Assembly: GCA_001404055.1 (NCBI GenBank)
Contig: CXTY01000005.1
Location: 248,001 to 312,000, forward strand
Source of the DNA: Roseibium album
GTDB lineage: Bacteria > Pseudomonadota > Alphaproteobacteria > Rhizobiales > Stappiaceae
Reading direction: 5' to 3'
DNA length: 64,000 bases
Shown: positions 1-64,000 of the stretch, piece after piece
How the letters are laid out: each line of letters starts with the position of its first letter
How positions within the stretch are numbered: the first letter of the stretch is position 1
Notes under the pieces: model-generated
The model's input: the letters and a program-made list of their open reading frames with translations, nothing else
What the model was told of the DNA's origin: nothing
Database searches by the model: none
Made by a program: the position numbers and the translations under genes

Positions 1-1145
1 TTTCGAATTACGTCGGTACGCAACACTCTTGCGCCAGGTGCGCGTCCTAAATTTTGCGCGATATCATAAGCCAGTGTCGTCTTTCCCGTCCCCGACAATC
101 CTCCGACGGCAACCAGTTTCGGTTGCGAGGGATCCAGAAAGCTGAGGGCATATTGAAAATAGGTTTTGGCCAGCGCCTGCTGGGCTCGTTTCAACTCCTG
201 ATCGGTTTGGGCGAGTGCAGTGCTTGCAGCGATTTTTGATCGGATTGCCGCACGCATCATCAGGTAAAACGGCAGTGCGGCAAGACCGGTCGCATGGGCG
301 CCGGACACACTCATGTCCAGATAACGGTTGAACACGCGGTTCGCCGCGCGATGCTGGTTGCGTTCCCAAAGATCCATCAGGAGAAACGCTAGATCGTAAA
401 GTATGTCGCCAGTCGCGATGGCGTCTGAAAACTCGACAGCGTCAAAAAGAACCGGCCTGTCTTCGATCAACACAATATTGCGCAAATGAGCATCACCGTG
501 ACAGCGCCGGACATATCCCTGTTCCCCGCGCAACAAAATGAGTTCGTGGAGTGAGCCCAGCACGGCACGCGAGGTTTCGGTCAGATGACGAACCTGTTCA
601 GATGGAAACAGGTCCGGGTGTTCTCGAAAGGCGGCATTGTTTTGTTCAACATAGGATGCGAGTTCTGCATGAAATCCGCTGCCGCTGCGCAGCGGCGCTT
701 CATGGTGGGCATCCACCATCATGTCTGCGAGTTGGTCCGACAGTACGTCCGGTATCTGAGTATCACTCGCCAGCACGTCCAGTTCGTTGGCACGATCAAA
801 GCGGTTCATCTGCACCACCCATTCCACGGGTGAACCGGTACCGTTCAAAGCCAGTTTTCCGTTACTTTCGCATGTGATCGGCAAGGCGACACAATAGATT
901 TGGGGCGCGTTTGGTTTGTTGTAAGTGATTTCAGCCTTGCAGGCTTCCTCGCGTAGGGGCAGAGTTGAATAATCGAGAAAAGGAAATTTGACCGCCCGCT
1001 TGACCTTGTAGGCCTGGCTTCCAACCAGAAAGATGATGTTGGCATGGGTATCGATCCTCTTGACCTCAGACCGATTGGGATCATCCGAGGGGAGACGCTC
1101 CAGAAAAGCGAGCGCTTCATTTTGGCAAGAGGGCAGATCCATCAT
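1..1145 (-). CDS. Bifunctional aminoglycoside phosphotransferase-like / P-loop ATPase protein (3' end cut by window edge)
   Basis: About 381 residues are visible and the C-terminus lies beyond the left edge. The N-terminal two thirds are a kinase fold of the aminoglycoside-phosphotransferase/APH type. The catalytic loop CHGDAHLRN is at residues 215-223 and the metal-binding segment DAVEF at 235-239. It is followed by a P-loop domain with Walker A GGLSGTGKT at residues 348-356. This two-domain layout is known in proteobacteria as 'bifunctional aminoglycoside phosphotransferase/ATP-binding protein'; its true substrate is not established, so antibiotic resistance should not be assumed. The start is an ATGATG pair preceded by AAGGAAGA. 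Fusion order and motifs are seen directly; function is family-level inference. Confidence 0.85.
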   Translation of the reverse strand, partial: MMDLPSCQNEALAFLERLPSDDPNRSEVKRIDTHANIIFLVGSQAYKVKRAVKFPFLDYSTLPLREEACKAEITYNKPNAPQIYCVALPITCESNGKLALNGTGSPVEWVVQMNRFDRANELDVLASDTQIPDVLSDQLADMMVDAHHEAPLRSGSGFHAELASYVEQNNAAFREHPDLFPSEQVRHLTETSRAVLGSLHELILLRGEQGYVRRCHGDAHLRNIVLIEDRPVLFDAVEFSDAIATGDILYDLAFLLMDLWERNQHRAANRVFNRYLDMSVSGAHATGLAALPFYLMMRAAIRSKIAASTALAQTDQELKRAQQALAKTYFQYALSFLDPSQPKLVAVGGLSGTGKTTLAYDIAQNLGRAPGARVLRTDVIR

Positions 1146-1269
1146 TCTTCCTTTTCGCAGAACCATTCGGACAGTGCCTGACAAGCAGTGCCTATGATTT
1201 GATCCTTCTCAATGAGCAATATCAGCGATGTGGCACATATAGAGAGAAATGTCAGCAAAGGAGGCTTCC

Positions 1270-1650
1270 ATGATCGACTATCCGGCTTTGAAAAAGATCA
1301 GGCTGAACCTGGCTCGGACGAAAGAGTATCCGCAAGGCTCGGCGCGCCATGGATATGAATTTACAGCTCCTTTGGACGAAACCGGCCATATTGATGCAAG
1401 TCTTTGGAAAAAAGAACGCGACCTCTGCCGCGTCCGCCGATTCTGGGGCAGCGAAGTAGAAGAAGTTGGTCATCTGGTCCATCGGCCTGGCGGTTCCTGG
1501 GCGTTCCACTACGATATTGACGGCGAAGATGATGACGAAGCGGGATATCGTTTCGGCGCTCACGCCTTCAGTCCCGGAGAGTATGTTTCCATAAAGGATG
1601 AAGACGGTGATTTGCATACATTTCAGGTCGTGACTGTCCAGTCGATCTGA
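1270..1650 (+). CDS. Conserved small hypothetical protein (126 aa)
   Basis: I do not recognise a named family. The start is taken at 1270, not at an in-frame ATG at 1249, because a near-perfect Shine-Dalgarno (AAAGGAGG, 1257-1264) sits 5 bases before it. The protein is soluble and acidic, with a run DGEDDDEAG in the second half, and has no signal peptide or membrane segment. It is transcribed away from the kinase/ATPase gene and is followed by about 260 bases before the ThDP enzyme. It is likely a real gene on ribosome-site quality and codon use; no function can be assigned. Confidence 0.7.
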   Translation: MIDYPALKKIRLNLARTKEYPQGSARHGYEFTAPLDETGHIDASLWKKERDLCRVRRFWGSEVEEVGHLVHRPGGSWAFHYDIDGEDDDEAGYRFGAHAFSPGEYVSIKDEDGDLHTFQVVTVQSI

Positions 1651-1908
1651 ATATTGATGGCGAATTTCCTGAGGAAGGGCGGCGGACATCCGTTGCCCTT
1701 TTTTGATTTTGTAATCGGCGCAGGTGTCTGACACCGCTCTCAAAACTGTGTGGCGCTGGGTCAAGTTGTGAGCTGATAACCTTGAATGCCGCTCTTTCTT
1801 CCAGTTTGGAATGAACTCATTGCCAATTAATCTGATTTTTGGCTCTGACGGTCTGTTCTTTCATACGTTATAGAATGAAGGGCGGAATTTTGGATCAGGA
1901 AACGGGTC

Positions 1909-3573
1909 ATGCATCAGAAGACTGGCGGTGAATTGTTGGTGGAGGCGCTGGAGCTTCACGGGGCGGAACGCATATTTTGTGTACCGGGAGAAAGCTATCT
2001 CGCTGTTCTGGATGCGTTGCACGATGCCTCCATTCCGATAACCGTCTGCCGGCAGGAAGGTGGCGCTGCCATGATGGCCGACGCTCATGGCAAGCTGACC
2101 GGCAAGCCGGGTGTCTGCATGGTTACGCGTGGTCCAGGTGCGACCAACGCCTCGGCCGGCGTGCACATCGCGGCGCAGGATTCGACGCCGATGATCCTGT
2201 TCATTGGTCAGATCGAGCGCGGCATGCGTGAGCGTGAAGCCTTCCAGGAAGTCGACTACCGGCAGATGTTCGGCGGCATCGCCAAGTGGGTCGCCGAAAT
2301 CGATCATGCCGAGCGTATGCCGGAATTCATTTCCAGGGCCTTCCATGTTGCTACGTCCGGTCGGCCGGGCCCTGTCGTGCTTGCCTTGCCCGAAGACATG
2401 CTGGTGGAAAAGGCGGCTGTCTCGCAACCACCGGCATGGCAGCAAGTGGAAACACATCCCGGGCTGACGCAGATGGCAGATCTGCAAAAAAGGCTTTGGG
2501 CTGCAGAGCGCCCGATTGCGATTCTTGGTGGTAGCCGTTGGTCGGAGGAAGCCGTCGCTGCCTTCACGCGTTTTGCCGAGCGTTTCGATCTTCCTGTGGC
2601 ATGCTCCTTCCGCCGCCAGATGCTGTTCGACAACCTTCATCCGAATTACGCCGGTGATGTCGGTATTGGTATCAATCCGAAGCTCTTGGCACGGGTAAAA
2701 TCTTCTGATCTGATCCTTTTGGTCGGCGGACGGCTTTCTGAGATGGCGAGCCAGTCATATTCTCTGCTCGACATACCTTCGCCTTCTCAGCAGCTTGTGC
2801 ATGTGCATGCTGACGCGGAAGAACTCGGGCGGGTTTACCGGCCTGCGCTGTCGATCCACGCGAGTCCGACGGCTTTCTGCAAGGCAGCCGAAGGCCTGCA
2901 GCCGCCAAACGAAATCAAGGGTGAGGGCAAAGCTGCAAAGGCTCATCAGGACTATCAAGATTGGTCTGGTGCGCGCCCTGAAACGCCAGGCGCGCTTCAA
3001 ATGGCAGGCGTCATGAACTGGCTTGAGAACAACCTTGCCGAAGATGCAATCTGCACCAATGGTGCTGGCAATTACGCCACGTGGCTGCATCGGTTTCACC
3101 GCTTCCGCCGTTATGGCACGCAAGCCGCACCAACGTCCGGATCCATGGGGTATGGTCTACCCGCGGCTGTTGCCGCGAAGCTGGCATTTCCTGAAAGCGA
3201 AGTAATCTGTTTTGCGGGCGATGGCTGCCTGCAGATGACCATGCAGGAATTCGGCACTGCGTGTCAGGATGGCACGAACATCATTGTGCTGGCCATCGAC
3301 AACGGCATGTATGGAACTATCCGCATGCATCAGGAGCGCACCTATCCTGGGCGGCCCTCGGCGACAAAGCTTGTGAACCCTGATTTCGCGGCTCTGGCGA
3401 GAACCTATGGTGCGTTTGGTGAAACGGTTGAAAGCACTGACCAGTTCGGGCCGGCATTTGAACGCGCCCGTGCTTCTGGATTGCCGTCTATCCTGCATCT
3501 CAAACTTGATTCGGAAGCGATCACTCCTGCTGCCTCACTGTCTCAAATCCGGGCAGCAGCCGAAGCAAGATAA
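1909..3573 (+). CDS. Thiamine-diphosphate-dependent enzyme, acetolactate synthase-like
   Basis: The 554-residue protein has the three-domain plan of ThDP decarboxylases and carboligases. The N-terminal PYR domain carries the activating glutamate in VPGESY (about residue 28). A central domain is followed by a C-terminal PP domain with the GDG...DNG cofactor and Mg motif (GDG near residue 437, DNGMYG about 30 residues later). Length matches catabolic ALS, benzoylformate decarboxylase and related enzymes. No small regulatory ALS subunit (ilvH) is adjacent, so an anabolic branched-chain role is unlikely. The exact 2-oxo acid substrate cannot be read from sequence. It converges on the acyl-CoA synthetase/GNAT gene with only about 33 bases between stop codons. 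Confidence 0.8.
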   Translation: MHQKTGGELLVEALELHGAERIFCVPGESYLAVLDALHDASIPITVCRQEGGAAMMADAHGKLTGKPGVCMVTRGPGATNASAGVHIAAQDSTPMILFIGQIERGMREREAFQEVDYRQMFGGIAKWVAEIDHAERMPEFISRAFHVATSGRPGPVVLALPEDMLVEKAAVSQPPAWQQVETHPGLTQMADLQKRLWAAERPIAILGGSRWSEEAVAAFTRFAERFDLPVACSFRRQMLFDNLHPNYAGDVGIGINPKLLARVKSSDLILLVGGRLSEMASQSYSLLDIPSPSQQLVHVHADAEELGRVYRPALSIHASPTAFCKAAEGLQPPNEIKGEGKAAKAHQDYQDWSGARPETPGALQMAGVMNWLENNLAEDAICTNGAGNYATWLHRFHRFRRYGTQAAPTSGSMGYGLPAAVAAKLAFPESEVICFAGDGCLQMTMQEFGTACQDGTNIIVLAIDNGMYGTIRMHQERTYPGRPSATKLVNPDFAALARTYGAFGETVESTDQFGPAFERARASGLPSILHLKLDSEAITPAASLSQIRAAAEAR

Positions 3574-3606
3574 AACGGCACTCTGCGACAAACAACGCGC
3601 CAGAGA

Positions 3607-6336
3607 TCAGGCGTCAGGTGGCAGATCCGCAACTGGTAAGGTCACCAAGGCGACGCTTCGGTCATCTGGCGAGGTGCTTATCTTGAATCCGAGTGCCTGG
3701 CACATGGAGATCATCGAGGTGTTTTCCTTCAGAACTTCGCCTTTAATGGTCTCGATGCCGTCTGCCTTGGCGTACTTCAGAATAAATTTCATCAATGCCC
3801 ATCCAAGTCCCAGGCCTTTCAGGTCAGACCGGACCATGACCGCATATTCACCGGTCTGGTGGTCCGGGTCGGCATGGAGACGCACAACACCCAAAAGTTT
3901 GCCGTCTTGTGGGTCCAACGCGGCAAAAGCCATGGCACGGGCGTAATCCAGTTGGGTAAGTCGCGCCAGGAAACGGTGACTGAAATCTCTGACAGGTGCA
4001 AAGAAGCGGAGGCGTAGATCTTCGGGCGTGACGGCCTCGAAGAATTCCTTGAAAAGATCTTCATCCTCGGGACGGACGGGTCGGACGAAAAGTTCTCTCC
4101 CATCTTTCAGGCTCAGCGTTTTTTCCCATTCCTGCGGGTAGGGAGCAATCGCCAGTCGCGAGCCTCCTGTCCGACCAGGCCGTTTTTCCGGATGGCAAAG
4201 GCTCATGCGCCCATCCAGCGCCATCACCCCTGCTGGCAATGCCACGATCGGGTTGATATCCAATTCCCGAATTTCCGGGATATCGATGGTGATTTGCGAG
4301 AGTTTTACCAGGGCTTGCGCAACAGCTGCCCGGTCCAAGGCTGGTCTGGCGGGTCCACCATCGAGTAGACGTGCAATTTGAGTGCGGCCGATCTGAGCTT
4401 CCGCCAGATTGAGGTCAAGAGGCGGCAGTTCCAGCGAAATATCAGCGCTCTCTTCTATCAAAGTACCGCCATGTCCAAAGACAAGAACCGGCCCAAATGT
4501 CGGAGTTTCCGCCAGGCCCATGTACAGCTCGAGTCCGTGGCGTTCTTCCAGCATGGGATGAATTGAAACGCCTGATATTTTTGCCTTGGGATAGTCTCGG
4601 GTGGTCTGAACAATCAGTTCCCGGGAAGCATTTTCAACCGCCGCTGGGCTCTCCAACCCCAGGCGGACACCGTCAATACGGGATTTGAACGGCAGGTCCG
4701 GTGAAATCAGTTTGACGACGCATCGTTTTGTGGTGTCAAAAAATTCCTTGGATGCTTCTGCTGCCTGCGCGGGCGAGGTTGCCATTTTGGTTGCCATGAT
4801 CGGTAGATCATAGGCTTCCAGTACCTGACAGACTTCGTGCGGCTCCAGCCAGGTCCTGCCTTCATCCAGGGCGCCTTCCACTATTTTGCGTGCATGCGTG
4901 ATGTCTGGAGAAAATGTCGTCGGCAGGCTGGGCGGGGCCGCCATCAGAAACTCTCGCGCCTGTGCATCGTGTGCCAGATGCATGAGACTGCGCGCGGCTT
5001 CCGCCGGGCTGGGGTAGTTGGGTATTTTCGCAGCGGACAATTCAGCTCTGATAGCTCCGTCGCTGCCGACAAGACCGGCGACAAGCGCTTTGCGTCGACC
5101 GTTTCTTCGGCGGTCAGCTTCGGCAGCGTCGACAATGGCTGCTGCAATGGTTTGCAAAGATTGAAAAGCGCTTGCAGCTTCCAGGACGACCACCCCGTCG
5201 ACTTGCTTGTCCTTCAAGACAGTGGTGATTGCTTTTGTGATGTCCTCCCGGTCCAGGTTCTCGCGTAGGATCACAGAGCCGTTCGCGGCACGCATTTCAG
5301 CAAGGCCGGGATATTGTCTGCTAAGGCCACGCAAGTCAGACCGGGTTTCGCTGCTCAGGTCGGCAAATGTGCCACCAAAGTCCATCAACCGGTCAACAGC
5401 AAGGTTCGCAAGGCTGCGTCCATTGGCAATAATTGCGAGATTGTTGCAACGGGGCACGCGCATGTGTGACAGCGTTTCAAGTGCCTCGAACATCTCGTCA
5501 AGGTCATGCACCCGCAACAGCCCGGTTCTGCGGAATACGGCCTCATAAACCTGATCAGTTGTTGCAAGGTTCCCGGCGTGAGTCATACCGGTACCGCCGG
5601 AATCGCTGCTTTTCCCGGACCTGATAACGATAACGGGTTTAGTGCGGGCAGCCGCTCTTGCAGCTGAAATGAATTTACGGGGGATCGCGATCCCTTCAAG
5701 GTGAAGCACGATTGAACGTGTCCGGAAGTCCTGCGCGAAATAGTCGATGAGATCGCCGATATCGACGTCCATGCGGTCGCCCAGCGAAACAGCAGCAGAA
5801 AAACCCGCATTGTGAGATTTCGCCCAGGACAGCGTCGCGTTGAGAACCGCATCCGAACGCGAGATAAACGCAACATCGCCCTTCAGGGGGGCTTCGGCGC
5901 TTAAAAGCGCATTGAGCCCACTGGACGGAACTGCCAAACCGAGGCTGCCAGGGCCGATCAAGCGCAGGTTTGTCTGCCGTGCTGCCGCTCTGCAACTTTG
6001 CATGAGCGGTTCTGGCCAGGTTTCATATCCTGGGGACGGAATGAGAAGGGCTCTGGTCCCCCCGATGCCTAATTCAGTGATGCGTTCCGGCAGTGCCTCG
6101 GGTTCTGCCAAATAGATCGCCAGGTCAGGCATCTTGGGAAGATCTTCCAACCGGTCGGATCTTGTGCCTTTCCAATCAGGGAATTTGTCGAATCCAACCA
6201 AAAAAATTCGACCTGCAAAGTCGTAGGCTTGCAGACATTCGACAAGTTTTCTGGTCAGGGTGTCTGGATGTCGGCTGGGGCCAACTACGGCAATTGAATC
6301 AGGTCTAAAAAATCCGTCAAGATTGCGGATGGTCAC
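3607..6336 (-). CDS. Acyl-CoA synthetase (NDP-forming)-like protein fused to a GNAT acetyltransferase
   Basis: The 909-residue protein starts at GTG. Domain order is: CoA-binding domain (about 1-130), succinyl-CoA-ligase-like domain (about 150-470) with the active-site histidine segment MTHAGNLA, ATP-grasp domain (about 490-710), and a C-terminal GNAT acetyltransferase (about 735-900) with the acetyl-CoA loop near LKGLGLGWALM. This architecture is that of Pat/PatZ (YfiQ) lysine acetyltransferases, which acylate metabolic enzymes such as acetyl-CoA synthetase. The family is known to combine an often inactive synthetase module with an active GNAT module. It is followed on the same strand, upstream in genome order, by a universal stress protein gene. 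A Pat-like function is family inference. Confidence 0.85.
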   Translation of the reverse strand: MTIRNLDGFFRPDSIAVVGPSRHPDTLTRKLVECLQAYDFAGRIFLVGFDKFPDWKGTRSDRLEDLPKMPDLAIYLAEPEALPERITELGIGGTRALLIPSPGYETWPEPLMQSCRAAARQTNLRLIGPGSLGLAVPSSGLNALLSAEAPLKGDVAFISRSDAVLNATLSWAKSHNAGFSAAVSLGDRMDVDIGDLIDYFAQDFRTRSIVLHLEGIAIPRKFISAARAAARTKPVIVIRSGKSSDSGGTGMTHAGNLATTDQVYEAVFRRTGLLRVHDLDEMFEALETLSHMRVPRCNNLAIIANGRSLANLAVDRLMDFGGTFADLSSETRSDLRGLSRQYPGLAEMRAANGSVILRENLDREDITKAITTVLKDKQVDGVVVLEAASAFQSLQTIAAAIVDAAEADRRRNGRRKALVAGLVGSDGAIRAELSAAKIPNYPSPAEAARSLMHLAHDAQAREFLMAAPPSLPTTFSPDITHARKIVEGALDEGRTWLEPHEVCQVLEAYDLPIMATKMATSPAQAAEASKEFFDTTKRCVVKLISPDLPFKSRIDGVRLGLESPAAVENASRELIVQTTRDYPKAKISGVSIHPMLEERHGLELYMGLAETPTFGPVLVFGHGGTLIEESADISLELPPLDLNLAEAQIGRTQIARLLDGGPARPALDRAAVAQALVKLSQITIDIPEIRELDINPIVALPAGVMALDGRMSLCHPEKRPGRTGGSRLAIAPYPQEWEKTLSLKDGRELFVRPVRPEDEDLFKEFFEAVTPEDLRLRFFAPVRDFSHRFLARLTQLDYARAMAFAALDPQDGKLLGVVRLHADPDHQTGEYAVMVRSDLKGLGLGWALMKFILKYAKADGIETIKGEVLKENTSMISMCQALGFKISTSPDDRSVALVTLPVADLPPDA

Positions 6337-6393
6337 GAGGTCTGTCCTCTGAATTGGACTGAAGCAAAGCCGAGCGTAGTGGAAGTTTAAGAC

Positions 6394-6433
6394 AAAAATA
6401 CCCGCGGACCGAGATTTTCTGAGCCCGCGGGTA
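6394..6433 (-). terminator. Rho-independent terminator of the universal stress protein gene
   Basis: Inverted arms TACCCGCGG (6399-6407) and CCGCGGGTA (6425-6433) form a GC-rich hairpin. On the minus strand it is followed by TTTTTG. It lies 18 bases beyond the USP stop codon and would separate that gene from the synthetase/GNAT gene. Confidence 0.85.
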
Positions 6434-6451
6434 GGTTTCTCGTTGAGGTCT

Positions 6452-7285
6452 TTAGTGGGCCATCAATACGGGAACTGTCATGGCTTCCAGAATTTCGCGT
6501 GTCGCACCACCAAAGAGGAATTCACGCATGCGGCTATGACCGTAACCACCCATTACCACCAGGTCCTTGCCGTGGTCGGAGACATAGTTCAATACGGTGT
6601 CGGCAACGCTAGTCTGAGGATTGGCGACGACTTGAATCGTGACGTTCATGTTGTGTCGCGCGAGATAGTTGGCGACATCCGCACCTGGCTGGCCATTGGA
6701 TGACGAAGATTTTTTCTCGATAACAAGAACAGTAACTTCTTCTGCCTTTTCCAGCACAGGCAGGGCAGCATGGATTGCTCGGGTCGCGGTAGAGCTACCG
6801 TCCCAGCCGACAAGAACCTTTTTCGGCTGAAAGGCGGTACTGCCGATGTATGGAACAAGTAGAACCGGGACGCCGCTTTCAAACAGGATTGTTTCGATGA
6901 GCAGTTCACGCATTGGCTCCGGACGATCGGGGCTGGCCTGGCCGACGACGACGAGATCCGTCGGGCGGCAATGCACCAGAACATTCTCCAATGGCCCGCC
7001 GGTCAGGATTTCAGCGAGACGGCTTTCGTTTTTCACGCCCGCGAGCCGGGCAAGTCCATCAAATTGCTCTTGTGCATCTTTCGCAGCAGCAACTGCCTGA
7101 TCGTGTGCCGCCTGCATATAATCGACAGGCATCGGGGCTGCAGCAAACGCCGGCACGACCGGTTCGAATGACACAGCCAGGCCAGTTACATGAGCATCGT
7201 AGTTACGTCCGAATTCCAGGGCGTACTTGGCAGCAGGCTGATCACCTGCAAGATCCAATACGGTCAAAATATCTTTAATAGGCAT
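6452..7285 (-). CDS. Tandem universal stress protein (UspA family)
   Basis: The 277-residue protein has two USP repeats (about 1-145 and 160-277). The C-terminal repeat ends with the nucleotide-binding signature GGYGHSRMREFLFGGAT (GxxG-9x-G-S/T type), so at least this half probably binds ATP. The first repeat has the weaker VVGQASPDR segment. The start is supported by GGAGGGATCT immediately before ATG. Tandem USPs of this kind are common in alphaproteobacteria and are usually induced by starvation, low oxygen or other stress; the specific role here is unknown. The gene is monocistronic, with its own terminator at 6394-6433. Confidence 0.9.
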   Translation of the reverse strand: MPIKDILTVLDLAGDQPAAKYALEFGRNYDAHVTGLAVSFEPVVPAFAAAPMPVDYMQAAHDQAVAAAKDAQEQFDGLARLAGVKNESRLAEILTGGPLENVLVHCRPTDLVVVGQASPDRPEPMRELLIETILFESGVPVLLVPYIGSTAFQPKKVLVGWDGSSTATRAIHAALPVLEKAEEVTVLVIEKKSSSSNGQPGADVANYLARHNMNVTIQVVANPQTSVADTVLNYVSDHGKDLVVMGGYGHSRMREFLFGGATREILEAMTVPVLMAH

Positions 7286-7437
7286 AGATCCCTCCTATGA
7301 CCGGAAACACCTAAATAGATTAGGCTCGTCAAAAATCATTACAACTCCCTTTCCGCGTGTCTTTGACAGGCATCAATACAACTCGCTGCGTGAACCACTG
7401 CGCTGGCGAAGTTGGAAAAAATGCGCAATATGGGGGC

Positions 7438-9225
7438 ATGTCGAGACGCTGGTTCTTTCTTGCGCTGCCGCCACTTGTGCTTTTGGCCGCCGCATTTGTA
7501 CTGGTTCAGCTTTTTCTGGAGCTGGACAGGGACAGTGTTGACCGCAAGGCAGCTGAGCGCCTGACGCTTTATCGCCAGACGATCCTCGGAGAGTATCAAA
7601 AATACCGTTATCTGCCGTATATGATTGCCAGAGATCCGCGTGCAACCGCGGCCCTGGCGCTCGGTCAACCGGTTGAAAGTGCCAACCGTTTCCTGCAGGA
7701 AATGGCGGAATATTCCGGTGCGGATCTGCTTTACGTCATGAATGGCGAGGGCACGACGCTGGCGACCAGCAACTGGCAGGACCCTTTGTCGCTTGTCGGC
7801 AGGAACTACGGTTTCCGTCCATATTTCAAATCAGCGATGCAAGGCAATGAGGGCCAGTTCTTTGCCATTGGAGCAACCTCTGAAGAGCCTGGACTTTTTC
7901 TCGCGCGCCCGACGCCTGTATCAGGTGAACCGCTCGGGGTTGCAGTTGTCAAAGTGGATATGGGACCTTTGGAAGAAGCCTGGGCCGAGGGTGGTGAGAC
8001 AGTTTTTGCCTCTGACGCCAACGGCGTCATTTTCTTGTCGAGCCGACCAGAATGGCGCTATCGCACCTTGTTCGAACTGCCGCACGAAATTCGTCAGACT
8101 ATCGTAGATACAAAGCAATACGCCGGGCAGGGTCTTGATCCGGTGAGTAGTCAGCCCGTCCATTCCAATGATCTTCTGACCATTAGCAGCAAGGCATACC
8201 GGCATAACGCAGCTGAAGTCGGGTTGTTGGGGTGGACCTTACATTTTCTCGTGCCGGTCGAGGAAACCAGAAAAAGCGTCCTGCCGATCTGGACGGCAGC
8301 AATTGCGCTGTGTCTGGTCTATGCGGTCATTGTCCTTGTTTTGCGCGGGCGCAGGTTGCGCAAGACTTCCGTCAAACTTCGCCAGGAATCGGCGGATTTG
8401 AAGGAATTGAACACCCGTCTTGTTGGGGAAATCCAGGAGCGGCGGCGAATTGAGCGCGAACTTCTTGAAGCGCAGCGGGGTCTCGCGCGCTCCAACCGCC
8501 TGGCTGCGGTGGGTGAAATGTCAGCTGCAGTGGTCCATGAATTGAGCCAGCCGCTGGCGGCTTTGCGGATGTTCGTTGCCGGAACCCGAAAGTTCCTGGA
8601 AAAGGGCGACACCGGCACTGCAACTGAAAACCTGAATGAAATCGACTCCCTGCAAATGCGCATGGCCAGCCTGACACAGGAACTGAAACGGTTCGCGCGC
8701 CCTAGTGAGAGCCGGATTGAAAAGGTCGATATGCGTGAAAGCGTGCGTGCTGCTGAGAAAATTGTCCGATCCAGATTTGAAGAAACAGCCGTTCATCTGA
8801 CTTTGGAATTGCCCGAAAAACCACTCGATGTGGAGACAGCGCCTCTACGTATCGAGCAGATATTGGTGAACCTGCTTCGAAACGGGGCGGATGCGACAGC
8901 AGGCGAAGATGCAGGGCAGGTTTTGCTGCAGGGCATGGAGGAGAACGGCGAAGTTCTTTTGAGAATTTCGGACAACGGGCCGGGTGTGCCGGAAGATTTG
9001 CGAGAGAGAATTTTCGATCCGTTCTTTTCAACAAAAGGCAGTTCGGGCGGTATGGGATTGGGGCTGGCGATATCAATGCGGATTGCAGAAGATCTGGGCG
9101 GAAACTTGTCTGTAAATGCGAACAGCCCTAAAGGAGCTGTGTTTGAACTTCGTCTTCCTGCCCTGCCAAGCGTTGCAGCAGGCGAAGATCGTAAGACAAG
9201 ACAGGAGCCAGAAGCTGCTGAATGA
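7438..9225 (+). CDS. dctB: DctB-type sensor histidine kinase
   Basis: A membrane sensor of 595 residues from the chosen ATG at 7438; a GTG at 7357 would add 27 residues before the first membrane helix and has a poorer context. Layout: TM1 (about 6-28), a periplasmic Cache/PAS-like sensor region, TM2 (about 285-305), a coiled coil, HisKA with HELSQPL (phospho-acceptor His about 367), and HATPase with DNGPGVPE and GMGLGLAIS. DctB proteins sense C4-dicarboxylates and phosphorylate DctD. The stop codon overlaps the dctD start (ATGA), so the pair is translationally coupled. Placement beside a TRAP transporter supports control of that transporter. Confidence 0.88.
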   Translation: MSRRWFFLALPPLVLLAAAFVLVQLFLELDRDSVDRKAAERLTLYRQTILGEYQKYRYLPYMIARDPRATAALALGQPVESANRFLQEMAEYSGADLLYVMNGEGTTLATSNWQDPLSLVGRNYGFRPYFKSAMQGNEGQFFAIGATSEEPGLFLARPTPVSGEPLGVAVVKVDMGPLEEAWAEGGETVFASDANGVIFLSSRPEWRYRTLFELPHEIRQTIVDTKQYAGQGLDPVSSQPVHSNDLLTISSKAYRHNAAEVGLLGWTLHFLVPVEETRKSVLPIWTAAIALCLVYAVIVLVLRGRRLRKTSVKLRQESADLKELNTRLVGEIQERRRIERELLEAQRGLARSNRLAAVGEMSAAVVHELSQPLAALRMFVAGTRKFLEKGDTGTATENLNEIDSLQMRMASLTQELKRFARPSESRIEKVDMRESVRAAEKIVRSRFEETAVHLTLELPEKPLDVETAPLRIEQILVNLLRNGADATAGEDAGQVLLQGMEENGEVLLRISDNGPGVPEDLRERIFDPFFSTKGSSGGMGLGLAISMRIAEDLGGNLSVNANSPKGAVFELRLPALPSVAAGEDRKTRQEPEAAE

Positions 9226-10619
9226 CCGTCAAAACTGATCAACCCCTTGTTCTGATTGTCGACGACGACCCGTCTATGCGCGCGGCACTGCGCCAATGGA
9301 TCAGGCTGGCCGGGTTCGATACGCACGAAGTGGCCACCACCGATCAGGCGATGGGCAAGCTCAAGGCGGATTTTGACGGCTGCGTGGTTTCAGATGTGAT
9401 GCTGGAGAATGAAGACGGGCTGGACCTGCTGCGCCGGATTGGCAACCTTGATGGTGAACTTCCTGTTGTCCTGATCACCGGTCACGGCGATGTACCGATG
9501 GCCGTGGAAGCAATGCGCTCTGGTGCCTATGATTTCGTTGAAAAACCTTTCGACCCGGATCATATCGCTGAAGTCGTTCGAAGGGCGTGCGACAAACGCT
9601 CGCTTGTTCTTGAAAACCGGGCTCTGAAAACGCAGCTGGCCGACAGTGCTAGTCTTGAAAGCAGGCTGATCGGAAACAGTCCGGCAATGCAAACGCTTCG
9701 CCAGCAGATACTCCATTTTGCACGAACTGATGCGTCAGTCCTGATCACGGGAGAAACGGGCACAGGCAAGGAAGTCATTGCACAGGCGCTACACGACTTC
9801 AGCCCGCGCAAAGGCGGCCCATTCACCGCGATCAATGCAGCTGCGCTACCCGAAACCATGGTGGAAGCTGAACTGTTCGGTCACGAGGCAGGCGCCTTTA
9901 CCGGTGCCGACCGGCAGCGTACCGGCAGGATGGAAGCTGCGAGCGGAGGTGTTCTGTTTTTCGATGAAATTGTCTCCATGCCTCTTAGTCTCCAACCGAA
10001 ACTCTTGCGCGTGTTGCAGGAAAAGAAAGTAGACAGGATTGGCGGGACCAAACCGGTTGAAGTCGATATTCGGCTGATCAGCGCAGCCAACATGGATCCC
10101 AGGGAGGCCGTTAAATCCGGCCGTCTGCGGGAAGATCTGCTTTTCCGTTTGAATACCATCGAGCTAACCGTGCCGCCCTTGCGTGAACGTGGCCGCGATA
10201 GTCTTCTGCTGTTTGACACGTTCTTGAACCGGTTCGCTGCACATTACGGTCTGGAAGCTGCGAAAACCTCTGCTCAGGACGAGGCGTTTCTTCAAACATA
10301 TGCCTGGCCTGGCAATGTGCGGGAGTTGCGCAATGCTGCTGAACGTTTTGTGCTCAATGCAGGCGTTAGCGTTCAACCGCTTGAAGCGTTGGTGACCGGG
10401 CGCCAGAATGAAGTTGCGACTGCAGCCGAAGGCGGATTGAAGGAGTTGATGGATACCTATGAGCGCAACCTGATAGAGAGCGCATTGCGGCGTCACAGCG
10501 GTCGGGTGGCGGATGTCATGCGCGAACTGAACCTGCCACGTCGAACCCTGAACGAAAAGATGGCGCGTCATGGATTGAGCCGGGATCCTTCGGGACAAAC
10601 CAATACCGTGGACGCCTGA
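9222..10619 (+). CDS. dctD: DctD-type sigma-54-dependent response regulator
   Basis: The 465-residue protein has a receiver domain with VDDD at residues 13-16 and the likely phospho-acceptor Asp58 in VSDVM. The AAA+ domain has Walker A GETGTGKE and the sigma-54 contact loop GAFTGAD. A Fis-type C-terminal helix-turn-helix is at VADVMRELNLPRRTL. It overlaps dctB by four bases. The known family role is activation of sigma-54 promoters of dicarboxylate transport genes. Here a sigma-54 promoter with an upstream palindrome lies in the next intergenic region, directly before dctP, which fits this regulator as activator. Confidence 0.9.
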   Translation: MTVKTDQPLVLIVDDDPSMRAALRQWIRLAGFDTHEVATTDQAMGKLKADFDGCVVSDVMLENEDGLDLLRRIGNLDGELPVVLITGHGDVPMAVEAMRSGAYDFVEKPFDPDHIAEVVRRACDKRSLVLENRALKTQLADSASLESRLIGNSPAMQTLRQQILHFARTDASVLITGETGTGKEVIAQALHDFSPRKGGPFTAINAAALPETMVEAELFGHEAGAFTGADRQRTGRMEAASGGVLFFDEIVSMPLSLQPKLLRVLQEKKVDRIGGTKPVEVDIRLISAANMDPREAVKSGRLREDLLFRLNTIELTVPPLRERGRDSLLLFDTFLNRFAAHYGLEAAKTSAQDEAFLQTYAWPGNVRELRNAAERFVLNAGVSVQPLEALVTGRQNEVATAAEGGLKELMDTYERNLIESALRRHSGRVADVMRELNLPRRTLNEKMARHGLSRDPSGQTNTVDA

Positions 10620-10631
10620 TTAGAAAAGAAT

Positions 10632-10658
10632 TCGGCGAAAATCCGCCGACCGTTTCTC
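10632..10658 (+). terminator. Possible weak terminator after dctD
   Basis: Arms TCGGCG (10632-10637) and CGCCGA (10644-10649) enclose a six-base loop and are followed by CCGTTTCTCTT. The stem is short and the T-tract interrupted, so this is only a candidate end for dctBD transcripts. Confidence 0.35.
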
Positions 10659-10662
10659 TTCG

Positions 10663-10680
10663 TCGGCAAGATCTTGCCGA
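10663..10680. promoter_or_regulatory. Perfect 18-bp palindrome, candidate DctD enhancer site
   Basis: TCGGCAAGATCTTGCCGA is an uninterrupted perfect palindrome, followed at once by a second one (GCTGCA-C-TGCAGC, 10681-10693). It lies about 100 bases upstream of the sigma-54 promoter at 10755-10771, the usual distance for an activator of the NtrC/DctD class. Binding by the adjacent DctD is an inference. Confidence 0.55.
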
Positions 10681-10754
10681 GCTGCACTGCAGCAATCGAA
10701 ATCACGCACGCGAAAAACCGCAAAAATCTGGGACTAAGGTGTTGTCAAGCCAAG

Positions 10755-10771
10755 CTGGCACGGGTCATGCT
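10755..10771 (+). promoter_or_regulatory. Sigma-54 promoter of dctPQM
   Basis: CTGGCACGGGTCATGCT matches the -24/-12 consensus (TGGCACG-N4-TTGC) with one change in the -12 box. The GG (10757-10758) and GC (10769-10770) are exactly 12 bases apart. Predicted start of transcription is near 10782, leaving a leader of about 80 bases before dctP. Confidence 0.8.
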
Positions 10772-10863
10772 TAGGGTTCAACGACTTGGTTCGGGCTTGC
10801 GTCGCGGAAAGCGATCTGGCTGAGTGGCCAAGGAATTGAGCTTATATAATCTGGGAGGATTTC

Positions 10864-11880
10864 ATGCTCTTTTCACTCAAGTCGGCAACCGCTGTATCCG
10901 CGGCTGCACTATCTCTTGTATTTGCTACCGAAACTTTTGCTGCTGATGTGACCTGGAACGTTTCCCTCTGGGGCAAGCGCCGGGCATTTACCGAACACGT
11001 TGAAAAGCTGGCTGAAGAAGTGGCCGCCAAGACCGACGGCAAATTTGAAATCAAATTGCATTACGGTGGAGCACTTTCCAAGTCCCGTGAAAACCTAGAT
11101 GGTATTTCCTTTGGTGCATTCGAGATGGCGCAATTCTGTGCGTCCTACCATGCAGACAAGAATCCCACACTGACGGTTCTGGAATTGCCGTTCCTCGGCG
11201 TAGATAGCCTGGAAACCGAAGTGAAGGTTTCCAAAGCTCTTTACGATCATCCAGCTGTTCAAAAGGACCTCGGCCGCTGGAACGCAAAACTGCTGATGCC
11301 GTCTCCAATGCCGCAGTACAATTTTGCAGGTAAAGGTGACGCGCCGAAGTCGATCGCTGATTTCGACGGCATGCGGGTGCGTGCTCTTGGTGGTCTCGGC
11401 AAGCTGATGGACGCCGTCGGCGCCGTCCCGACGTCGGTGACTGCTTCTGAAACATATCAGGCAATCGACAGTGGCACGGTTCAGGCAGCTGGTTTCGCAC
11501 CGCATGCTCACCTTGCTTTCAAAGTGATTGAAGTCGCCGACTGGTGGACAAAGAACCTCAACCCGGGCACCGTGCACTGCCCGATCGTCGTCAACACAGA
11601 CGCTTACGCTGCACTTCCGGATGACTTCAAGGCAGCTCTTGATGCGTCTGTTGACCCGGCACTTGCTCACTACCTGGCGACATATGCAAAGGTATACGAC
11701 AAGTGGTGGCCGGAGCTTGACGACCGCGGCATAGCTCAAGTCGAGTTCACCGCTGAGGAACTGGCAGACTTTGAAGCCAAAGCCGGCCCGATCCACGCAG
11801 CGTGGATTGAAGAGCAGACTGCAAATGGCCTGCCTGCTCAGGAACTGCTGGACATGGTCAAGAAGACCATCGCCGAATAA
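10864..11880 (+). CDS. dctP: TRAP transporter solute-binding protein
   Basis: The 338-residue periplasmic protein has a Sec signal peptide (about 1-26, ending TFAADV). It shows the DctP fold signature around GMRVRALGG, which contains the conserved arginine that pairs with a substrate carboxylate. The start follows a good ribosome site (GGGAGG, 5 bases before ATG). The protein captures the ligand for the DctQM membrane complex. The adjacent DctBD pair suggests a dicarboxylate or similar organic acid, but the sequence differs from classical malate/succinate DctP and the ligand cannot be named. An inverted repeat after the stop may raise its level relative to dctQM. Confidence 0.9.
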   Translation: MLFSLKSATAVSAAALSLVFATETFAADVTWNVSLWGKRRAFTEHVEKLAEEVAAKTDGKFEIKLHYGGALSKSRENLDGISFGAFEMAQFCASYHADKNPTLTVLELPFLGVDSLETEVKVSKALYDHPAVQKDLGRWNAKLLMPSPMPQYNFAGKGDAPKSIADFDGMRVRALGGLGKLMDAVGAVPTSVTASETYQAIDSGTVQAAGFAPHAHLAFKVIEVADWWTKNLNPGTVHCPIVVNTDAYAALPDDFKAALDASVDPALAHYLATYAKVYDKWWPELDDRGIAQVEFTAEELADFEAKAGPIHAAWIEEQTANGLPAQELLDMVKKTIAE

Positions 11881-11906
11881 GCCCCAGAAACTGGCTTGAC
11901 CTTACC

Positions 11907-11947
11907 GCTTTCTGGCGCTTGACCTGTTGATTACGGTGCCAGAAAGC
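11907..11947 (+). other. Intercistronic stem-loop between dctP and dctQ
   Basis: GCTTTCTGGC (11907-11916) and GCCAGAAAGC (11938-11947) are perfect inverted arms, extendable with a G-U pair. No T-tract follows, so it is better read as an mRNA-stabilising or partial-attenuation hairpin than a full terminator. TRAP operons need more binding protein than permease, which fits. Confidence 0.6.
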
Positions 11948-11967
11948 CCTGCTCGGGGCTGAAACTC

Positions 11968-12612
11968 ATGATGACTACTGATCCCGGTGGACGTTCCGGT
12001 TCGGAACGCCCAACCACTTATATCCAATTCGACGGCTGGCTCGCCCACGTCGAAAACGCCTTCAACCTATTTGCGGCCTTTTCCATTCTGACACTGATGC
12101 TTCTGGCTGTTGCACAGGTTCTCGGTCGTTTCTTCTTCAACACGCCTATTCCGGGTTTCATCGACATCACGGAACAGGCCATGGCGATCTTCGCTTTCGC
12201 CGGTGTCGCTTATTGCCAGCGGGTTGGTGGCCATATCCGGATGGAAATCGTGCTTGGAAAGCTGAGTGGCCGGCCTCTGTACATTTTGGAGATGTTCGGA
12301 GTGATTTTGATCGCCTTCACGATCGCATTGCTCATCTGGGGGTCCTGGTATCACTTCGACAGGTCCTGGACCATCGGCGACAGCACAATTGATATCCGCC
12401 TGCCGACCTGGCCGTCCAAGTTGATTATTCCCGTGGCGCTGAGCCTCCTGTTTTTGCGGTTGTTGATGCAGATCTATGGCTATGCACGCCTTGTTGCAGA
12501 TCCATCGCGACAACCGATAGCCGTTCCGGTTCTGGAAGATGTGGAAGAAGTCGCCCAGCATGAAATTGAAGAAGCCTTTGGCGAAGAGACTGTTGAAGGA
12601 GGCTCCAAATGA
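11968..12612 (+). CDS. dctQ: TRAP transporter small permease
   Basis: The 214-residue integral membrane protein has about four helices. The DctQ pattern is present in the first helices (FSILTLMLLAVAQVLGRFFF) and in the EQAMAIFAFAGVAYCQR region. It has a soluble acidic C-terminal tail of about 35 residues rich in Glu. It pairs with DctM to form the sodium-driven TRAP translocator. Its stop overlaps the dctM start by four bases (ATGA). An N-terminal extension of about 20 polar residues precedes the first helix. The ATGATG start lacks a strong ribosome site, consistent with lower expression than dctP. Confidence 0.88.
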   Translation: MMTTDPGGRSGSERPTTYIQFDGWLAHVENAFNLFAAFSILTLMLLAVAQVLGRFFFNTPIPGFIDITEQAMAIFAFAGVAYCQRVGGHIRMEIVLGKLSGRPLYILEMFGVILIAFTIALLIWGSWYHFDRSWTIGDSTIDIRLPTWPSKLIIPVALSLLFLRLLMQIYGYARLVADPSRQPIAVPVLEDVEEVAQHEIEEAFGEETVEGGSK

Positions 12613-13979
12613 CGCCGTTTGATGTTGGCCTTCTGATGACAGGCGTCTTGCTTGTTCTTGTCGTCCTTGGTGTCAGGGTTGCCTTTGCGGCCGCCTTCAC
12701 TGGCCTTGTCGGCCTGATCATCCATTTCTCGATGAAGATGGGATTTGAACGTGGATTTTTCGTTGCCCTGAAAATGGCCGGAACAATTCCACATTCCAAG
12801 TCCGTTACCTACGCACTGTCGGTTCTTCCGACCTTCATCCTGATTGGTTTTCTGGCGTTTTATGCCGGTTTCACAAAACAGCTTTTCGAAGCTGCAAAAC
12901 GCTGGCTTGGCTGGATGCCGGGCGGAATGGCAGTTGGAACGGTGTTCTCAACGGCTGGTTTTGCTGCCGTATCCGGCGCGTCCGTAGCAACAGCTGCAGT
13001 CTTTGCGCGTGTCGCAATTCCGGAGATGTTGGCTGCAGGTTATTCCAAGCGGCTTTCTGCGGCAGTCGTGGCTGCTGGTGGCACGCTCGCTTCACTGATC
13101 CCACCTTCCGCCATCCTGGTTATTTACGCCATTCTCGTGGAACAGTCGGTCGGCAAGTTGCTGATTGCCGGTTTTCTGCCAGGCGTTTTTTCCGCATTAA
13201 TCTACGTTGGCATCATTGTCGCGGTATCGGCCTGGCGTGGGGACGCCCCGCCCGTCAGGGGATTTACCTGGGCAGAACGTTTTGAGAGTGTGCCCGGCAC
13301 ATTGCCAATCATTGCGGTCGTTGCGATTATCTTCTGCTCCTTCTTCTTCGGTCTTGCAACGCCAACCGAGGCTGGCTCGCTAGGAGCGTTTGTCGTTCTC
13401 ATCGTGGCCTTTGCCAAGGGTATGAAGGCCAAACAGCTTGGTCAGGCTCTGCATGAAACGGCAAAACTCACGGTGATGATCTTCACGCTGATCTGGGGCG
13501 TGCTTCTCTATGTGCGTTTCCTTGGTTTTGCTGGTCTACCGGACGCCTTCCGGGATTTTATAGTCGGACTGGAGTTTTCACCCTGGATCGTCATGATCTG
13601 CATTCTATTGGCCTACGCTGTGCTCGGCATGTTCATGGATGCAATCGGCATGCTGATCCTGACGCTGCCCGTGGTCTATCCAGCGGTCATTGCGCTCAAT
13701 GGCGGTGAGGGGGTCTCGGCAGCCGACAGTGCCTTTGGCATGTCGGGTGAAGCTTGTGCGATCTGGTTCGGGATACTGGTGGTCAAGATGGCGGAGCTCT
13801 GTCTGATTACACCGCCGATTGGGCTCAACTGTTTCGTGGTCTCGGGCGTTCGCCCCGATATCCCGGTTCAGGAGGTTTTCCGGGGATGTGTGCCATTCTT
13901 TGTGGCAGACGTCCTGACGATTGCCGGTCTGCTTGCCTTCCCGTCCATCATCACGATCCTTCCATCGTTGATGGGATAA
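12609..13979 (+). CDS. dctM: TRAP transporter large permease
   Basis: The 456-residue, highly hydrophobic protein has about 11-12 membrane helices. DctM features include the LPTFILIGFLAFYAG segment, GTLASLIPPSAILVIYAILV and the C-terminal LITPPIGLNCFVV motif. The family forms the ion-coupled translocation channel and receives ligand from DctP with DctQ as partner. It is the last gene of the dctPQM operon; a strong hairpin terminator follows 28 bases later. Residues 365-385 form a loop near EGVSAADSAFGM that is less hydrophobic than the rest. Confidence 0.9.
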   Translation: MTPFDVGLLMTGVLLVLVVLGVRVAFAAAFTGLVGLIIHFSMKMGFERGFFVALKMAGTIPHSKSVTYALSVLPTFILIGFLAFYAGFTKQLFEAAKRWLGWMPGGMAVGTVFSTAGFAAVSGASVATAAVFARVAIPEMLAAGYSKRLSAAVVAAGGTLASLIPPSAILVIYAILVEQSVGKLLIAGFLPGVFSALIYVGIIVAVSAWRGDAPPVRGFTWAERFESVPGTLPIIAVVAIIFCSFFFGLATPTEAGSLGAFVVLIVAFAKGMKAKQLGQALHETAKLTVMIFTLIWGVLLYVRFLGFAGLPDAFRDFIVGLEFSPWIVMICILLAYAVLGMFMDAIGMLILTLPVVYPAVIALNGGEGVSAADSAFGMSGEACAIWFGILVVKMAELCLITPPIGLNCFVVSGVRPDIPVQEVFRGCVPFFVADVLTIAGLLAFPSIITILPSLMG

Positions 13980-14006
13980 GGGTCAAAGGCAATTTGTAAA
14001 CAAACA

Positions 14007-14038
14007 ACGCCGCCGGAGTTTTCCGGCGGCGTTTTTAT
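14007..14038 (+). terminator. Strong terminator of dctPQM
   Basis: Perfect 11-bp arms ACGCCGCCGGA (14007-14017) and TCCGGCGGCGT (14022-14032) with a 4-base loop, followed by TTTTTATT. A textbook intrinsic terminator on the plus strand. Confidence 0.95.
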
Positions 14039-14108
14039 TAGCCAATCCACTCAGTAGCATTGCTTTACGCGTGATTTGATAACGCCATTGGTCTGTTCTC
14101 GCGGCGGT

Positions 14109-14123
14109 GGGTCCTGACCCTAG
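14109..14123. mobile_element. Solo end of the IS5/MITE-type element seen at 21578-21839
   Basis: The 13 bases GTCCTGACCCTAG (14111-14123) equal the right terminus plus CTAG target of the MITE at 21.6 kb. No second end or element body is nearby. The CTAG also supplies the stop codon of the neighbouring DUF805 gene. Either a relic after deletion or an end-derived scar. Confidence 0.5.
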
Positions 14124-14707
14124 TCAAACACCCCCACACGACTGTCTACGGTGTCGAAGCGGTTGGGGCCTCGTGTACCCGCGCAAAACAAATTTGCGAG
14201 GGATTGGAAAAAACAAATCAACACTCCAAATATTGGAATGAACCAAGCCAGGAGCCAGAAACCGGACACGTCCCGATCGTGAAATCGCCGTATCAGCAGG
14301 GAAATGTTCGAAACGGACGGTAGAAGCAGCAGCATGAACAAATTCATAAAGTGGTCTCCTGCAATCAATTCACGAGCCGCGACTTCCGAGTTAGCCCAGT
14401 TTAAGTCGAGCTGACTGAAATAAATTACGAAGATCGAGATTTGAATAATCGAATTGAATAGTCCCAGAACCAGGTAGCCCAGCCTGTTTATGCGGCCCTC
14501 AAAACTGAAAAACAGCACCACGATTGACCATAAAACGTTTCCGAACGAGAAGTCGGGGGCATCATCGAGTGAGGTCGGACTATTGCCAGCCATTGCGTAG
14601 CCGGGTATCGCGCTTGCTGGCGAATATTGTGGCTGCTGGAAACCACTTTGCTGCCCGGCATATTGGTCCGAACCTCTTTTCCCAAATTGCTTGCGATGCG
14701 TTGTCAT
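14120..14707 (-). CDS. DUF805 family membrane protein
   Basis: The 195-residue protein starts at the ATG at 14707, which has GAAGGAGG six bases upstream; a TTG/ATG further upstream is less likely. The first 70 residues are hydrophilic and rich in Gly, Gln and Tyr. The DUF805 domain follows, with FSFEGRINRLGYLVLGL, LLPSVSNISLLIRRFHDRD (typical RRxHD motif) and about four membrane helices. DUF805 proteins are small inner-membrane proteins of unknown function. The stop codon TAG is part of a CTAG that abuts a solo transposon end (14111-14123), so the annotated C-terminus may have been shaped by an insertion event. Confidence 0.85.
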   Translation of the reverse strand: MTTHRKQFGKRGSDQYAGQQSGFQQPQYSPASAIPGYAMAGNSPTSLDDAPDFSFGNVLWSIVVLFFSFEGRINRLGYLVLGLFNSIIQISIFVIYFSQLDLNWANSEVAARELIAGDHFMNLFMLLLLPSVSNISLLIRRFHDRDVSGFWLLAWFIPIFGVLICFFQSLANLFCAGTRGPNRFDTVDSRVGVFD

Positions 14708-14818
14708 CAACGCCTCCTTCAAAAAATCAAAATGATCCAATGGAGGTAGAATGCGCAGGACAACCTAAGATTGAAGTGAATTGAAAAGGTCAAACTTTAA
14801 TAGATGGTTTTTCAAGTG

Positions 14819-16387
14819 CTAAAACAAGTTGCCCTGGTCCACGGGAGTTGTTTTTGCGGTTCCAGTTTTCCTGGATTTTGGTTTTTTGGGCTTTGGAGCT
14901 GCACTGTCGCTCATGGCAACGGCATCAATGGATCCGTCAGCGAGTTCGATGGACAGCGCCGTACCTGAGGCAACCGACGCGGCAGCCCGAACAGGTTGAC
15001 CGCTATCGTCCCTCACAACAGCATATCCGCGTGCCAGAACATCCTTGTAGGAAAGTGATTTCAGCAATTTCTGCAAGCCGTCGAGGCGCGCCTTTTCTTG
15101 GCTGACGCGTGATAAATAGGCCCGATCCAACCGGTCGGCGAGACCGCTCAAGCGTTCCTTGCCTAGGGTTGTCTGCTGGGAAAGGCGAGCCGGCGTCAAT
15201 CGCGCTGCTATTGCCGAATAAGCTTGGCGCTTCTGGGACACGGCAACAAGCAAGGCGCGTTGCTGCCGATCACTGATCTGCACGAGATCCTGCCGGGCCT
15301 TTGAGCTAAGACGAGTCAGGAGGATCGGTGACAGGCGTCCGGATGCATTCTGGAAAGACGTCCGGTGATGTTTGGTGTTGACGATCAGCCCGCGTTCCAG
15401 GCTGCTTGCTGCCGTGTCAAAGCGCTGTCGCGGCAGGGCAAGGAGATCGCGGGGTGCAGGCAGAGCCGCACTGGCGGCCCGAAGCTCGGTGCGCCGTGTG
15501 GTGACAAAACGAACCAGACCGGAATTGAGCCGCCGTGCCCGGTCATCGATCATTGACATCAGTTCGGCTTTGACCGGCACGGCGATTTCCGCCGCCCCGG
15601 TCGGCGTTGGCGCTCTGTGGTCGGCAGCAAGATCAATCAGCGTCCAGTCGGTCTCGTGACCAACAGCGGATATTAGCGGGATCTGGCTGTCGGCGGCAGC
15701 CCGAACAACGGTTTCCTCGTTGAAACCCCAAAGATCCTCGATGCTGCCTCCGCCACGAGCGACAATCAGCAAATCCGGGCGCGGGATGGGTCCGTTCGGG
15801 TCAAGCGCATTGAAACCCTTGATGCCATTTGCGACTTCTGCGCCCGAGGTCTCTCCCTGCACGCGAACAGGCCAGACCAGAACGTGCAATGGAAAGCGAT
15901 CCGATATCCGGTGCAGAATGTCGCGAATGACAGCACCGGTCGGTGACGTGACAACGCCAATGACCTTGGGAAGCGGTGGAAGAAGTTGTTTGCGCTCTTC
16001 GGCAAACAGTCCTTCGGCTGCAAGCTTCTTCTTGCGCTCTTCAAGCAATGCCATCAGCGCACCGGCGCCTGCCGGTTCCAGAGCGTCAATGACCATCTGA
16101 TATTTGGACTGTCCCGGGAAAGTTGTGATCTTTCCCGTGGCGATCACTTCCAGGCCCTGTTCCGGCTGGATCTTCAACTTGGATGCCACACCGCGCCAGA
16201 TGACACCGGAAAGCACCGAGCGGTCGTCTTTCAGATCCAGATAGATGTGCCCGGATCCGGGCCGGGAGATGCGTCCCAGCTCACCGCGTACCCGCACATA
16301 GCCGAAGGTATCTTCCATCGTGCGCTTGATGGAAAACGAGATTTCGGAAACGGAGAATTCGGCGACGTTGGACGGGGTTTCGCTCAA
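14819..16387 (-). CDS. xseA: Exodeoxyribonuclease VII large subunit
   Basis: The 522-residue protein starts at TTG, with AGAGGA upstream. It has an N-terminal OB-fold (about 10-105) containing [19 protein letters not shown]. The catalytic domain includes [17 protein letters not shown] and the [16 protein letters not shown] segment, typical of XseA. A long coiled-coil region and the C-terminal ARGYAVV motif follow. With XseB, which is not in this window, it degrades single-stranded DNA in both directions in mismatch repair and recombination. The Lys/Pro-rich C-terminal tail ([12 protein letters not shown]) is lineage-specific. Confidence 0.95.
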
Positions 16388-16601
16388 TTAGGTGATTCCT
16401 CTGAATTCACTCGAAGGTGGCCGGTTGCATGGCCGGGGTCAAGGAGCGTGAAGCGGGTTTAGTCATTTCAAAATCTTGAAAAAGCTACATCTGGGCTGAT
16501 CTGGCTGAAATTGTCATCGAGCCGCGCGAATGGTGTGAACTGTTTGCTCTACTTCGAGTTCCGCCTTGAAACCCACACATTCGAACGCCTACGTTTGAAG
16601 G

Positions 16602-17360
16602 ATGGGAAAGTACGAGTTCAAGATGCAAAGACTGTTTTTGCGGCATGTTCTTGCCGAAGGCGCACGGATCGAAGCAGACCGGGGGCAGGCGAATTATCTT
16701 TTGAATGTTCTTCGCCTCAAGGACAGCGACTACATTCTGGTGTTTAACGGCAGCGATGGTGAGTGGCTGGCAAAAATCTCCAGCAACGGTCGCAGGGATT
16801 GCACCCTTCTGGTGATGGAATGCACGCGCGAACAAACAGAACGCAATGATCTGATGTATCTGTTTGCACCTCTCAAGCACGCACGCCTCGATTATATGGT
16901 TCAGAAGGCGGTGGAAATGGGGGTTGGCAGCTTGAAGCCGGTCATGACCCAGCACACGCAGACCAGTCGCATCAATCTGGAACGGATGGAAGCAAATGTC
17001 ATCGAAGCCGCTGAGCAATGCGGTGTGCTTTCCGTTCCTGAAGTTCTCGCACCGCAGCCATTGAAGGACGTTCTTGACGTTTGGTCAGAAGCCCAGCATG
17101 GGCGTCGCTTGTTGTTCTGTGATGAAGCGGAAGGAAGCCACAACCCGCTTCTGACGCTTGCGCAGATGAAAGATGCCGGGCCGCCGCCCCTTGGTATTCT
17201 GATCGGTCCTGAAGGCGGATTTTCGGAAGAAGAGCGAGATCGCCTGCGCAGTCTGGATTTTGTCACGCCGATTCCACTCGGTCCACGTATCCTCAGGGCG
17301 GATACTGCAGCAGTTGCTGCACTGGCGATCCTTCAGGCAACTGTGGGCGACTGGAAATAA
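16602..17360 (+). CDS. rsmE: 16S rRNA (uracil1498-N3)-methyltransferase
   Basis: The 252-residue SPOUT-class methyltransferase has an N-terminal PUA-like domain (QRLFLRH to about 70). The C-terminal knot domain carries [12 protein letters not shown] and [11 protein letters not shown], the SAM-binding trefoil loops. It methylates U1498 in the decoding region of 16S rRNA. The start could be the internal ATG at 16623; the longer form is kept because a short basic or aromatic extension before MQRLF is common in alphaproteobacterial homologues. The cyclase gene begins 4 bases after its stop, so the two are probably cotranscribed. Confidence 0.92.
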
Positions 17361-17364
17361 GACC

Positions 17365-19131
17365 ATGCCACAAGAAATCCTCCCCCCGGCTGGCTCTGCC
17401 TCTGATGATGGCCTGAACCTTCAAAAAGCCGGAGTGGCGGATAAGCCCGGCGCTTCAGTTCATGGCGCTGGCCCCAAAAGATTTCGACTTTCGGTTGGTG
17501 TGGCGCTCGGGCTGGTTTTTTCTGTTCTGCTGGTCGTGATTTGCGGCATCATCATCACCTACATGGCGTCTGCAGACCGTGCCATTGCTGGTCGGCTTCT
17601 GGATGAACAGGGACTGGCGGTCCTGAAACGAAACGAAGCTGTGTTGGAGAGCTTTTTCAAAGAGCAGGATTTGCTCTTTCGGTCTCTGGCGGTTCATGCT
17701 GCCGAGACCGGTGAGAAACTGGGCGAAGCGGAACTCGCGCCTTACTACCGGCTTTTGCCCGCAGGCGCCAAACTGGAGCTTGGCCGGGCAGTATTGTCCG
17801 AAGTGCCTGCAGATGAACTGCCCCATGTGGCTTGGTCTGACTTTCGCTACAAGCATGGGTTTGAAACAGCGGTTAAATCCGCAGAACTGGACCTTGGCAA
17901 CGGCCAGACCTTGATCGGCGATTATCCTCAACCTGTCTTTGTCAAGATTGCAGGTTCGATGGCCTGGGAAGGTCGACAGGAGACATTCATCCTGTCCGGC
18001 CGGCAAAAGGCCGTTGTGGTTGGCGGTGTTGCCGAAGACGCATTTGCAGCAAGCCCTGAAAATCCACTGCCGGATCTTTCCGGCCTGAGTGGATCTCCAT
18101 TGCACCTGATGTGGGAAGATCAGGAACGGTCACATGATATGGGCGGCGAGATTGACGGCCGGGTCTTTCCTGGCGACCGCAGAATGTTCACCGCCATTTA
18201 CACCGAGGTGAACTCAGGGCCTGCAAAGGGCTGGATTTTGGGAACGCTCTACCAGGCTGACGAATTTGGTGCTGCTCTCGATCAAACGAGGATTGTGCTT
18301 TACGCTGCATTGGTTGCGCTCGTTGTCGGTGCGATCCTGTCTTTCATCGTCGGCAGAATGCTGGGAAGGCCACTTACACGCCTGGCTCACACGGCTGCTG
18401 GTCTAAGACAACTTGACTTCGATTCTGTGGATCGTCTGCCCAGATCCGGATTGCGGGAACTGGATGACGTCAACCAGGCTTTCAACGGTTCAATCGGAGC
18501 CCTGAACGCGTTTGCGAAATATGTTCCGCGGCAGTTGGTGACCCGTCTCATCGAAGAAGGCATGACCAGCTCGCGAAATATTCAGATCCGCGACATGACC
18601 ATCGTTTTTACCGATCTGGCGGGTTTCACGGACATGGCCTCGCATATGTCGGCAGAGGAAACAGCGACCTACCTCAACGGGTACTTCGAGACAGTCTCCC
18701 AGGCAATTGCCGAAACCCATGGCACCATCGACAAGTTTTTGGGCGATGGCGTGATGGCTTTCTGGGGGGCGCCTTCGGATCAACCTGAACACGCTGCGAT
18801 GGCGATAGCGGCAGTAAAAAAGCTAGCTGAGCGGATCGAACAGTCTCCATCAGCAAACATGCGGGTCCGCATCGGTGTTCATACCGGCAAGGTCGTGGTC
18901 GGAGACATCGGGTCCGCAGCGCGCATGAACTATACGGTAATCGGGGACGCGGTGAATGTTGCAGCCCGCCTGCAGGAACATGGAAAACAGGTAGACCCGG
19001 GTGCAAAGGTTATTGCGCTGGCGAGCGGTGATACCATGGGACAGCTGCCTGAAGGTGTAAGCGCAACGAGCCTCGGATCTGTTCACTTGCGTGGTCGTTC
19101 CGACCCACTCACAGTCTTCAGAATTGCGTGA
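17365..19131 (+). CDS. Membrane-bound class III adenylate/guanylate cyclase
   Basis: The protein has 588 residues from ATG 17365; an earlier in-frame start would overlap rsmE and is rejected. Layout: cytoplasmic tail, TM1 (about 42-65), an extracytoplasmic sensor region of about 240 residues, TM2 (about 308-332), a HAMP-like linker and a C-terminal cyclase catalytic domain. The catalytic domain has the metal-binding FTDLAGFTDMA and KFLGDGVMAFWG segments and VGDIGSAARMNYTVIGD. These support cyclic nucleotide synthesis in response to an external signal; cAMP against cGMP cannot be decided by eye. A CRP-like regulator lies elsewhere in the window (47863-48552), but a link is only a guess. Confidence 0.88.
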   Translation: MPQEILPPAGSASDDGLNLQKAGVADKPGASVHGAGPKRFRLSVGVALGLVFSVLLVVICGIIITYMASADRAIAGRLLDEQGLAVLKRNEAVLESFFKEQDLLFRSLAVHAAETGEKLGEAELAPYYRLLPAGAKLELGRAVLSEVPADELPHVAWSDFRYKHGFETAVKSAELDLGNGQTLIGDYPQPVFVKIAGSMAWEGRQETFILSGRQKAVVVGGVAEDAFAASPENPLPDLSGLSGSPLHLMWEDQERSHDMGGEIDGRVFPGDRRMFTAIYTEVNSGPAKGWILGTLYQADEFGAALDQTRIVLYAALVALVVGAILSFIVGRMLGRPLTRLAHTAAGLRQLDFDSVDRLPRSGLRELDDVNQAFNGSIGALNAFAKYVPRQLVTRLIEEGMTSSRNIQIRDMTIVFTDLAGFTDMASHMSAEETATYLNGYFETVSQAIAETHGTIDKFLGDGVMAFWGAPSDQPEHAAMAIAAVKKLAERIEQSPSANMRVRIGVHTGKVVVGDIGSAARMNYTVIGDAVNVAARLQEHGKQVDPGAKVIALASGDTMGQLPEGVSATSLGSVHLRGRSDPLTVFRIA

Positions 19132-19286
19132 ACGGCGTTTATTGACTTTTCCGCGCTTGCATTCTTCACTCAGGAAACCTAAATCACGCAAACTCAAAAG
19201 CGTTTTCTTAAACGCGCCGGATCACTGCGGTTTGTGGGGCGTTGTAACGCTGCCGCTGACGGCCGCGAAAGAATTAGGACGCTTTT

Positions 19287-20660
19287 ATGGCTCGCGATAC
19301 GGTCGATACCACGCCGATTGAAACTGTTGCGGATCTTGCCGCAACACTCGAAGCGGGCAACAAGCCCGAGGATCAGTTCCGGATCGGTACAGAACACGAA
19401 AAGTTTCTGTTCTGCCAAAAAGCCCTTTCCCCGATACCGTATGAAGGATCAAACGGTATCGAGGCGATCCTGACGGGCATGGAAAGCCTGCTTGGCTGGG
19501 AAAGGATCGAAGACGCCGGCAACATCATCGGTCTTGCTGACGACAAGGGTGGCGGTGCCATTTCCATCGAACCGGGTGGGCAGTTTGAACTTTCCGGGGC
19601 ACCTCTCGACAATCTTCATCAGACTTGCAGGGAAGCCAACCAGCACCTCCACCAGGTGCGCGAAGTCGCTGAACCACTGGGCGTTGGTTTCCTGGGGATT
19701 GGCATGACACCGACATGGTCCCGCGCTGACGTGCCGCGTATGCCGAAATCCCGCTATGACATCATGACCAACTATATGCCGAAAGTCGGTTCCTATGGTC
19801 TGGACATGATGTACCGGACCTCGACAATCCAGGTGAACCTGGATTTCTCGTCCGAAGCCGACATGGTTCAGAAGATGCGGGTAGGCCTTGCGCTGCAGCC
19901 AATCGCGACTGCTATCTTCGCCAATTCCCCTTTCACGGAAGGAAAGCCCAACGGTTTCAAATCCTTCCGCGCGCAGATCTGGACTGATACCGATGCAGAC
20001 CGGACTGGCGACATGCCATTTGCCTTTGAAGAAGGCTTCGGGTTCGAGCGGTACGTCGAGTGGGCAATGGACGTGCCGATGTATTTCGTCAAGCGGGGAT
20101 CTACCTACTATGACGTGACCGGAACAACTTTCCGCCAGTTCATGAATGGGGCTCTTGAAGGCAAGGTGCCGGATGCAAAACCGAGCCTTGGCGACTGGAA
20201 CAATCATCTGTCGACACTGTTTCCCGATGTCCGATTGAAGCAGTTTATTGAGATGCGCGGCGCAGACGGCGGTCCCTGGCGACGCATTTGTGCGCTTCCC
20301 GCACTCTGGGTAGGGCTGCTGTATGATGCCGGTGTTCTGGATCAGGCATGGCAACTGGTCAAGGATTGGACCCAGGAAGAGCGGGCGAACCTTCGAAGTG
20401 AAGTGCCGAAGCTTGCACTTCAGACGCCTTTCCGGAACGGGACGGTCCTGGATGTCGCAAAAGATGTTCTTGCCCTTGCACAGGAAGGTCTCAAGCGCCG
20501 CAACCGGCTAAGTGACGGTGATCTTGACGAGCGGGTTCATCTTGCTCCGATCGAAGAAGGTCTGGCGTCCGGTATGTGCCCGGCAGACATTTTACTGCAG
20601 CGTTACAACGGATCCTGGAATCAGGATGTGACACAGGTGTTCCGGGATTACGCTTACTAG
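19287..20660 (+). CDS. gshA: Glutamate-cysteine ligase (plant/alphaproteobacterial type)
   Basis: The 457-residue protein matches the GCS2-type glutamate-cysteine ligase found in alphaproteobacteria and plants. Visible segments are RIGTEHEKFLF near the N-terminus, GGAISIEPGGQFELSGAPL (ATP/Glu binding) and MYRTSTIQVNLDF. It makes gamma-glutamylcysteine, the first step of glutathione synthesis. The start has AGGA 8 bases upstream. It is probably monocistronic: about 155 bases separate it from the cyclase gene, and about 160 from the next start. A glutathione S-transferase is encoded at 54.4 kb. Confidence 0.95.
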   Translation: MARDTVDTTPIETVADLAATLEAGNKPEDQFRIGTEHEKFLFCQKALSPIPYEGSNGIEAILTGMESLLGWERIEDAGNIIGLADDKGGGAISIEPGGQFELSGAPLDNLHQTCREANQHLHQVREVAEPLGVGFLGIGMTPTWSRADVPRMPKSRYDIMTNYMPKVGSYGLDMMYRTSTIQVNLDFSSEADMVQKMRVGLALQPIATAIFANSPFTEGKPNGFKSFRAQIWTDTDADRTGDMPFAFEEGFGFERYVEWAMDVPMYFVKRGSTYYDVTGTTFRQFMNGALEGKVPDAKPSLGDWNNHLSTLFPDVRLKQFIEMRGADGGPWRRICALPALWVGLLYDAGVLDQAWQLVKDWTQEERANLRSEVPKLALQTPFRNGTVLDVAKDVLALAQEGLKRRNRLSDGDLDERVHLAPIEEGLASGMCPADILLQRYNGSWNQDVTQVFRDYAY

Positions 20661-20821
20661 CATCAGAACGCCGTGATGCGCTCAGCGCGACCATGTGAAT
20701 GTTGTGGGGGATGGGGGCTGTCATTGAACTGCATTAATTGACCTTGCGCTTGCAAAAGGTCACTCTGGTCATGGTTGGTCCTGCTTCGCGGGGCCTTGAA
20801 GCACAGGACCGGAGCAGTGCA

Positions 20822-21577
20822 ATGAGTGACAGCAAATCGGCGGCTCCCCCATTCGACATATATTCTCTACTCGAGGATGTCCGCGACCGCTTCGGCTGGT
20901 CCAATGAAGATCTCAGCAGTGTGATGGAGCAACTCCTTCCTGCTGCTCTGAACGGATTTCGTCATTTCGGCAGTACTGCACCGGGCTTCACCGATTTTCT
21001 GGGTCAATCTTCAGCGCAATCAGCCGACACCAAATCACCGTTCTCGGCCTTCCAGGGCCTGTTTCAAACACCGTCAGAGGCGGCGCTCACGCCCTTCTTC
21101 GGGCCAGAGGCAGTGCAAAAAGCACTTGCGGGGCAAGTGTCCGGCATAACGGGGCTGCAACAGGATGCCATTCGGGAAATGATGCCGGTTGCAGCTACGC
21201 TCGCAATGGGACAGATCGCGCGGCCGTTTGTACATGGTGAAGCGCGTAATCTACTGGATGCCTATTTGCGCGGTTTTGCGCGCGGTCGTCCAAAGCCGCA
21301 ACCTTCACCTGGCGATTATCTCCAAGGCTACACGGATGCCATGCAGGCCTTCTGGGGGGCGTTCCTACAGCCGGCGAGCATCGTGACAAGTCCCGGCAAG
21401 CCGGAACCTGAACCGGAACCAGAACCGGAAGAACCCGAAACTCCCCCAGGTGAGCCATCTGAGATTGAAGAAATGGTGTCTGGATGGATGGCTGCAGGAA
21501 AAGATCTTCAATCCAGCCAATTCAAGGCCTTTGACAGTTTCTTTGAAAAAGCCGCCAAGGACTTTGGTGATCGCTAG
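20822..21577 (+). CDS. Hypothetical protein with proline/glutamate-rich linker
   Basis: A 251-residue protein of no family I recognise. The start at 20822 has GGAG 8 bases upstream; an earlier start at 20738 has none. The N-terminal 190 residues are mixed polar and hydrophobic, without a signal peptide. An alternating Pro-Glu linker (EPEPEPEPEEPE) follows at about residues 195-215. The tail SSQFKAFDSFFEKAAKDFGDR is predicted helical, with the amphipathic look of phasin-like or peripheral helices; this is only an impression. The stop codon TAG is the last three bases of a CTAG that was duplicated by insertion of the MITE at 21578-21839, so the protein itself remains intact. Confidence 0.7.
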   Translation: MSDSKSAAPPFDIYSLLEDVRDRFGWSNEDLSSVMEQLLPAALNGFRHFGSTAPGFTDFLGQSSAQSADTKSPFSAFQGLFQTPSEAALTPFFGPEAVQKALAGQVSGITGLQQDAIREMMPVAATLAMGQIARPFVHGEARNLLDAYLRGFARGRPKPQPSPGDYLQGYTDAMQAFWGAFLQPASIVTSPGKPEPEPEPEPEEPETPPGEPSEIEEMVSGWMAAGKDLQSSQFKAFDSFFEKAAKDFGDR

Positions 21578-21843
21578 GGTCAGGACTCATTAATTTGGAT
21601 GAAATGGTAGGAATGAATTTGTTCGGATACGAGGCGCAAAACTTTAGGAAACCGCATGGTTTTCAAAGGTTTGCAACGACGTTGCTGAGCAAATTCACCC
21701 TATCCCAAAGGGACGCATAAACGGCTTCGATCTGCTGCGTCAAACCGCTCATCCGGGCAGAAAGCCCGCTTATCGCGCTTTTCCTTGCAGCTCATTGCCG
21801 TTTGTTGCGCCAATTCAATCAAATTAATGAGTCCTGACCCTAG
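21574..21843. mobile_element. 262-bp MITE (non-autonomous, IS5-like ends) flanked by CTAG target duplication
   Basis: The element at 21578-21839 has terminal inverted repeats whose first 20 bases are identical (GGTCAGGACTCATTAATTTG, then a weaker match). It is flanked by CTAG on both sides (21574-21577 and 21840-21843). The CTAG duplication is typical of the IS5 group. No transposase-length reading frame is inside, so it needs a transposase from elsewhere. It inserted exactly at the stop codon of the preceding gene. Confidence 0.85.
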
Positions 21844-22058
21844 GGACGGACGACGGTTGGGGCTTGCCGGTGCGAAGGAACCTCGCCAATGCGGGCGCAC
21901 CACATTGCCGTTTGGTTTTCGGATTCAAACTTATATTGCCGGAACGTCAATCACACTCCATCTCGAATGCAAACACAAATAACTACCAATACTTGCAATC
22001 TATGCGTGCTTGATTTCTTTACTAACTTAATTGAGTCTTGCTGTTGCAGGAGACTACA
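21844..22058. other. AT-rich intergenic region upstream of the binding-protein gene
   Basis: About 215 bases between the MITE and the next gene. Base composition drops sharply in the second half (runs such as TTTCTTTACTAACTTAATTGAG). No clear hairpin or conserved operator is seen; the promoter of the downstream gene is presumably here. Confidence 0.4.
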
Positions 22059-22886
22059 ATGAAGCTGAAAGTATATTCTTATCGAAATGTTAGAGGAAAA
22101 ATTAAATTTCTCGTTATTTTTATGATTTTGTTCCTTTTTTCATTTGATTTAACTTCAAGATCTGAAGAAAATAGAAATTTTACAATAGTATATGCGAGTC
22201 AATGGTCACCTATTTCTTATGGGGCGGGTAGTGAAGTCGACGGAATATTGCCCCGATTGATGGACGAAATTTTTTCCGGCATCGAAGGGTTTGAATTAAC
22301 GCACAATGGTTTGCCCTGGGAACGGGCGCAAAAAGTGTTCTTTGGTGGCGGTGTTGATGGAATGGTCACAACGGCAACGAAGAAGCGCATGCAGCACGCC
22401 GAGAAAAGCAACGAAGCGGCGTTGGAAATACCGTTTCACCCGATCATCAGGCGTGACAGTGAGCTGAAGGACAAACTTTTGGCAGACAAGAGCCTGAGTG
22501 ATCTCGGGGGCTACAGATACTGCGATGTTCTTGGAAATGGCTGGGCCGAAGAGTTTTACAAAAAGCGGGACATTGAATTTTCTATAGCGCCCACGATTGA
22601 TCATTGTCTGCTTCAATTGCAGTTAAACCGGGTGGATATTGTTATTCATGCAAAGCCGGTTCTTGAGATTTTCAAGAAAAAACTGGGGCTGGACGAGGAA
22701 TTGGAATTGGTCGATCTGAAGTACGACGAGAGTCCGAAGTTTCCTCTTCTGGTCTCCAATCGCTATCCTCATAAAGATGAAATAACGCGGCTGTTTGATC
22801 AAACAGTGATGCAGCTGAAAGAAAGTGGTCGCTACGACGCCATTATGAACAAACTAATTGCGTCGGAAAAAAACAAGGCGAACTAG
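22059..22886 (+). CDS. Orphan periplasmic substrate-binding protein (SBP_bac_3-like)
   Basis: A 275-residue exported protein. The start at ATG 22059 has AGGAG 7 bases upstream. The first 35 residues are a basic start plus hydrophobic core (FLVIFMILFLFSF), a signal peptide. The mature part has the two-lobe type II binding-protein pattern: GILPRLMDEIF, RAQKVFFGGGVDGMVT, and a C-terminal helix typical of ABC polar amino-acid receptors. No permease or ATPase gene is nearby. The first 150 bases are far more AT-rich than neighbouring genes, and the gene sits next to a MITE, which hints at transfer. Ligand unknown. Confidence 0.75.
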   Translation: MKLKVYSYRNVRGKIKFLVIFMILFLFSFDLTSRSEENRNFTIVYASQWSPISYGAGSEVDGILPRLMDEIFSGIEGFELTHNGLPWERAQKVFFGGGVDGMVTTATKKRMQHAEKSNEAALEIPFHPIIRRDSELKDKLLADKSLSDLGGYRYCDVLGNGWAEEFYKKRDIEFSIAPTIDHCLLQLQLNRVDIVIHAKPVLEIFKKKLGLDEELELVDLKYDESPKFPLLVSNRYPHKDEITRLFDQTVMQLKESGRYDAIMNKLIASEKNKAN

Positions 22887-22997
22887 GGTTGGGGCTGACA
22901 GTTGGGTCTGACCGGCGACCAGACCGCGATCGACAACAAGAAGTGAGGCAACCTGCCCAGCATATCGCTGTCGTTGGCTAACAATGCACGGCGACGA

Positions 22998-23216
22998 CTA
23001 ACTGCAGCAACTGCTACCGGCCTGAATTGGCGGGCACGGAATTGTGCCAAAAGAACAATACACACAACAGTCACCTGGCAACGGCTTCAGCAGCTTGTGG
23101 CAAGCCGCGCACTCGAAAAACCACTGGCATGCGTCCGTTGGCATGGTTTCATCGGAGGAGTGTCCGCACGCGGGACAGGTAATTGTGCTGGTCAAAACGG
23201 GTGTTTGCGTGTCCAT
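22998..23216 (-). CDS. GDCCVxC-domain small cysteine-rich protein
   Basis: A 72-residue soluble protein with eight or more cysteines: CPACGHSS near the N-terminus, CAACHKLLKP in the middle and the defining GDCCVYCSFG followed by PCPP. Proteins of this family are often encoded in mercury-resistance-like loci, and some members are selenoproteins with Sec in the GDCC-type motif. This one has Cys throughout. It begins three bases after the merT stop codon, so it is in the merT operon. Probable role: metal or thiol chemistry in the cytoplasm, possibly receiving the metal imported by MerT. That role is inference. Confidence 0.85.
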   Translation of the reverse strand: MDTQTPVLTSTITCPACGHSSDETMPTDACQWFFECAACHKLLKPLPGDCCVYCSFGTIPCPPIQAGSSCCS

Positions 23217-23219
23217 CTT

Positions 23220-23549
23220 TCACATCAAGGTTATCAGGTAGTCATTGATGGGGGTCTCGTAGAAGACGATTGCCCAGGCGATTGCGGCCAAGGCTGTTGA
23301 AAGTCCCAACCACCATTTTTGACTTGCCGGCAATCCGCGTTGAACAGCTGCCACCCAGCCAATCAATAAGAAGATACCCGAGACAATGAGGACATAGTAG
23401 CTCGCGGCTGCAACTTTGCCGAATATCGCGATCCAGCTTCCTCCCAGGCCAAGCAACATCATTGTCATTGGCAGGACACAGCAGGTGGCTACGCCCAACG
23501 CTGCCGCCGAACTGCCAAAACTGGTGCCGATCAAACCCTTCAAATTCAT
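23220..23549 (-). CDS. merT: MerT-like mercuric ion transporter
   Basis: A 109-residue membrane protein from the ATG at 23549 (preceded by GAGGGAG); upstream in-frame starts would add residues outside the family pattern. About three membrane helices are visible. The first carries the vicinal cysteine pair ATCCVLP expected of MerT, which accepts Hg(II) at the membrane. The second cytoplasmic cysteine pair of classical MerT is not evident. It is transcribed divergently from merR, under a MerR-type operator, and is cotranscribed with the GDCCVxC gene. No merP or merA is present within the window. Confidence 0.82.
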   Translation of the reverse strand: MNLKGLIGTSFGSSAAALGVATCCVLPMTMMLLGLGGSWIAIFGKVAAASYYVLIVSGIFLLIGWVAAVQRGLPASQKWWLGLSTALAAIAWAIVFYETPINDYLITLM

Positions 23550-23635
23550 GCTCCCTCTGAACAGCATTGCCAGCCACCTCAATGATTTCAAGTTCCAAGA
23601 GTGGCCGCCGAGATTTTGGCGAATTGGATACAGGC

Positions 23636-23666
23636 AGTATGCTTCCTGTAGTGACTACAGGAACAA
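23636..23666 (-). promoter_or_regulatory. MerR-type promoter/operator for merT
   Basis: A perfect 9-3-9 inverted repeat TTCCTGTAG-TGA-CTACAGGAA (23643-23663) lies between a -35 (TTGTTC, minus strand, 23661-23666) and a -10 (CATACT, 23636-23641) with a 19-bp spacer. The overlong spacer spanned by a dyad is the hallmark of MerR-family promoters. Confidence 0.85.
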
Positions 23667-23681
23667 GCGGAGAATTCTCAC

Positions 23682-24071
23682 ATGTCGTTGATTGGAGAGG
23701 CTTCAAAGCGAAGCGGTGTTGGTATTGAAACCATTCGCTACTACGAGCGCGAGGGAATAGTGCCAAAGCCCGGCCGTTCTCCAAATGGGCGTCGCAAATA
23801 CACCAGAAATGACATTGCAAATCTGCGGTTTATCAAGCGATGCAGAGAGCTGGGATTTGCACTGCAGGATGCACGCGCGCTCCTTTTGATTTCTCAGGGT
23901 GGAAACGTCGATTGTGGGAACGTTCTTGAGTTTGGCTTGGCGCAACTGAAAGACGTTCGTACAAAAATTGAAGAACTCAGGAAATTGGAAGTGGCTTTGG
24001 AGGAGCTGACTTCAAATTGCAGGGCCGGCTCGCCGCAGTGCCCGATGCTTGACCAAATAAGGTCGGCATGA
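23682..24071 (+). CDS. merR: MerR-type mercury-responsive regulator
   Basis: A 129-residue protein with an N-terminal MerR helix-turn-helix (GVGIETIRYYEREGIV) and a dimerisation helix. Three cysteines, Cys78, Cys113 and Cys120, correspond to the three Hg(II) ligands of classical MerR (Cys82, 117, 126 in Tn501 numbering), with a slightly shorter final loop. It is divergent from merT, and the dyad at 23643-23663 lies between the genes. Known family action: it represses, and on metal binding untwists, the overlong promoter of the transport genes. The three-cysteine set argues for mercury over copper or zinc. Confidence 0.88.
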   Translation: MSLIGEASKRSGVGIETIRYYEREGIVPKPGRSPNGRRKYTRNDIANLRFIKRCRELGFALQDARALLLISQGGNVDCGNVLEFGLAQLKDVRTKIEELRKLEVALEELTSNCRAGSPQCPMLDQIRSA

Positions 24072-24116
24072 ATTCATCAAACGAATTGGAAAACCCGGTA
24101 GAGAGAAGCTGCGAGC

Positions 24117-24143
24117 AAAAAAAGACCCGCCAAATGGCGGGTC
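24117..24143 (-). terminator. Terminator of the DUF1127 gene
   Basis: Arms GACCCGCC (24124-24131) and GGCGGGTC (24136-24143) with a 4-base loop; on the minus strand followed by seven T residues. It lies 46 bases beyond the stop of the DUF1127 gene and also faces the end of merR. Confidence 0.9.
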
Positions 24144-24189
24144 AAGTAATGTCAGCAAGGCTTGCCGACAGGGGCTGCATAAGGGGAGG

Positions 24190-24486
24190 TCAGGCGGCCA
24201 GTTTTCCTTGATCGTCAACAAGTGACATCGCTGGTGTGTTGGCCGCATGAAAATTCACGGGTTTTTGAACTGCGGAAAAGCTGTTCAAAAGGGAGGTCGG
24301 ATCCGCATAGAAAGGGAGCGCCAAGGCTCGTCGAACGTCGCTCCGCGTCAGTCCGATGTCCTTCAGTTGCTCGTCAGACCAATGCTTGAGTTCCGTTACC
24401 TGGCGGCGGTTATTGAAAACGCGCCACGCACGGACAACCGTCTGCCCGAAGAGAGCGAAGATGGGGTGATTTGCAAAATGTGTCAT
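24190..24486 (-). CDS. DUF1127 domain protein (98 aa)
   Basis: A small protein with the DUF1127 core (about residues 18-55): arginine-rich helix RAWRVFNNRRQVTEL followed by LKDIGLTRSDVRRAL. DUF1127 proteins are abundant in alphaproteobacteria; some short arginine-rich members influence phosphate, carbon or small-RNA responses, but the mechanism is poorly defined. This member has a longer N-terminal stretch and an extra C-terminal tail. The start has AGGAG 9 bases upstream, and its own terminator follows. Transcribed divergently from the first LysR gene. Confidence 0.85.
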   Translation of the reverse strand: MTHFANHPIFALFGQTVVRAWRVFNNRRQVTELKHWSDEQLKDIGLTRSDVRRALALPFYADPTSLLNSFSAVQKPVNFHAANTPAMSLVDDQGKLAA

Positions 24487-24752
24487 GGCAAAGTTCTCCT
24501 GTTAGCGGTCGGAGGAATTTCCAACGGCTTGTTCCGCGCCAGTTTTGGCACTCCTTATTTGTGGAACATCCTCTAGATGAGGCTTTTTCTAATATTAATC
24601 CAACGAATGTTTGTGATGGTAATGATCGTATTTTGTGATGCTTGGCAGCGTTGATACGAGATTGCATTCGTCAAGTGCTTCAAGTATCAAAATATTTCCT
24701 ACTTAAATGAGTTTCATGCTAAGCATGAGAATTGCTTATGTATGAGGCGAAT

Positions 24753-25628
24753 ATGCTCGATCTGGACCAGCTCAGAACTTTTGTGGCCATTGCCGAATGC
24801 GGCAGCTTCACAAGAGCGGCAGAAAATGTGCACAAGACTCAGTCTGCCGTGTCGATGCAGATGCGCAGATTGGAAGAGCGAATCGGCAAACCGTTATTCG
24901 TTCGAGTCGGCCGTCAGTCCCGGTTGACCGAGCATGGGGAGCGCCTGCTCCATTATGCACGACGACTGGTTCAACTGAACGATGAGACCCTTGCAGCATT
25001 TGACGATTCCGAACTTGCCGGACTCGTAAGGTTGGGCACGCCTGACGACTATGCAGACCGGTTCCTTCCGGAAATTCTGGCAAGGTTCTCAAGGTCCAAT
25101 CCGAAGGCGGAAGTGAGCGTGGTCTGCGCACCGACGCCGAACCTGGCGGATATGATTGCCGAAGGCGAACTGGATGTCGCCATCATTACCCATGTGCAAA
25201 AAAAGGGTCGCAAGCAGGCTGATCTGGTGCGCCGGGAACCCCTGCTTTGGGTTGTCTCTGCCCGTCATGCCGTGGAGAATGAATCCCCGCTGCCGCTCGC
25301 ACTCGGCCGGGCTACATGCGATTGGCGAAAGGCTGCGATCAACGCCTTGGGAGATCAGATGCGGGAGCACCGCTTGCTCTATTCAAGCTGGAATTCGACC
25401 GCTGTCGGGGCTGCCGTTCTTGCCGGTCTGGCCATTTCCGTATTGCCGGAATCCGCTCTCCGCTCCGGGATGCGTGTGTTGACTGAAGCCGATGGATTTC
25501 CCCGGCTACCCGACTGTGAAATCGGAATTTTGCGCTCCTGGCACAACAGCTCACGGGTGACAGACGCACTCGTCGAGCACATCGTGTCGTCGTTGGATAA
25601 TCTGTCGGTTCCGCAGGCGGCGGAATGA
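24753..25628 (+). CDS. LysR-family regulator (paralogue 1)
   Basis: A 291-residue protein with an N-terminal winged helix (LDLDQLRTFVAIAECGSFTR, HKTQSAVSMQMRRLEERIG) and a type II effector-binding domain. The start at 24753 has GAGG five bases upstream. The recognition helix is almost identical to that of the next gene, and the two proteins are alike along their whole length, so they arose by tandem duplication. Target unknown. Neither gene is clearly divergent from an obvious target; DUF1127 lies upstream on the opposite strand and an EamA exporter lies beyond the second copy. Confidence 0.88.
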   Translation: MLDLDQLRTFVAIAECGSFTRAAENVHKTQSAVSMQMRRLEERIGKPLFVRVGRQSRLTEHGERLLHYARRLVQLNDETLAAFDDSELAGLVRLGTPDDYADRFLPEILARFSRSNPKAEVSVVCAPTPNLADMIAEGELDVAIITHVQKKGRKQADLVRREPLLWVVSARHAVENESPLPLALGRATCDWRKAAINALGDQMREHRLLYSSWNSTAVGAAVLAGLAISVLPESALRSGMRVLTEADGFPRLPDCEIGILRSWHNSSRVTDALVEHIVSSLDNLSVPQAAE

Positions 25629-25794
25629 TTGAACTTTGATAAGTTTTGTTCATATATTCAAATGGTTAACCGATGATCAGTTTCTTTTTTCGTGATGGTT
25701 TTGATTGAAGCGTAAGAGATCTTGATGTATAATCAGGAAATCAATTCGCATCTCAAATCACACGGTTGATTTGGGGCTATCGATATGGTCTCGC

Positions 25795-26685
25795 ATGAAT
25801 CACGCATTGGATATTGATCAGCTTCGTACTTTTCTGGCGATTGCTGAACTTGGAAGTTTCACAAAGGCCGGGGAGGCGGTTCACAAGACCCAGTCTGCTG
25901 TTTCCATGCAGATGCGGCGCCTGGAAGAGCGTGTCGGACAACAGATCTTCATCAAGGATGGCCGTCAATCAAGACTGACTGAAGACGGTTTGCGTCTTGT
26001 GGAATTTGCGCGCCGCATGATCTTGCTGAATGACGAAACCCTGACGGCCTTCAATGGCAAGAAGGAAGTCGGTCATGTGAAACTTGGGGTGCCGGACGAC
26101 TATGCAGACCGGTTGTTGCCTCAGGTCTTGGCGGCTTTCAATCGGCTCAACCCCTCAATCGAGGTTCTGGTGGAATGTTCGGGAAGCGTTAAGCTCACCG
26201 AAGCTATTCGCGATGGGACTTTGGATGTTGCCATTACAACTTCCAGCGATACACTTGACTTGCGCGGTGAGATTATTCGGCGCGAGCCTCTCTACTGGGT
26301 CACCTCAAATCAGCATTGTGCCCATGTGCAGGATGTCATCAGGCTCGCGCTTGGGCCGACGACCTGCGGTTGGCGGCGCCTTTCCATGGATGCCCTCGAT
26401 CGGGTCGGTCAACGCTACCGCGTGTGCTACACGAGTTCCAGTGCAGCAGCACTGGTTGGAGCGGTCCAGGCGGGTCTCGCAGTCACGGTCTTTCCTGAAA
26501 GTGCGATACGGGACGGGATGCGCATTCTGGACGAGAAGGACGGATTTCCGACACTGCCATCTTGCGATATTGCTCTGCTTCGCTCTGATACCGCTCGCGA
26601 GGCAATGCATGACACGCTGTGCAATCACTTGATTGCAGCCATCGGCAATGTTGGCAATGGCACCGGGCAGTTGGCCGCCGAATAG
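25795..26685 (+). CDS. LysR-family regulator (paralogue 2)
   Basis: A 296-residue protein, paralogue of the preceding one. The DNA-binding region (IDQLRTFLAIAELGSFTKAG, HKTQSAVSMQMRRLEERVG) differs by only a few residues, so both probably recognise very similar operators. The effector domains share motifs such as PDDYADR and PESAIRDGMRIL but diverge more, suggesting different ligands. The start is placed at ATG 25795; an earlier start at 25771 is possible. About 165 AT-rich bases separate the two genes, so each probably has its own promoter. Confidence 0.88.
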   Translation: MNHALDIDQLRTFLAIAELGSFTKAGEAVHKTQSAVSMQMRRLEERVGQQIFIKDGRQSRLTEDGLRLVEFARRMILLNDETLTAFNGKKEVGHVKLGVPDDYADRLLPQVLAAFNRLNPSIEVLVECSGSVKLTEAIRDGTLDVAITTSSDTLDLRGEIIRREPLYWVTSNQHCAHVQDVIRLALGPTTCGWRRLSMDALDRVGQRYRVCYTSSSAAALVGAVQAGLAVTVFPESAIRDGMRILDEKDGFPTLPSCDIALLRSDTAREAMHDTLCNHLIAAIGNVGNGTGQLAAE

Positions 26686-26717
26686 TTTCTTTTCTAACTG
26701 GAAGAGATGCGCGCTTT

Positions 26718-27635
26718 TTAGCGCGCGCGCAGCATCAGCAGGTTTCCACCAAGAACACAGACTACTCCACCAGCCGCTAGCGGTGTCCAATGATAGCCTT
26801 CGAAGACTGTCGACAAGCTGAGCGCCACGACCGGAAAGAGGACCGTTGCATACCCGGCTTTCGCCGACCCGATGCGGCCGAGCAGGGTGAGGTATGAGGC
26901 AAACGCAATAACCGAAGCGATAATTGCCAGGTAAACCAGACTGCCGAGATAAGACACTGTCCATTCAATTTGGAAGCTCTGGCCGCGGATAGCCGAAAAA
27001 ACTCCCAGAAAGGCCATCCCGTAAACCATGCCCCATGTTGTCGCTGGCGTGACGCCGATGCCATGCCGTTGCGTATCTGCCGACAGCATGTTGCCGAAGC
27101 AGAAGGACAACGTGCCGCCGATACACATTGCCAGCCCTATGGCTGCCTGTGTGTCAAACTCTGCACCGGCAAGCCTGGGCCAGAACATCAGGCCGATACC
27201 TGCAAATCCCAAAACGCCAGCAGCAAGCGCAATCAAGTTTGGACGTTGGCCGAACAGAAGAAGGCTCAGGAACAGGTTGAATATGGAAGCGGTGGAGAAG
27301 ATCACTGCGAGCAGCCCCGAGGGAAGATGGGCCGCGCCATAATAGAACAGCGTGAAGTTGGTCGAAAACAGAAGCGCACCCAGTCCTGCAAACCGGACGT
27401 GATCTTTCAAGGGAAACGACAGCGAATGCCGCCGGAATTTTGCCCAGACCACCATGATTGCTGCGGCCAGGACAAACCGCCAGAAAACGGAAACTTCCGG
27501 TGCAACGTTGACGATCTGGCCTTTCATCGCGATCCAGCTGAAGCCCCAGGCCAGAACTGTTACAGCGTAAAGGCCGTAGTCTGTTGCGCTGAAGTCACTT
27601 GAATTGCTGTCGGCGGTGGGTGTTGCGACGCTCAT
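26718..27635 (-). CDS. EamA/DMT-family transporter
   Basis: A 305-residue protein with about ten membrane helices in two EamA repeats (roughly residues 20-150 and 165-300). The family signature region WRFVLAAAIMV and the second-repeat PVVALSLSTVFEGYHWT are visible. Such proteins export amino acids, purines or other metabolites. The ATG at 27635 is preferred over a TTG at 27650. It is convergent with the second LysR gene and lies near a threonine-dehydratase-like gene, so an amino-acid export role is plausible but unproven. Confidence 0.85.
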   Translation of the reverse strand: MSVATPTADSNSSDFSATDYGLYAVTVLAWGFSWIAMKGQIVNVAPEVSVFWRFVLAAAIMVVWAKFRRHSLSFPLKDHVRFAGLGALLFSTNFTLFYYGAAHLPSGLLAVIFSTASIFNLFLSLLLFGQRPNLIALAAGVLGFAGIGLMFWPRLAGAEFDTQAAIGLAMCIGGTLSFCFGNMLSADTQRHGIGVTPATTWGMVYGMAFLGVFSAIRGQSFQIEWTVSYLGSLVYLAIIASVIAFASYLTLLGRIGSAKAGYATVLFPVVALSLSTVFEGYHWTPLAAGGVVCVLGGNLLMLRAR

Positions 27636-27798
27636 GAAAATGCCAATCAAATGGAGGACGTGTCGCTAATGTGAGTTTGCGGTCACTTCAACACAAATGA
27701 TTGTTTTTGATCATCTCATCAAAACTGGAGATGAATGCATGCTGTACATTTCAGTCACAGAACAGAACATTCGAAGTGAAGAGGAAAACCTCGCTCAA

Positions 27799-28776
27799 TC
27801 AAACGATTGGTGTTCCGCCACTTAGAATAGTTTGGACAGAGCTTTCATCTATGTTGCCGCCAGACAAGATGATTCCAGCCTTTTTCCCCTTCAGTCGATG
27901 TGCGTCTCTTTTCAAGGCAGCGAGGGGAGCAGCCGCGGCACCTTCCACCATATTGTGAGTGTCGGCAAACAGGTTTCTTATGGCCTCGGCCATTTCATCC
28001 TCAGAAACGGTGATTATTCGCTCAGCACCCATCCGCAGGATATCGAGCGCTTGCTGGACAGGTTCGCGACATGCCATGCCATCGGCAAATGTCTTTGCTG
28101 TCTCTGTTGTGATGATCTTTCCGGCTTCGTGGGACAGTTTATAGGCCGGGGCGTTTTCACTGACGACCGGCACAATTTCGGTGCGCAATCCCAGAAGGTC
28201 GCGAACGGTAATGAGCGCGCAAGCACCTGATCCCATGCCGACAGGAACATATACGACATCCAGATCAGGGTGCTTCCTGAAGAACTCAAGCGCGTAGGTG
28301 GCAACACCAAGAACGATGTTCTTGTGGAACGAGGGAACCATGAGGTAGTTGCTTTCGCGGGCAATTTGCTCTGCGGTACGTCGGCTGATGTCAAAGTCGC
28401 GACCATCGACAATCAACTCCGCTCCAAAAGCCCGCATGGCCCTGTTTTTTCCCTCGGCATTACCCTCTGGAACGACCAGTGTTACCGGAATTCCGAGCGT
28501 GCGGGCGGCGAGTGCCAGAGACTGACCGTGGTTGCCGCGTGTTGCCGAGATAGCGCCCTTGGGCCTGCCGTTGGCCTCAATGTGTTTTTGAATGAAGGTG
28601 ATCGAGCTGCGGGCCTTGAAGGCGCCGATAGGTGTGTGGTTCTCATGCTTCACAACGATCTCTACGCCAAACCGCTGCTGTAGCAATGGCCAGGGATAGG
28701 AAGGTGTTTCGGGAACGAGCTGCCTCACAATTGGAAAAACACTCTCCAACTCTTCGAGCGTGAATAAGGCTGTCAT
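27799..28776 (-). CDS. Threonine/serine dehydratase-like PLP enzyme
   Basis: A 325-residue fold-type II PLP enzyme. The Schiff-base lysine is in IGAFKARS (about residue 54), the phosphate-binding loop is in VPVGMGSGAC, and the C-terminal SGGNID motif contacts the pyridine ring. There is no ACT regulatory domain, so it resembles catabolic threonine dehydratase, serine racemase or threo-3-hydroxyaspartate ammonia-lyase, not biosynthetic IlvA. ATG at 28776 is preferred because GAGG lies 8 bases upstream. It is divergent from an AraC-type regulator, which is the obvious candidate controller. Substrate not determinable by eye. Confidence 0.87.
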   Translation of the reverse strand: MTALFTLEELESVFPIVRQLVPETPSYPWPLLQQRFGVEIVVKHENHTPIGAFKARSSITFIQKHIEANGRPKGAISATRGNHGQSLALAARTLGIPVTLVVPEGNAEGKNRAMRAFGAELIVDGRDFDISRRTAEQIARESNYLMVPSFHKNIVLGVATYALEFFRKHPDLDVVYVPVGMGSGACALITVRDLLGLRTEIVPVVSENAPAYKLSHEAGKIITTETAKTFADGMACREPVQQALDILRMGAERIITVSEDEMAEAIRNLFADTHNMVEGAAAAPLAALKRDAHRLKGKKAGIILSGGNIDESSVQTILSGGTPIV

Positions 28777-28942
28777 CTTGCTACCTCGCAAAGAAAGGGT
28801 ACAGTCGCAGCGCCCGAGAAGGTCCGGGTTGCGGCAAGTTGGTCTACGAGACAGTTTGACCGGAGCGAGCGGCCTTGTCTTTCAGAATCCTGAACCAGCA
28901 CACTCTTGAGCAGAAGAGCGCTTTGCGGCATGTTGGCCAGCC

Positions 28943-29722
28943 ATGAATGCAATAAACTCACTGATGATTTCGGTCGCCAGGCACGACGTTACACTGTTGC
29001 CGTCGACAGCCTATGAGGCAAATTTTACAGCGTCCCGGGACAGCATCGGCTTTGCTTTCGATGCGCAATCTGGAAGTCACGCAATCGGCTCCGACAGAGC
29101 TGAAGCCTTCTCTCGAATTCCCAACAGCATGGCAGTCACACCGCTCGGTTGCGATGTCCGGTCCAGGTCCGAACGGGGAGGGGAATATCTGCTGGTGAGT
29201 GGCCCAACAATACGTGTAGCAGCTGGCCGTTACAGGACCAATATCCAAAACATGGGTGCGATATGCGCTGCTTTGCAGATACGGCGATGGATGCTCGGAA
29301 AAACGCAGCCGAATGAGCTGGCAGCAGAAGCTTCAATCTTGCAACTGAGTGAAGCTGTCATGCGACCCTCACGACCTGCAAAGGCTGCAAGGTGGATGAC
29401 ATCCAGGCGTTTCCGTCTGATTGCCGATGCCATTGACGATAACCTGGCAGCGCGCCTGACGGTCGCAGGGTTAGCCGCGGAAATCGGTGTTTCCGCAAGT
29501 TTCCTCAGCCGCGCTTTCATCGCCTATAGCGGTCAGACCCCTTACGACTATATTTTGAGCCGAAGACTTCAGAGGGCTCGGCACCTTTTGGCGACAACCG
29601 ACTTGCCACCTACAGATATCGCCCTGTGTGTCGGGTTTTCTTCGCAAAGCCACATGACGGCAATCATGAAGTCCAGATTGGGTTTGAACCCGTCCAGGAT
29701 AAGCCGCGTGCAATCTATGTGA
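28943..29722 (+). CDS. AraC-family regulator
   Basis: A 259-residue protein. The C-terminal 105 residues form the AraC/XylS double helix-turn-helix: LTVAGLAAEIGVSASFLSRA and the second motif DIALCVGFSSQSHMTAIMK. The N-terminal 140 residues have no family I recognise. The gene is divergent from the dehydratase (about 165 bases apart), the usual layout for an activator of that gene. It converges on lldD, with a long hairpin between them at 29723-29753. Confidence 0.87.
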   Translation: MNAINSLMISVARHDVTLLPSTAYEANFTASRDSIGFAFDAQSGSHAIGSDRAEAFSRIPNSMAVTPLGCDVRSRSERGGEYLLVSGPTIRVAAGRYRTNIQNMGAICAALQIRRWMLGKTQPNELAAEASILQLSEAVMRPSRPAKAARWMTSRRFRLIADAIDDNLAARLTVAGLAAEIGVSASFLSRAFIAYSGQTPYDYILSRRLQRARHLLATTDLPPTDIALCVGFSSQSHMTAIMKSRLGLNPSRISRVQSM

Positions 29723-29753
29723 TGCGCTGAAGTGATCTGATCACTTCAGCGCA
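29723..29753 (+). terminator. Long palindromic hairpin after the AraC gene
   Basis: Arms of 15 bases, TGCGCTGAAGTGATC (29723-29737) and GATCACTTCAGCGCA (29739-29753), are perfect inverses around a single T. GCAAATTTTATT follows on the plus strand. It lies directly after the AraC stop codon and just before the lldD stop, and may terminate from both sides. Confidence 0.8.
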
Positions 29754-29764
29754 GCAAATTTTAT

Positions 29765-30901
29765 TCAAAGAACCAGGTTTTGCCGGCCCACGTTGTTGAT
29801 GTCGGTCTCACCGCACAACCCCATGGTGACATCAAGTTCCTTATGCATGATTTCCAGGACCTTGGTCACGCCCTCTTTGCCCATGGCGCCAAGACCGTAG
29901 ATGAAGGCGCGGCCGATGTAAGTGCTTTTTGCGCCCATTGCGACGGCCTTGAACACATCCTGACCGGAGCGGATGCCACCATCGAAGTGGACTTCAACCT
30001 TGTCGCCCACCGCGTCAACGATCTCGCCCAATACTTCATAGGACGCGAGTGCACCATCGAGCTGACGGCCGCCGTGGTTGGAAACGATAATTGCGTCTGC
30101 GCCAATCTCAGCAGCGGTCTTGGCATCTTCAACATCGTTGATGCCTTTCAATATCAGTTTGCGGTTCCAGTGCTTCTTGACCCATTCAACCGATGACCAG
30201 TCAAGTGTGGGGTCGAACTGGCTGTTGGTCCATTCCGAGAGTGAGGACATGTCCTCTACTCCTGACACATGGCCATGAATATTGCCGAACTGGCGGCGCT
30301 TGGTCATGAGCATGTTCCAGCACCAGCGAGGCTTGAGCGCAAGATCGAGCATCACATGGGGCTTGGGTTTGGGGGGGGCGCTCAGGCCGTTCTTGATATC
30401 CTGATGGCGTTGCCCAAGGACTTGCAAATCAAGCGTCAAAACCAGGGCTGAACAGTTTGCTGCGTGTGCACGCTGTATGAGATTTTCCGAAAACCCACGG
30501 TCCCGCATCACATAAAGCTGAAACCAGAACGGGTTCTTCGTGTGTGCGGCAACATCTTCGATTGAGCAGATACTCATGGTGGACAGTGTGAACGGAACTC
30601 CAAACTCTTCAGCAGCCTGCGCAGCAAGTATTTCACCGTCTGCATGCTGCATTCCGGTGATCCCGACAGGTGCAAGCGCTACAGGCATTGAGACATCCTG
30701 GCCGATCATGGTTGTCTTGACCGATCGGTTGTCGATGTTTCGCGCAACGCGCTGACGTAGCTTCTGACGCTGAAGGGCCGCTTCGTTCTCCCGATAGGTG
30801 CTCTGCGTCCAGGAGCCGGTGTCGGCATAATCATAAAACATCTTCGGAACCCGCCGCTTCGCGAGTGCCTGCATATCCAGAACGTCAGTAACTACTGTCA
30901 T
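29765..30901 (-). CDS. lldD: L-lactate dehydrogenase (FMN, quinone-linked)
   Basis: A 378-residue FMN-dependent alpha-hydroxyacid dehydrogenase. Visible FMN and substrate segments are ALAPVGITGMQHADGE, the catalytic stretch IIVSNHGGRQLDGA (active-site His in SNHGGRQ) and FDGGIRSGQDVFKA. Length and motifs match membrane-associated LldD, which oxidises L-lactate to pyruvate and passes electrons to quinone; glycolate or mandelate oxidases are the main alternatives. The start has AGGAGG 8 bases upstream. It lies 21 bases after lldR on the same strand, so the two form an operon under LldR control. Confidence 0.9.
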   Translation of the reverse strand: MTVVTDVLDMQALAKRRVPKMFYDYADTGSWTQSTYRENEAALQRQKLRQRVARNIDNRSVKTTMIGQDVSMPVALAPVGITGMQHADGEILAAQAAEEFGVPFTLSTMSICSIEDVAAHTKNPFWFQLYVMRDRGFSENLIQRAHAANCSALVLTLDLQVLGQRHQDIKNGLSAPPKPKPHVMLDLALKPRWCWNMLMTKRRQFGNIHGHVSGVEDMSSLSEWTNSQFDPTLDWSSVEWVKKHWNRKLILKGINDVEDAKTAAEIGADAIIVSNHGGRQLDGALASYEVLGEIVDAVGDKVEVHFDGGIRSGQDVFKAVAMGAKSTYIGRAFIYGLGAMGKEGVTKVLEIMHKELDVTMGLCGETDINNVGRQNLVL

Positions 30902-30922
30902 AAATGTTTCCTCCTGGAGAAA

Positions 30923-31699
30923 TCAGGAACGAGAGGTGTGTTTGATGGATTTGGAAACCCTGAGACCGGCAAGCTGTTCACGCTGGTCTCTTTCCAGTGT
31001 TTCAGCCAATGTGCCGCGCACGTAGTCAATATGTTCTTCAGAGGCGCGACGCGCTCCGAGAGGGTCGCCATCACGAATAGCTTCCGAGATCGCCCAGTGC
31101 TGTTGCAGGACTTCAACCCGTGCATTCGGGAAATGATAGAGGCGTCCACGATTGATGAAGACTTCGTTCTCCAATAGTCGGTAGCAGGATCTCAAGGTGT
31201 GCAGGAGCACCACATTGTGGGCCGCTTCACCAACCGCATGGTGAAATTCAACATCGAGCCTGCTTTCAGTTTCCGGGTCATCTGCATCAAAGGCGGCCTG
31301 CATGCGGTTCATGATGTTTTCAAGTCTGCCGATGTCTGATGGGGCGGCACACATGGCAGCTTGCGCGGCGGCCTGACCCTCGAGACCCCGCCGGAATTCA
31401 AAATAGTCATTGACCGCGGAAGGATGTCGGGAAATCAACTGGACGATAGCTTCGGAGAAGATCGAACCGATCAGGTCACAGACAAATGTTCCACCACCAC
31501 GTCGGGCTTCGACCAGTTCCCTGTCTTCCAGAATTTTCAAGGCATCCCGGAGCACGGGGCGAGAGATCTTCAGCTGTTCTGCGAGGTCCCGCTCCGAAGG
31601 AAGTTTGTCACCCGAATGCAGAACGCCCTTCAGGATAAGATCTTCGATCTGCTCGACCACGGCGTTAGCTGTCTTCTGATGATCAATGGGTCGAAACAT
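30923..31699 (-). CDS. lldR: FadR-subfamily GntR regulator (LldR-like)
   Basis: A 258-residue protein. The N-terminal winged helix has LPSERDLAEQLKISRPVLRDAL, the GntR recognition region. The all-helical FCD domain follows, with conserved metal or ligand residues in DVEFHHAVGEAA and a histidine near EEHID. It is the first gene of the lldR-lldD operon, so regulation of lactate oxidation is the likely role, by the known LldR/LctR pattern of lactate-relieved repression. A dyad of AATTGG and CCAATT at 31744-31768 lies 45 bases upstream of the start. Confidence 0.87.
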   Translation of the reverse strand: MFRPIDHQKTANAVVEQIEDLILKGVLHSGDKLPSERDLAEQLKISRPVLRDALKILEDRELVEARRGGGTFVCDLIGSIFSEAIVQLISRHPSAVNDYFEFRRGLEGQAAAQAAMCAAPSDIGRLENIMNRMQAAFDADDPETESRLDVEFHHAVGEAAHNVVLLHTLRSCYRLLENEVFINRGRLYHFPNARVEVLQQHWAISEAIRDGDPLGARRASEEHIDYVRGTLAETLERDQREQLAGLRVSKSIKHTSRS

Positions 31700-31743
31700 T
31701 CAGTGAATTCCCCTGTTCGCCGGGAAATTATCTTCAAAAGGAT

Positions 31744-31768
31744 AATTGGTCAAATTTATTGTCCAATT
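31744..31768. promoter_or_regulatory. Candidate LldR operator
   Basis: AATTGG (31744-31749) and CCAATT (31763-31768) form a dyad with a 13-base centre, in an AT-rich stretch upstream of lldR. LldR/PdhR-type regulators recognise sites with TTGG and CCAA half-sites. The wide spacing makes this a moderate-confidence call. Confidence 0.5.
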
Positions 31769-31893
31769 TCATGTTGCTGAAATGCTGCGTTTTGACGCAT
31801 TTCACGAAAAAGGCGCAAAATCGGTGGTGACCTCCTTGTTGCGAAAGGCTCATTGTGCAAGTTGGGTGAATACTACCAAAGTAGGGGGTTATC

Positions 31894-33192
31894 TTGGGGC
31901 AGGGATCAGAAAACGGATCACCGTTTCCCTCTTTTCGGACATCGCCATTGCGGGAGAGGGTCCTGGGTGAAGTGCATGCCCGGCCATTCCGGCCGCTGGC
32001 TGCGCCGAGAACGGTTATTCACTATGCGTTCCTGACGAACTCGGAAGAGGCGGCTAAGGATCAGGCATGGCTCACCGAGTTCTGTATTTCGCGTGGTGCA
32101 AATGGCCCCACGGATGGCGCTCGTCACCATACGTTGCCATTTGGAGGCGGAACACTCAGCTGGGAACAACATGCTGAGTTCACCACCTACACCTGGGATG
32201 GGATGGCCAACCGTGAGGTGATTTTCGGGCAAGTGTCCGCAAAACATCCTTTTGGGGCTGCTTTTCGTGCTCCGGGAGACCTGCTTGTTGCCGTTCGGCT
32301 GGAGCTGCGTGAGCCCCAGGCACAAGAAGACTGGCGTGACCATTTCGACACGAGCAGCCTGACGATTTCCGACGTCTACGATGGCGGCGCGATGGTGGCG
32401 ACCGACTTCCGGCAGGACGGCGATGGCCTGACGCGGTTTTTGATGTTCAACCGGTCCTTGAGTGAAGTGCAGTCCGGCGCCGTTGTGCAGCGGCTTCTGG
32501 AAGTCGAGACCTACCGCACGTTGGCAATGCTAGGTCTGTTCGAAGCCACCCGTCTGCAACCTGAAATCAGAAGATTTGAAATTGAGCTGGCGGAATTGAC
32601 GGGACAGATGAAAGGTACCTCCGCGCTTGGTGCAAACCAGGACCTGTTGAACAATTTGAGTGCTTTGGCTGCCGACCTTGAAGCCGGTGCGACAGCAAGC
32701 ACCTTTCGATTTGGCGCCAGCCGCGCTTATGACGAAATCGTCAAGGCTCGGTTTGCAACGCTCAAGGAAAAAGCGGCGACAGGTGAACTTTCAATGGCGA
32801 CGTTCTTGTCACGGCGTCTCGCTCCGGCCATGCGGACCTGTCAGGCCATTGAAGATCGCCAGGCCATGTTGTCCCGCAAGCTTGCCCGGGCCACCACTTT
32901 GCTTCGCACAAGGGTGGACGTGGAACTTGAAGACCAGAATCGAAGCCTCCTTCAATCCATGAACCGGCGCGCGCGTCTGCAACTCAGGTTGCAGCAGACT
33001 GTTGAAGGTCTGTCGGTTGCGGCGGTGAGCTATTACGTGGTGGGATTGTTCTCCTATCTGGCAAAAGCTGCCAAGGAATCCGGTCTGCCGATGCCGAACG
33101 CCAGCGTTACAACGGGACTGGCGGTACCCGTTGTCGTGCTTTTGATCTGGTGGATCGTCCGGCGTATTCGCAAGCAGCACGGCGAACATTGA
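31894..33192 (+). CDS. DUF3422 family protein
   Basis: A 432-residue protein starting at TTG, preceded by AGGGGG at a 5-base distance; the family signature RERVLGEVHARPF begins at about residue 20, so a later start is unlikely. The large soluble domain contains long helical or coiled-coil stretches. Two predicted membrane helices at the C-terminus (about 370-390 and 405-425) anchor it, ending in a basic tail RRIRKQHG. DUF3422 proteins are widespread in alpha- and betaproteobacteria as predicted membrane-anchored proteins of unknown function. A shared terminator separates it from cytochrome c. Confidence 0.87.
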   Translation: MGQGSENGSPFPSFRTSPLRERVLGEVHARPFRPLAAPRTVIHYAFLTNSEEAAKDQAWLTEFCISRGANGPTDGARHHTLPFGGGTLSWEQHAEFTTYTWDGMANREVIFGQVSAKHPFGAAFRAPGDLLVAVRLELREPQAQEDWRDHFDTSSLTISDVYDGGAMVATDFRQDGDGLTRFLMFNRSLSEVQSGAVVQRLLEVETYRTLAMLGLFEATRLQPEIRRFEIELAELTGQMKGTSALGANQDLLNNLSALAADLEAGATASTFRFGASRAYDEIVKARFATLKEKAATGELSMATFLSRRLAPAMRTCQAIEDRQAMLSRKLARATTLLRTRVDVELEDQNRSLLQSMNRRARLQLRLQQTVEGLSVAAVSYYVVGLFSYLAKAAKESGLPMPNASVTTGLAVPVVVLLIWWIVRRIRKQHGEH

Positions 33193-33223
33193 GTCACGAA
33201 CTCACTTATGAGCCACGACCCAT

Positions 33224-33254
33224 AAAAGGCCGGAAATCACCGGCCTTTTCTTTT
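33224..33254. terminator. Bidirectional terminator
   Basis: Perfect 10-bp arms AAAAGGCCGG (33224-33233) and CCGGCCTTTT (33240-33249) with a 6-base loop, flanked by T-rich tracts in both directions. It lies between the convergent DUF3422 and cytochrome c genes. Confidence 0.92.
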
Positions 33255-33273
33255 CTGTACGTGAAGGACCGGA

Positions 33274-33669
33274 TTATTCGGTCGTTCCGTCTTCTTTGTA
33301 CTGGGCAAGATAGGCAATCACATTGTCGCGGTCCTGTTCTTTCCTGAGACCGGCAAACGCCATCTTGCCCTTCTTTATGAGTGCCTTTGGCTTGGTCAGG
33401 TAGACCTGAAGGTTTTCTTCATCCCACACCTTGCCATCGCCCATTTCGATCAGCGCATTGGAATACTTGTATCCCTCGATCGCTCCCCAGGGGCGACCAA
33501 CAACACCGTTCAATTGCGGTCCGACCTTGTTCTTGGCGCTTTCTCCAACGGCATGGCAAGCAGCACATTTTTTAAAAACTTTTGCACCCTTCTCTGGGTC
33601 GCCCTCGGCACTGGCATGGGCGGTTAAAGCCAGAATCGCTGCTCCGGCAATCATCAACAATCGCTGCAT
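33274..33669 (-). CDS. Class I c-type cytochrome
   Basis: A 131-residue protein from ATG 33669 (GGGAG 6 bases upstream). A signal peptide occupies about residues 1-21 (LLMIAGAAILALTAHASAEG). The haem attachment motif is CAACH, and the axial methionine probably lies in KGKMAFAGL. Layout and length match the cytochrome c2/c550 family, soluble periplasmic electron carriers between the bc1 complex and terminal oxidases or dehydrogenases. It stands alone with its own terminator, so its redox partner cannot be deduced from neighbours. Confidence 0.92.
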   Translation of the reverse strand: MQRLLMIAGAAILALTAHASAEGDPEKGAKVFKKCAACHAVGESAKNKVGPQLNGVVGRPWGAIEGYKYSNALIEMGDGKVWDEENLQVYLTKPKALIKKGKMAFAGLRKEQDRDNVIAYLAQYKEDGTTE

Positions 33670-33828
33670 AGGTTTCTCCCTCAATGTGGGTGCGTTAGTC
33701 CCGTACCTACACAATAGAATGTAGAGGCACTATGCAAGTGACGCGGCGTCGCATCTTTGTGAGGTCGAGCTGATGCTGGGGCTTTGAAGTGGGAAATATG
33801 CCTGCTTGCAAGAAAGCGCTAACAACTG

Positions 33829-34773
33829 TCAGACAGCTCGCAGGTCCTCTGGCAAATTGAGCCAGTCTTCCAATCCGGTATCCCAATAGGGCGAAGATCC
33901 GTAGAGGTCGACCAGAAAATCTATAAACACGCGCACCTTTGCTGGCAGAAATTTCCGGCTTGGAAAAACCGCATATAGACCGACATCTTTTGAAGCCGTG
34001 TACTGCGGAAGCAATATCTGCAATTTTCCCTCACGCAGTTCCGGACCGATATCCCAGGTGGAGCGCAGGGCAATTCCAACTCCAGCCAGCACGCATTCCC
34101 TGACCACTTCGTTTGAGTTTGTCCGGATAGGCGCGTGAGTGCGTATTGTTTCTATACCGCTGGGACCTGCAAGGCGCCATGGATCCTGACTGGCTGCAGC
34201 AATCGTGACATGATTTTTGATCAGATCTTCGATGCTTTTTGGCTCGCCGTTTCTTTCCAGGTAGGACGGACTTGCGCACAGAATTCGGTGTACGGGTGCA
34301 AGACGGCGGGCAACCAGGCTTGAATCGGAAAGTTCCGCGATCCGGATCGCCAGATCATATCCGTCACCAACAATGTCGACAAATTCGTCGGAAAGATCGA
34401 GATTGACGGATAAATCCGGGTTTTCGGTCAGGAACTTGCCAATATGCGGTGCCACATGCAATCTGCCGAAGGACGTTGGGATTGCCACTTTCAGGTTGCC
34501 ACGGGCGTTATCAGAACCGCGCGTAACAAATGACTCGGCTTCTTCGACCGAGGCAAGGATCGCAATCACCCTTTCGTAAAACCCCTGTCCGGACTCGGTC
34601 ATGGCGATCTGACGTGTCGTTCGCTGCAGCAACCGTGTGCCGAGTTTTTCCTCCAGCCGCCGGATGCGTTTGGACACAACGGCCGGCGAAAGGTTCATTT
34701 CGCGCCCGGCCGCAGACATGCTGCCGGCACTCACGACCTTCGCGAAAATCTCCATGTCCGTCAGATTGCTCAT
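33829..34773 (-). CDS. LysR-family regulator
   Basis: A 314-residue protein with the LysR winged helix (TDMEIFAKVVSAGSMSAAGR, SPAVVSKRIRRLEEKLG) and an effector domain of the AaeR/DmlR-like subgroup (LKVAIPTSFGRLHVAPH, GYDLAIRIAELSDSSLVARR). Many such regulators control divergent oxidoreductase or exporter genes, but here the neighbours on both sides are on the same strand (ClC channel upstream) or convergent, so no target is evident. It is unrelated in detail to the LysR pair at 24.7-26.7 kb. Confidence 0.88.
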   Translation of the reverse strand: MSNLTDMEIFAKVVSAGSMSAAGREMNLSPAVVSKRIRRLEEKLGTRLLQRTTRQIAMTESGQGFYERVIAILASVEEAESFVTRGSDNARGNLKVAIPTSFGRLHVAPHIGKFLTENPDLSVNLDLSDEFVDIVGDGYDLAIRIAELSDSSLVARRLAPVHRILCASPSYLERNGEPKSIEDLIKNHVTIAAASQDPWRLAGPSGIETIRTHAPIRTNSNEVVRECVLAGVGIALRSTWDIGPELREGKLQILLPQYTASKDVGLYAVFPSRKFLPAKVRVFIDFLVDLYGSSPYWDTGLEDWLNLPEDLRAV

Positions 34774-34915
34774 TGTCGATCTCTCAGAATGAGAATTGCC
34801 GTTATCGGATGTTCCTGGATTTTATTGCCAAATAAGAGCCCGGTACCTCTGAGGGTCTATCAGCATTTGATGTAAGGGAGCAAACAGGACGGTTTGGCAC
34901 CGCGATGTGAAGGGA

Positions 34916-36271
34916 TCAACTTTCCCGCGTTCCCAGCTGGACGGGCGTCTTGTCCGGTTCATCATCTGGGGGCTCTCCCGCGAGGCGCAATGTCCGCTCC
35001 AGGAGTTGTTCGTAGATGGGCCGTCCGCCGAGATGATGAGCAGTTAGAGAGGCGGTGGTGCAAGTCACCAGCACGGGCATGATCAATGCATAGGCGCCGG
35101 TAAGTTCCATGACGAGAACCACGCCGACGAGCGGAGCGCGTACGGACGCTGCAAAAAAACCACCCATTGCAGCAACGGCACAAGCCGCGCGGAAGTCATT
35201 GTCGACCGGCAGAATTTCCACTGATGCCACGCCAAAAGCCAGACCTGCGCAGGTGGCAATTGAAAGCATCGGAGCGAAAATGCCTCCGGGTACACCTGAA
35301 GCATAAGAAAACAGCACACCACCGAACCGAAGCAACGTGAGAACCAGCAGAGCCATTATCCCGTAGTGACTGGTGACAAGATCATGAACGAGGTCTTCGC
35401 CGCCGCCGGTCGCATCCGGAAATGCGTTCAATAGCACACCGGTAAACCCGCCGATTGCCAGTGCCGGCAGCCAGCGCAACCGGGTCGGGATCCTCTGAAA
35501 CAGATCCATGACGGCAATCAGCGCCCAATTGAAGAACACGCCCAGTGCGCCAAGTAAGATTCCGAGAACACCAAGAAGTGCAAAACTCCAGACGGGTATG
35601 TAGGTCACTTCCACCAGAAGCGGCGGCCCAATACGCGTGAGTTGTTCCGTCACCGCGGCGCTGAGGATCGAGGCAATAATCACTGCCATGTATGTTCGGT
35701 AGCCAAAGGGAAACTGCCGCCTGGTCTCTTCGACAATGAACAGGATCGCAGCCAGCGGTGCGTTGAAAGCAGCCGCCAGGCCAGCAGCAGCGCCCGCAGC
35801 AAGAAGCCCTTTGTGGTCGGATGGACTGATGTCGTGGGATCTGGAAAGCGCTTCTGCGGTCATCGCTCCCATATGTATCGTGGGGCCTTCCCTTCCGAGC
35901 ACTAGGCCTGATCCAAGTGCGAGCAGGCCGCCGAAGAATTTAGCCACAAGGACGCTCGCCCAATTGAGTGGCCGTTTGTCCTCCATCGCACCTTCGATTT
36001 CCTGAATGCCGCTTCCGGCGGCCTCAGGTGCAACACGCTGAACGATGAGAAAGGCGCCAGCCACGCAGATTGCGGAAATTACAATCGAGACCAGATAGGG
36101 CAGGTAACCCTGACCGAGAGAGGACCGAAGGGCGGCATATTGAGAGAAAAGAAACTCCAGACCGGCATGAAATCCGGTTGCAAGGCCGCCGACCAATAGC
36201 CCGACAGCCGCCGCTTTCATAAAATAGACCGCATCAGATCGTGCGGAGGAAGATAAGGATCGTTCAATCAT
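34916..36271 (-). CDS. ClC-family chloride channel/transporter
   Basis: A 451-residue membrane protein with the ClC signatures in order: GSGIQE (selectivity motif 1), GREGPTIHMG (motif 2) and GGIFAPML (motif 3). About 12-18 helical segments are present, with no C-terminal CBS domains, as in short bacterial ClC proteins. The glutamate in GREGP is the gating glutamate of Cl-/H+ antiporters. It probably supports acid or ionic balance. The last 35 residues are soluble and acidic. Confidence 0.92.
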   Translation of the reverse strand: MIERSLSSSARSDAVYFMKAAAVGLLVGGLATGFHAGLEFLFSQYAALRSSLGQGYLPYLVSIVISAICVAGAFLIVQRVAPEAAGSGIQEIEGAMEDKRPLNWASVLVAKFFGGLLALGSGLVLGREGPTIHMGAMTAEALSRSHDISPSDHKGLLAAGAAAGLAAAFNAPLAAILFIVEETRRQFPFGYRTYMAVIIASILSAAVTEQLTRIGPPLLVEVTYIPVWSFALLGVLGILLGALGVFFNWALIAVMDLFQRIPTRLRWLPALAIGGFTGVLLNAFPDATGGGEDLVHDLVTSHYGIMALLVLTLLRFGGVLFSYASGVPGGIFAPMLSIATCAGLAFGVASVEILPVDNDFRAACAVAAMGGFFAASVRAPLVGVVLVMELTGAYALIMPVLVTCTTASLTAHHLGGRPIYEQLLERTLRLAGEPPDDEPDKTPVQLGTRES

Positions 36272-36375
36272 GCCCTGGCCGGGTGAGGGTCGAAGTAAAG
36301 GGAGTTCATAGATTCGATTTGATTTTCACCCAGACTGCAAAGAAACCGGCGGGCGTGCAAGAGCAGGTTGAAAAG

Positions 36376-36409
36376 CAAAAAAAGAAAACGCGCGGTTTCC
36401 CGCGCGTTT
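36376..36409 (-). terminator. Terminator of the L,D-transpeptidase gene
   Basis: Arms AAACGCGCGG (36386-36395) and CCGCGCGTTT (36400-36409) with a 4-base loop; on the minus strand followed by TTTCTTTTTTT. Downstream of the transpeptidase stop at 36447. Confidence 0.92.
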
Positions 36410-36446
36410 GATCTGGTAGAGGCCCGCTGTGAGCTAAGGTCTAACC

Positions 36447-37193
36447 TTATTTGACATACACTTTGGTGCCGACGCGAACACGTTCATAAAGATCCGTCAC
36501 ATCTTCATTACGCATCCTGATGCAGCCGGAGGAAACAGCGTGCCCAATGGTCCAGGGCTGGTTCGATCCATGGATCCGGTAAAGCGTTGAGCCGAGATAG
36601 AGGGCGCGCGCACCCAGAGGGTTTTCCGGGCCGCCTGCCATGAACACCGGCAGGTCTGGTCGGCGCTTGCGCATTTGCGCAGGCGGACGCCAGTCCGGCC
36701 ATTCAGCCTTGCGCGTAATCTTGTGTGTTCCAGCCCATTCAAATCCGGGCTTGCCGACACCCACACCGTACCTGCGGGCTGTACCATCATTTTGTACCAG
36801 ATAAAGGAACCTGGCATTGGTATCGATCACGATCGTACCGGCTTTGTGAGGGCCGTCGTATTTCACAACTGTCGGCAGAAACTGAGGTGCGATCTGTCGG
36901 GACGTGCGTTGTGTCTTGGGCTGCTGGCGAACCGGCTGTTGTCGTGGTGACCACCAACTGGCTCGTCGAACCTTTGGTTGCTGTACCCGGCGTTGCTGAA
37001 CCGGCGCTGTAGCTCTGCGCCCACCTCTTGGCTGCAATTGCAGCAACCAGGGCTCTGTCAGGTTAGGACTTAGAACAAGTGGCGGTGGCGCAACCTGGCC
37101 AGCATTTGCAGAAGTCCCTGCAAAGCCAACGCCGACAATCATCGCTCCGGCCAGAAGTAGTATTTTCGAATTTAATTCACGCATAAATAACAT
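36447..37193 (-). CDS. L,D-transpeptidase (YkuD family)
   Basis: A 248-residue exported protein from ATG 37193, with ATG 37184 also possible. A signal peptide (about 1-30, ending SANAG) is followed by a basic, Gln/Pro/Arg-rich linker (about 50-110). The C-terminal YkuD domain has IHGSN and the catalytic SSGCIRMRN, with the nucleophilic cysteine in SGC. Such enzymes form 3-3 cross-links in peptidoglycan or attach proteins to it. Own terminator downstream; AT-rich upstream region of about 250 bases. Confidence 0.9.
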   Translation of the reverse strand: MLFMRELNSKILLLAGAMIVGVGFAGTSANAGQVAPPPLVLSPNLTEPWLLQLQPRGGRRATAPVQQRRVQQPKVRRASWWSPRQQPVRQQPKTQRTSRQIAPQFLPTVVKYDGPHKAGTIVIDTNARFLYLVQNDGTARRYGVGVGKPGFEWAGTHKITRKAEWPDWRPPAQMRKRRPDLPVFMAGGPENPLGARALYLGSTLYRIHGSNQPWTIGHAVSSGCIRMRNEDVTDLYERVRVGTKVYVK

Positions 37194-37442
37194 GGCAGCA
37201 CTCTTTAACTTATCATCAACCACGTTCGACGGACTTTGAAGTCGCCGATTAATAGATTGGAAATGATGATAGTCGCCGCTGCTCTGTCAAAAGTGAATCG
37301 GATACATAGAATTTTATCTAATCTTACTTATGGTTATCTCTTTGTTGAGAGATAGTATTAATGAATTACTATTGCCGACCGCGCCTCTGGCAAAGCAGTT
37401 TCGCCTCACGCTGAAAAATTTGAACTTTCGGGAACTACTTGG
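37194..37442. other. AT-rich intergenic region
   Basis: About 250 bases with low GC between two minus-strand genes. One weak hairpin (TATCTCT...AGAGATA near 37335-37356) is visible. Promoter for the transpeptidase gene is presumably here; no operator recognised. Confidence 0.4.
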
Positions 37443-38165
37443 TTAACGGACCCGCCTGCGGGCATCGCGAACAACCAGCGGCAGAATATCTTTTGTCTGC
37501 TCCTGCGACATGCCCGGTTTGATCCGGGGATCATAGAGCATATTCAAAATCAGCTGATCGAACACGGTAAAGCGGCTATGGCGCGAGGAATCGTTAAAAA
37601 CGGAATGGGTCAGGCTTTCGTCATCATTCATCGGACCCAACCCTTGCAGGATTTCCTCAACGAGACAGCGTTTGAAAAGAAACTCACCTTCGTCGGAAAC
37701 AATGACAGCAGCCGATTGTTTGATGCCCTTCCGGCCAGAGACAACCCGAACCAGACATCTTCCCGGAACCTTGGCACGATTGTTCTTGTAAACGTCTTTT
37801 CTAACCACCGGCTCATATTGCGCGCGATCCACGACATAGATCTTGAAATTGGCGGCTGCCGGATCTTTTGTGATCCCGGTTTTCAGCCCGCCAACGCGCC
37901 GGCCGATTTCACGGACAAATCGATGCACGGTTTTCCGGCGATCGTGCCTGGAAAAATTGTAGACATAGAATTTGACCGGTTTGGTGAATTTCTTGACCTG
38001 GTACGGTCTCCAACTCCAGCTGCGATATTCCAGCCCGAATACGGTTTTTTCAAATCCCGCCAATAACTCAACCGTCGAGAAACTGTCGTTCGCAGCGCGA
38101 GCAGTTGACCCGGTCATGATCATCAAAAGAACGAAAAGGGCTTGAAAAGGTCGTGTCATGTTCAT
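37443..38165 (-). CDS. DUF2927 family secreted protein
   Basis: A 240-residue protein from ATG 38165 (or 38159). The signal peptide TRPFQALFVLLMIMTGSTAR is followed by a basic domain. The C-terminal half shows DUF2927 features: RCLVEEILQGLGPMND, SVFNDSSRHSRFT and MLYDPRIKPGM. This region resembles metalloprotease-like folds, but the family's function is not known. It is likely periplasmic. Two cysteines (in GRCLV and KRCLVEE) may form a disulfide. Confidence 0.8.
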   Translation of the reverse strand: MNMTRPFQALFVLLMIMTGSTARAANDSFSTVELLAGFEKTVFGLEYRSWSWRPYQVKKFTKPVKFYVYNFSRHDRRKTVHRFVREIGRRVGGLKTGITKDPAAANFKIYVVDRAQYEPVVRKDVYKNNRAKVPGRCLVRVVSGRKGIKQSAAVIVSDEGEFLFKRCLVEEILQGLGPMNDDESLTHSVFNDSSRHSRFTVFDQLILNMLYDPRIKPGMSQEQTKDILPLVVRDARRRVR

Positions 38166-38447
38166 GCTGGACAAAACGCCTTTAGCAACCAGAGTGCTTG
38201 TGGGGGTCATTGAAATAGGCAGTCGTCCTCTGGCTTGAGAAATTGCCCAAGCATTCCGCAAAAATCGTGGTGTGAGGATAGCTAAAGCTCATTGAAGAAG
38301 GAAGCCAAGAAAGTGTTACCAAACACCAAACAATAGTTTTTGACTCCAACTTCGCTGGAAAAAACAATTCCTTAAACTTCCCAATGTATAACCGGGTCAA
38401 AGCGCGAAAAATATACGCTGGTATTTTGTAAGGGGGCGGGAGAAGGC

Positions 38448-39197
38448 ATGGCCGCGGTGAAACGATCCTTTCGAGCGGAAAGCTTGATATATATGAACTC
38501 CGGGGCGAAGGAAGATCCTGCCTTTGTTGAGGAACGTCGCCACCAGGAACTTCTGGCAGAAATTTCCACGCTGAAATCCATGGTTCAGAACGGAACAGGG
38601 CAGGATGCTGCCCTAGATCCGCAGGCTATGGGTGAACAATTCATGGCGGAGTTCCGTAAGGAACTTTCTGAAGCTGCCAAGCTGAAGGTCGAGTTGGACG
38701 CGATCTATGAAGCGATTGCGCAGACCAAAAAAGAAATCGCCACGTTGCACCATACGACCGGGTCGGAAGGCGAAGACATGACCCGCGTCACCAACGAACT
38801 GGACGCGGTCGTTGACGGTACTGAGGGCGCAACGGAAAACATCCTGACCGCAGCTGAGTTCATTGACGAAACTGCAAATACCCTGTCAGCCAGGCTTGAA
38901 GCCCAGGACGCAGAGCTTGCAGGTGATATTCAGGACAAGGTCATTCAGATTTTCGAAGCCTGTAACTTCCAGGATTTGACCGGCCAGCGCATCACTAAAG
39001 TCGTGTCTACCTTGCGCTTCGTTGAAGATCGCATCGTCCAGATGATGGATATCTGGGGTGGCATCGAAACCTTCAAGGAAATCGAAGTCGAAAAGAAAGA
39101 CTTCAAAGAAGGCGACGCGGCGTTGCTCAACGGCCCCGCTTTGGAAAACGATACGGACGTCGCAAGTCAGGACGACATCGACGCCCTATTTGCCTGA
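38448..39197 (+). CDS. cheZ: CheZ-family protein phosphatase
   Basis: A 249-residue, mostly helical protein. The catalytic QDLTGQ motif of CheZ (here NFQDLTGQRITK) is at about residues 178-190, in the long four-helix hairpin region. The C-terminal peptide SQDDIDALFA matches the CheY-P-binding tail of CheZ and the related FliM N-terminus. It should dephosphorylate CheY-P and tune flagellar switching. No other che or fli gene is in the window, so it stands apart from a chemotaxis operon. SD is GGGAGAAGG just before the ATG, and a terminator follows. Confidence 0.88.
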   Translation: MAAVKRSFRAESLIYMNSGAKEDPAFVEERRHQELLAEISTLKSMVQNGTGQDAALDPQAMGEQFMAEFRKELSEAAKLKVELDAIYEAIAQTKKEIATLHHTTGSEGEDMTRVTNELDAVVDGTEGATENILTAAEFIDETANTLSARLEAQDAELAGDIQDKVIQIFEACNFQDLTGQRITKVVSTLRFVEDRIVQMMDIWGGIETFKEIEVEKKDFKEGDAALLNGPALENDTDVASQDDIDALFA

Positions 39198-39218
39198 TCG
39201 TTTTTCTTCCGAAATTGG

Positions 39219-39244
39219 AAACCCGGCAATTTGCCGGGTTTTTT
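39219..39244 (+). terminator. Terminator of cheZ
   Basis: Perfect arms AAACCCGGCA (39219-39228) and TGCCGGGTTT (39232-39241) with a 3-base loop and a T-tract (39239-39244). Confidence 0.95.
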
Positions 39245-39345
39245 GTATCAACTGCGTGTTTTTCCCTGATCTCAATCAGGTCTTGTAAATTCTTGTGTCC
39301 GCCTTTACCACATTAGAGAACAAAGAGTGAATATTGGAAGTGGTA

Positions 39346-40029
39346 ATGGCCGATCAAAAAACAGAAAAGCCTTCAAAAGCAGAGCGGGATCCAGAAACTG
39401 GATTGCTGCAAGGCGCCGATGGGAAAAGCCGTTGCTGGTGGCACAATGGCCTTGAAGACTATGAGCGATACCACGACACGGAGTGGGGATGGCCGGTCGA
39501 TGAAGACCGGCGCCTGTTTGAAAAAATCTGCCTGGAAGGCTTTCAGTCGGGGTTGTCCTGGCTGACGATCCTGCGCAAGCGCGAGGCGTTCCGAAAAGCA
39601 TTTGCCAATTTCGAGTTTGAAAAAGTCGCCAGGTTTACCGAAAAGGATGTCGAAAGGTGTCTGCAGGACGCCGGGATCGTACGTCACCGCAAAAAAATTG
39701 AATCAACCATCAACAATGCCAACCGGGCGTTGGAGCTGAAGGCTGAATTTGGTTCGCTTGCCGCCTATTTCTGGTCCCATGAACCCAAAGCTGAGAACAG
39801 ACCGGAAAGAATAGACTTTGAAACGGCCCGGACACTTGGCAAAACCGATGAAAGCACTGCTCTTTCAAAGGACCTGAAAAAACGAGGTTGGAGCTTCGTA
39901 GGCCCAACGACGGTTTATGCTTTCATGCAGTCGATGGGCATGGTCAATGATCATCTGGAAGGGTGCATCTGCCGCGACAAGATTGATAGGGCGCGTGCAG
40001 ACTTCAAAAGACCTGTCATCAAGTCTTGA
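39346..40029 (+). CDS. tag: DNA-3-methyladenine glycosylase I
   Basis: A 227-residue protein from ATG 39346 (GGAAG upstream; a TTG at 39334 is in frame). Tag signatures include RCWWHNGLEDYERYHDTEWG, the FQSGLSWLTILRKREAFR segment with the base-recognition glutamate and tryptophan region, and DHLEGCICR at the C-terminus, where the His and Cys residues bind zinc. It removes 3-methyladenine from alkylated DNA in base excision repair. It is convergent with hisG. Confidence 0.95.
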   Translation: MADQKTEKPSKAERDPETGLLQGADGKSRCWWHNGLEDYERYHDTEWGWPVDEDRRLFEKICLEGFQSGLSWLTILRKREAFRKAFANFEFEKVARFTEKDVERCLQDAGIVRHRKKIESTINNANRALELKAEFGSLAAYFWSHEPKAENRPERIDFETARTLGKTDESTALSKDLKKRGWSFVGPTTVYAFMQSMGMVNDHLEGCICRDKIDRARADFKRPVIKS

Positions 40030-40086
40030 AACCTCGCTGCCATGGTCTTGGGTTGAAAGAAGCCAGCTCGTTGTTTCTGTGTTGAA

Positions 40087-41055
40087 TTACCGGGCGACTT
40101 TTTCTTTCAAGGGCGCGAACAGCGGGTTTTCTTTTGAGAAGACATAATCCAGGGTTTCGACCGTGACGGTGTCGGCACCTTCCGCGATCAGCAGCTGGGC
40201 GCAGTCGGCAACTGCATCTTTCGGGCACAGGATATTGACGTGATGCGTGTCATCGACGTTTGAAAATCGTTGAATGGCGCCAACATTGCTGACAGCCCTG
40301 AGTGCCTGGGTGCGATCATCAACAACGGCCTTCACGAGTTTCACATCGCGCGCGGCTTCTTCCGCTGCGACCCGGTCAAGGATAGCCCGCGCGGCCGTCA
40401 ATGCGGTCTCGGACCAGTCGGCATTTAGCGAAGCGACAAGATTGGCCTGACTCTTGAGCATCACACCGTCGGACAGGATCTTCAGGTTGTTGGCCTCCAG
40501 CGTGGAGCCGGTGGTGGTGATGTCGACAATGAGTTCGGCAGATCCGGCAGCAGGCGCCCCTTCTGTGGCACCAGCGCTTTCAACGATCCTGTAGTCGGCA
40601 ATACCCTGCCGGGCAAAGAAAGCCCGGGTCAGGTTGACGTATTTGGTTGCAACGCGCATGCGCCGTCCATGCCGGTTCCGGAAATCGGAAGCGACATCGC
40701 CGAGGTCAGCCATCGTTTCAACATCGATCCATGCCTTGGGCACCGCGACGATAACATCGGCAGATCCGAACCCGAGCGGCGTGACGATATGCACGGACTT
40801 CTCAGGTGAAGAAATGTTCTCTTGAACGAGGTCCAGCCCTGTGATGCCGAAGTGAACCGATCCTTCTGACAGCGCGCGCGCGATTTCTGATGCAGAAAGA
40901 AATGCGATTTCAACGTTATGCAGACCCTTGATAGCGCCTCGATAATTGCGCGCGCCGCCTGGCTGCAGAACTTTCAAACCCGCGCGACCGAAGAAAGCGT
41001 GGGTGTTTTCCTGCAGGCGGCCCTTGGAGGGAATGGCGATACTCATTTTACTCAT
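40087..41055 (-). CDS. hisG: ATP phosphoribosyltransferase catalytic subunit
   Basis: A 322-residue protein. The N-terminal 225 residues are the HisG catalytic core ([13 protein letters not shown], phosphate-binding [19 protein letters not shown]). The C-terminal 90 residues form an extra domain ([32 protein letters not shown]). HisZ-dependent short HisG proteins are normally about 210-230 residues, so this one is long although hisZ is present. It catalyses the first step of histidine synthesis, ATP + PRPP to PR-ATP. It begins 3 bases after hisZ, and is the last gene of the hisS-hisZ-hisG operon. Confidence 0.93.
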
Positions 41056-41058
41056 GGG

Positions 41059-42216
41059 TCAGCCTTTAACGCTCGCTGCAATCCTGTCCAGCCACATGGA
41101 AAAGCCAATGGCAGGAACATCCTGGTCGGCCCCGAGAAGGGTCACCAGCTTGTCGTAGCGGCCACCTCCAACCAGCGGACCGGCAATCCTGCTGGACGCA
41201 GAATGAATTTCAAAAACAAAGCCGGAATAATAATCAAGGCGGCGTCCGAAGTCTGCGGCGAAAGTCAGACGCGCCGGATCGATGCCCTTGTCTTCAAGAG
41301 CAGACAGCCTTTGCTCGAATGCCGCGATGGGCTGTTCCAGCTCAAGTCCGAATTCCTTGCTGAAATTGCGCAAGGACGCAGCGGACTTTGAACAATCGGC
41401 TTCCAGGTCAAGATAAGCTGTCAGGATTTCAGCGGCTTTATCATGTCCGCCTGATCCGCTTGCCAATGCCGCCTGTTCCAGGAAGCGATCAGCAATTTCT
41501 CCAGGCGTGCGGCCTCCGACTGCAGAAATGCCTGCAATCGAAAGAAGATCTTCAACGACTGCATGTGCTGCTTCCGGCGCGGTGCCTTCCAGGGCGGACA
41601 GGAAGCCGAGGCGGACGTCGCGGCTGTCGTCTTCTTCAGCTGCGTTGCCACCGGACATACGGTTGATTGCAGCCTTTAGCTTGTCGGTCTCACCAAAAAG
41701 ATCACGAAGACGTCGGCGCCACACTGTCGGCAGTTCGAGATTTTCCAGAACGGAAGCAAACAACGTCTCGTCGCCGATGCGGATGGAACAATCCGTCAGA
41801 CCAAACGTTTCGAGTGCCTTGATGGACAGAGCCAGCATATCTGCATCTGCACCCGCAATATCAGCGCGGCCAAGGCTTTCTGCCCCAAGCTGGGGAATTT
41901 CTCCAACCCCGTCAGGACGCTGACGAAAGACCGGGCCGTTGTAACAATAGGCGGCTGGCAGGGAGCTAGCTTCCCCGGAAAGATGATGACGGCACACAGG
42001 AATGGTAAAGTCCGGCCTGAGGCACAGATCTACGCTGTCCGCGCCATTGGTCAAAAACAGCCGGCGGCGGATATCTTCACCCGTCAGATCCAGAAAGACG
42101 TCAGCAGGCTGCAGAATCGGCGGGCTGACATGATCATGCCCGGCTGCCTTGAACAGCTCAAGAACCGCTTCGATCTTCGCCGGATCCAGTCCGGATGTCT
42201 GTGCCGCCGGTATCAT
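41059..42216 (-). CDS. hisZ: ATP phosphoribosyltransferase regulatory subunit
   Basis: A 385-residue class II aminoacyl-tRNA-synthetase-like protein without aminoacylating activity. Features: LFLTNGADSVDLCLRPDFT (motif 2-like), GPVFRQRPDGVGEIPQLG, and GGRYDKLVTLLGADQDVPAIGFSMWLDR at the C-terminus. HisZ forms a complex with short HisG and provides histidine feedback control. The start is ATG 42216, or TTG 42219; it follows hisS directly, with a GAGGG ribosome site inside the hisS end. Confidence 0.93.
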   Translation of the reverse strand: MIPAAQTSGLDPAKIEAVLELFKAAGHDHVSPPILQPADVFLDLTGEDIRRRLFLTNGADSVDLCLRPDFTIPVCRHHLSGEASSLPAAYCYNGPVFRQRPDGVGEIPQLGAESLGRADIAGADADMLALSIKALETFGLTDCSIRIGDETLFASVLENLELPTVWRRRLRDLFGETDKLKAAINRMSGGNAAEEDDSRDVRLGFLSALEGTAPEAAHAVVEDLLSIAGISAVGGRTPGEIADRFLEQAALASGSGGHDKAAEILTAYLDLEADCSKSAASLRNFSKEFGLELEQPIAAFEQRLSALEDKGIDPARLTFAADFGRRLDYYSGFVFEIHSASSRIAGPLVGGGRYDKLVTLLGADQDVPAIGFSMWLDRIAASVKG

Positions 42217-42219
42217 CAA

Positions 42220-43689
42220 TCAGCCCTCTTTCTGGCGTCTGCGGTCTTCGGCCTGGCCGTCCAGAATCCCGCGCACGGTCTCAATCAGGTCAGCTTCCTT
42301 TGTGGTGACCTGCGCCGGGCGGCTTTCGCGCCATGTGACGTTGTCGGTGATTTCCTCCGAAAGCCGTTTGCCTTCGATAAGGTCCTTGATTTGAATTTCT
42401 CCGGCATCCCGTTCGTCAGAGCCCTGAATGATTGCGACCGGGCAACCGCGCCGATCAGCATACTTCAGCTGGTTGCCGAATTTCTTCCAGTTGCCCTGGT
42501 ACATTTCTGCCCGGACGCCGACCGAACGCAGATCCTGAGCCATCTTCTGATATCGACCCAAGGCTTCGACGTCGCCATCCATAACGGTGACCAGAACCGG
42601 TGCAACAACATCGTTGGTGTCCAGCTTGCCAAGGTTCTTCAATGCCGTCATCAGGCGCGAAACGCCGATGGAAAAGCCCGTTGCTGGAACGTCCCGGCCG
42701 GTAAAGCGTTTGACCAGCCCGTCATAACGTCCTCCACCACCAACTGACCCGAACTGGACAACCTCACCCTTTTCGTTGGTGACATCGAACAGGAGTTCAG
42801 CTTCGAATACAGTACCGGTATAATACTCCAGACCGCGAACGACGGACGGGTCGATCTTGACCCTGTCTTCTTCATAACCGCAGGACGCAAATATCGCGGC
42901 CATGGTGTTCAGTTCGGTGACACCTTCGTTTTCAAGCGAACCGGTGCCGGACACAAACGCGACGATGCTGTCAATTGCTGTTTCCTCAAGCTCCGCGCCC
43001 TTGGTGAAGTCACCGCTTTCGTCCTTGCGGCCCGCTCCGAGCAAAAGTCGCACACCTTCGATGCCGAACTTGTCTAGCTTGTCTATGGCGCGCAGAACTG
43101 TCAGGCGTCGGGCCTCATGTTCTTCGCCGCCGAGGCCGATTGACTCCAGAACGCCGTCCAGAACCTTGCGGTTGTTCACCCGGATGACATAGTCGCCACG
43201 CGGAATGCCGAGGGCTTCCATTGTGTCTGCCATCATCATGCACATTTCTGCATCGGCCTGTACGCCGGGCGCGCCAACCGTGTCAGCATCGAACTGCATG
43301 AATTGGCGGAACCGGCCCGGTCCCGGCTTTTCGTTACGGTAAACCCAACCCGACCGATAGGTGCGGTATGGCAGCTGGATTTCGTTGATGTTTTCAGATA
43401 CGTGCCGCGCGAGCGGTGCGGTCAGATCGTATCGAAGGCTCATCCATTGCTCGTCTTCATCCTGAACGGAAAAGACACCAGCATTCGGGCGGTCCGTGTC
43501 CGGCAGAAATTTGCCAAGGCAATCGGTATATTCAAATGCTGGTGTTTCGACCGGGTCGAAGCCATAGCGTTCATAGACTGCACGGATGCGCCCAAGCATT
43601 TCGTCTGTGGCGCGGATGTCTTCGGCAGAGCGATCAACAAAGCCGCGCGGCAAGCGGGCCTTTAGTTTATTCGGTTTTTTCTTGGCCAT
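42220..43689 (-). CDS. hisS: Histidyl-tRNA synthetase
   Basis: A 489-residue class II synthetase from ATG 43689. Motif 2 is in [13 protein letters not shown], the HisA-type motif is in [17 protein letters not shown], and motif 3 is in GFSIGVSRL. The anticodon-binding domain occupies the C-terminal 100 residues. It attaches histidine to tRNA-His. It is the first gene of an operon with hisZ and hisG, a grouping known in alphaproteobacteria and understandable because HisZ is derived from HisS. Confidence 0.95.
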
Positions 43690-44070
43690 GAAGTTTCTTG
43701 GGTCCTGGCGAGTTCCTGGCCAATTGCGGGGCGAAATTCCGCCAATCAACCCTGGTCATGTTGGCGTTGTCCTAGACGAAACGGAACCTGAGAGCAAGGT
43801 TATCGGCTGCTTCTGCAGGCCGGGAAGCATCAGCTTGTTTTGAAACTTGAAATCGAAATCACGATGAATGTCTTGTTTCGATCACGGCCGCAGATAAAAG
43901 GAGCGGCTGGTGCGCGACTGAAATCCAGCGAGATTTTGATTGGAAGGCCTCGCGAATTTGGCATGTCTTTTCTTGCCATTAATCTCTTACAAGCTATGGT
44001 CCGCGCGAACTTGTTGGGGTAGTGGCCCGGTTACCAATTGCCGGGTAAAGTGAAGTGGTTGAATACAGAT
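43690..44070. other. Intergenic region between hisS and the glycosyltransferase operon
   Basis: About 380 bases between divergent genes. A weak candidate sigma-70 promoter toward the plus strand is TTGCCA (43973-43978), 16-base spacer, TATGGT (43995-44000). A small hairpin GGCGAAATTCCGCC lies near 43731-43744. Short reading frames here lack ribosome sites and were not annotated. Confidence 0.35.
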
Positions 44071-45231
44071 ATGGATAGTGCGGTGGGCATTGTTGAAAGC
44101 AAGGCGGATGTGAGCGGGGGCGCGGTTCAAGGAAACCCCGGCTCGAACGCAGCGGAGCTGAGTGTCATTTTGCCAAGCTTTAACGAGGCCGCAAACATTC
44201 CAATCCTTGTAGATCTCCTCGACACTGCATTGGTCGATGTTGCCTGGGAAGCGATTGTCGTGGATGACAATTCGCCTGACGGAACAACAGAGGTCGCCAG
44301 AAACATTGCACGGTCCGACCCGCGAGTTCGCGTCATACGCAGGATAGGACGCCGAGGGCTGTCCGGGGCCTGCATTGAGGGCATCCTTGCATCATCAGCC
44401 CCATATGTTGCGGTCATGGATGCTGACCTCCAGCATGATGAAACGCTGCTTCCAAAAATGCTGGCCGAAATCAAGCAGGACGATACCGATCTGGTGGTTG
44501 CCAGCCGAAAAGTCGACGGCGGCGAAATTGGAGAAGGTCTTTCCTCTTTTCGCACTTGGGGCTCCAACGTTGCCAACGGTCTGGCGCAAAAGCTCTTGAA
44601 CGTGACGCTCAAGGACCCGATGAGCGGATTTTTCATGGTTCGCCGTGAAAAGGCTGAAGAAATTGCGCCGAGACTGTCGCCTCAGGGCTTCAAGATCCTG
44701 CTTGACCTTGTTTCAAGCGCCAATGGCGCGTTGAAAATCAAGGAGCTGCCTTTCACCTTCCGCGAACGCCAGCATGGGGAGAGCAAACTCGACACTCTGG
44801 TGACACTGGACTATTTCGGACTATTGCTCGCTAAATATTTTGGCGACGTTGTCTCTGTTCGCTTTCTGATGTTCGGCCTTGTGGGGGCAAGCGGTCTCGT
44901 TGTGCACCTGATAGCACTGCGCATGTTTATTCTTGGCGATTTCAGCTTCAACCTGGCCCAGACCGCAGCGTCTTTTGTTGCCATGACCTCGAACTTCTTC
45001 CTGAACAACCAACTGACCTATCGCGACAGGCGCTTGCGCGGCGTTGGAGCTCTGATCGGGCTGCTGACCTTTTATGCCGTCTGTTCCGTGGGGGTTCTGG
45101 CCAACGTTGGTGTTGCTAACTTGATTTATGCCGATCCGGCCTATTGGTGGTTGGCCGGAACCGCTGGTGCAGTCATGGGTGCTGTGTGGAACTATGCAGC
45201 CAGCTCTGCCCTGACCTGGCGCAGATCTTAA
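44071..45231 (+). CDS. Polyprenyl-phosphate glycosyltransferase (DPM1-like) fused to GtrA domain
   Basis: 386 residues from ATG 44071; an in-frame TTG at 44038 is possible. The N-terminal GT2 domain has IVVDDNSPDGT and MDADLQHDETLLPKM, the nucleotide-sugar and DxD-type metal sites of dolichol-phosphate-mannose synthase-like enzymes. The C-terminal 140 residues form a four-helix GtrA-type membrane domain. Such fusions transfer a sugar from a nucleotide donor to polyprenyl phosphate and may help flip the product. The next gene, an ArnT/GT39-like transferase starting 9 bases later, is the expected user. The sugar cannot be identified; rhizobial RgtE and RgtA-D galacturonosyl systems are a close architectural parallel. 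Confidence 0.88.
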   Translation: MDSAVGIVESKADVSGGAVQGNPGSNAAELSVILPSFNEAANIPILVDLLDTALVDVAWEAIVVDDNSPDGTTEVARNIARSDPRVRVIRRIGRRGLSGACIEGILASSAPYVAVMDADLQHDETLLPKMLAEIKQDDTDLVVASRKVDGGEIGEGLSSFRTWGSNVANGLAQKLLNVTLKDPMSGFFMVRREKAEEIAPRLSPQGFKILLDLVSSANGALKIKELPFTFRERQHGESKLDTLVTLDYFGLLLAKYFGDVVSVRFLMFGLVGASGLVVHLIALRMFILGDFSFNLAQTAASFVAMTSNFFLNNQLTYRDRRLRGVGALIGLLTFYAVCSVGVLANVGVANLIYADPAYWWLAGTAGAVMGAVWNYAASSALTWRRS

Positions 45232-45240
45232 AGGTCAGAT

Positions 45241-46740
45241 GTGACAGCCGATCTGAAGTCAGAAGAACTGCCGTTCTTTCTTCGCCCCAGCGGTCTGATC
45301 CTGATTGTCGGATCGTTGATGGCGCTGAAACTGTTTGCTGCTAGCAACGCCCATTTCGTTGAAGACGAAGCCTATTACAGGATCTGGGGTCTCAATCCGG
45401 CATTCAGCTACTACGACCATCCGCCGATGATCGGCTGGTGGATCGCGACGGGTCAGGCCTTTTTCGGCGACACGATATTTGCTGTTCGTGCCCTGGTTCT
45501 CCTGCTTGGGCTGGTCGGATCGATCGCGCTTTGGCGAACCGCCAGTATTCTCTTCGACAGGCGGGTTGCAGGCTGGGCCGTATTATTCCTCAACTCAAGT
45601 CTTCTTGTCGGCATTGGCGGCATGCTGGCGACGCCGGATGCCCCTTCGGTTTTCTTCTGGGGGCTTTGCCTCTGGACGCTGGCGGAATTGATCCACTCCC
45701 GGAACGCCAACTGGTGGCTGCTCGTGGGTCTGATGGCCGGGTTGGGCTTGTTGTCAAAATATTCCGTGCTTTTTCTCGGGACCGGAATTGTCCTGTGGCT
45801 GCTATGGGTGCCTGAAGCACGCCGCTGTTGGAGCGCCTGGCAGCTTTGGGCAGGCGGATTGATCGCTGTGGTCTGCTTTCTACCGGTGCTCTACTGGAAC
45901 CATCTTCATGAGTGGATGAGTTTCTACAAGCAGTTTGGCAGGGCCGGAACCAGTGGATTTACCTCCAAGTATATCTTCGAGTTTCTCGGCGCAACACTGG
46001 GGCTGCTCAATCCGGTGATTGCCGTCTTGACGATATTGGGTTGTGCTCAGCTTATTAGAACGGCGAGAAAAAGAGGCAGCGTTGCCTCGTTGCTGCTGCT
46101 TACCTGCCTGCCGTTTGCGCTTTACCTGCTTTATCACTCGCTTCATTCACGCGTGCAGGCCAATTGGCCCGCGCCTTTGTTTCCGGCACTTGCAATAATG
46201 GCGGCAGTTTTCGTCGCCGGATTGCGGCCAGAGCAGCACTTCTGGAACAAGTTCGCTGTCGTGGGTGTTCTTCTTGGCATTGTGGTTGCCGTGTTGGTTC
46301 AAATTCATGCTGTCTGGCCGGTTACAGGACAGCTAGCCCGCAAGGACCCAACCTTTCAATTGCGCGGCTGGCCGGAAATTGGAATGGAACTTCGTGAAAT
46401 CGCCACAGCCGAAAATGCAGAATACGTGGCGACCACCAGTTATGGATTGAATGGTCAGATTGATTTCCTGATGAAGGACGATCTGCCCGTTATTCAGCTT
46501 ACCGAGCGCATACGCTATATCATGATGCCGGAACCGGACATGAGCCTGTTTGACATGCCGGGTCTTTATGTGACGGAGAAACGTCGTAACAAGGCAGGCG
46601 AACTTCAAAAGTCCTTCGAGACGGTTGAAGAGTTGGCTATCTTGGAACGGCAGGTCAAAGGCGTGCCACTAGAGGATCTGGTGGTCTACAAGGTACAGGG
46701 ACGGATCGGGCCTGTTTTCGAACCTATCCCATCGAATTAA
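45241..46740 (+). CDS. ArnT/GT39-like polyprenyl-linked glycosyltransferase
   Basis: A 499-residue protein starting at GTG 45241 with AAGG 7 bases upstream. About ten membrane helices are followed by a soluble periplasmic C-terminal domain of about 115 residues. The catalytic acidic pair of the GT-C fold is in the first loop (HFVEDEAYYRIWGL), and SYYDHPPMIGWW is typical of GT39/PMT_2. It should move a sugar from polyprenyl phosphate to an envelope acceptor such as lipid A, core or a protein. It forms an operon with the DPM1-GtrA gene. Confidence 0.88.
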   Translation: MTADLKSEELPFFLRPSGLILIVGSLMALKLFAASNAHFVEDEAYYRIWGLNPAFSYYDHPPMIGWWIATGQAFFGDTIFAVRALVLLLGLVGSIALWRTASILFDRRVAGWAVLFLNSSLLVGIGGMLATPDAPSVFFWGLCLWTLAELIHSRNANWWLLVGLMAGLGLLSKYSVLFLGTGIVLWLLWVPEARRCWSAWQLWAGGLIAVVCFLPVLYWNHLHEWMSFYKQFGRAGTSGFTSKYIFEFLGATLGLLNPVIAVLTILGCAQLIRTARKRGSVASLLLLTCLPFALYLLYHSLHSRVQANWPAPLFPALAIMAAVFVAGLRPEQHFWNKFAVVGVLLGIVVAVLVQIHAVWPVTGQLARKDPTFQLRGWPEIGMELREIATAENAEYVATTSYGLNGQIDFLMKDDLPVIQLTERIRYIMMPEPDMSLFDMPGLYVTEKRRNKAGELQKSFETVEELAILERQVKGVPLEDLVVYKVQGRIGPVFEPIPSN

Positions 46741-46792
46741 TCGAGCCGCAATCAAAGTGCAGATCGATAAGAGACTTGCAAAGTTATTGTGA

Positions 46793-47644
46793 ATGCCGCA
46801 GGGAAGGTTTCCTGTTTTCTTTCAGTCCGGTCTGCTTTCGAAATTGATGAAGAGAATTACACTTGGTGCTCTGGATTACGGCCTCGCTTTCGGGGTCGAC
46901 CGGGCTTTGCGCAGCCTGGTTGAACAGGGGCGTTTGAGCGCGCTTGGCGCTCTCGTTGCGACCGAGCTTTGGCCACGTGAATTCAGACCGCTTCAGGAGA
47001 CCGCCGAAAAAGTTGGAAAACGGGCGCTTTTTGGAGTGACGCTTGCTTTTACCGGTGACAGGGTAATGCCTGTGAGTTCGCGCATGCAGGAGATCTACGG
47101 CGACCTGATGTGGAGCCGGGAAAAACTGCAGCGACGTGCATTCTTTCGGCTGCTACCGGACGAACTGCTTTTGACCGAGGCTCAGGCGCAATTGGCGCGA
47201 TACAGCATCTTGATGAAGAGGCAGCCCGATTTTGTTGCTGTGCGCGAGGGACTTCTGGCCAGAACCTCGTTGGCGAAAATAGTTTTCAGGGCGATCAAAC
47301 ACGCCGATTTCGATGTGCCGCCGCTTGTTATCTTGCCAGTACGGCGCGGTTTGAAAACGCACAGGCTCAGGCGCCTGGCCAAATCCTTCGGTCTCGAAGT
47401 TTTGCCCAAGGCCAATCCTCTGCCGGAAATCAATGATCCGGAGGAATTGCATCGCCTGTTGCACAATCATTTCGATGGTATGGTTGACCGCAGTTTTGTT
47501 GCAGCCATTCCCGGACGGTCTGACGATCGCCTCAGGCGTGACGAACATCGCAAGAAAATCGCCATTCGAGAGTGCCAGTACGAAGTTCTGTCCAGTGATC
47601 GGTTTTTCCGGACGTTGGACAAAAAGGACGTGTTTTTGAATTAG
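46793..47644 (+). CDS. ChbG/HpnK (YdjC)-like protein, probably catalytically dead
   Basis: A 283-residue protein, or 265 if the start is the ATG at 46847, where family homology begins. The order of conserved blocks follows the YdjC/ChbG/HpnK deacetylase fold, but the key residues appear altered. The usual NADDFG block is GALDYG, the HxHxxL block is FGVTLAF, and the DGHQHxH block is FVAVREGL. The late PGxxDD block (IPGRSDDRL) and the region after it remain. If the alignment is right, metal binding and deacetylation are lost. It is the third gene downstream of two lipid-linked glycosyltransferases, so a binding or accessory role in that pathway is possible. Confidence 0.65.
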   Translation: MPQGRFPVFFQSGLLSKLMKRITLGALDYGLAFGVDRALRSLVEQGRLSALGALVATELWPREFRPLQETAEKVGKRALFGVTLAFTGDRVMPVSSRMQEIYGDLMWSREKLQRRAFFRLLPDELLLTEAQAQLARYSILMKRQPDFVAVREGLLARTSLAKIVFRAIKHADFDVPPLVILPVRRGLKTHRLRRLAKSFGLEVLPKANPLPEINDPEELHRLLHNHFDGMVDRSFVAAIPGRSDDRLRRDEHRKKIAIRECQYEVLSSDRFFRTLDKKDVFLN

Positions 47645-47683
47645 GGCACCTGCTCTTGAGCATGTGGACTGGGCCCGGACAAC

Positions 47684-47720
47684 GAAAAAACGGCTCTGCG
47701 GGGAACAGAGCCGTTTTTCG
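47684..47720. terminator. Bidirectional-looking terminator
   Basis: Arms AAAAACGGCTCTG (47686-47698) and CAGAGCCGTTTTT (47706-47718) with a 7-base loop; T-tract on the plus strand. Ends the glycosyltransferase operon. Confidence 0.93.
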
Positions 47721-47793
47721 TGGAGGTCTGAAAGGGGGGAGGGGCAACCCCGCTTCCATGACTTTAGATATAGGATTATTTTGCTTGAATGCA

Positions 47794-47809
47794 CGTGATG
47801 AACATCACA
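47794..47809. promoter_or_regulatory. CRP/FNR-type palindrome upstream of the CRP/FNR gene
   Basis: CGTGATGAACATCACA contains the perfect dyad GTGAT-GAAC-ATCAC (47795-47808), matching the half-site pattern of CRP/FNR family proteins. It lies 54 bases before the start of the family member at 47863, so autoregulation is the simplest reading. Confidence 0.6.
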
Positions 47810-47862
47810 AGATTGTTTTTGTTCGTTGAAAGTTCGTATCAGCGGTGCGGCAGGGGGGTAGA

Positions 47863-48552
47863 GTGGAAGAAATTAGAGATTTCCTGAAAAACAGTTTTTC
47901 CTTGGAAGGGCTCGAGCCGGGATTGGCGACCGGTTTATCCCGTCTCGCCAGATCAATGAAAATTTCCGCAGGTACGATACTTTTTGAAAACGGTGACCCG
48001 GGAAACGGCTTTTACGCTGTACTTGAAGGGTCTCTCAAGGTGTCGCTATTGTCCGTTGATGGTGACGAACAGTTGCTCGCCGTACTTGGACCGGGCGATC
48101 TCGTTGGTGAACTTGCGTTGCTGGACGGGCGCCCGCGGTCCGCTACAGTCATTGCTTTGAAAGATGCGCAGCTGGCCTTCGTGGACAAGGCGGCTTTTCA
48201 GCGCTTCTCCGATGAACACCCTGCTGTCTATCGTCATATGCTGTCGATTGTCGGCAAAAGATTGCGTCAGGCAAACGATGTGTTGGCGGCGCGCTCGTTC
48301 CTGCCGCTTCCTGGCCGTGTTGCGCAAACTCTGCTCCAACTTGCCGAGACGTTCGGAAAACCTCTGGACGATGGCCGGATGCTGATTCATTACAAGCTCA
48401 GCCAGGCCGATATTGCCAACATGGCAGGTGCAGCACGAGAGAACGTCAGCCGCGTGCTGAATGATTGGAAACGTTCCGGCACGATCAGCCGTATTTCCGG
48501 TTACTACTGCATCGAACAACCGGATTTTCTGGAAAAGGCTTCAACGCTCTAA
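47863..48552 (+). CDS. CRP/FNR-family regulator
   Basis: 229 residues from GTG 47863, with GGGGG 5 bases upstream. N-terminal cyclic-nucleotide-binding beta-barrel (ILFENGDPGNGFYAVLEG; phosphate-binding-cassette region GELALLDGRPRSATV, close to the CRP consensus with Arg-Ser conserved). Long dimerisation helix and C-terminal HTH (SQADIANMAGAARENVSRVL). No N-terminal cysteines, so it is not an Fe-S FNR. Binding of cAMP is plausible, as a class III cyclase is in the same window, but not shown. Its end overlaps the convergent NsrR-like gene by 4 bases. Confidence 0.9.
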   Translation: MEEIRDFLKNSFSLEGLEPGLATGLSRLARSMKISAGTILFENGDPGNGFYAVLEGSLKVSLLSVDGDEQLLAVLGPGDLVGELALLDGRPRSATVIALKDAQLAFVDKAAFQRFSDEHPAVYRHMLSIVGKRLRQANDVLAARSFLPLPGRVAQTLLQLAETFGKPLDDGRMLIHYKLSQADIANMAGAARENVSRVLNDWKRSGTISRISGYYCIEQPDFLEKASTL

Positions 48553-48980
48553 ACGGTTGTTTCCGGCAAAGACGCCCTCTGGGTTCCGGCCAGAATTGTT
48601 GCCAGTGTCTGGGTGTTCAGGCTGTCCAGAAAAGCCTCGGACGCCTTTGCCATTGCGCCCTTGAGCGCGCAGCGTGGCAGGAAAGTGCAAATGGTCGGTT
48701 CCGGTTTCAGACAAGCGACCACGCCAAGATCCGGCTCGATCAGCCGGACCACGTCACCCAGCCATATCTGGTCTGGTGTTTTCGCGAGCCGGATGCCGCC
48801 ACCACGGCCTCGTGTTGTCTCCAGATAGCCGCCTCTGGCCAGATGCGCCACGATTTTCATGACATGTGATTTGGCCAGGCCCAGCTGTGTCGTCAGCTTG
48901 TCGACGGTCTGTGGTTCATTCGATTGGCCTGTCGCCATCAGAATTCTGAGGGCAAAATCACTGGCCTGACTGAGGCGCAT
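48549..48980 (-). CDS. nsrR: Rrf2-family NsrR-like nitric-oxide regulator
   Basis: A 143-residue protein. N-terminal winged helix (SQASDFALRILMA, GLAKSHVMKIVAHLARGGYL), followed by the NsrR-type wing RGRGGGIRLAK and GDVVRLIEPD. Three cysteines, Cys90, Cys98 and Cys104, match the Fe-S ligand set of NsrR (three closely spaced Cys), although the first spacing is two residues longer. Such proteins sense NO through the cluster and repress detoxification genes. The gene is divergent from a truncated haemoglobin operon, with an NsrR-like palindrome between them. Confidence 0.85.
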   Translation of the reverse strand: MRLSQASDFALRILMATGQSNEPQTVDKLTTQLGLAKSHVMKIVAHLARGGYLETTRGRGGGIRLAKTPDQIWLGDVVRLIEPDLGVVACLKPEPTICTFLPRCALKGAMAKASEAFLDSLNTQTLATILAGTQRASLPETTV

Positions 48981-49042
48981 GGCAGGGTCCTATAAAACAT
49001 TCATCTCAGATGTTGATTTTAGACAAGAGATGTGGCATTTAA

Positions 49043-49054
49043 AAGATGCATCTT
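49043..49054. promoter_or_regulatory. Candidate NsrR operator
   Basis: AAGATGCATCTT is a perfect 12-base palindrome made of the NsrR half-site motif (AAGATGCAT), preceded by GATGTGGCATTTAAAA. It lies 23 bases before the haemoglobin start. Less perfect related bases (CATCT-C-AGATG) lie nearer the nsrR start, suggesting autoregulation. Confidence 0.6.
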
Positions 49055-49076
49055 GAATGAATGTTTGGAGAAGGTG

Positions 49077-49580
49077 ATGGCAGTCGGTAATTCCGTCATG
49101 AATAAGAACAGTTTTCAGGGGCGGTCCGGTAATTCGGCAGGAGACCGTTTGCGCCGTTACGAAGACGTGGACTCGCAAGCGATACAGGTGCTGGTGCATA
49201 CATTTTACGGATGCATTCGAAAACATCCGCGTTTGGGTGAAATCTTTGAACGCCGTTTGGCTGGCCGATGGGACGAACACCTGCCGCGGATGGAAGCCTT
49301 CTGGCAATCCGTGTTGCTGAAAAATGGCGCCTACAAGGGCAAGCCCGTTCCGGCGCATCTTAAACAGAAGGAACTTGTGAGTTCCGATTATGGCGAGTGG
49401 CTCGGTGTCTTTCGCCCCGTCGTGCGGGAGCTATTTGTGCCGGACCTGGCGGATGAGATCATTCTGGTCGCCGAACGGATAGCCCAGAGCCTTTGGCACG
49501 CCACCTTTGGATTTGCCGGTTCAGCCCCACCACCGGAGCTTTCCTCCCAACAAGCAGAATGGAGTGGATCATGCTGGTAG
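49077..49580 (+). CDS. Group III truncated haemoglobin
   Basis: A 167-residue protein from ATG 49077, with GGAGAAGG directly upstream; a start at 49032 would place the operator inside the gene. Group III features: FYGCIRKHPRLGEIFERR, the MEAFWQSVLLKNGAYKGKPV segment (B-E region) and a proximal histidine in PVPAHLKQ. Truncated haemoglobins of this group bind O2 and NO; linkage to NsrR suggests NO detoxification or sensing. The last 10 bases overlap the next gene. Confidence 0.9.
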   Translation: MAVGNSVMNKNSFQGRSGNSAGDRLRRYEDVDSQAIQVLVHTFYGCIRKHPRLGEIFERRLAGRWDEHLPRMEAFWQSVLLKNGAYKGKPVPAHLKQKELVSSDYGEWLGVFRPVVRELFVPDLADEIILVAERIAQSLWHATFGFAGSAPPPELSSQQAEWSGSCW

Positions 49581-49792
49581 CAATCGTACTCGTGGCCGAA
49601 GCGCTGGTCGTTGTGTGGTTCACAGTTTTCTGTTCCATGCTCATGTCGATGTATCTGGATTCCAGAAAAATGCAGTTGCCCAGGCTGGATGTCGCAGGGC
49701 GTACGTTGATCGGCAGCGCCAAGCTCGCTTTCATCACCGGGATACTGGCGCTGGTCGTGCTCACAATCACGGAAATTCCCTCAATTGGTTAG
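49571..49792 (+). CDS. Small two-helix membrane protein in the haemoglobin operon
   Basis: A 73-residue protein from ATG 49571, with GGAG 6 bases upstream; it overlaps the haemoglobin stop. Two membrane helices flank a basic loop (YLDSRKMQLPRLDVAGR). No family recognised. Translational coupling and position argue for a shared role with the haemoglobin, perhaps at the membrane. Confidence 0.7.
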   Translation: MLVAIVLVAEALVVVWFTVFCSMLMSMYLDSRKMQLPRLDVAGRTLIGSAKLAFITGILALVVLTITEIPSIG

Positions 49793-49805
49793 GAAGGATC
49801 CTAAA

Positions 49806-49910
49806 ATGTTGAACTCAAAACTGTTGCACCGCGGACTGCCCATCCTGTTGATCTGGGTAGCGGCACCCATGCCGTTGTGGATCATGGCGATCCTTATGCT
49901 GGTCATATAG
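49806..49910 (+). CDS. 34-residue membrane microprotein
   Basis: ATG 49806 with AGGAAGGA 8 bases upstream, stop at 49910. The peptide is nearly one membrane helix (LPILLIWVAAPMPLWIMAIL) with a short polar N-terminus MLNSKLLHRG. It starts 13 bases after the previous stop and is the last gene of the haemoglobin cluster. Size and context resemble small accessory subunits of respiratory or NO-handling complexes, but the assignment is open. Confidence 0.6.
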   Translation: MLNSKLLHRGLPILLIWVAAPMPLWIMAILMLVI

Positions 49911-49978
49911 GAACAAGGCCTTGTGATCTTTTCGTCTGAAGGTAGTCTCTTCTTGTTGCAAAAAGGGAGAACTCAGGC

Positions 49979-50365
49979 GTGAGCGACGAACAACCAACTG
50001 GCGATCTGACACTGCGCACAATGGCGATGCCTGCCGACACAAATGCAAACGGTGACATTTTTGGCGGCTGGGTGCTGTCGCAAATGGATCTGGCTGGTGG
50101 CATCGCCGCTGGACAGAGAGCTGAAGGCCGTGTGGTGACCATTGCGGTCGACAAGATGAAGTTCATCAGGCCTGTTCATGTCGGCGATGTTCTTTGCGTC
50201 TACACCGAAGTCGTGAAAGTTGGCCGATCTTCCATGGAAATCAATCTGAAGGCATGGGCTCTCAGGCACCGCTATGGCGAACGGGAAAAAGTCACCGAAG
50301 CCATGTTCACCATGGTTGCCGTTGATGACAACGGCAAACCGCGGCCGGTGCCTAAGCAGGATTGA
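49979..50365 (+). CDS. Acyl-CoA thioesterase (YciA-type hotdog)
   Basis: A 128-residue protein starting at GTG 49979 with GGGAG upstream. The hotdog-fold signature NGDIFGGWVLSQMDLAGG contains the catalytic Asp of YciA, and KMKFIRPVHVGDVL follows. It hydrolyses acyl-CoAs, generally short to medium chain. Alone on the plus strand; no partner gene suggests a pathway. Confidence 0.9.
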   Translation: MSDEQPTGDLTLRTMAMPADTNANGDIFGGWVLSQMDLAGGIAAGQRAEGRVVTIAVDKMKFIRPVHVGDVLCVYTEVVKVGRSSMEINLKAWALRHRYGEREKVTEAMFTMVAVDDNGKPRPVPKQD

Positions 50366-50374
50366 TCAATCAGT

Positions 50375-50847
50375 TCAAGCTTGCCTGTGACGGTTGACGA
50401 TATCTGCAAAGAGGTCCTCGTCCACTGCACAGGAGCAACCACTTGCCCACAGGTGCAATAGCGCTTTCAAACGCTGGATACGCGTCTCGATACTCAAGGG
50501 GGCCTTGTGGCGCGGCAAGCCGCCAATAAGGCGCAACGACTTGATACGGGCGAGCACGCAATCTTCGGCGGCACGCACCCAGACATCGACAGAGGCCAAT
50601 TCAACGCTCTCTGGCAAATGTTTCTCGATCAGGTCTGCCGCACGTCCGGCAAAAGGCTGTTGAGACAAAAAATCCTCCATCGGTTGCCCGAGGAGGACTG
50701 GCGCAGGAAGTAACCGGTTAGTTGCCGACAAGCCTCTTTGAGGTTCACGTCAGCCGCATCCCTGTTGCGGAACCACCTTGCCCGGTCAGGCAGGTTGGCG
50801 AGGGCGCCAGCCCTTCTCTTGATGATTTCGGGCTTATGCCATGTCAT
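50375..50847 (-). pseudogene. Probably frameshifted hypothetical gene
   Basis: Two overlapping minus-strand frames look like parts of one protein. The 5' part (50847 down to about 50710) begins MTWHKPEIIKRRAGALANLP and reads naturally to KEACRQLTG. The 3' part, in another frame, continues with LPAPVLLGQPMEDFLSQQ and ends NRHRQA at 50375. Neither part alone resembles a complete protein, and no good ribosome site precedes the second. A one- or two-base indel near 50705-50715 would join them into a protein of about 157 residues. Family not recognised. A sequencing error is the main alternative. Confidence 0.5.
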
Positions 50848-50930
50848 TTGGAAGTTGGCAAGTCGGTGTGCGCAAGCAACGTCACCTTTTTAGGTGACTG
50901 GTCTTAGTCAGGTTTAAGGAACAGGCCCGA

Positions 50931-51650
50931 TTAACGATGACGGTCATAATCAATTCGTCCATCAACCAGATGAATACGCCTTTCCATGCGCGAGGCGATA
51001 TCCAGGTCGTGGGTCACGGCTACCACGGTCGTGTTTTGTGTTTCGACAATTTTCTGCAGGCTCTCGAAGACCTGCTCTGTGGCGGAGGAATCGAGGCTGC
51101 CGGTTGGTTCGTCGGCAAGGATCAGGTCCGGCGTATTTGCCAACGCCCGGGCTACAGCGACTCGCTGACGCTGACCGCCGGAAAGCTGGGCCGGGAGGCG
51201 GTGCAGAAATTCCTCCAGCCCGAGATCTGCAAGAAGTGTTTTGGCATGGTCAAGCTGATCCCGCTGCGGCAGTTTTCCAAGCTTCTGCATGGGGATCATG
51301 ACATTGTCGAGAACTGAAAATTCGGGCAACAAAAAGTGGAACTGGAAGACGAACCCGATTTGTTCAAGACGGACCTGCGACAGTTCTGCGGAGGAAAGTT
51401 CATCTGTTTTGGTGCCGCGGATCAGTACATCACCTCTGGTTGGCCTGTCGAGGAGGCCCAATAGATAGAGAAGTGAAGATTTTCCAGATCCCGACGGTCC
51501 AGTGATTGCGACAAACTCTGCTTCGCCTACCTCGAAACTGATATCTTCGACGAGCGTGACCGGCACAACGGCAGGAAGTATACGCGTGAGATTGCGAGCT
51601 TCCAGCAGAGCGGAAAAACCAGCTGTCTTTTGTGCTGCAAGGGAGCTCAC
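50931..51650 (-). CDS. ABC transporter ATPase (DevA/LolD/MacB-type)
   Basis: A 239-residue ATPase. Walker A is GPSGSGKSSLLYLLG, the signature motif is LSGGQRQRVAVARAL, and Walker B with the switch region is LILADEPTGSLD. The subfamily partners FtsX-like permeases. The start overlaps the permease stop by 4 bases, and with the HlyD-like gene it makes a three-gene exporter of DevBCA layout. Confidence 0.92.
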   Translation of the reverse strand: MSSLAAQKTAGFSALLEARNLTRILPAVVPVTLVEDISFEVGEAEFVAITGPSGSGKSSLLYLLGLLDRPTRGDVLIRGTKTDELSSAELSQVRLEQIGFVFQFHFLLPEFSVLDNVMIPMQKLGKLPQRDQLDHAKTLLADLGLEEFLHRLPAQLSGGQRQRVAVARALANTPDLILADEPTGSLDSSATEQVFESLQKIVETQNTTVVAVTHDLDIASRMERRIHLVDGRIDYDRHR

Positions 51651-52885
51651 GTTGCCCCCCTAATGATATCTACCGGGTTGAGCCGCGCTGCTTTGCGTGC
51701 CGGGATAAAACCAGCAATCCCTGAAGAAAAAAGCGCAAGCAGACTGGCGGCAACATAATGAAGTGCTGAGAAATAAATGGGCAGGCGGGTCATTTCCACA
51801 TTGGTCGTTAATTCGAATTCAATCGAGGACAGATAGCTCGACAGGCCAAATCCAAGCATCGAACCGGCGATAGCCCCCATGACACCAATCACCAGACCTT
51901 CCAGCACGAAGATCTGTTGAATGTCCGCCTCGGGAAAGCCGAGCGACTTCAAAATGGCGATGTCCTTTGCCTTTTCGTGAACGATTGTCGAGACGATATT
52001 GAATATTCCAAAACCAGCCACGACGAGAATTGCCCCCACGGCTGTGTACATGATGATGTTTCTGACAAGAAAGGCCTCCATCAGGCCTTCGTTGGCTTCC
52101 TCCCAGGAAATGGCTTTGTAGCCGAGCTGACGCTCGGCCCGTGCAGCCACGACATTTGCCTCACTGATATTGGCAAGCCGTATGGAGATGCTGTTGATGA
52201 TGTCAGGTTTTTCCAGAAGGATCTGGACCGCCTTGAGAGGAGCATAGGCAACGCTTTCATCGTTGGCGGTGACTCCGGTGTGAAATGTACCGACGATCTT
52301 GAACCGCTTGGCAATGCCGTTCGCAGAAGTCAGTGTCACCGTATCGCCGGGACCTGCCCCAAGGCGCTCGGCGGCTTTGTCGCCGAGGACAAGTCCGTTT
52401 GAAATGGTATCAAGATCTTCAAAAGTCCCCTTACGCATATCGTCGCTGATTTTTGAGACTTTCAGTTCGCGTCGGGGTATCACGCCTATCAAGGTCATGC
52501 CGATGTCCTGCCCGCTGTAGCGCAGGACGGCTTGCCCACTCAAGCGCTGGGCAAGGTTGCCGTTCACCCAATCCCTGAGCGAAGCGAGGGCTTCTATCGG
52601 GTTGCGGATGCCGCGCAGATCTTCCCGGGGGCGCAGACCATGAAATTCGATGGCGTCATAAACCTTGCTAGCAGGTTGGACAGCGGGCGAACGTTGCTCA
52701 TCAAGAATTTGCACATGCGGGATGGCTTCGATCAGCGTCTCCATGAAATCGCGTTGGGAGCCCTCCATTAGGCTGGCCATGGCAACAGAGAAACCTACTC
52801 CCAACGCGACGCCGAGCGTTGAGACTATGGTCTGCCGCAGACGGTTCCGGACATGGGTTGCCGCAATCCGCAGTAACAGCATCAT
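51647..52885 (-). CDS. FtsX-like ABC permease (DevC-type)
   Basis: A 412-residue protein with an N-terminal membrane helix, a periplasmic MacB-like domain (about 45-270) and three C-terminal helices (FtsX domain, e.g. NIVSTIVHEKAKDIAILKSLG). It overlaps both neighbours by 4 bases, so synthesis is coupled. In DevBCA and related systems the permease exports glycolipids or other lipophilic molecules; substrate here unknown. Confidence 0.9.
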   Translation of the reverse strand: MMLLLRIAATHVRNRLRQTIVSTLGVALGVGFSVAMASLMEGSQRDFMETLIEAIPHVQILDEQRSPAVQPASKVYDAIEFHGLRPREDLRGIRNPIEALASLRDWVNGNLAQRLSGQAVLRYSGQDIGMTLIGVIPRRELKVSKISDDMRKGTFEDLDTISNGLVLGDKAAERLGAGPGDTVTLTSANGIAKRFKIVGTFHTGVTANDESVAYAPLKAVQILLEKPDIINSISIRLANISEANVVAARAERQLGYKAISWEEANEGLMEAFLVRNIIMYTAVGAILVVAGFGIFNIVSTIVHEKAKDIAILKSLGFPEADIQQIFVLEGLVIGVMGAIAGSMLGFGLSSYLSSIEFELTTNVEMTRLPIYFSALHYVAASLLALFSSGIAGFIPARKAARLNPVDIIRGAT

Positions 52886-53895
52886 TGCGCGCCTCTTGCT
52901 TCCGGTTTTACTTTTTGCCCGTCTGTGAGGTCTGGGCGATATGGAAACACGATACGTGCATCAGCACCTACGCCCTCCACCACTTCAACGGCACGGGTTC
53001 CCCAAATACCGGTCTTGATTTCGACGCGTGATACACGGTTTTTCGCGTCGACCATCTGAACAACCGAACCGTCAAAGGAGGCGAGTGGCAGCAGCGTGGC
53101 GTCATTCTCTTCGCGCGTGACGATGTTGATCTCCGGGGTCATTCCGATCAGTAGAGGTGTATTCTCGGGGAGATCGAGGTAGACCCGATAGTTCTTCAAC
53201 ACCGGATCACCCTTCGGTGTGATACTGGAAACTTCTGCCTTCAGTTCCTGGTCGGGAAATGCGTCAGAACGAATGAGCGCGAGATGTCCCTTCGTGACCT
53301 TGGGGATGTCTTCTTCGTTCACTTCGGCGACCAATTGAAGCGGTTGTGGCTGTCCTATCCAGAACAAGATGTCGCCGGGTTCAGCAACTTCGCCAACCGA
53401 CCCGTCCTGACGCAACACGACGCCGTCCATCGGAGATACAATACGATAGTCAAGGAGCCGTTCCTTTTGGGCGGCAATCATTGCGTTGACGCGGATGAGT
53501 TCGCTTTGAGCCTTGTCGTAAACCTGCTGACTAACCACCCGTCGTTCCAGAAGCTGTTGCGCTCTTTTACGGTCAGATTGGGCAAGTGCCTGTCTGGCTT
53601 CCAGTTCGGCCAGAGTGGCGCGAGCGTCTCCGCTGTCTAATTCGGCAAGTTCGTCTCCCTTTTTGACTTTCATGCCTTCGCAGCCGCAAAGGGTGACGAT
53701 GCGTTTGCGAACGATACTGGTTACTTTCGCCCATCTTACCGGTTCAACCACAGCTGTTGCATAGACGACTTCTGCCGCGCGGCCGTTTTTCGGGCGTATG
53801 AACTCGACCACAGGCGGTCTTGCCGACCACCAGTACCAGCCAAGAACTGCGGCAACAAATGCCGAAAACAAAACCAAATAGCGTAAAAACCGCAT
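52882..53895 (-). CDS. HlyD-family periplasmic adaptor (DevB-type)
   Basis: A 337-residue protein with an N-terminal membrane anchor (LVLFSAFVAAVLGWYWW). The lipoyl half is GMKVKKGDELAELDSGDA, followed by a coiled-coil hairpin of about 60 residues, the second half-lipoyl DYRIVSPMDGVVLRQ and a beta-barrel domain. It bridges the inner-membrane exporter to an outer-membrane channel, which is not encoded here. First gene of the three-gene operon. Confidence 0.9.
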   Translation of the reverse strand: MRFLRYLVLFSAFVAAVLGWYWWSARPPVVEFIRPKNGRAAEVVYATAVVEPVRWAKVTSIVRKRIVTLCGCEGMKVKKGDELAELDSGDARATLAELEARQALAQSDRKRAQQLLERRVVSQQVYDKAQSELIRVNAMIAAQKERLLDYRIVSPMDGVVLRQDGSVGEVAEPGDILFWIGQPQPLQLVAEVNEEDIPKVTKGHLALIRSDAFPDQELKAEVSSITPKGDPVLKNYRVYLDLPENTPLLIGMTPEINIVTREENDATLLPLASFDGSVVQMVDAKNRVSRVEIKTGIWGTRAVEVVEGVGADARIVFPYRPDLTDGQKVKPEARGAQ

Positions 53896-54011
53896 GATGC
53901 ACCTGCACAGGTTGTGTAGGTGAGATTAACCTGCTGGGATCGTAAATCCATGGCCTGGATCAAATTCGTCGGCTTCAAGCCAGGTTTTCGGTCAGGCGGC
54001 GGGAGACACGA

Positions 54012-54251
54012 TCAATAGTGTGGTGGTTTTTCGATCTGGTGACCGGGTGCTGTGTTTTCCAGAAGCTCTCCAACCTGGTCGGTCATGCTCACAAGCTTTC
54101 TTGTCACACGGTCGATTTGCCTGGCTTGTTCGGCGACAACGGTGCTGAGCTCATCGATCGTATGGTTGGCGTGGGCGAGATCAATCTCGAGTTTTTCCAG
54201 CCTCGTCTCATGGTCCTGTGACACAGCCTGCCTCCTGTCGTGTATTTCCAT
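54012..54251 (-). CDS. slyX: SlyX family protein
   Basis: A 79-residue coiled-coil protein ending in the family-typical PPHY. Heptad pattern is visible in ETRLEKLEIDLAHANHTIDE. SlyX function is not well defined. Stands alone, upstream of the exporter operon on the same strand but about 115 bases away. Confidence 0.88.
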   Translation of the reverse strand: MEIHDRRQAVSQDHETRLEKLEIDLAHANHTIDELSTVVAEQARQIDRVTRKLVSMTDQVGELLENTAPGHQIEKPPHY

Positions 54252-54369
54252 TTCTGGCAGCAGTCAGCGCCACCTGGTTGGAAGCACCTATAAAGGGTGT
54301 GGGACGGAAGAAAACATTTTAATTCATCGTTTAATGGCGATGGGTTTAAATGCGCAGGAGGTTTCCTAT

Positions 54370-54417
54370 ATGGATCCTGTACCCGGACCGGGCCACAAGG
54401 CCAGATCGATTGATTGA
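54370..54417 (+). CDS. 15-codon mini-ORF upstream of the GST gene
   Basis: ATG 54370 has an excellent ribosome site (AGGAGG, 54356-54361, 8-base spacer). It encodes MDPVPGPGHKARSID and ends at 54417, 9 bases before the GST start, whose own ribosome site is weak. It may be a leader that couples translation to the GST gene, or the remnant of an older start. Confidence 0.45.
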   Translation: MDPVPGPGHKARSID

Positions 54418-54426
54418 GAGCGCAGC

Positions 54427-55131
54427 ATGAATGCCATACCCGACTTCAAGATCTCCCAGAAATGGCCAGCGAATTTTCCTGACCGGATCCAGCTTTATTC
54501 GCTGCCGACGCCAAATGGCATCAAGGTATCGGCGATGCTTGAAGAGACAGGTCTGGCCTATGAACCGCACCTGGTGAATATCCTCACCGGTGACCAGATG
54601 ACCGCTGAGTTTCTGTCTCTCAATCCGAACAACAAGATCCCTGCGATCATTGACCCCAATGGTCCGGACGGCAAGCCGCTGGCGCTTTGGGAGTCTGGTG
54701 CCATCCTCCTTTATCTTGCCGAAAAATCCGGCAAAATGCTCCCGGAAAACCCTTCCCGGAAGTATGAAGCGATCCAATGGGTTATGTGGCAGATGGGTGG
54801 CTTCGGGCCAATGACCGGTCAGCTTGGATTCTTTCACAAGTTTGCCGGTAAAGACTTTGAAGATCGCCGCCCGTTTGAGCGTTACCGCGACGAGGTCAAA
54901 CGGTTGCTTGGTGTGCTTGACAGGCAGCTGGAAGGCCGCGCGTTCATCATGGGCGACGAATATACCATCGCCGATATCTCGTCCTGGCCCTGGGCACGGA
55001 ACATCAATGGCTTTTACGAGGCTGCAGAAATCGTTGACTACCACAACTTCAAAAACGTCGTGCGTTGGGTCGACACCTGCCTGAGCCGCCCGGCCAGCGA
55101 AAAGTCGATCAACATCCCACCGAGACCTTAG
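54427..55131 (+). CDS. Glutathione S-transferase family protein (YghU/Nu-class-like)
   Basis: A 234-residue protein. N-terminal thioredoxin-like domain with LPTPNGIKVSAMLEE (Thr/Asn-type active site of Nu-class GSTs), NPNNKIPAI (cis-Pro) and WESGAILLYLAEK (glutathione gamma-glutamyl contact). The helical C-terminal domain has YTIADISSWPWAR. Members of this class, such as E. coli YghU and YfcG, often reduce disulfides or organic peroxides with two glutathiones bound. Gene gshA at 19.3 kb would supply the cofactor precursor. Confidence 0.9.
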   Translation: MNAIPDFKISQKWPANFPDRIQLYSLPTPNGIKVSAMLEETGLAYEPHLVNILTGDQMTAEFLSLNPNNKIPAIIDPNGPDGKPLALWESGAILLYLAEKSGKMLPENPSRKYEAIQWVMWQMGGFGPMTGQLGFFHKFAGKDFEDRRPFERYRDEVKRLLGVLDRQLEGRAFIMGDEYTIADISSWPWARNINGFYEAAEIVDYHNFKNVVRWVDTCLSRPASEKSINIPPRP

Positions 55132-55195
55132 GTTTGAGCGTCCGGCTGGCATGGACGGGTAATTTGATCAGTACGATGCCAATCCAAAATATCGC

Positions 55196-55268
55196 GCCGT
55201 CCCGGGCTCGATCCGGGACTGCTTTTCGCAGCCACGTCTAGCTGGCCCCGGCTCAAGGCCGGGACGGC
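55196..55268. repeat. REP-like compound palindrome
   Basis: GCCGTCCCGG (55196-55205) and CCGGGACGGC (55259-55268) are perfect outer arms. Inside lie smaller hairpins (GTCCCGG-GCTCGAT-CCGGGAC and CCCGGC-TCAA-GGCCGGG). This GTCCCGG/CCGGGAC pattern is typical of intergenic repeat families of alphaproteobacteria. Confidence 0.75.
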
Positions 55269-55444
55269 ATTGAACAGGAGATAAAATTCCTTAAGTGTGC
55301 GGGGTCATAAAGTGGAAGCCAGGTCTGTAATCAGTCGTCTGATGATTATTCTGGTGATGTTTTCAGTATGACCGGGGTGGGATTTAATAGGCTGTATCCG
55401 TTACCGCATGTTGACCGCATATATTACTTTGAAAACATCCCTCA

Positions 55445-55603
55445 TCATGAAGTGCTGGTCACCGCACCAATAATCCGTTCTGAAAAGTTCACGCTCTGGC
55501 CGCTAACGTCGAGCCTTCCGTTGGGCAGCCGGACATCGGGCGCAACTTCTGCCAAAAAGTCTCTCAACGCCGACAAAGCTGTATCTTTTGTTTTCCTGGC
55601 CAT
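55445..55603 (-). CDS. Possible 52-residue small protein
   Basis: ATG at 55603 with AAGGA 7 bases upstream; stop at 55445. The peptide begins MARKTKDTALSALRDFLAEV and is soluble and mixed-charge. A longer plus-strand frame overlaps but has no ribosome site and poor composition. No family recognised; could be a decayed gene end. Confidence 0.35.
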   Translation of the reverse strand: MARKTKDTALSALRDFLAEVAPDVRLPNGRLDVSGQSVNFSERIIGAVTSTS

Positions 55604-55688
55604 GAACAGTCCTTTTTAGACCAATTTGTAGGCCAATCCACAAAGATGCAATAGAGCGCCTCGCTACATTCAAGAAAAGAGGCCAGGC

Positions 55689-56438
55689 GTGTTTGAATTG
55701 ATGTTGTTATGCGTTGCAGGTTTTGCAACGGGGCTCCTGAACGCTGTCGCCGGCGGCGGCACATTTCTGAGTTTGCCCGCGCTTCTCTACGTCGGCATCC
55801 CTCCTGTCAGTGCCAATGCGACGGCAACCCTGACAGCACTACCCGGCTACATGAGTAGCGCATGGGCATTCAGGGACGACATGCAGGCAGAGGGTCGCCT
55901 GAGACTGCCAACGATCATCGGTCTTGCTGCTATCGGCAGCGTGCTGGGGGCGGTTTTGCTGATCGTGACCCCAGGCAAGACTTTTCTCTGGATCGTGCCA
56001 TGGTTGCTGTTGGTGGCCACTGTGCTCTTCGGCTGCGGCCCATATCTGTTGCGAATGATGCAAATGCGGGGAGGCAGCGGTGCCGGAGCTCTATTTTCTG
56101 CACTCGCGATCCTCGCCGTTTCCATTTATGGCGGCTATTTCAATGGCGGTCTCGGGATCATGTTGTTGGCCGCCTTTGGGTTGCTTGGCTATGTGAACCT
56201 GCACGGCATGAACGGGCTGAAAAATGTCCTGTCGGCGATCCTCTCGCTGATCTCCGCACTGACTTTCGTCACTGCGGGGCTAATCGCCTGTGAACAGGCG
56301 TTCGTCATGGCGGGCAGCGCGACGTTGGGCGGTTACATCGGGGCTCGCCAGAGCCGCAAGATCGTCCGGACAGACATCCTCCGCCATTTCGTACTGGCAA
56401 TCGGCGCGATCATGACTTTGATTTTCTTCGTTCGTTGA
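55689..56438 (+). CDS. TauE/SafE-family sulfite exporter-like permease
   Basis: A 249-residue protein starting at GTG 55689. About eight membrane helices and the two TSUP repeats, with the N-terminal motif GLLNAVAGGGTFLSLPAL and the second-half GGYFNGGLGIMLLAAFGLLG. The family transports sulfur-containing or carboxylate anions. No sulfur gene adjoins it, so substrate is open. Convergent with the HTTM gene, only 18 bases apart. Confidence 0.88.
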   Translation: MFELMLLCVAGFATGLLNAVAGGGTFLSLPALLYVGIPPVSANATATLTALPGYMSSAWAFRDDMQAEGRLRLPTIIGLAAIGSVLGAVLLIVTPGKTFLWIVPWLLLVATVLFGCGPYLLRMMQMRGGSGAGALFSALAILAVSIYGGYFNGGLGIMLLAAFGLLGYVNLHGMNGLKNVLSAILSLISALTFVTAGLIACEQAFVMAGSATLGGYIGARQSRKIVRTDILRHFVLAIGAIMTLIFFVR

Positions 56439-56456
56439 TGGCGTATCGATCATTGC

Positions 56457-58253
56457 CTACGCCAAACAATTGTGGTTCCAGATCTGTCTGGTCGTTATCT
56501 CCTTTTGGCCACCGGGCGGTGGTGTTGGTTCGACCTGAAAATAAATGACAAAGGTGGACAGTGCGGGCATCCCGGTGTGGCTTTTCGACCAATTCCGGCA
56601 CAAAAAGCGCGCGTAGTTGCGGGCAAGAGTATGATGCGTGTCGTGATAGGACCGATCTTCCATGATAGATAAAAATTTCCGCCACCGATAATTCGCGTAA
56701 ACCTCGGAAACTATCTCGGGCTTGTCAAAATTGGCGAGCCCTATACGGTTCCAGTAAACATCAACGATGGTCCCGTCCGACAAGTCGCCTTCAATAACCG
56801 GCCAGGGGCTTGTCGTTTCAGGGTAGGGCGCAAACATTGTCCAGTTCTGATGAAGCCCCAAGGCCTGCCGGACCGCCACGAACGATCCCGGAAGGGTCAA
56901 GCCGCTCCATGGAAGAGTCGAAATGTTCTGGATGGTGACGAAGACCAGAAAAATAGCTGCAAGGGTCTGTGTGACAAGGCCAAAGCGGGCCTCGCTTTCA
57001 CGCCATGGCAACAATCGTTTTGTTACACGGGAAAAACGAGGGCGATTTGCGCCGACCCAATCATAACAGCGGTCGCCGATCCTTCGAAAAAAGCTGCGAT
57101 CGAGCACCCAGGCCAAGGGAAAGAATATTGGTGAGACGCTAACCAGTCTTGAAATTGCTTCAAACTTGAAAAATCGCTGTTCGCCCAGGGTAAGGACCCA
57201 GGAGTTTCGTCTCTCTAGTTCCGCGCCAATTTCGGCGTCTTCTTGCGCCGGCCTTATGGGGATCGAGGGCAGGAAAAGAAACACTCTGAGGATATGGCAG
57301 GTCTTCTCGCAAAAATCGCAGCCTTGGTCAAACCAGATCGCGACAGGTTCGAGCGCTCTTTTTCGAAACCAGATGCCCAATTTGTCCCACATCCAACCCG
57401 GCATGAATGTCAGGTTCATGACGATTGAGATGAACGGGAAGAACCCGATTTCGAGAAAAGCCAAAAACGCCAGATGCATGGTTATGAAAGCCAGCATGAC
57501 CAGGGTTCGAAAGGTGCGATGAAAGATCGGCGAGAAAATCAGGACGGGGCCGACAAACTCCAGTGCATAAACGTAGTAGGTCAGCCCCGTCATGATTTCG
57601 TTGAACTGACGGAACCAAAGGGCAAAGGGCGTTACAAAATAATCGAGTTGAAGGGCGTAATAGACGGCGCTCCCCTCCTGAAACCAGATGGGATGGGTCT
57701 TCAACAGGGCGCTGAAGAAGTACATGGACATGCCCTGTAGCAGGAGAGCTGTGGTCGCAATTGACCAGTAGGCGTTTTTTGAGAAGCGCTCGGTCTTGTC
57801 GAGGGCAGCATCGATTGAATAGCGTGCACCGAGCGGCAGGAACATGGCCCAGAACAGAAGCAACAGTGCAAGATTATCTTCACCAGACAAAATGAAGGTG
57901 TTTCTGTTTTGAACCGACAGCATCAGGCCCCACGAAACGACCGTGCCCAGTCGCGTGCGCCAACCAAGAATAAGAAGGACGGCGAAAATGGCCGCCACCA
58001 GAAACAGCAGGGACTGGAACCAGGCCGAGCCATTGGCAAAGTGAAACGACCAGGTGCTGAAATAGAGGTAATCAATCTGAACGGCACGGGGCATTATTCC
58101 CGCGTCAGTATAATGTGCAACCAGGTCACGTGAGCGATAGCAAAGGTCAATGAGAACGTAGACACCCAGCAAAACTCTGAACAGGGCGAGGGTTCGAAGA
58201 TCTATGCCGAAAACTGTTCTAAGCGGGGTAAACTTCACACTGATAGACTTCAT
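56457..58253 (-). CDS. HTTM membrane protein with DCC-type thiol-redox domain
   Basis: 598 residues from ATG 58253; an earlier start at 58298 is possible. The N-terminal half (about 1-290) is an HTTM domain, the membrane fold of vitamin-K-dependent gamma-carboxylases, with about nine helices. It is followed at about 303-410 by a segment resembling the DCC (DUF393) thiol-disulfide family: IWFDQGCDFCEKTC, with CxxC at 312-315. Two more helices and a soluble C-terminal domain of about 130 residues follow. Bacterial HTTM proteins are uncharacterised or quinone-linked by analogy; the CxxC unit suggests redox coupling at the membrane. Function is inference. Confidence 0.78.
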   Translation of the reverse strand: MKSISVKFTPLRTVFGIDLRTLALFRVLLGVYVLIDLCYRSRDLVAHYTDAGIMPRAVQIDYLYFSTWSFHFANGSAWFQSLLFLVAAIFAVLLILGWRTRLGTVVSWGLMLSVQNRNTFILSGEDNLALLLLFWAMFLPLGARYSIDAALDKTERFSKNAYWSIATTALLLQGMSMYFFSALLKTHPIWFQEGSAVYYALQLDYFVTPFALWFRQFNEIMTGLTYYVYALEFVGPVLIFSPIFHRTFRTLVMLAFITMHLAFLAFLEIGFFPFISIVMNLTFMPGWMWDKLGIWFRKRALEPVAIWFDQGCDFCEKTCHILRVFLFLPSIPIRPAQEDAEIGAELERRNSWVLTLGEQRFFKFEAISRLVSVSPIFFPLAWVLDRSFFRRIGDRCYDWVGANRPRFSRVTKRLLPWRESEARFGLVTQTLAAIFLVFVTIQNISTLPWSGLTLPGSFVAVRQALGLHQNWTMFAPYPETTSPWPVIEGDLSDGTIVDVYWNRIGLANFDKPEIVSEVYANYRWRKFLSIMEDRSYHDTHHTLARNYARFLCRNWSKSHTGMPALSTFVIYFQVEPTPPPGGQKEITTRQIWNHNCLA

Positions 58254-58421
58254 CGCACCGAGCCACCTGAAATTTCCTGGCGTGTAGCTGCTCCGCATGA
58301 TGTTCGCTTATGGTTAAAAAACTCAATGGTTCAACCAACCGGCTAACAAACAATGGAATTCGTATTCGTTTCACCGCCAGAGTTGTGATGCGAGAACGAT
58401 CGCGAATGAAGTTCTGACTTT

Positions 58422-58497
58422 GCAAAAGGGTGAGCCGCTGGTTCACCCTTGAGATTAGCACCGTCTGGAACGACTGGCTTAGAAGCCCATGCCGCCC
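58422..58497 (-). repeat. Partial duplication of the groEL 3' end and terminator
   Basis: The 32 bases at 58466-58497 equal those at 58586-58617 (the last codons and stop of groEL), exactly 120 bases apart. Both copies are followed on the minus strand by a similar hairpin beginning with AAGGG (58426-58450 and 58547-58570). The downstream copy encodes only the GGMGF-stop tail and has no gene attached. Confidence 0.85.
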
Positions 58498-58544
58498 CCA
58501 GTGCCGCAAAGCGGCAACAAACTGAAAAACATGGGCCGCAACGC

Positions 58545-58570
58545 AAAAGGGCGACCCGAGGGCCGCCCTT
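58545..58570 (-). terminator. groEL terminator
   Basis: Arms AAGGGCG (58547-58553) and CGCCCTT (58564-58570); on the minus strand followed by TTTTGC. A second hairpin (AAGGGTGA/TCACCCTT, 58426-58450) lies in the duplicated copy downstream. Confidence 0.75.
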
Positions 58571-58598
58571 AAACTTTGGATCACTTGGAACGACTGGC

Positions 58599-60254
<1,656 letters not shown>

Positions 60255-60301
60255 TCACTTAAATTGGAATGAGGTTGAGATCAGAAGCGGTTCGCTGTGA
60301 A

Positions 60302-60589
60302 TTAAGCGATCACGCCCATGATGTCGGATTCCTTCATGATCAGGAGGTCTTCACCGTCGATCTTGACTTCGGTGCCGGACCACTTGCCGAACAGGACGCG
60401 GTCGCCTGCTTTGACGTCGACCGGGATCAGCTCACCGCTGTCCTTGCGGGCACCGGCGCCAATTGCGACGATCTCGCCTTCCTGCGGCTTCTCTTGTGCG
60501 GTATCCGGAATGATGATGCCGCCTGCGGTTTTCTCTTCAGAGTCTACGCGGCGAACAACGACACGGTCGTGCAGTGGACGAAATGCCAT
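60302..60589 (-). CDS. groES: Co-chaperonin GroES
   Basis: A 95-residue protein with [20 protein letters not shown] at the N-terminus, the mobile loop near [20 protein letters not shown] and the domain end [16 protein letters not shown]. It caps GroEL. First gene of the operon, behind a CIRCE-controlled promoter. Confidence 0.97.
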
Positions 60590-60693
60590 AAGACTTATTT
60601 CCTCTCATGAGCGCGCCCCACGCAATGGGCAGCGCGCGAGACATGATTACTAAGGTTGACTTGAACAGGAGATCTTGCGCCTCCCGCTACCAA

Positions 60694-60720
60694 TTAGCAC
60701 TCCCTCAAGGCGAGTGCTAA
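60694..60720. promoter_or_regulatory. CIRCE operator of groESL
   Basis: TTAGCACTC (60694-60702) and GAGTGCTAA (60712-60720) with a 9-base spacer match the CIRCE consensus perfectly. HrcA binds this dyad and represses groESL in the absence of heat stress. Confidence 0.97.
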
Positions 60721-60731
60721 CAGCGTCATGG

Positions 60732-60759
60732 ATTTATGTAGCTGAGTGCAGCTTGTCAA
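60732..60759 (-). promoter_or_regulatory. groESL promoter
   Basis: On the minus strand: TTGACA (60754-60759), 16-base spacer, ATAAAT (60732-60737). The predicted start lies just before the CIRCE dyad, so HrcA would block the initiating polymerase. Confidence 0.75.
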
Positions 60760-60890
60760 TGCTTTGGGGAGAGAATTTCTTCAGGTCTTATCCCTAAGTG
60801 GCATCGCTGTGGTTAACAAAGCGATGCCGATTTGGAAAACACCTGTAAAAGATACCAAATAAGCCGCGTAGCAACCTTTGATCTGTGCTG
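60760..60890. other. Intergenic region between groES promoter and the secreted-protein gene
   Basis: With the promoter, CIRCE and 100-base leader, the groES upstream region totals about 300 bases (60590-60890). This distal part shows no gene, hairpin or operator that I can recognise. Confidence 0.4.
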
Positions 60891-61466
60891 TTAGTTGGTG
60901 CCTGAAACCGTGAATGGCAAGGTGAAGCTGGATTGTTTGCCACTGATTTCGTCTGCAAAGCCAGTTTCAAGCTGGTAATCGCCAGCAGGTAGGCCACTGA
61001 ACTGGAATGTCAGGCTGGCCCCAAGCTCTCGTTGCTTGGATCTACCTTTACCGGAAAAGACCGCGAAATTGTCCTGCTCCGCGAGAACCTGACCAGACAG
61101 GTTCAGGAGCTTGTAGCTCGCGGTGAGTTCATAAGAATAAGTGCCGTCATTTTCAGAAAACGCATAGCCGACAGGTTCAGCATAGACGGAAAGGGCTTCA
61201 CCATCCGCAATAACAGCCTCTGTCTTTGGCTGATAATGGCCATAGCCTGTTCCAGTGCCCTCAGCGAAGGTGGAGACAGAAAAAGCCAGGTATGAAGAGT
61301 TCCAGGCCTGGTCATAGGCCGCAAGTGCGCTGATGAGGGCAGGGGAGAGTGCTGAGCTGTCGTCAGACTGTGCTTGAACAGATAAGGCTCCTGCAATAGT
61401 CCCGGTTGCAATGAGAACAGCAGATGCAATCCGCCGTGAGGCACGTCTTCCAGCCAACAATGTCAT
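60891..61466 (-). CDS. Secreted hypothetical protein
   Basis: 191 residues from ATG 61466, with GGGGA just upstream. A Sec signal peptide spans about residues 1-33 (ASAVLIATGTIAGALSVQAQ). The rest is a beta-rich acidic domain ending GKQSSFTLPFTVSGTN. Two long stretches (about 50-110 and 115-190) look like immunoglobulin-type or beta-sandwich repeats, but I recognise no family. Probably periplasmic or cell-surface. Confidence 0.7.
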   Translation of the reverse strand: MTLLAGRRASRRIASAVLIATGTIAGALSVQAQSDDSSALSPALISALAAYDQAWNSSYLAFSVSTFAEGTGTGYGHYQPKTEAVIADGEALSVYAEPVGYAFSENDGTYSYELTASYKLLNLSGQVLAEQDNFAVFSGKGRSKQRELGASLTFQFSGLPAGDYQLETGFADEISGKQSSFTLPFTVSGTN

Positions 61467-61574
61467 AATTCCCCGCACGCCCTTAAGTCTTGTCTTTTCT
61501 TAGCGATTTCGCCGATATAGACCGACTTTCGGGAATAGACAAGGAAATGTGTGCGTCGCGGTAAACGCAGGTGG

Positions 61575-63080
61575 TTAAACGCTGGCCGGGTGAACGCTTC
61601 GTGCCAGCCAGGATTGACGTTTCCGATAGATGGTCGATGGGCTGATCTCAAGGGCTGCGGCAGCCATGGCGATATTTCCGTCAAAGGCGTCTAGCGCATC
61701 CTCGATAATTTGGCGTTCCTGCGACCACAGGGGTTCAATCGCGCCGAACGGTCGGCTGGGTGCTGCAGCGCGGGAGCGCTCGCGGGATAGATCTATGACC
61801 GCATTTGGCCGTCCGGATTGGTCCCTGATCGCCATCGGAAGCATGTCAAAGGTAACAGCCGCACCATCGTTCATGACGACAATCTGGCGGATAGTGTTTT
61901 CCAGCTGGCGCACGTTTCCAGGCCAGGAATAGGTTACGATCCGGGATTCAGCATCCGCATCAAAACCTCTGAAACTACGCCGTTCTTCCTGCGAGTACCT
62001 TTTGAGAAAAGTCTCTGCCAGAGGAAGAACGTCCTCACGGCGTTCCCGCAACGGGGGCAGGTGGATAGGCAATACATGAAGGCGGTAGTAAAGATCTTCG
62101 CGGAAACGGCCGGCCGAGATTTCGGCCAGCGGATTGCGGTTGGTCGCACAGATGATGCGCGCATCTACTTTTTGACTTTGCGTATCTCCGAGCCGTTGAA
62201 AAGTCCCGGTCTGAAGGAAACGCAATAACTTGCTTTGCAGCAGCAAGTCCATCTCACCTATTTCATCCAGAAAGAGTGTTCCACCATCAGCCTGTTCGGC
62301 GGCCCCGGCGCGATTGTCGACTGCCCCGGTGAAAGCGCCGCGTACATACCCGAAAATCTCACTCTCGATCAGGTCTCGCGGGATCGCAGCGCAGTTCAGC
62401 GTGACAAACCGGCTCGGTTGCCGATCTGACAAATCATGCACGGCTTTGGCACAAAGTTCTTTACCCGTACCAGATTCACCTGTGATGAACACCGGTGCCT
62501 GTGAGGGGGCCATGCGTTTGATCTGATCGTGAACATCAAACATCTGAGCTGAACTGCCGACGAGGCGGCTCAAACCGGCAGCGTCTTCCTCGGAAACTAT
62601 TGGCTGGAAAGCCTGTTTGGATGTTTCCTGCATGGGTACCGGTTCAGGCGAAGTCGTTGTTCGTTTCGCCGGCGCGGCCGTAACTGGCCTGCGTTGTTCG
62701 AGCTGGAAGGATATTTTTGCGGCGAGTGCGTCGAGTGAAAACGGTTTGGTCAGGAAATCATGAGCTCCGGAGCGCATGGCACTGACAGCTCTGGAAACGG
62801 ACCCCTTTGAAGAAACCGCCATGATAACGGACTTGGGGCACCGCACCGCGTAAGCTTCCAGCGCTTCGTCGCCACCAATAGTTTCCAGATCAATGATGAG
62901 TATATCGGTGGATCTATCCGCCAGATCCTGAAGACAGGAAGTTGATTCAGTGTAAAGGATAGGATCCGCGCAACTTGCCGACAATTTTGCGCAAACAGCG
63001 GAAGTGCGGGCGGCCTCGGAGGCCGATGCGTCCAATACGCGAACTATTACAGGCAATTCTTTGCCCTCTTTACTCCCCAT
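61575..63080 (-). CDS. Sigma-54-dependent response regulator with unusual receiver
   Basis: A 501-residue NtrC-family activator. The receiver domain (about 10-125) has Asp64 in IIDLE and the TKPF lysine, but the usual first-strand acidic pair is replaced: the position reads RVLDASAS. The AAA+ domain has Walker A GESGTGKE, GAFTGAVDN (sigma-54 contact) and Walker B LFLDEIGE. Fis-type HTH at NIAMAAAALEISPSTIYRKR. No partner kinase is adjacent. It may respond weakly or not at all to phosphorylation. Confidence 0.88.
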   Translation of the reverse strand: MGSKEGKELPVIVRVLDASASEAARTSAVCAKLSASCADPILYTESTSCLQDLADRSTDILIIDLETIGGDEALEAYAVRCPKSVIMAVSSKGSVSRAVSAMRSGAHDFLTKPFSLDALAAKISFQLEQRRPVTAAPAKRTTTSPEPVPMQETSKQAFQPIVSEEDAAGLSRLVGSSAQMFDVHDQIKRMAPSQAPVFITGESGTGKELCAKAVHDLSDRQPSRFVTLNCAAIPRDLIESEIFGYVRGAFTGAVDNRAGAAEQADGGTLFLDEIGEMDLLLQSKLLRFLQTGTFQRLGDTQSQKVDARIICATNRNPLAEISAGRFREDLYYRLHVLPIHLPPLRERREDVLPLAETFLKRYSQEERRSFRGFDADAESRIVTYSWPGNVRQLENTIRQIVVMNDGAAVTFDMLPMAIRDQSGRPNAVIDLSRERSRAAAPSRPFGAIEPLWSQERQIIEDALDAFDGNIAMAAAALEISPSTIYRKRQSWLARSVHPASV

Positions 63081-63226
63081 CGCTGGGTAACTCCCATCGC
63101 TCGACTTGGCTCATTCGGAAATCGAAAGATTCGTCAATTTGATAATTCTCCGAACAGGGTAAACAAAGCGTTGTCAATTGACGCATTTTGCAGTTTTTGC
63201 AAAATTCTCAGAGGAAAATAGGCCTT

Positions 63227-63928
63227 TTACGAGGAGGCAACGAAATATCCGGTCACGAAACAAGCAACCCCGAACGCAATTGCTGTCGGAACCGAGATGC
63301 GGATCTGGAGAATTCCTTGTAGCTGTCTGGCAGATTTGACAAGGAACCCAGAGTTTCGCACAGGAGGTCGCACGGGCGGCGCCTTTGTTCCCGTCTTGAT
63401 TGCCTCGTTTGCGATAGAAAAATTATATGGGTGACCGGACGTGCCGGCATGTTTTTCAAAACCAGTGATATTTACAATTTTGTTTTGGGCCTGCGTGGTT
63501 TCAATCTCCGCAGGTAAGCCACGCCTGTAGCCGGATCTTTCGGGCGAGATCAGGTCTTCCGGTTTTTCTTCTACTTTCGGGCCAGCGCGTGCTGGACGGA
63601 ATTCGGGTGCGTAACTACCTTTTGGAATTGATATCCGAACAGGATCTGTAGCTCCCGTTCCTTCATAATATCTCTTCAGCCTGCGCCGAAGCCGCGCCGC
63701 TTCCACACGCACGATGGGATCAACGACAGGATTGAAATCCTCTGACCGGCCGAGAGCCTCCACGGCGATCATATAGCCTTTGATTTTTTCCCCTTGCCGC
63801 GTGAGCGTCGCCTGCACAACAAATTCAAGGAATGCGCGGAGCTGAGGGGCCGATTGAAATTCTGTGCTGTTGAGGGCCCGCCCGAGTGCGGCATGAACCT
63901 GATCATTTGGCAATAGATGCCCGGTCAC
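63227..63928 (-). CDS. Membrane-tethered winged-helix protein
   Basis: 233 residues from GTG 63928. The same frame is open upstream to the window edge with no alternative start inside it, so the true start may lie outside. The N-terminal 110 residues match the DNA-binding-like domain that precedes cyclase or TPR modules in alphaproteobacteria (IKGYMIAVEALGRSEDFNPV, DPIVRVEAARLRRRLKRYYE). A linker of about 90 residues follows, then one membrane helix at the very C-terminus (AIAFGVACFVTGYFVASS). A tethered regulator of ToxR-like logic but reversed orientation is possible. Confidence 0.7.
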   Translation of the reverse strand: MTGHLLPNDQVHAALGRALNSTEFQSAPQLRAFLEFVVQATLTRQGEKIKGYMIAVEALGRSEDFNPVVDPIVRVEAARLRRRLKRYYEGTGATDPVRISIPKGSYAPEFRPARAGPKVEEKPEDLISPERSGYRRGLPAEIETTQAQNKIVNITGFEKHAGTSGHPYNFSIANEAIKTGTKAPPVRPPVRNSGFLVKSARQLQGILQIRISVPTAIAFGVACFVTGYFVASS

Positions 63929-64000
63929 CGGATTTGATTTGGCGGCGCATGTTCTTCCTTGCTCATTTACCGCGTAGGGACCCGAAGGCGTGGTTACGCG

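Follow-up and report, generated by a model that had tools for sequence, protein, structure and literature searches.

What becomes of a sugar deacetylase fold once the residues that carry out deacetylation are gone? The question is raised by a gene in a 64,000-nucleotide stretch of Roseibium album DNA (contig CXTY01000005.1, positions 248,001 to 312,000), here called the window. A reading made from the sequence alone had proposed that positions 46793-47644 encode a pseudoenzyme of the ChbG/HpnK fold, and this proposal is well supported by the fold, the residue census, the phylogeny, and the selection analysis presented below. The window protein belongs to a group of YdjC/ChbG-fold proteins that lack the general base and the metal ligand H125 in every row read, and that are kept intact under purifying selection. 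In other words, a bacterial family carries an intact and selected YdjC-family member that is unable to work by the known ChbG mechanism.

The reading frame and the fold

The frame 46793-47644 on the plus strand is open over its whole length, as the sequence-only reading had stated, and only its start has to be revised. The ATG at 46793 adopted there precedes the probable start codon, the ATG at 46847 (MKRITLGALDYG), by 18 codons. The protein similarity among relatives begins at the latter position, and seven relatives have a TAG within the stretch aligned to the longer frame, which in L006 and L018, for example, lies directly 5' of the methionine. The gene for the YdjC-fold pseudoenzyme, designated ydjC', thus comprises 265 codons from the conserved ATG (46847-47644, plus strand), and this frame is unbroken in 37 of 37 Roseibium-genus genomes. 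The 54 bases of the 5' extension (46793-46846, plus strand) display no conservation at the protein level and are probably untranslated. A terminator-like hairpin lies inside them (46798-46815), and the region around ydjC' has no excess of such hairpins (8 found versus 5.7 ± 3.0 in shuffled sequences).

The frame 46793-47644 matches the Pfam YdjC family (PF04794) over its residues 22-276, with 52.8 bits against a curated cut-off of 29.7. When solved structures were searched by sequence alone, a single unrelated match was returned (E 0.42). An AlphaFold model of the window protein, built from an input of 34 sequences of the genus, had a mean pLDDT of 87.2 and a pTM of 0.87, the other four models lying well below this best one (pLDDT 70-76 versus 87). 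VIA aligned the model to ChbG (7vi8) with Z 22.5 and rmsd 3.1 over 237 residues, which bears out the fold named in the sequence-only reading, to 2i5i with Z 23.2 and rmsd 2.9 over 237 residues, and to 2e67 with Z 17.0; the alignments to the three ChbG-type structures span 220-237 residues. Foldseek gave E 8e-10 to 7vi8 and 2.2e-10 to 2i5i, and its seven best PDB chains were from ChbG, EF3048 (2i5i), TTHB029 (2e67), and CmCBDA (E 2e-10 to 3e-7). The protein therefore shares with the ChbG/YdjC family both the whole-length fold and a Pfam match above the cut-off.

Retention of a fold after the loss of catalytic or metal-binding residues has precedents in the CE4/NodB fold, namely 4M1B (Ba0150), 6hm9 (a BA3943 mutant, according to the title of the structure entry), and probably 2VYO, together with the metal-free 3CL6. 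In the sections consulted of PMC10967932, 4M1B, 2VYO, and 3CL6 appear as dead or metal-free members of this related fold, 3CL6 being described as a non-metal-dependent enzyme. In contrast to ChbG, these proteins belong to another family (polysaccharide deacetylase NodB) and match our model less well (Z 11-12).

It should be mentioned that the hopanoid role implied by the name HpnK is unlikely. The fold family is shared by name, and a canonical YdjC copy in a second family (L129, described below) has an HpnK match well under the cut-off (45 bits versus 232.6). The window protein, however, has no match to the HpnK profile (TIGR03473) or to any other NCBIfam model at E 0.001, and no hopene cyclase (TIGR01507) was found in its genome; as a control, the cyclase profile gave matches in 2 of 14 genomes, both below the cut-off. 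Two Roseibium species are also reported to lack all six key hopanoid genes, according to the part of PMC12583986 consulted.

The active site, residue by residue

In the portion of PMC9402603 consulted, Klebsiella ChbG uses D10 as the base, D11, H61, and H125 as metal ligands, and H206 as the acid, with R223 among the acetate contacts. Our column numbers are those of E. coli ChbG, whose H203 and R220 were taken, through the alignment, as Klebsiella H206 and R223. We compared 64 pseudoenzyme rows with 69 canonical rows. The former come from 38 Roseibium-genus genomes, 12 loci of four other Stappiaceae genera, and 14 loci of genus g74 in a second family, f44 (by source, the window's own row and those of 36 relatives, the 13 of L105-L116 and L120, with L120 being of the same genus, and the 14 from g74). 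The latter comprise 64 sequences from genomes of neither Stappiaceae nor f44, the L129 copy, the second copies of three Stappiaceae genomes (L117-L119), and ChbG of E. coli; these canonical rows were found with a Roseibium profile and are thus not a random sample of the family.

All five catalytic positions are kept in 69 of 69 canonical rows. In the pseudoenzyme rows, the general base D10 is kept in 0/64, the metal ligands H61 and H125 in 1/64 and 0/64, and the general acid histidine in 1/64, whereas the metal ligand D11 is kept in 58/64, the other six having Glu, so that the position is acidic throughout. The window protein has GALDYG where NADDFG is canonical and no HxH, just as the sequence-only reading had noted. 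Its L9 (46871-46876 with D10) occupies the position of the lost base, and D10 that of D11; T65 of G63-V64-T65 (47033-47041) stands at the H61 position; A131-V132-R133-E134-G135 (47237-47251) replaces the canonical DGHxH, whose H133 is the metal ligand H125; and I221 (47507-47509) stands at the general acid position. Of the metal-binding positions, those of H61 and H125 are altered, in line with the earlier statement, and that of D11 is still acidic. Relocated Asp/His ligands, which that reading had named as a possible objection, were also looked for, and none of the histidine columns holds throughout the 64 rows (the highest count is 40/64, in a column that is gapped in the second family).

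The group shares with canonical proteins the acidic D11 position, E111, Q115, and the acetate-site Arg. This Arg (R241 in the window protein, taken as Klebsiella R223) is kept in 63/64 pseudoenzyme rows, but the residue three positions later, Glu in 69/69 canonical rows, is Gln or His in 64/64 (R241 to Q244, 47567-47578). There are 25 columns with at least 95% conservation in the canonical set; in the 64 rows, 8 of these hold at a level of 90% or more, and 17 fall below it. Some of these 17 changes are mild (L64, F119, D233, and A8). Besides the catalytic positions, eight residues that are nearly invariant in canonical enzymes, D131, G132, H135, P140, R162, G191, M219, and E244, have gone from at least 56 and up to all 64 of the pseudoenzyme rows; binding of the ancestral substrate is therefore doubtful. 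The group also has invariant residues of its own, and its 16 columns at 95% or more hold no additional new one of catalytic type. W42 (46970-46972) occurs in 64/64 pseudoenzyme and 28/69 canonical rows, and P193 (47423-47425) in 64/64 and 0/69. R228-L229-R230-R231 (47528-47539), part of which is modelled at pLDDT under 50, forms a basic loop motif of the group, with R228 in 61/64.

Two g74 rows each retain one residue: L149 keeps the H61 position (GMHLSLTG) and L148 the acid position (VHPA). These two residues were therefore probably not all lost at once, and L149 and L148 are possible intermediates.

Distribution, origin, and selection

The gene ydjC' is present in the window's genome and in all 36 other Roseibium-genus genomes examined (46-89% identical), and none of the 23 genomes without a match in that same search of relatives belongs to Stappiaceae. 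At the level of a YdjC match, with part of these sequences read, the family is found in 81/81 Stappiaceae genomes. The catalytic residues are absent from all 12 loci of the four other Stappiaceae genera, which share the gene order, a conservation that the sequence-only reading had raised as a question; they are also absent from six more Stappiaceae copies beside GT39, counted outside the 64 rows (L286-L291; genera g27, g28, g142, and g143). A profile search across the order matched 113 of 397 genomes, namely 20 from Stappiaceae, 15 from f44, and 78 others. From these 78, 64 were fetched and read, the remainder being among the weaker matches, and all 64 have the full catalytic set. A search across the class (385 genomes, E 1e-12) gave 10 matches; one is the window's own, and the other nine, which include one from the same order, are all canonical.

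In f44, 14/14 g74 loci carry the pseudoenzyme. The one locus read from genus g140 of the same family, L129, has a canonical YdjC beside a GT2 gene (by Pfam), 4-6 kb from hisZ/hisS. Orthologues with canonical residues, which the sequence-only reading had named as a refutation, were not found among the Stappiaceae copies read at the locus. L129 may be an orthologue showing the ancestral state; it qualifies the pseudoenzyme reading and does not overturn it. With a canonical copy surviving in g140, a sister genus within f44, the group offers a natural experiment on the reuse of a sugar deacetylase fold. A separate YdjC-family gene in the window's genome (contig C35, 1085-1812, minus strand) is split into separate frames, and open copies of it, with RADD and GIHLTLT-type motifs, occur in other Roseibium genomes.

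The pseudoenzymes form one group (39 rows, support 100/99) in a tree for which 12 of the 37 Roseibium rows were taken; 14 canonical rows judged by eye to be alike were omitted from it, as was L001, the contig C35 locus of the window's genome. The group persists, with an SH-aLRT of 99, once 16 columns of the catalytic region and the longest canonical rows have been taken out, in a tree of 69 of the 133 rows that omitted eight long canonical, 29 other canonical, and 27 Roseibium rows. Because long branches meet in the 100/99 tree, one origin is favoured rather than proved. On these trees, a single loss of the base and H125 in the common ancestor is the favoured view; given the long branches, there may instead have been two separate losses. 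The loss of H61 and the acid may have come later and more than once. In both families, the gene lies near hisS/hisZ and an Rrf2 regulator, although g74 has it at the opposite flank of the his genes, and several loci in both families also have a small protein with a protoglobin match that stays below the cut-off.

The substitution rates give clear evidence of purifying selection on ydjC'. The pairs were chosen by us, with ydjC' extracted from 32 of 34 sources; of the 14 pairs, 10 gave a ydjC' value, three were saturated, and one (L070/L071) gave no value, and seven of the ten are unsaturated. Over the 10 Roseibium pairs with a value, dN/dS of ydjC' is 0.036-0.161, and it is below that of GT39 in 10/10. 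In the seven unsaturated pairs, the ranges are 0.036-0.156 for ydjC', 0.059-0.222 for GT39, and 0.022-0.108 for GT2-GtrA, and the three further pairs give 0.049-0.161 for ydjC'. The Crp gene is lower still where measured (0 to 0.108). Among the distant Roseibium species (L033-L039), ydjC' diverges fastest, with 45-59% identity compared with 58-65% for GT39 and 74-82% for GT2-GtrA.

Neighbouring genes and possible functions

Upstream of ydjC', on the plus strand, lie a GT2 glycosyltransferase fused to a GtrA-type membrane domain (44038-45231) and an ArnT-like glycosyltransferase (PMT_2/GT39, 45241-46740), which confirms the placement described in the sequence-only reading after a DPM1-GtrA fusion and an ArnT-like transferase. 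The usual next gene encodes a Crp/Fnr-family regulator (47845-48552, plus strand). The locus is marked by the divergent hisS (histidine-tRNA ligase, 42220-43749, minus strand), which adjoins hisZ (ATP phosphoribosyltransferase regulatory subunit, 41059-42219, minus strand), both assigned by family models. Of 37 Roseibium-genus loci, GT39 adjoins ydjC' in 36 (in the other, the contig ends there) and the Crp gene lies beside it in 35, within the stretch read. The order hisS / GT2-GtrA / GT39 / ydjC' / Crp is found in 12/12 loci of the four other Stappiaceae genera. A small protein encoded at 49032-49580, near the Crp and Rrf2 genes, has a protoglobin match below the cut-off (18.4 bits versus 25), and in f44, some loci have relatives of it next to ydjC' or canonical ydjC.

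Outside Stappiaceae this association breaks down. A GT39 search of the g74 genomes at E 0.001 gave no match in 12/14 and, in the other two, a longer protein that matched weakly (28%), and no GT2-GtrA fusion was found there, the GT2-domain matches having 28-33% identity for the best in each genome. Conversely, among 20 GT39 loci from other families, drawn mostly as the strongest from 79 genomes with a GT39 match, GT2-GtrA is present in 17 and hisS in 4, and YdjC in 0 within about 5 kb. The pair and the pseudoenzyme therefore each occur alone. Both sets of loci weaken the earlier suggestion that the protein has a binding, scaffold, or regulatory role for the modified glycolipid, and a YdjC match in a lipid-glycosylation cluster need not mean a deacetylase.

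The Bordetella lgm operon and NaxD provide two parallels for a lipid A setting, and LgmB was the only lgm member named in the part of the literature consulted. NaxD, a YdjC-superfamily protein of Francisella and Acinetobacter, removes the acetyl group from undecaprenyl-phosphate GalNAc ahead of the transfer of galactosamine to lipid A, according to the sections consulted of PMC11279074. The pseudoenzymes, which we liken to NaxD by its description rather than its sequence, share its fold family and, in Stappiaceae but not in g74, a setting beside a GT2 and an ArnT-like glycosyltransferase; they differ in lacking the catalytic residues, and the glycosyltransferase pair is widespread without YdjC. 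A separate canonical YdjC of Stappiaceae genus g29 (L117) lies beside weakly matching GT39 and GT2 genes, in a NaxD-like arrangement. Titles on Labrenzia lipid A yielded nothing relevant, and in the limited literature set searched, we found no paper with both "YdjC" and "pseudoenzyme" and none joining "YdjC", "GtrA", and "ArnT".

We interpret ydjC' as a retained pseudoenzyme because of the purifying selection and the group's own invariant residues, which probably reflect a new job rather than decay. Deacetylase chemistry would have been lost and the old cleft retained for binding. From the strand order of the model, the cleft would still hold D/E10 and the old acetate-site R241, together with the Glu-to-Gln change at Q244, and the newly fixed W42, P193, and R228/R231 would lie in loops after strands; these residues together would hold an anionic or N-acyl ligand uncleaved. 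A non-hydrolytic ligand-binding pseudoenzyme of this kind, probably an accessory or sensor protein for envelope sugar metabolism in Stappiaceae, has in our judgement about an even chance of being right, on the alignments and the model. Its target in Stappiaceae could be the polyprenyl-linked sugar of the GT2-GtrA/GT39 pair beside it; in g74, it would have to work without this pair, and a role in lipid glycosylation is possible only where the pair is present. A more tentative version, in which the YdjC/ChbG fold has gained a new protein function, places the loss in the common ancestor of Stappiaceae and g74, with the same cleft (D/E10, W42, P193, R228/R231, R241, and Q244) refitted for metal-free catalysis or for specific ligand sensing independent of the adjacent glycosyltransferases.

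The other readings fare differently. A functionless relic in decay would account for the lost catalytic residues and for the fast divergence at long distance, but the intact frames in 37/37 genus genomes, the dN/dS of 0.036-0.161, and the new invariant residues make this very improbable, and we reject it on the frames and dN/dS. Still harder to credit is an active metal-dependent deacetylase with relocated ligands; it could draw on the position of D11, acidic in 64/64 rows, but is rejected because the histidine columns are not conserved across these rows. That the protein serves specifically the GT2-GtrA/GT39 pathway of lipid glycosylation, as an accessory or scaffold subunit, is suggested by the strict gene order in Stappiaceae, by the comparable lipid A pathway in which canonical NaxD acts (PMC11279074, in the part consulted), and by the canonical YdjC of L117 beside its weakly matching transferases. 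Against it stand the presence of the gene in g74, where the pair is missing, the other-family loci, in which the pair does without YdjC (17/20 with GT2-GtrA, 0/20 with YdjC), and a block conserved across the Roseibium gap, which may point to separate control; such a subunit is unlikely. We regard a new metal-independent enzyme, performing different chemistry in the cleft with D/E10, R241, and Q244, as rather improbable. The acidic position 10 (64/64), R241 (63/64), the new invariant W42 and P193, and the low dN/dS are in keeping with it, as is the metal-free 3CL6 in a NodB-like fold (PMC10967932, in the part consulted); against it, the 16 columns at 95% or more include no other new invariant residue of catalytic type, and D10 drifts to Glu in 6/64 rows.

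The block in the GT39-ydjC' gap, TTGCAA-N11-ATGCCGCAGGGA (46776-46804, plus strand), is conserved in Roseibium and lies 71 bases before the ATG in the window; it may be a promoter or a regulator site. Its 29-base pattern, TTGMAA-N11-ATGMCGCAGGGA, occurs with at most three mismatches in 28/34 genus loci, 65-73 bases before the ATG, and inspection by eye did not reveal it in the upstream sequences viewed from the other Stappiaceae genera and f44. Among 2000 random 200-base pieces of the window, none had one to three mismatches to the block and 8 had zero, the latter being taken to overlap the real site. Across the genome, the block has one exact site (its own); single sites differ from it at one and at two positions, and 21 sites differ at three. 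These 24 sites compare with 7 for a reversed control pattern; a regulon run through the block was rejected on these counts, although a small one is conceivable.
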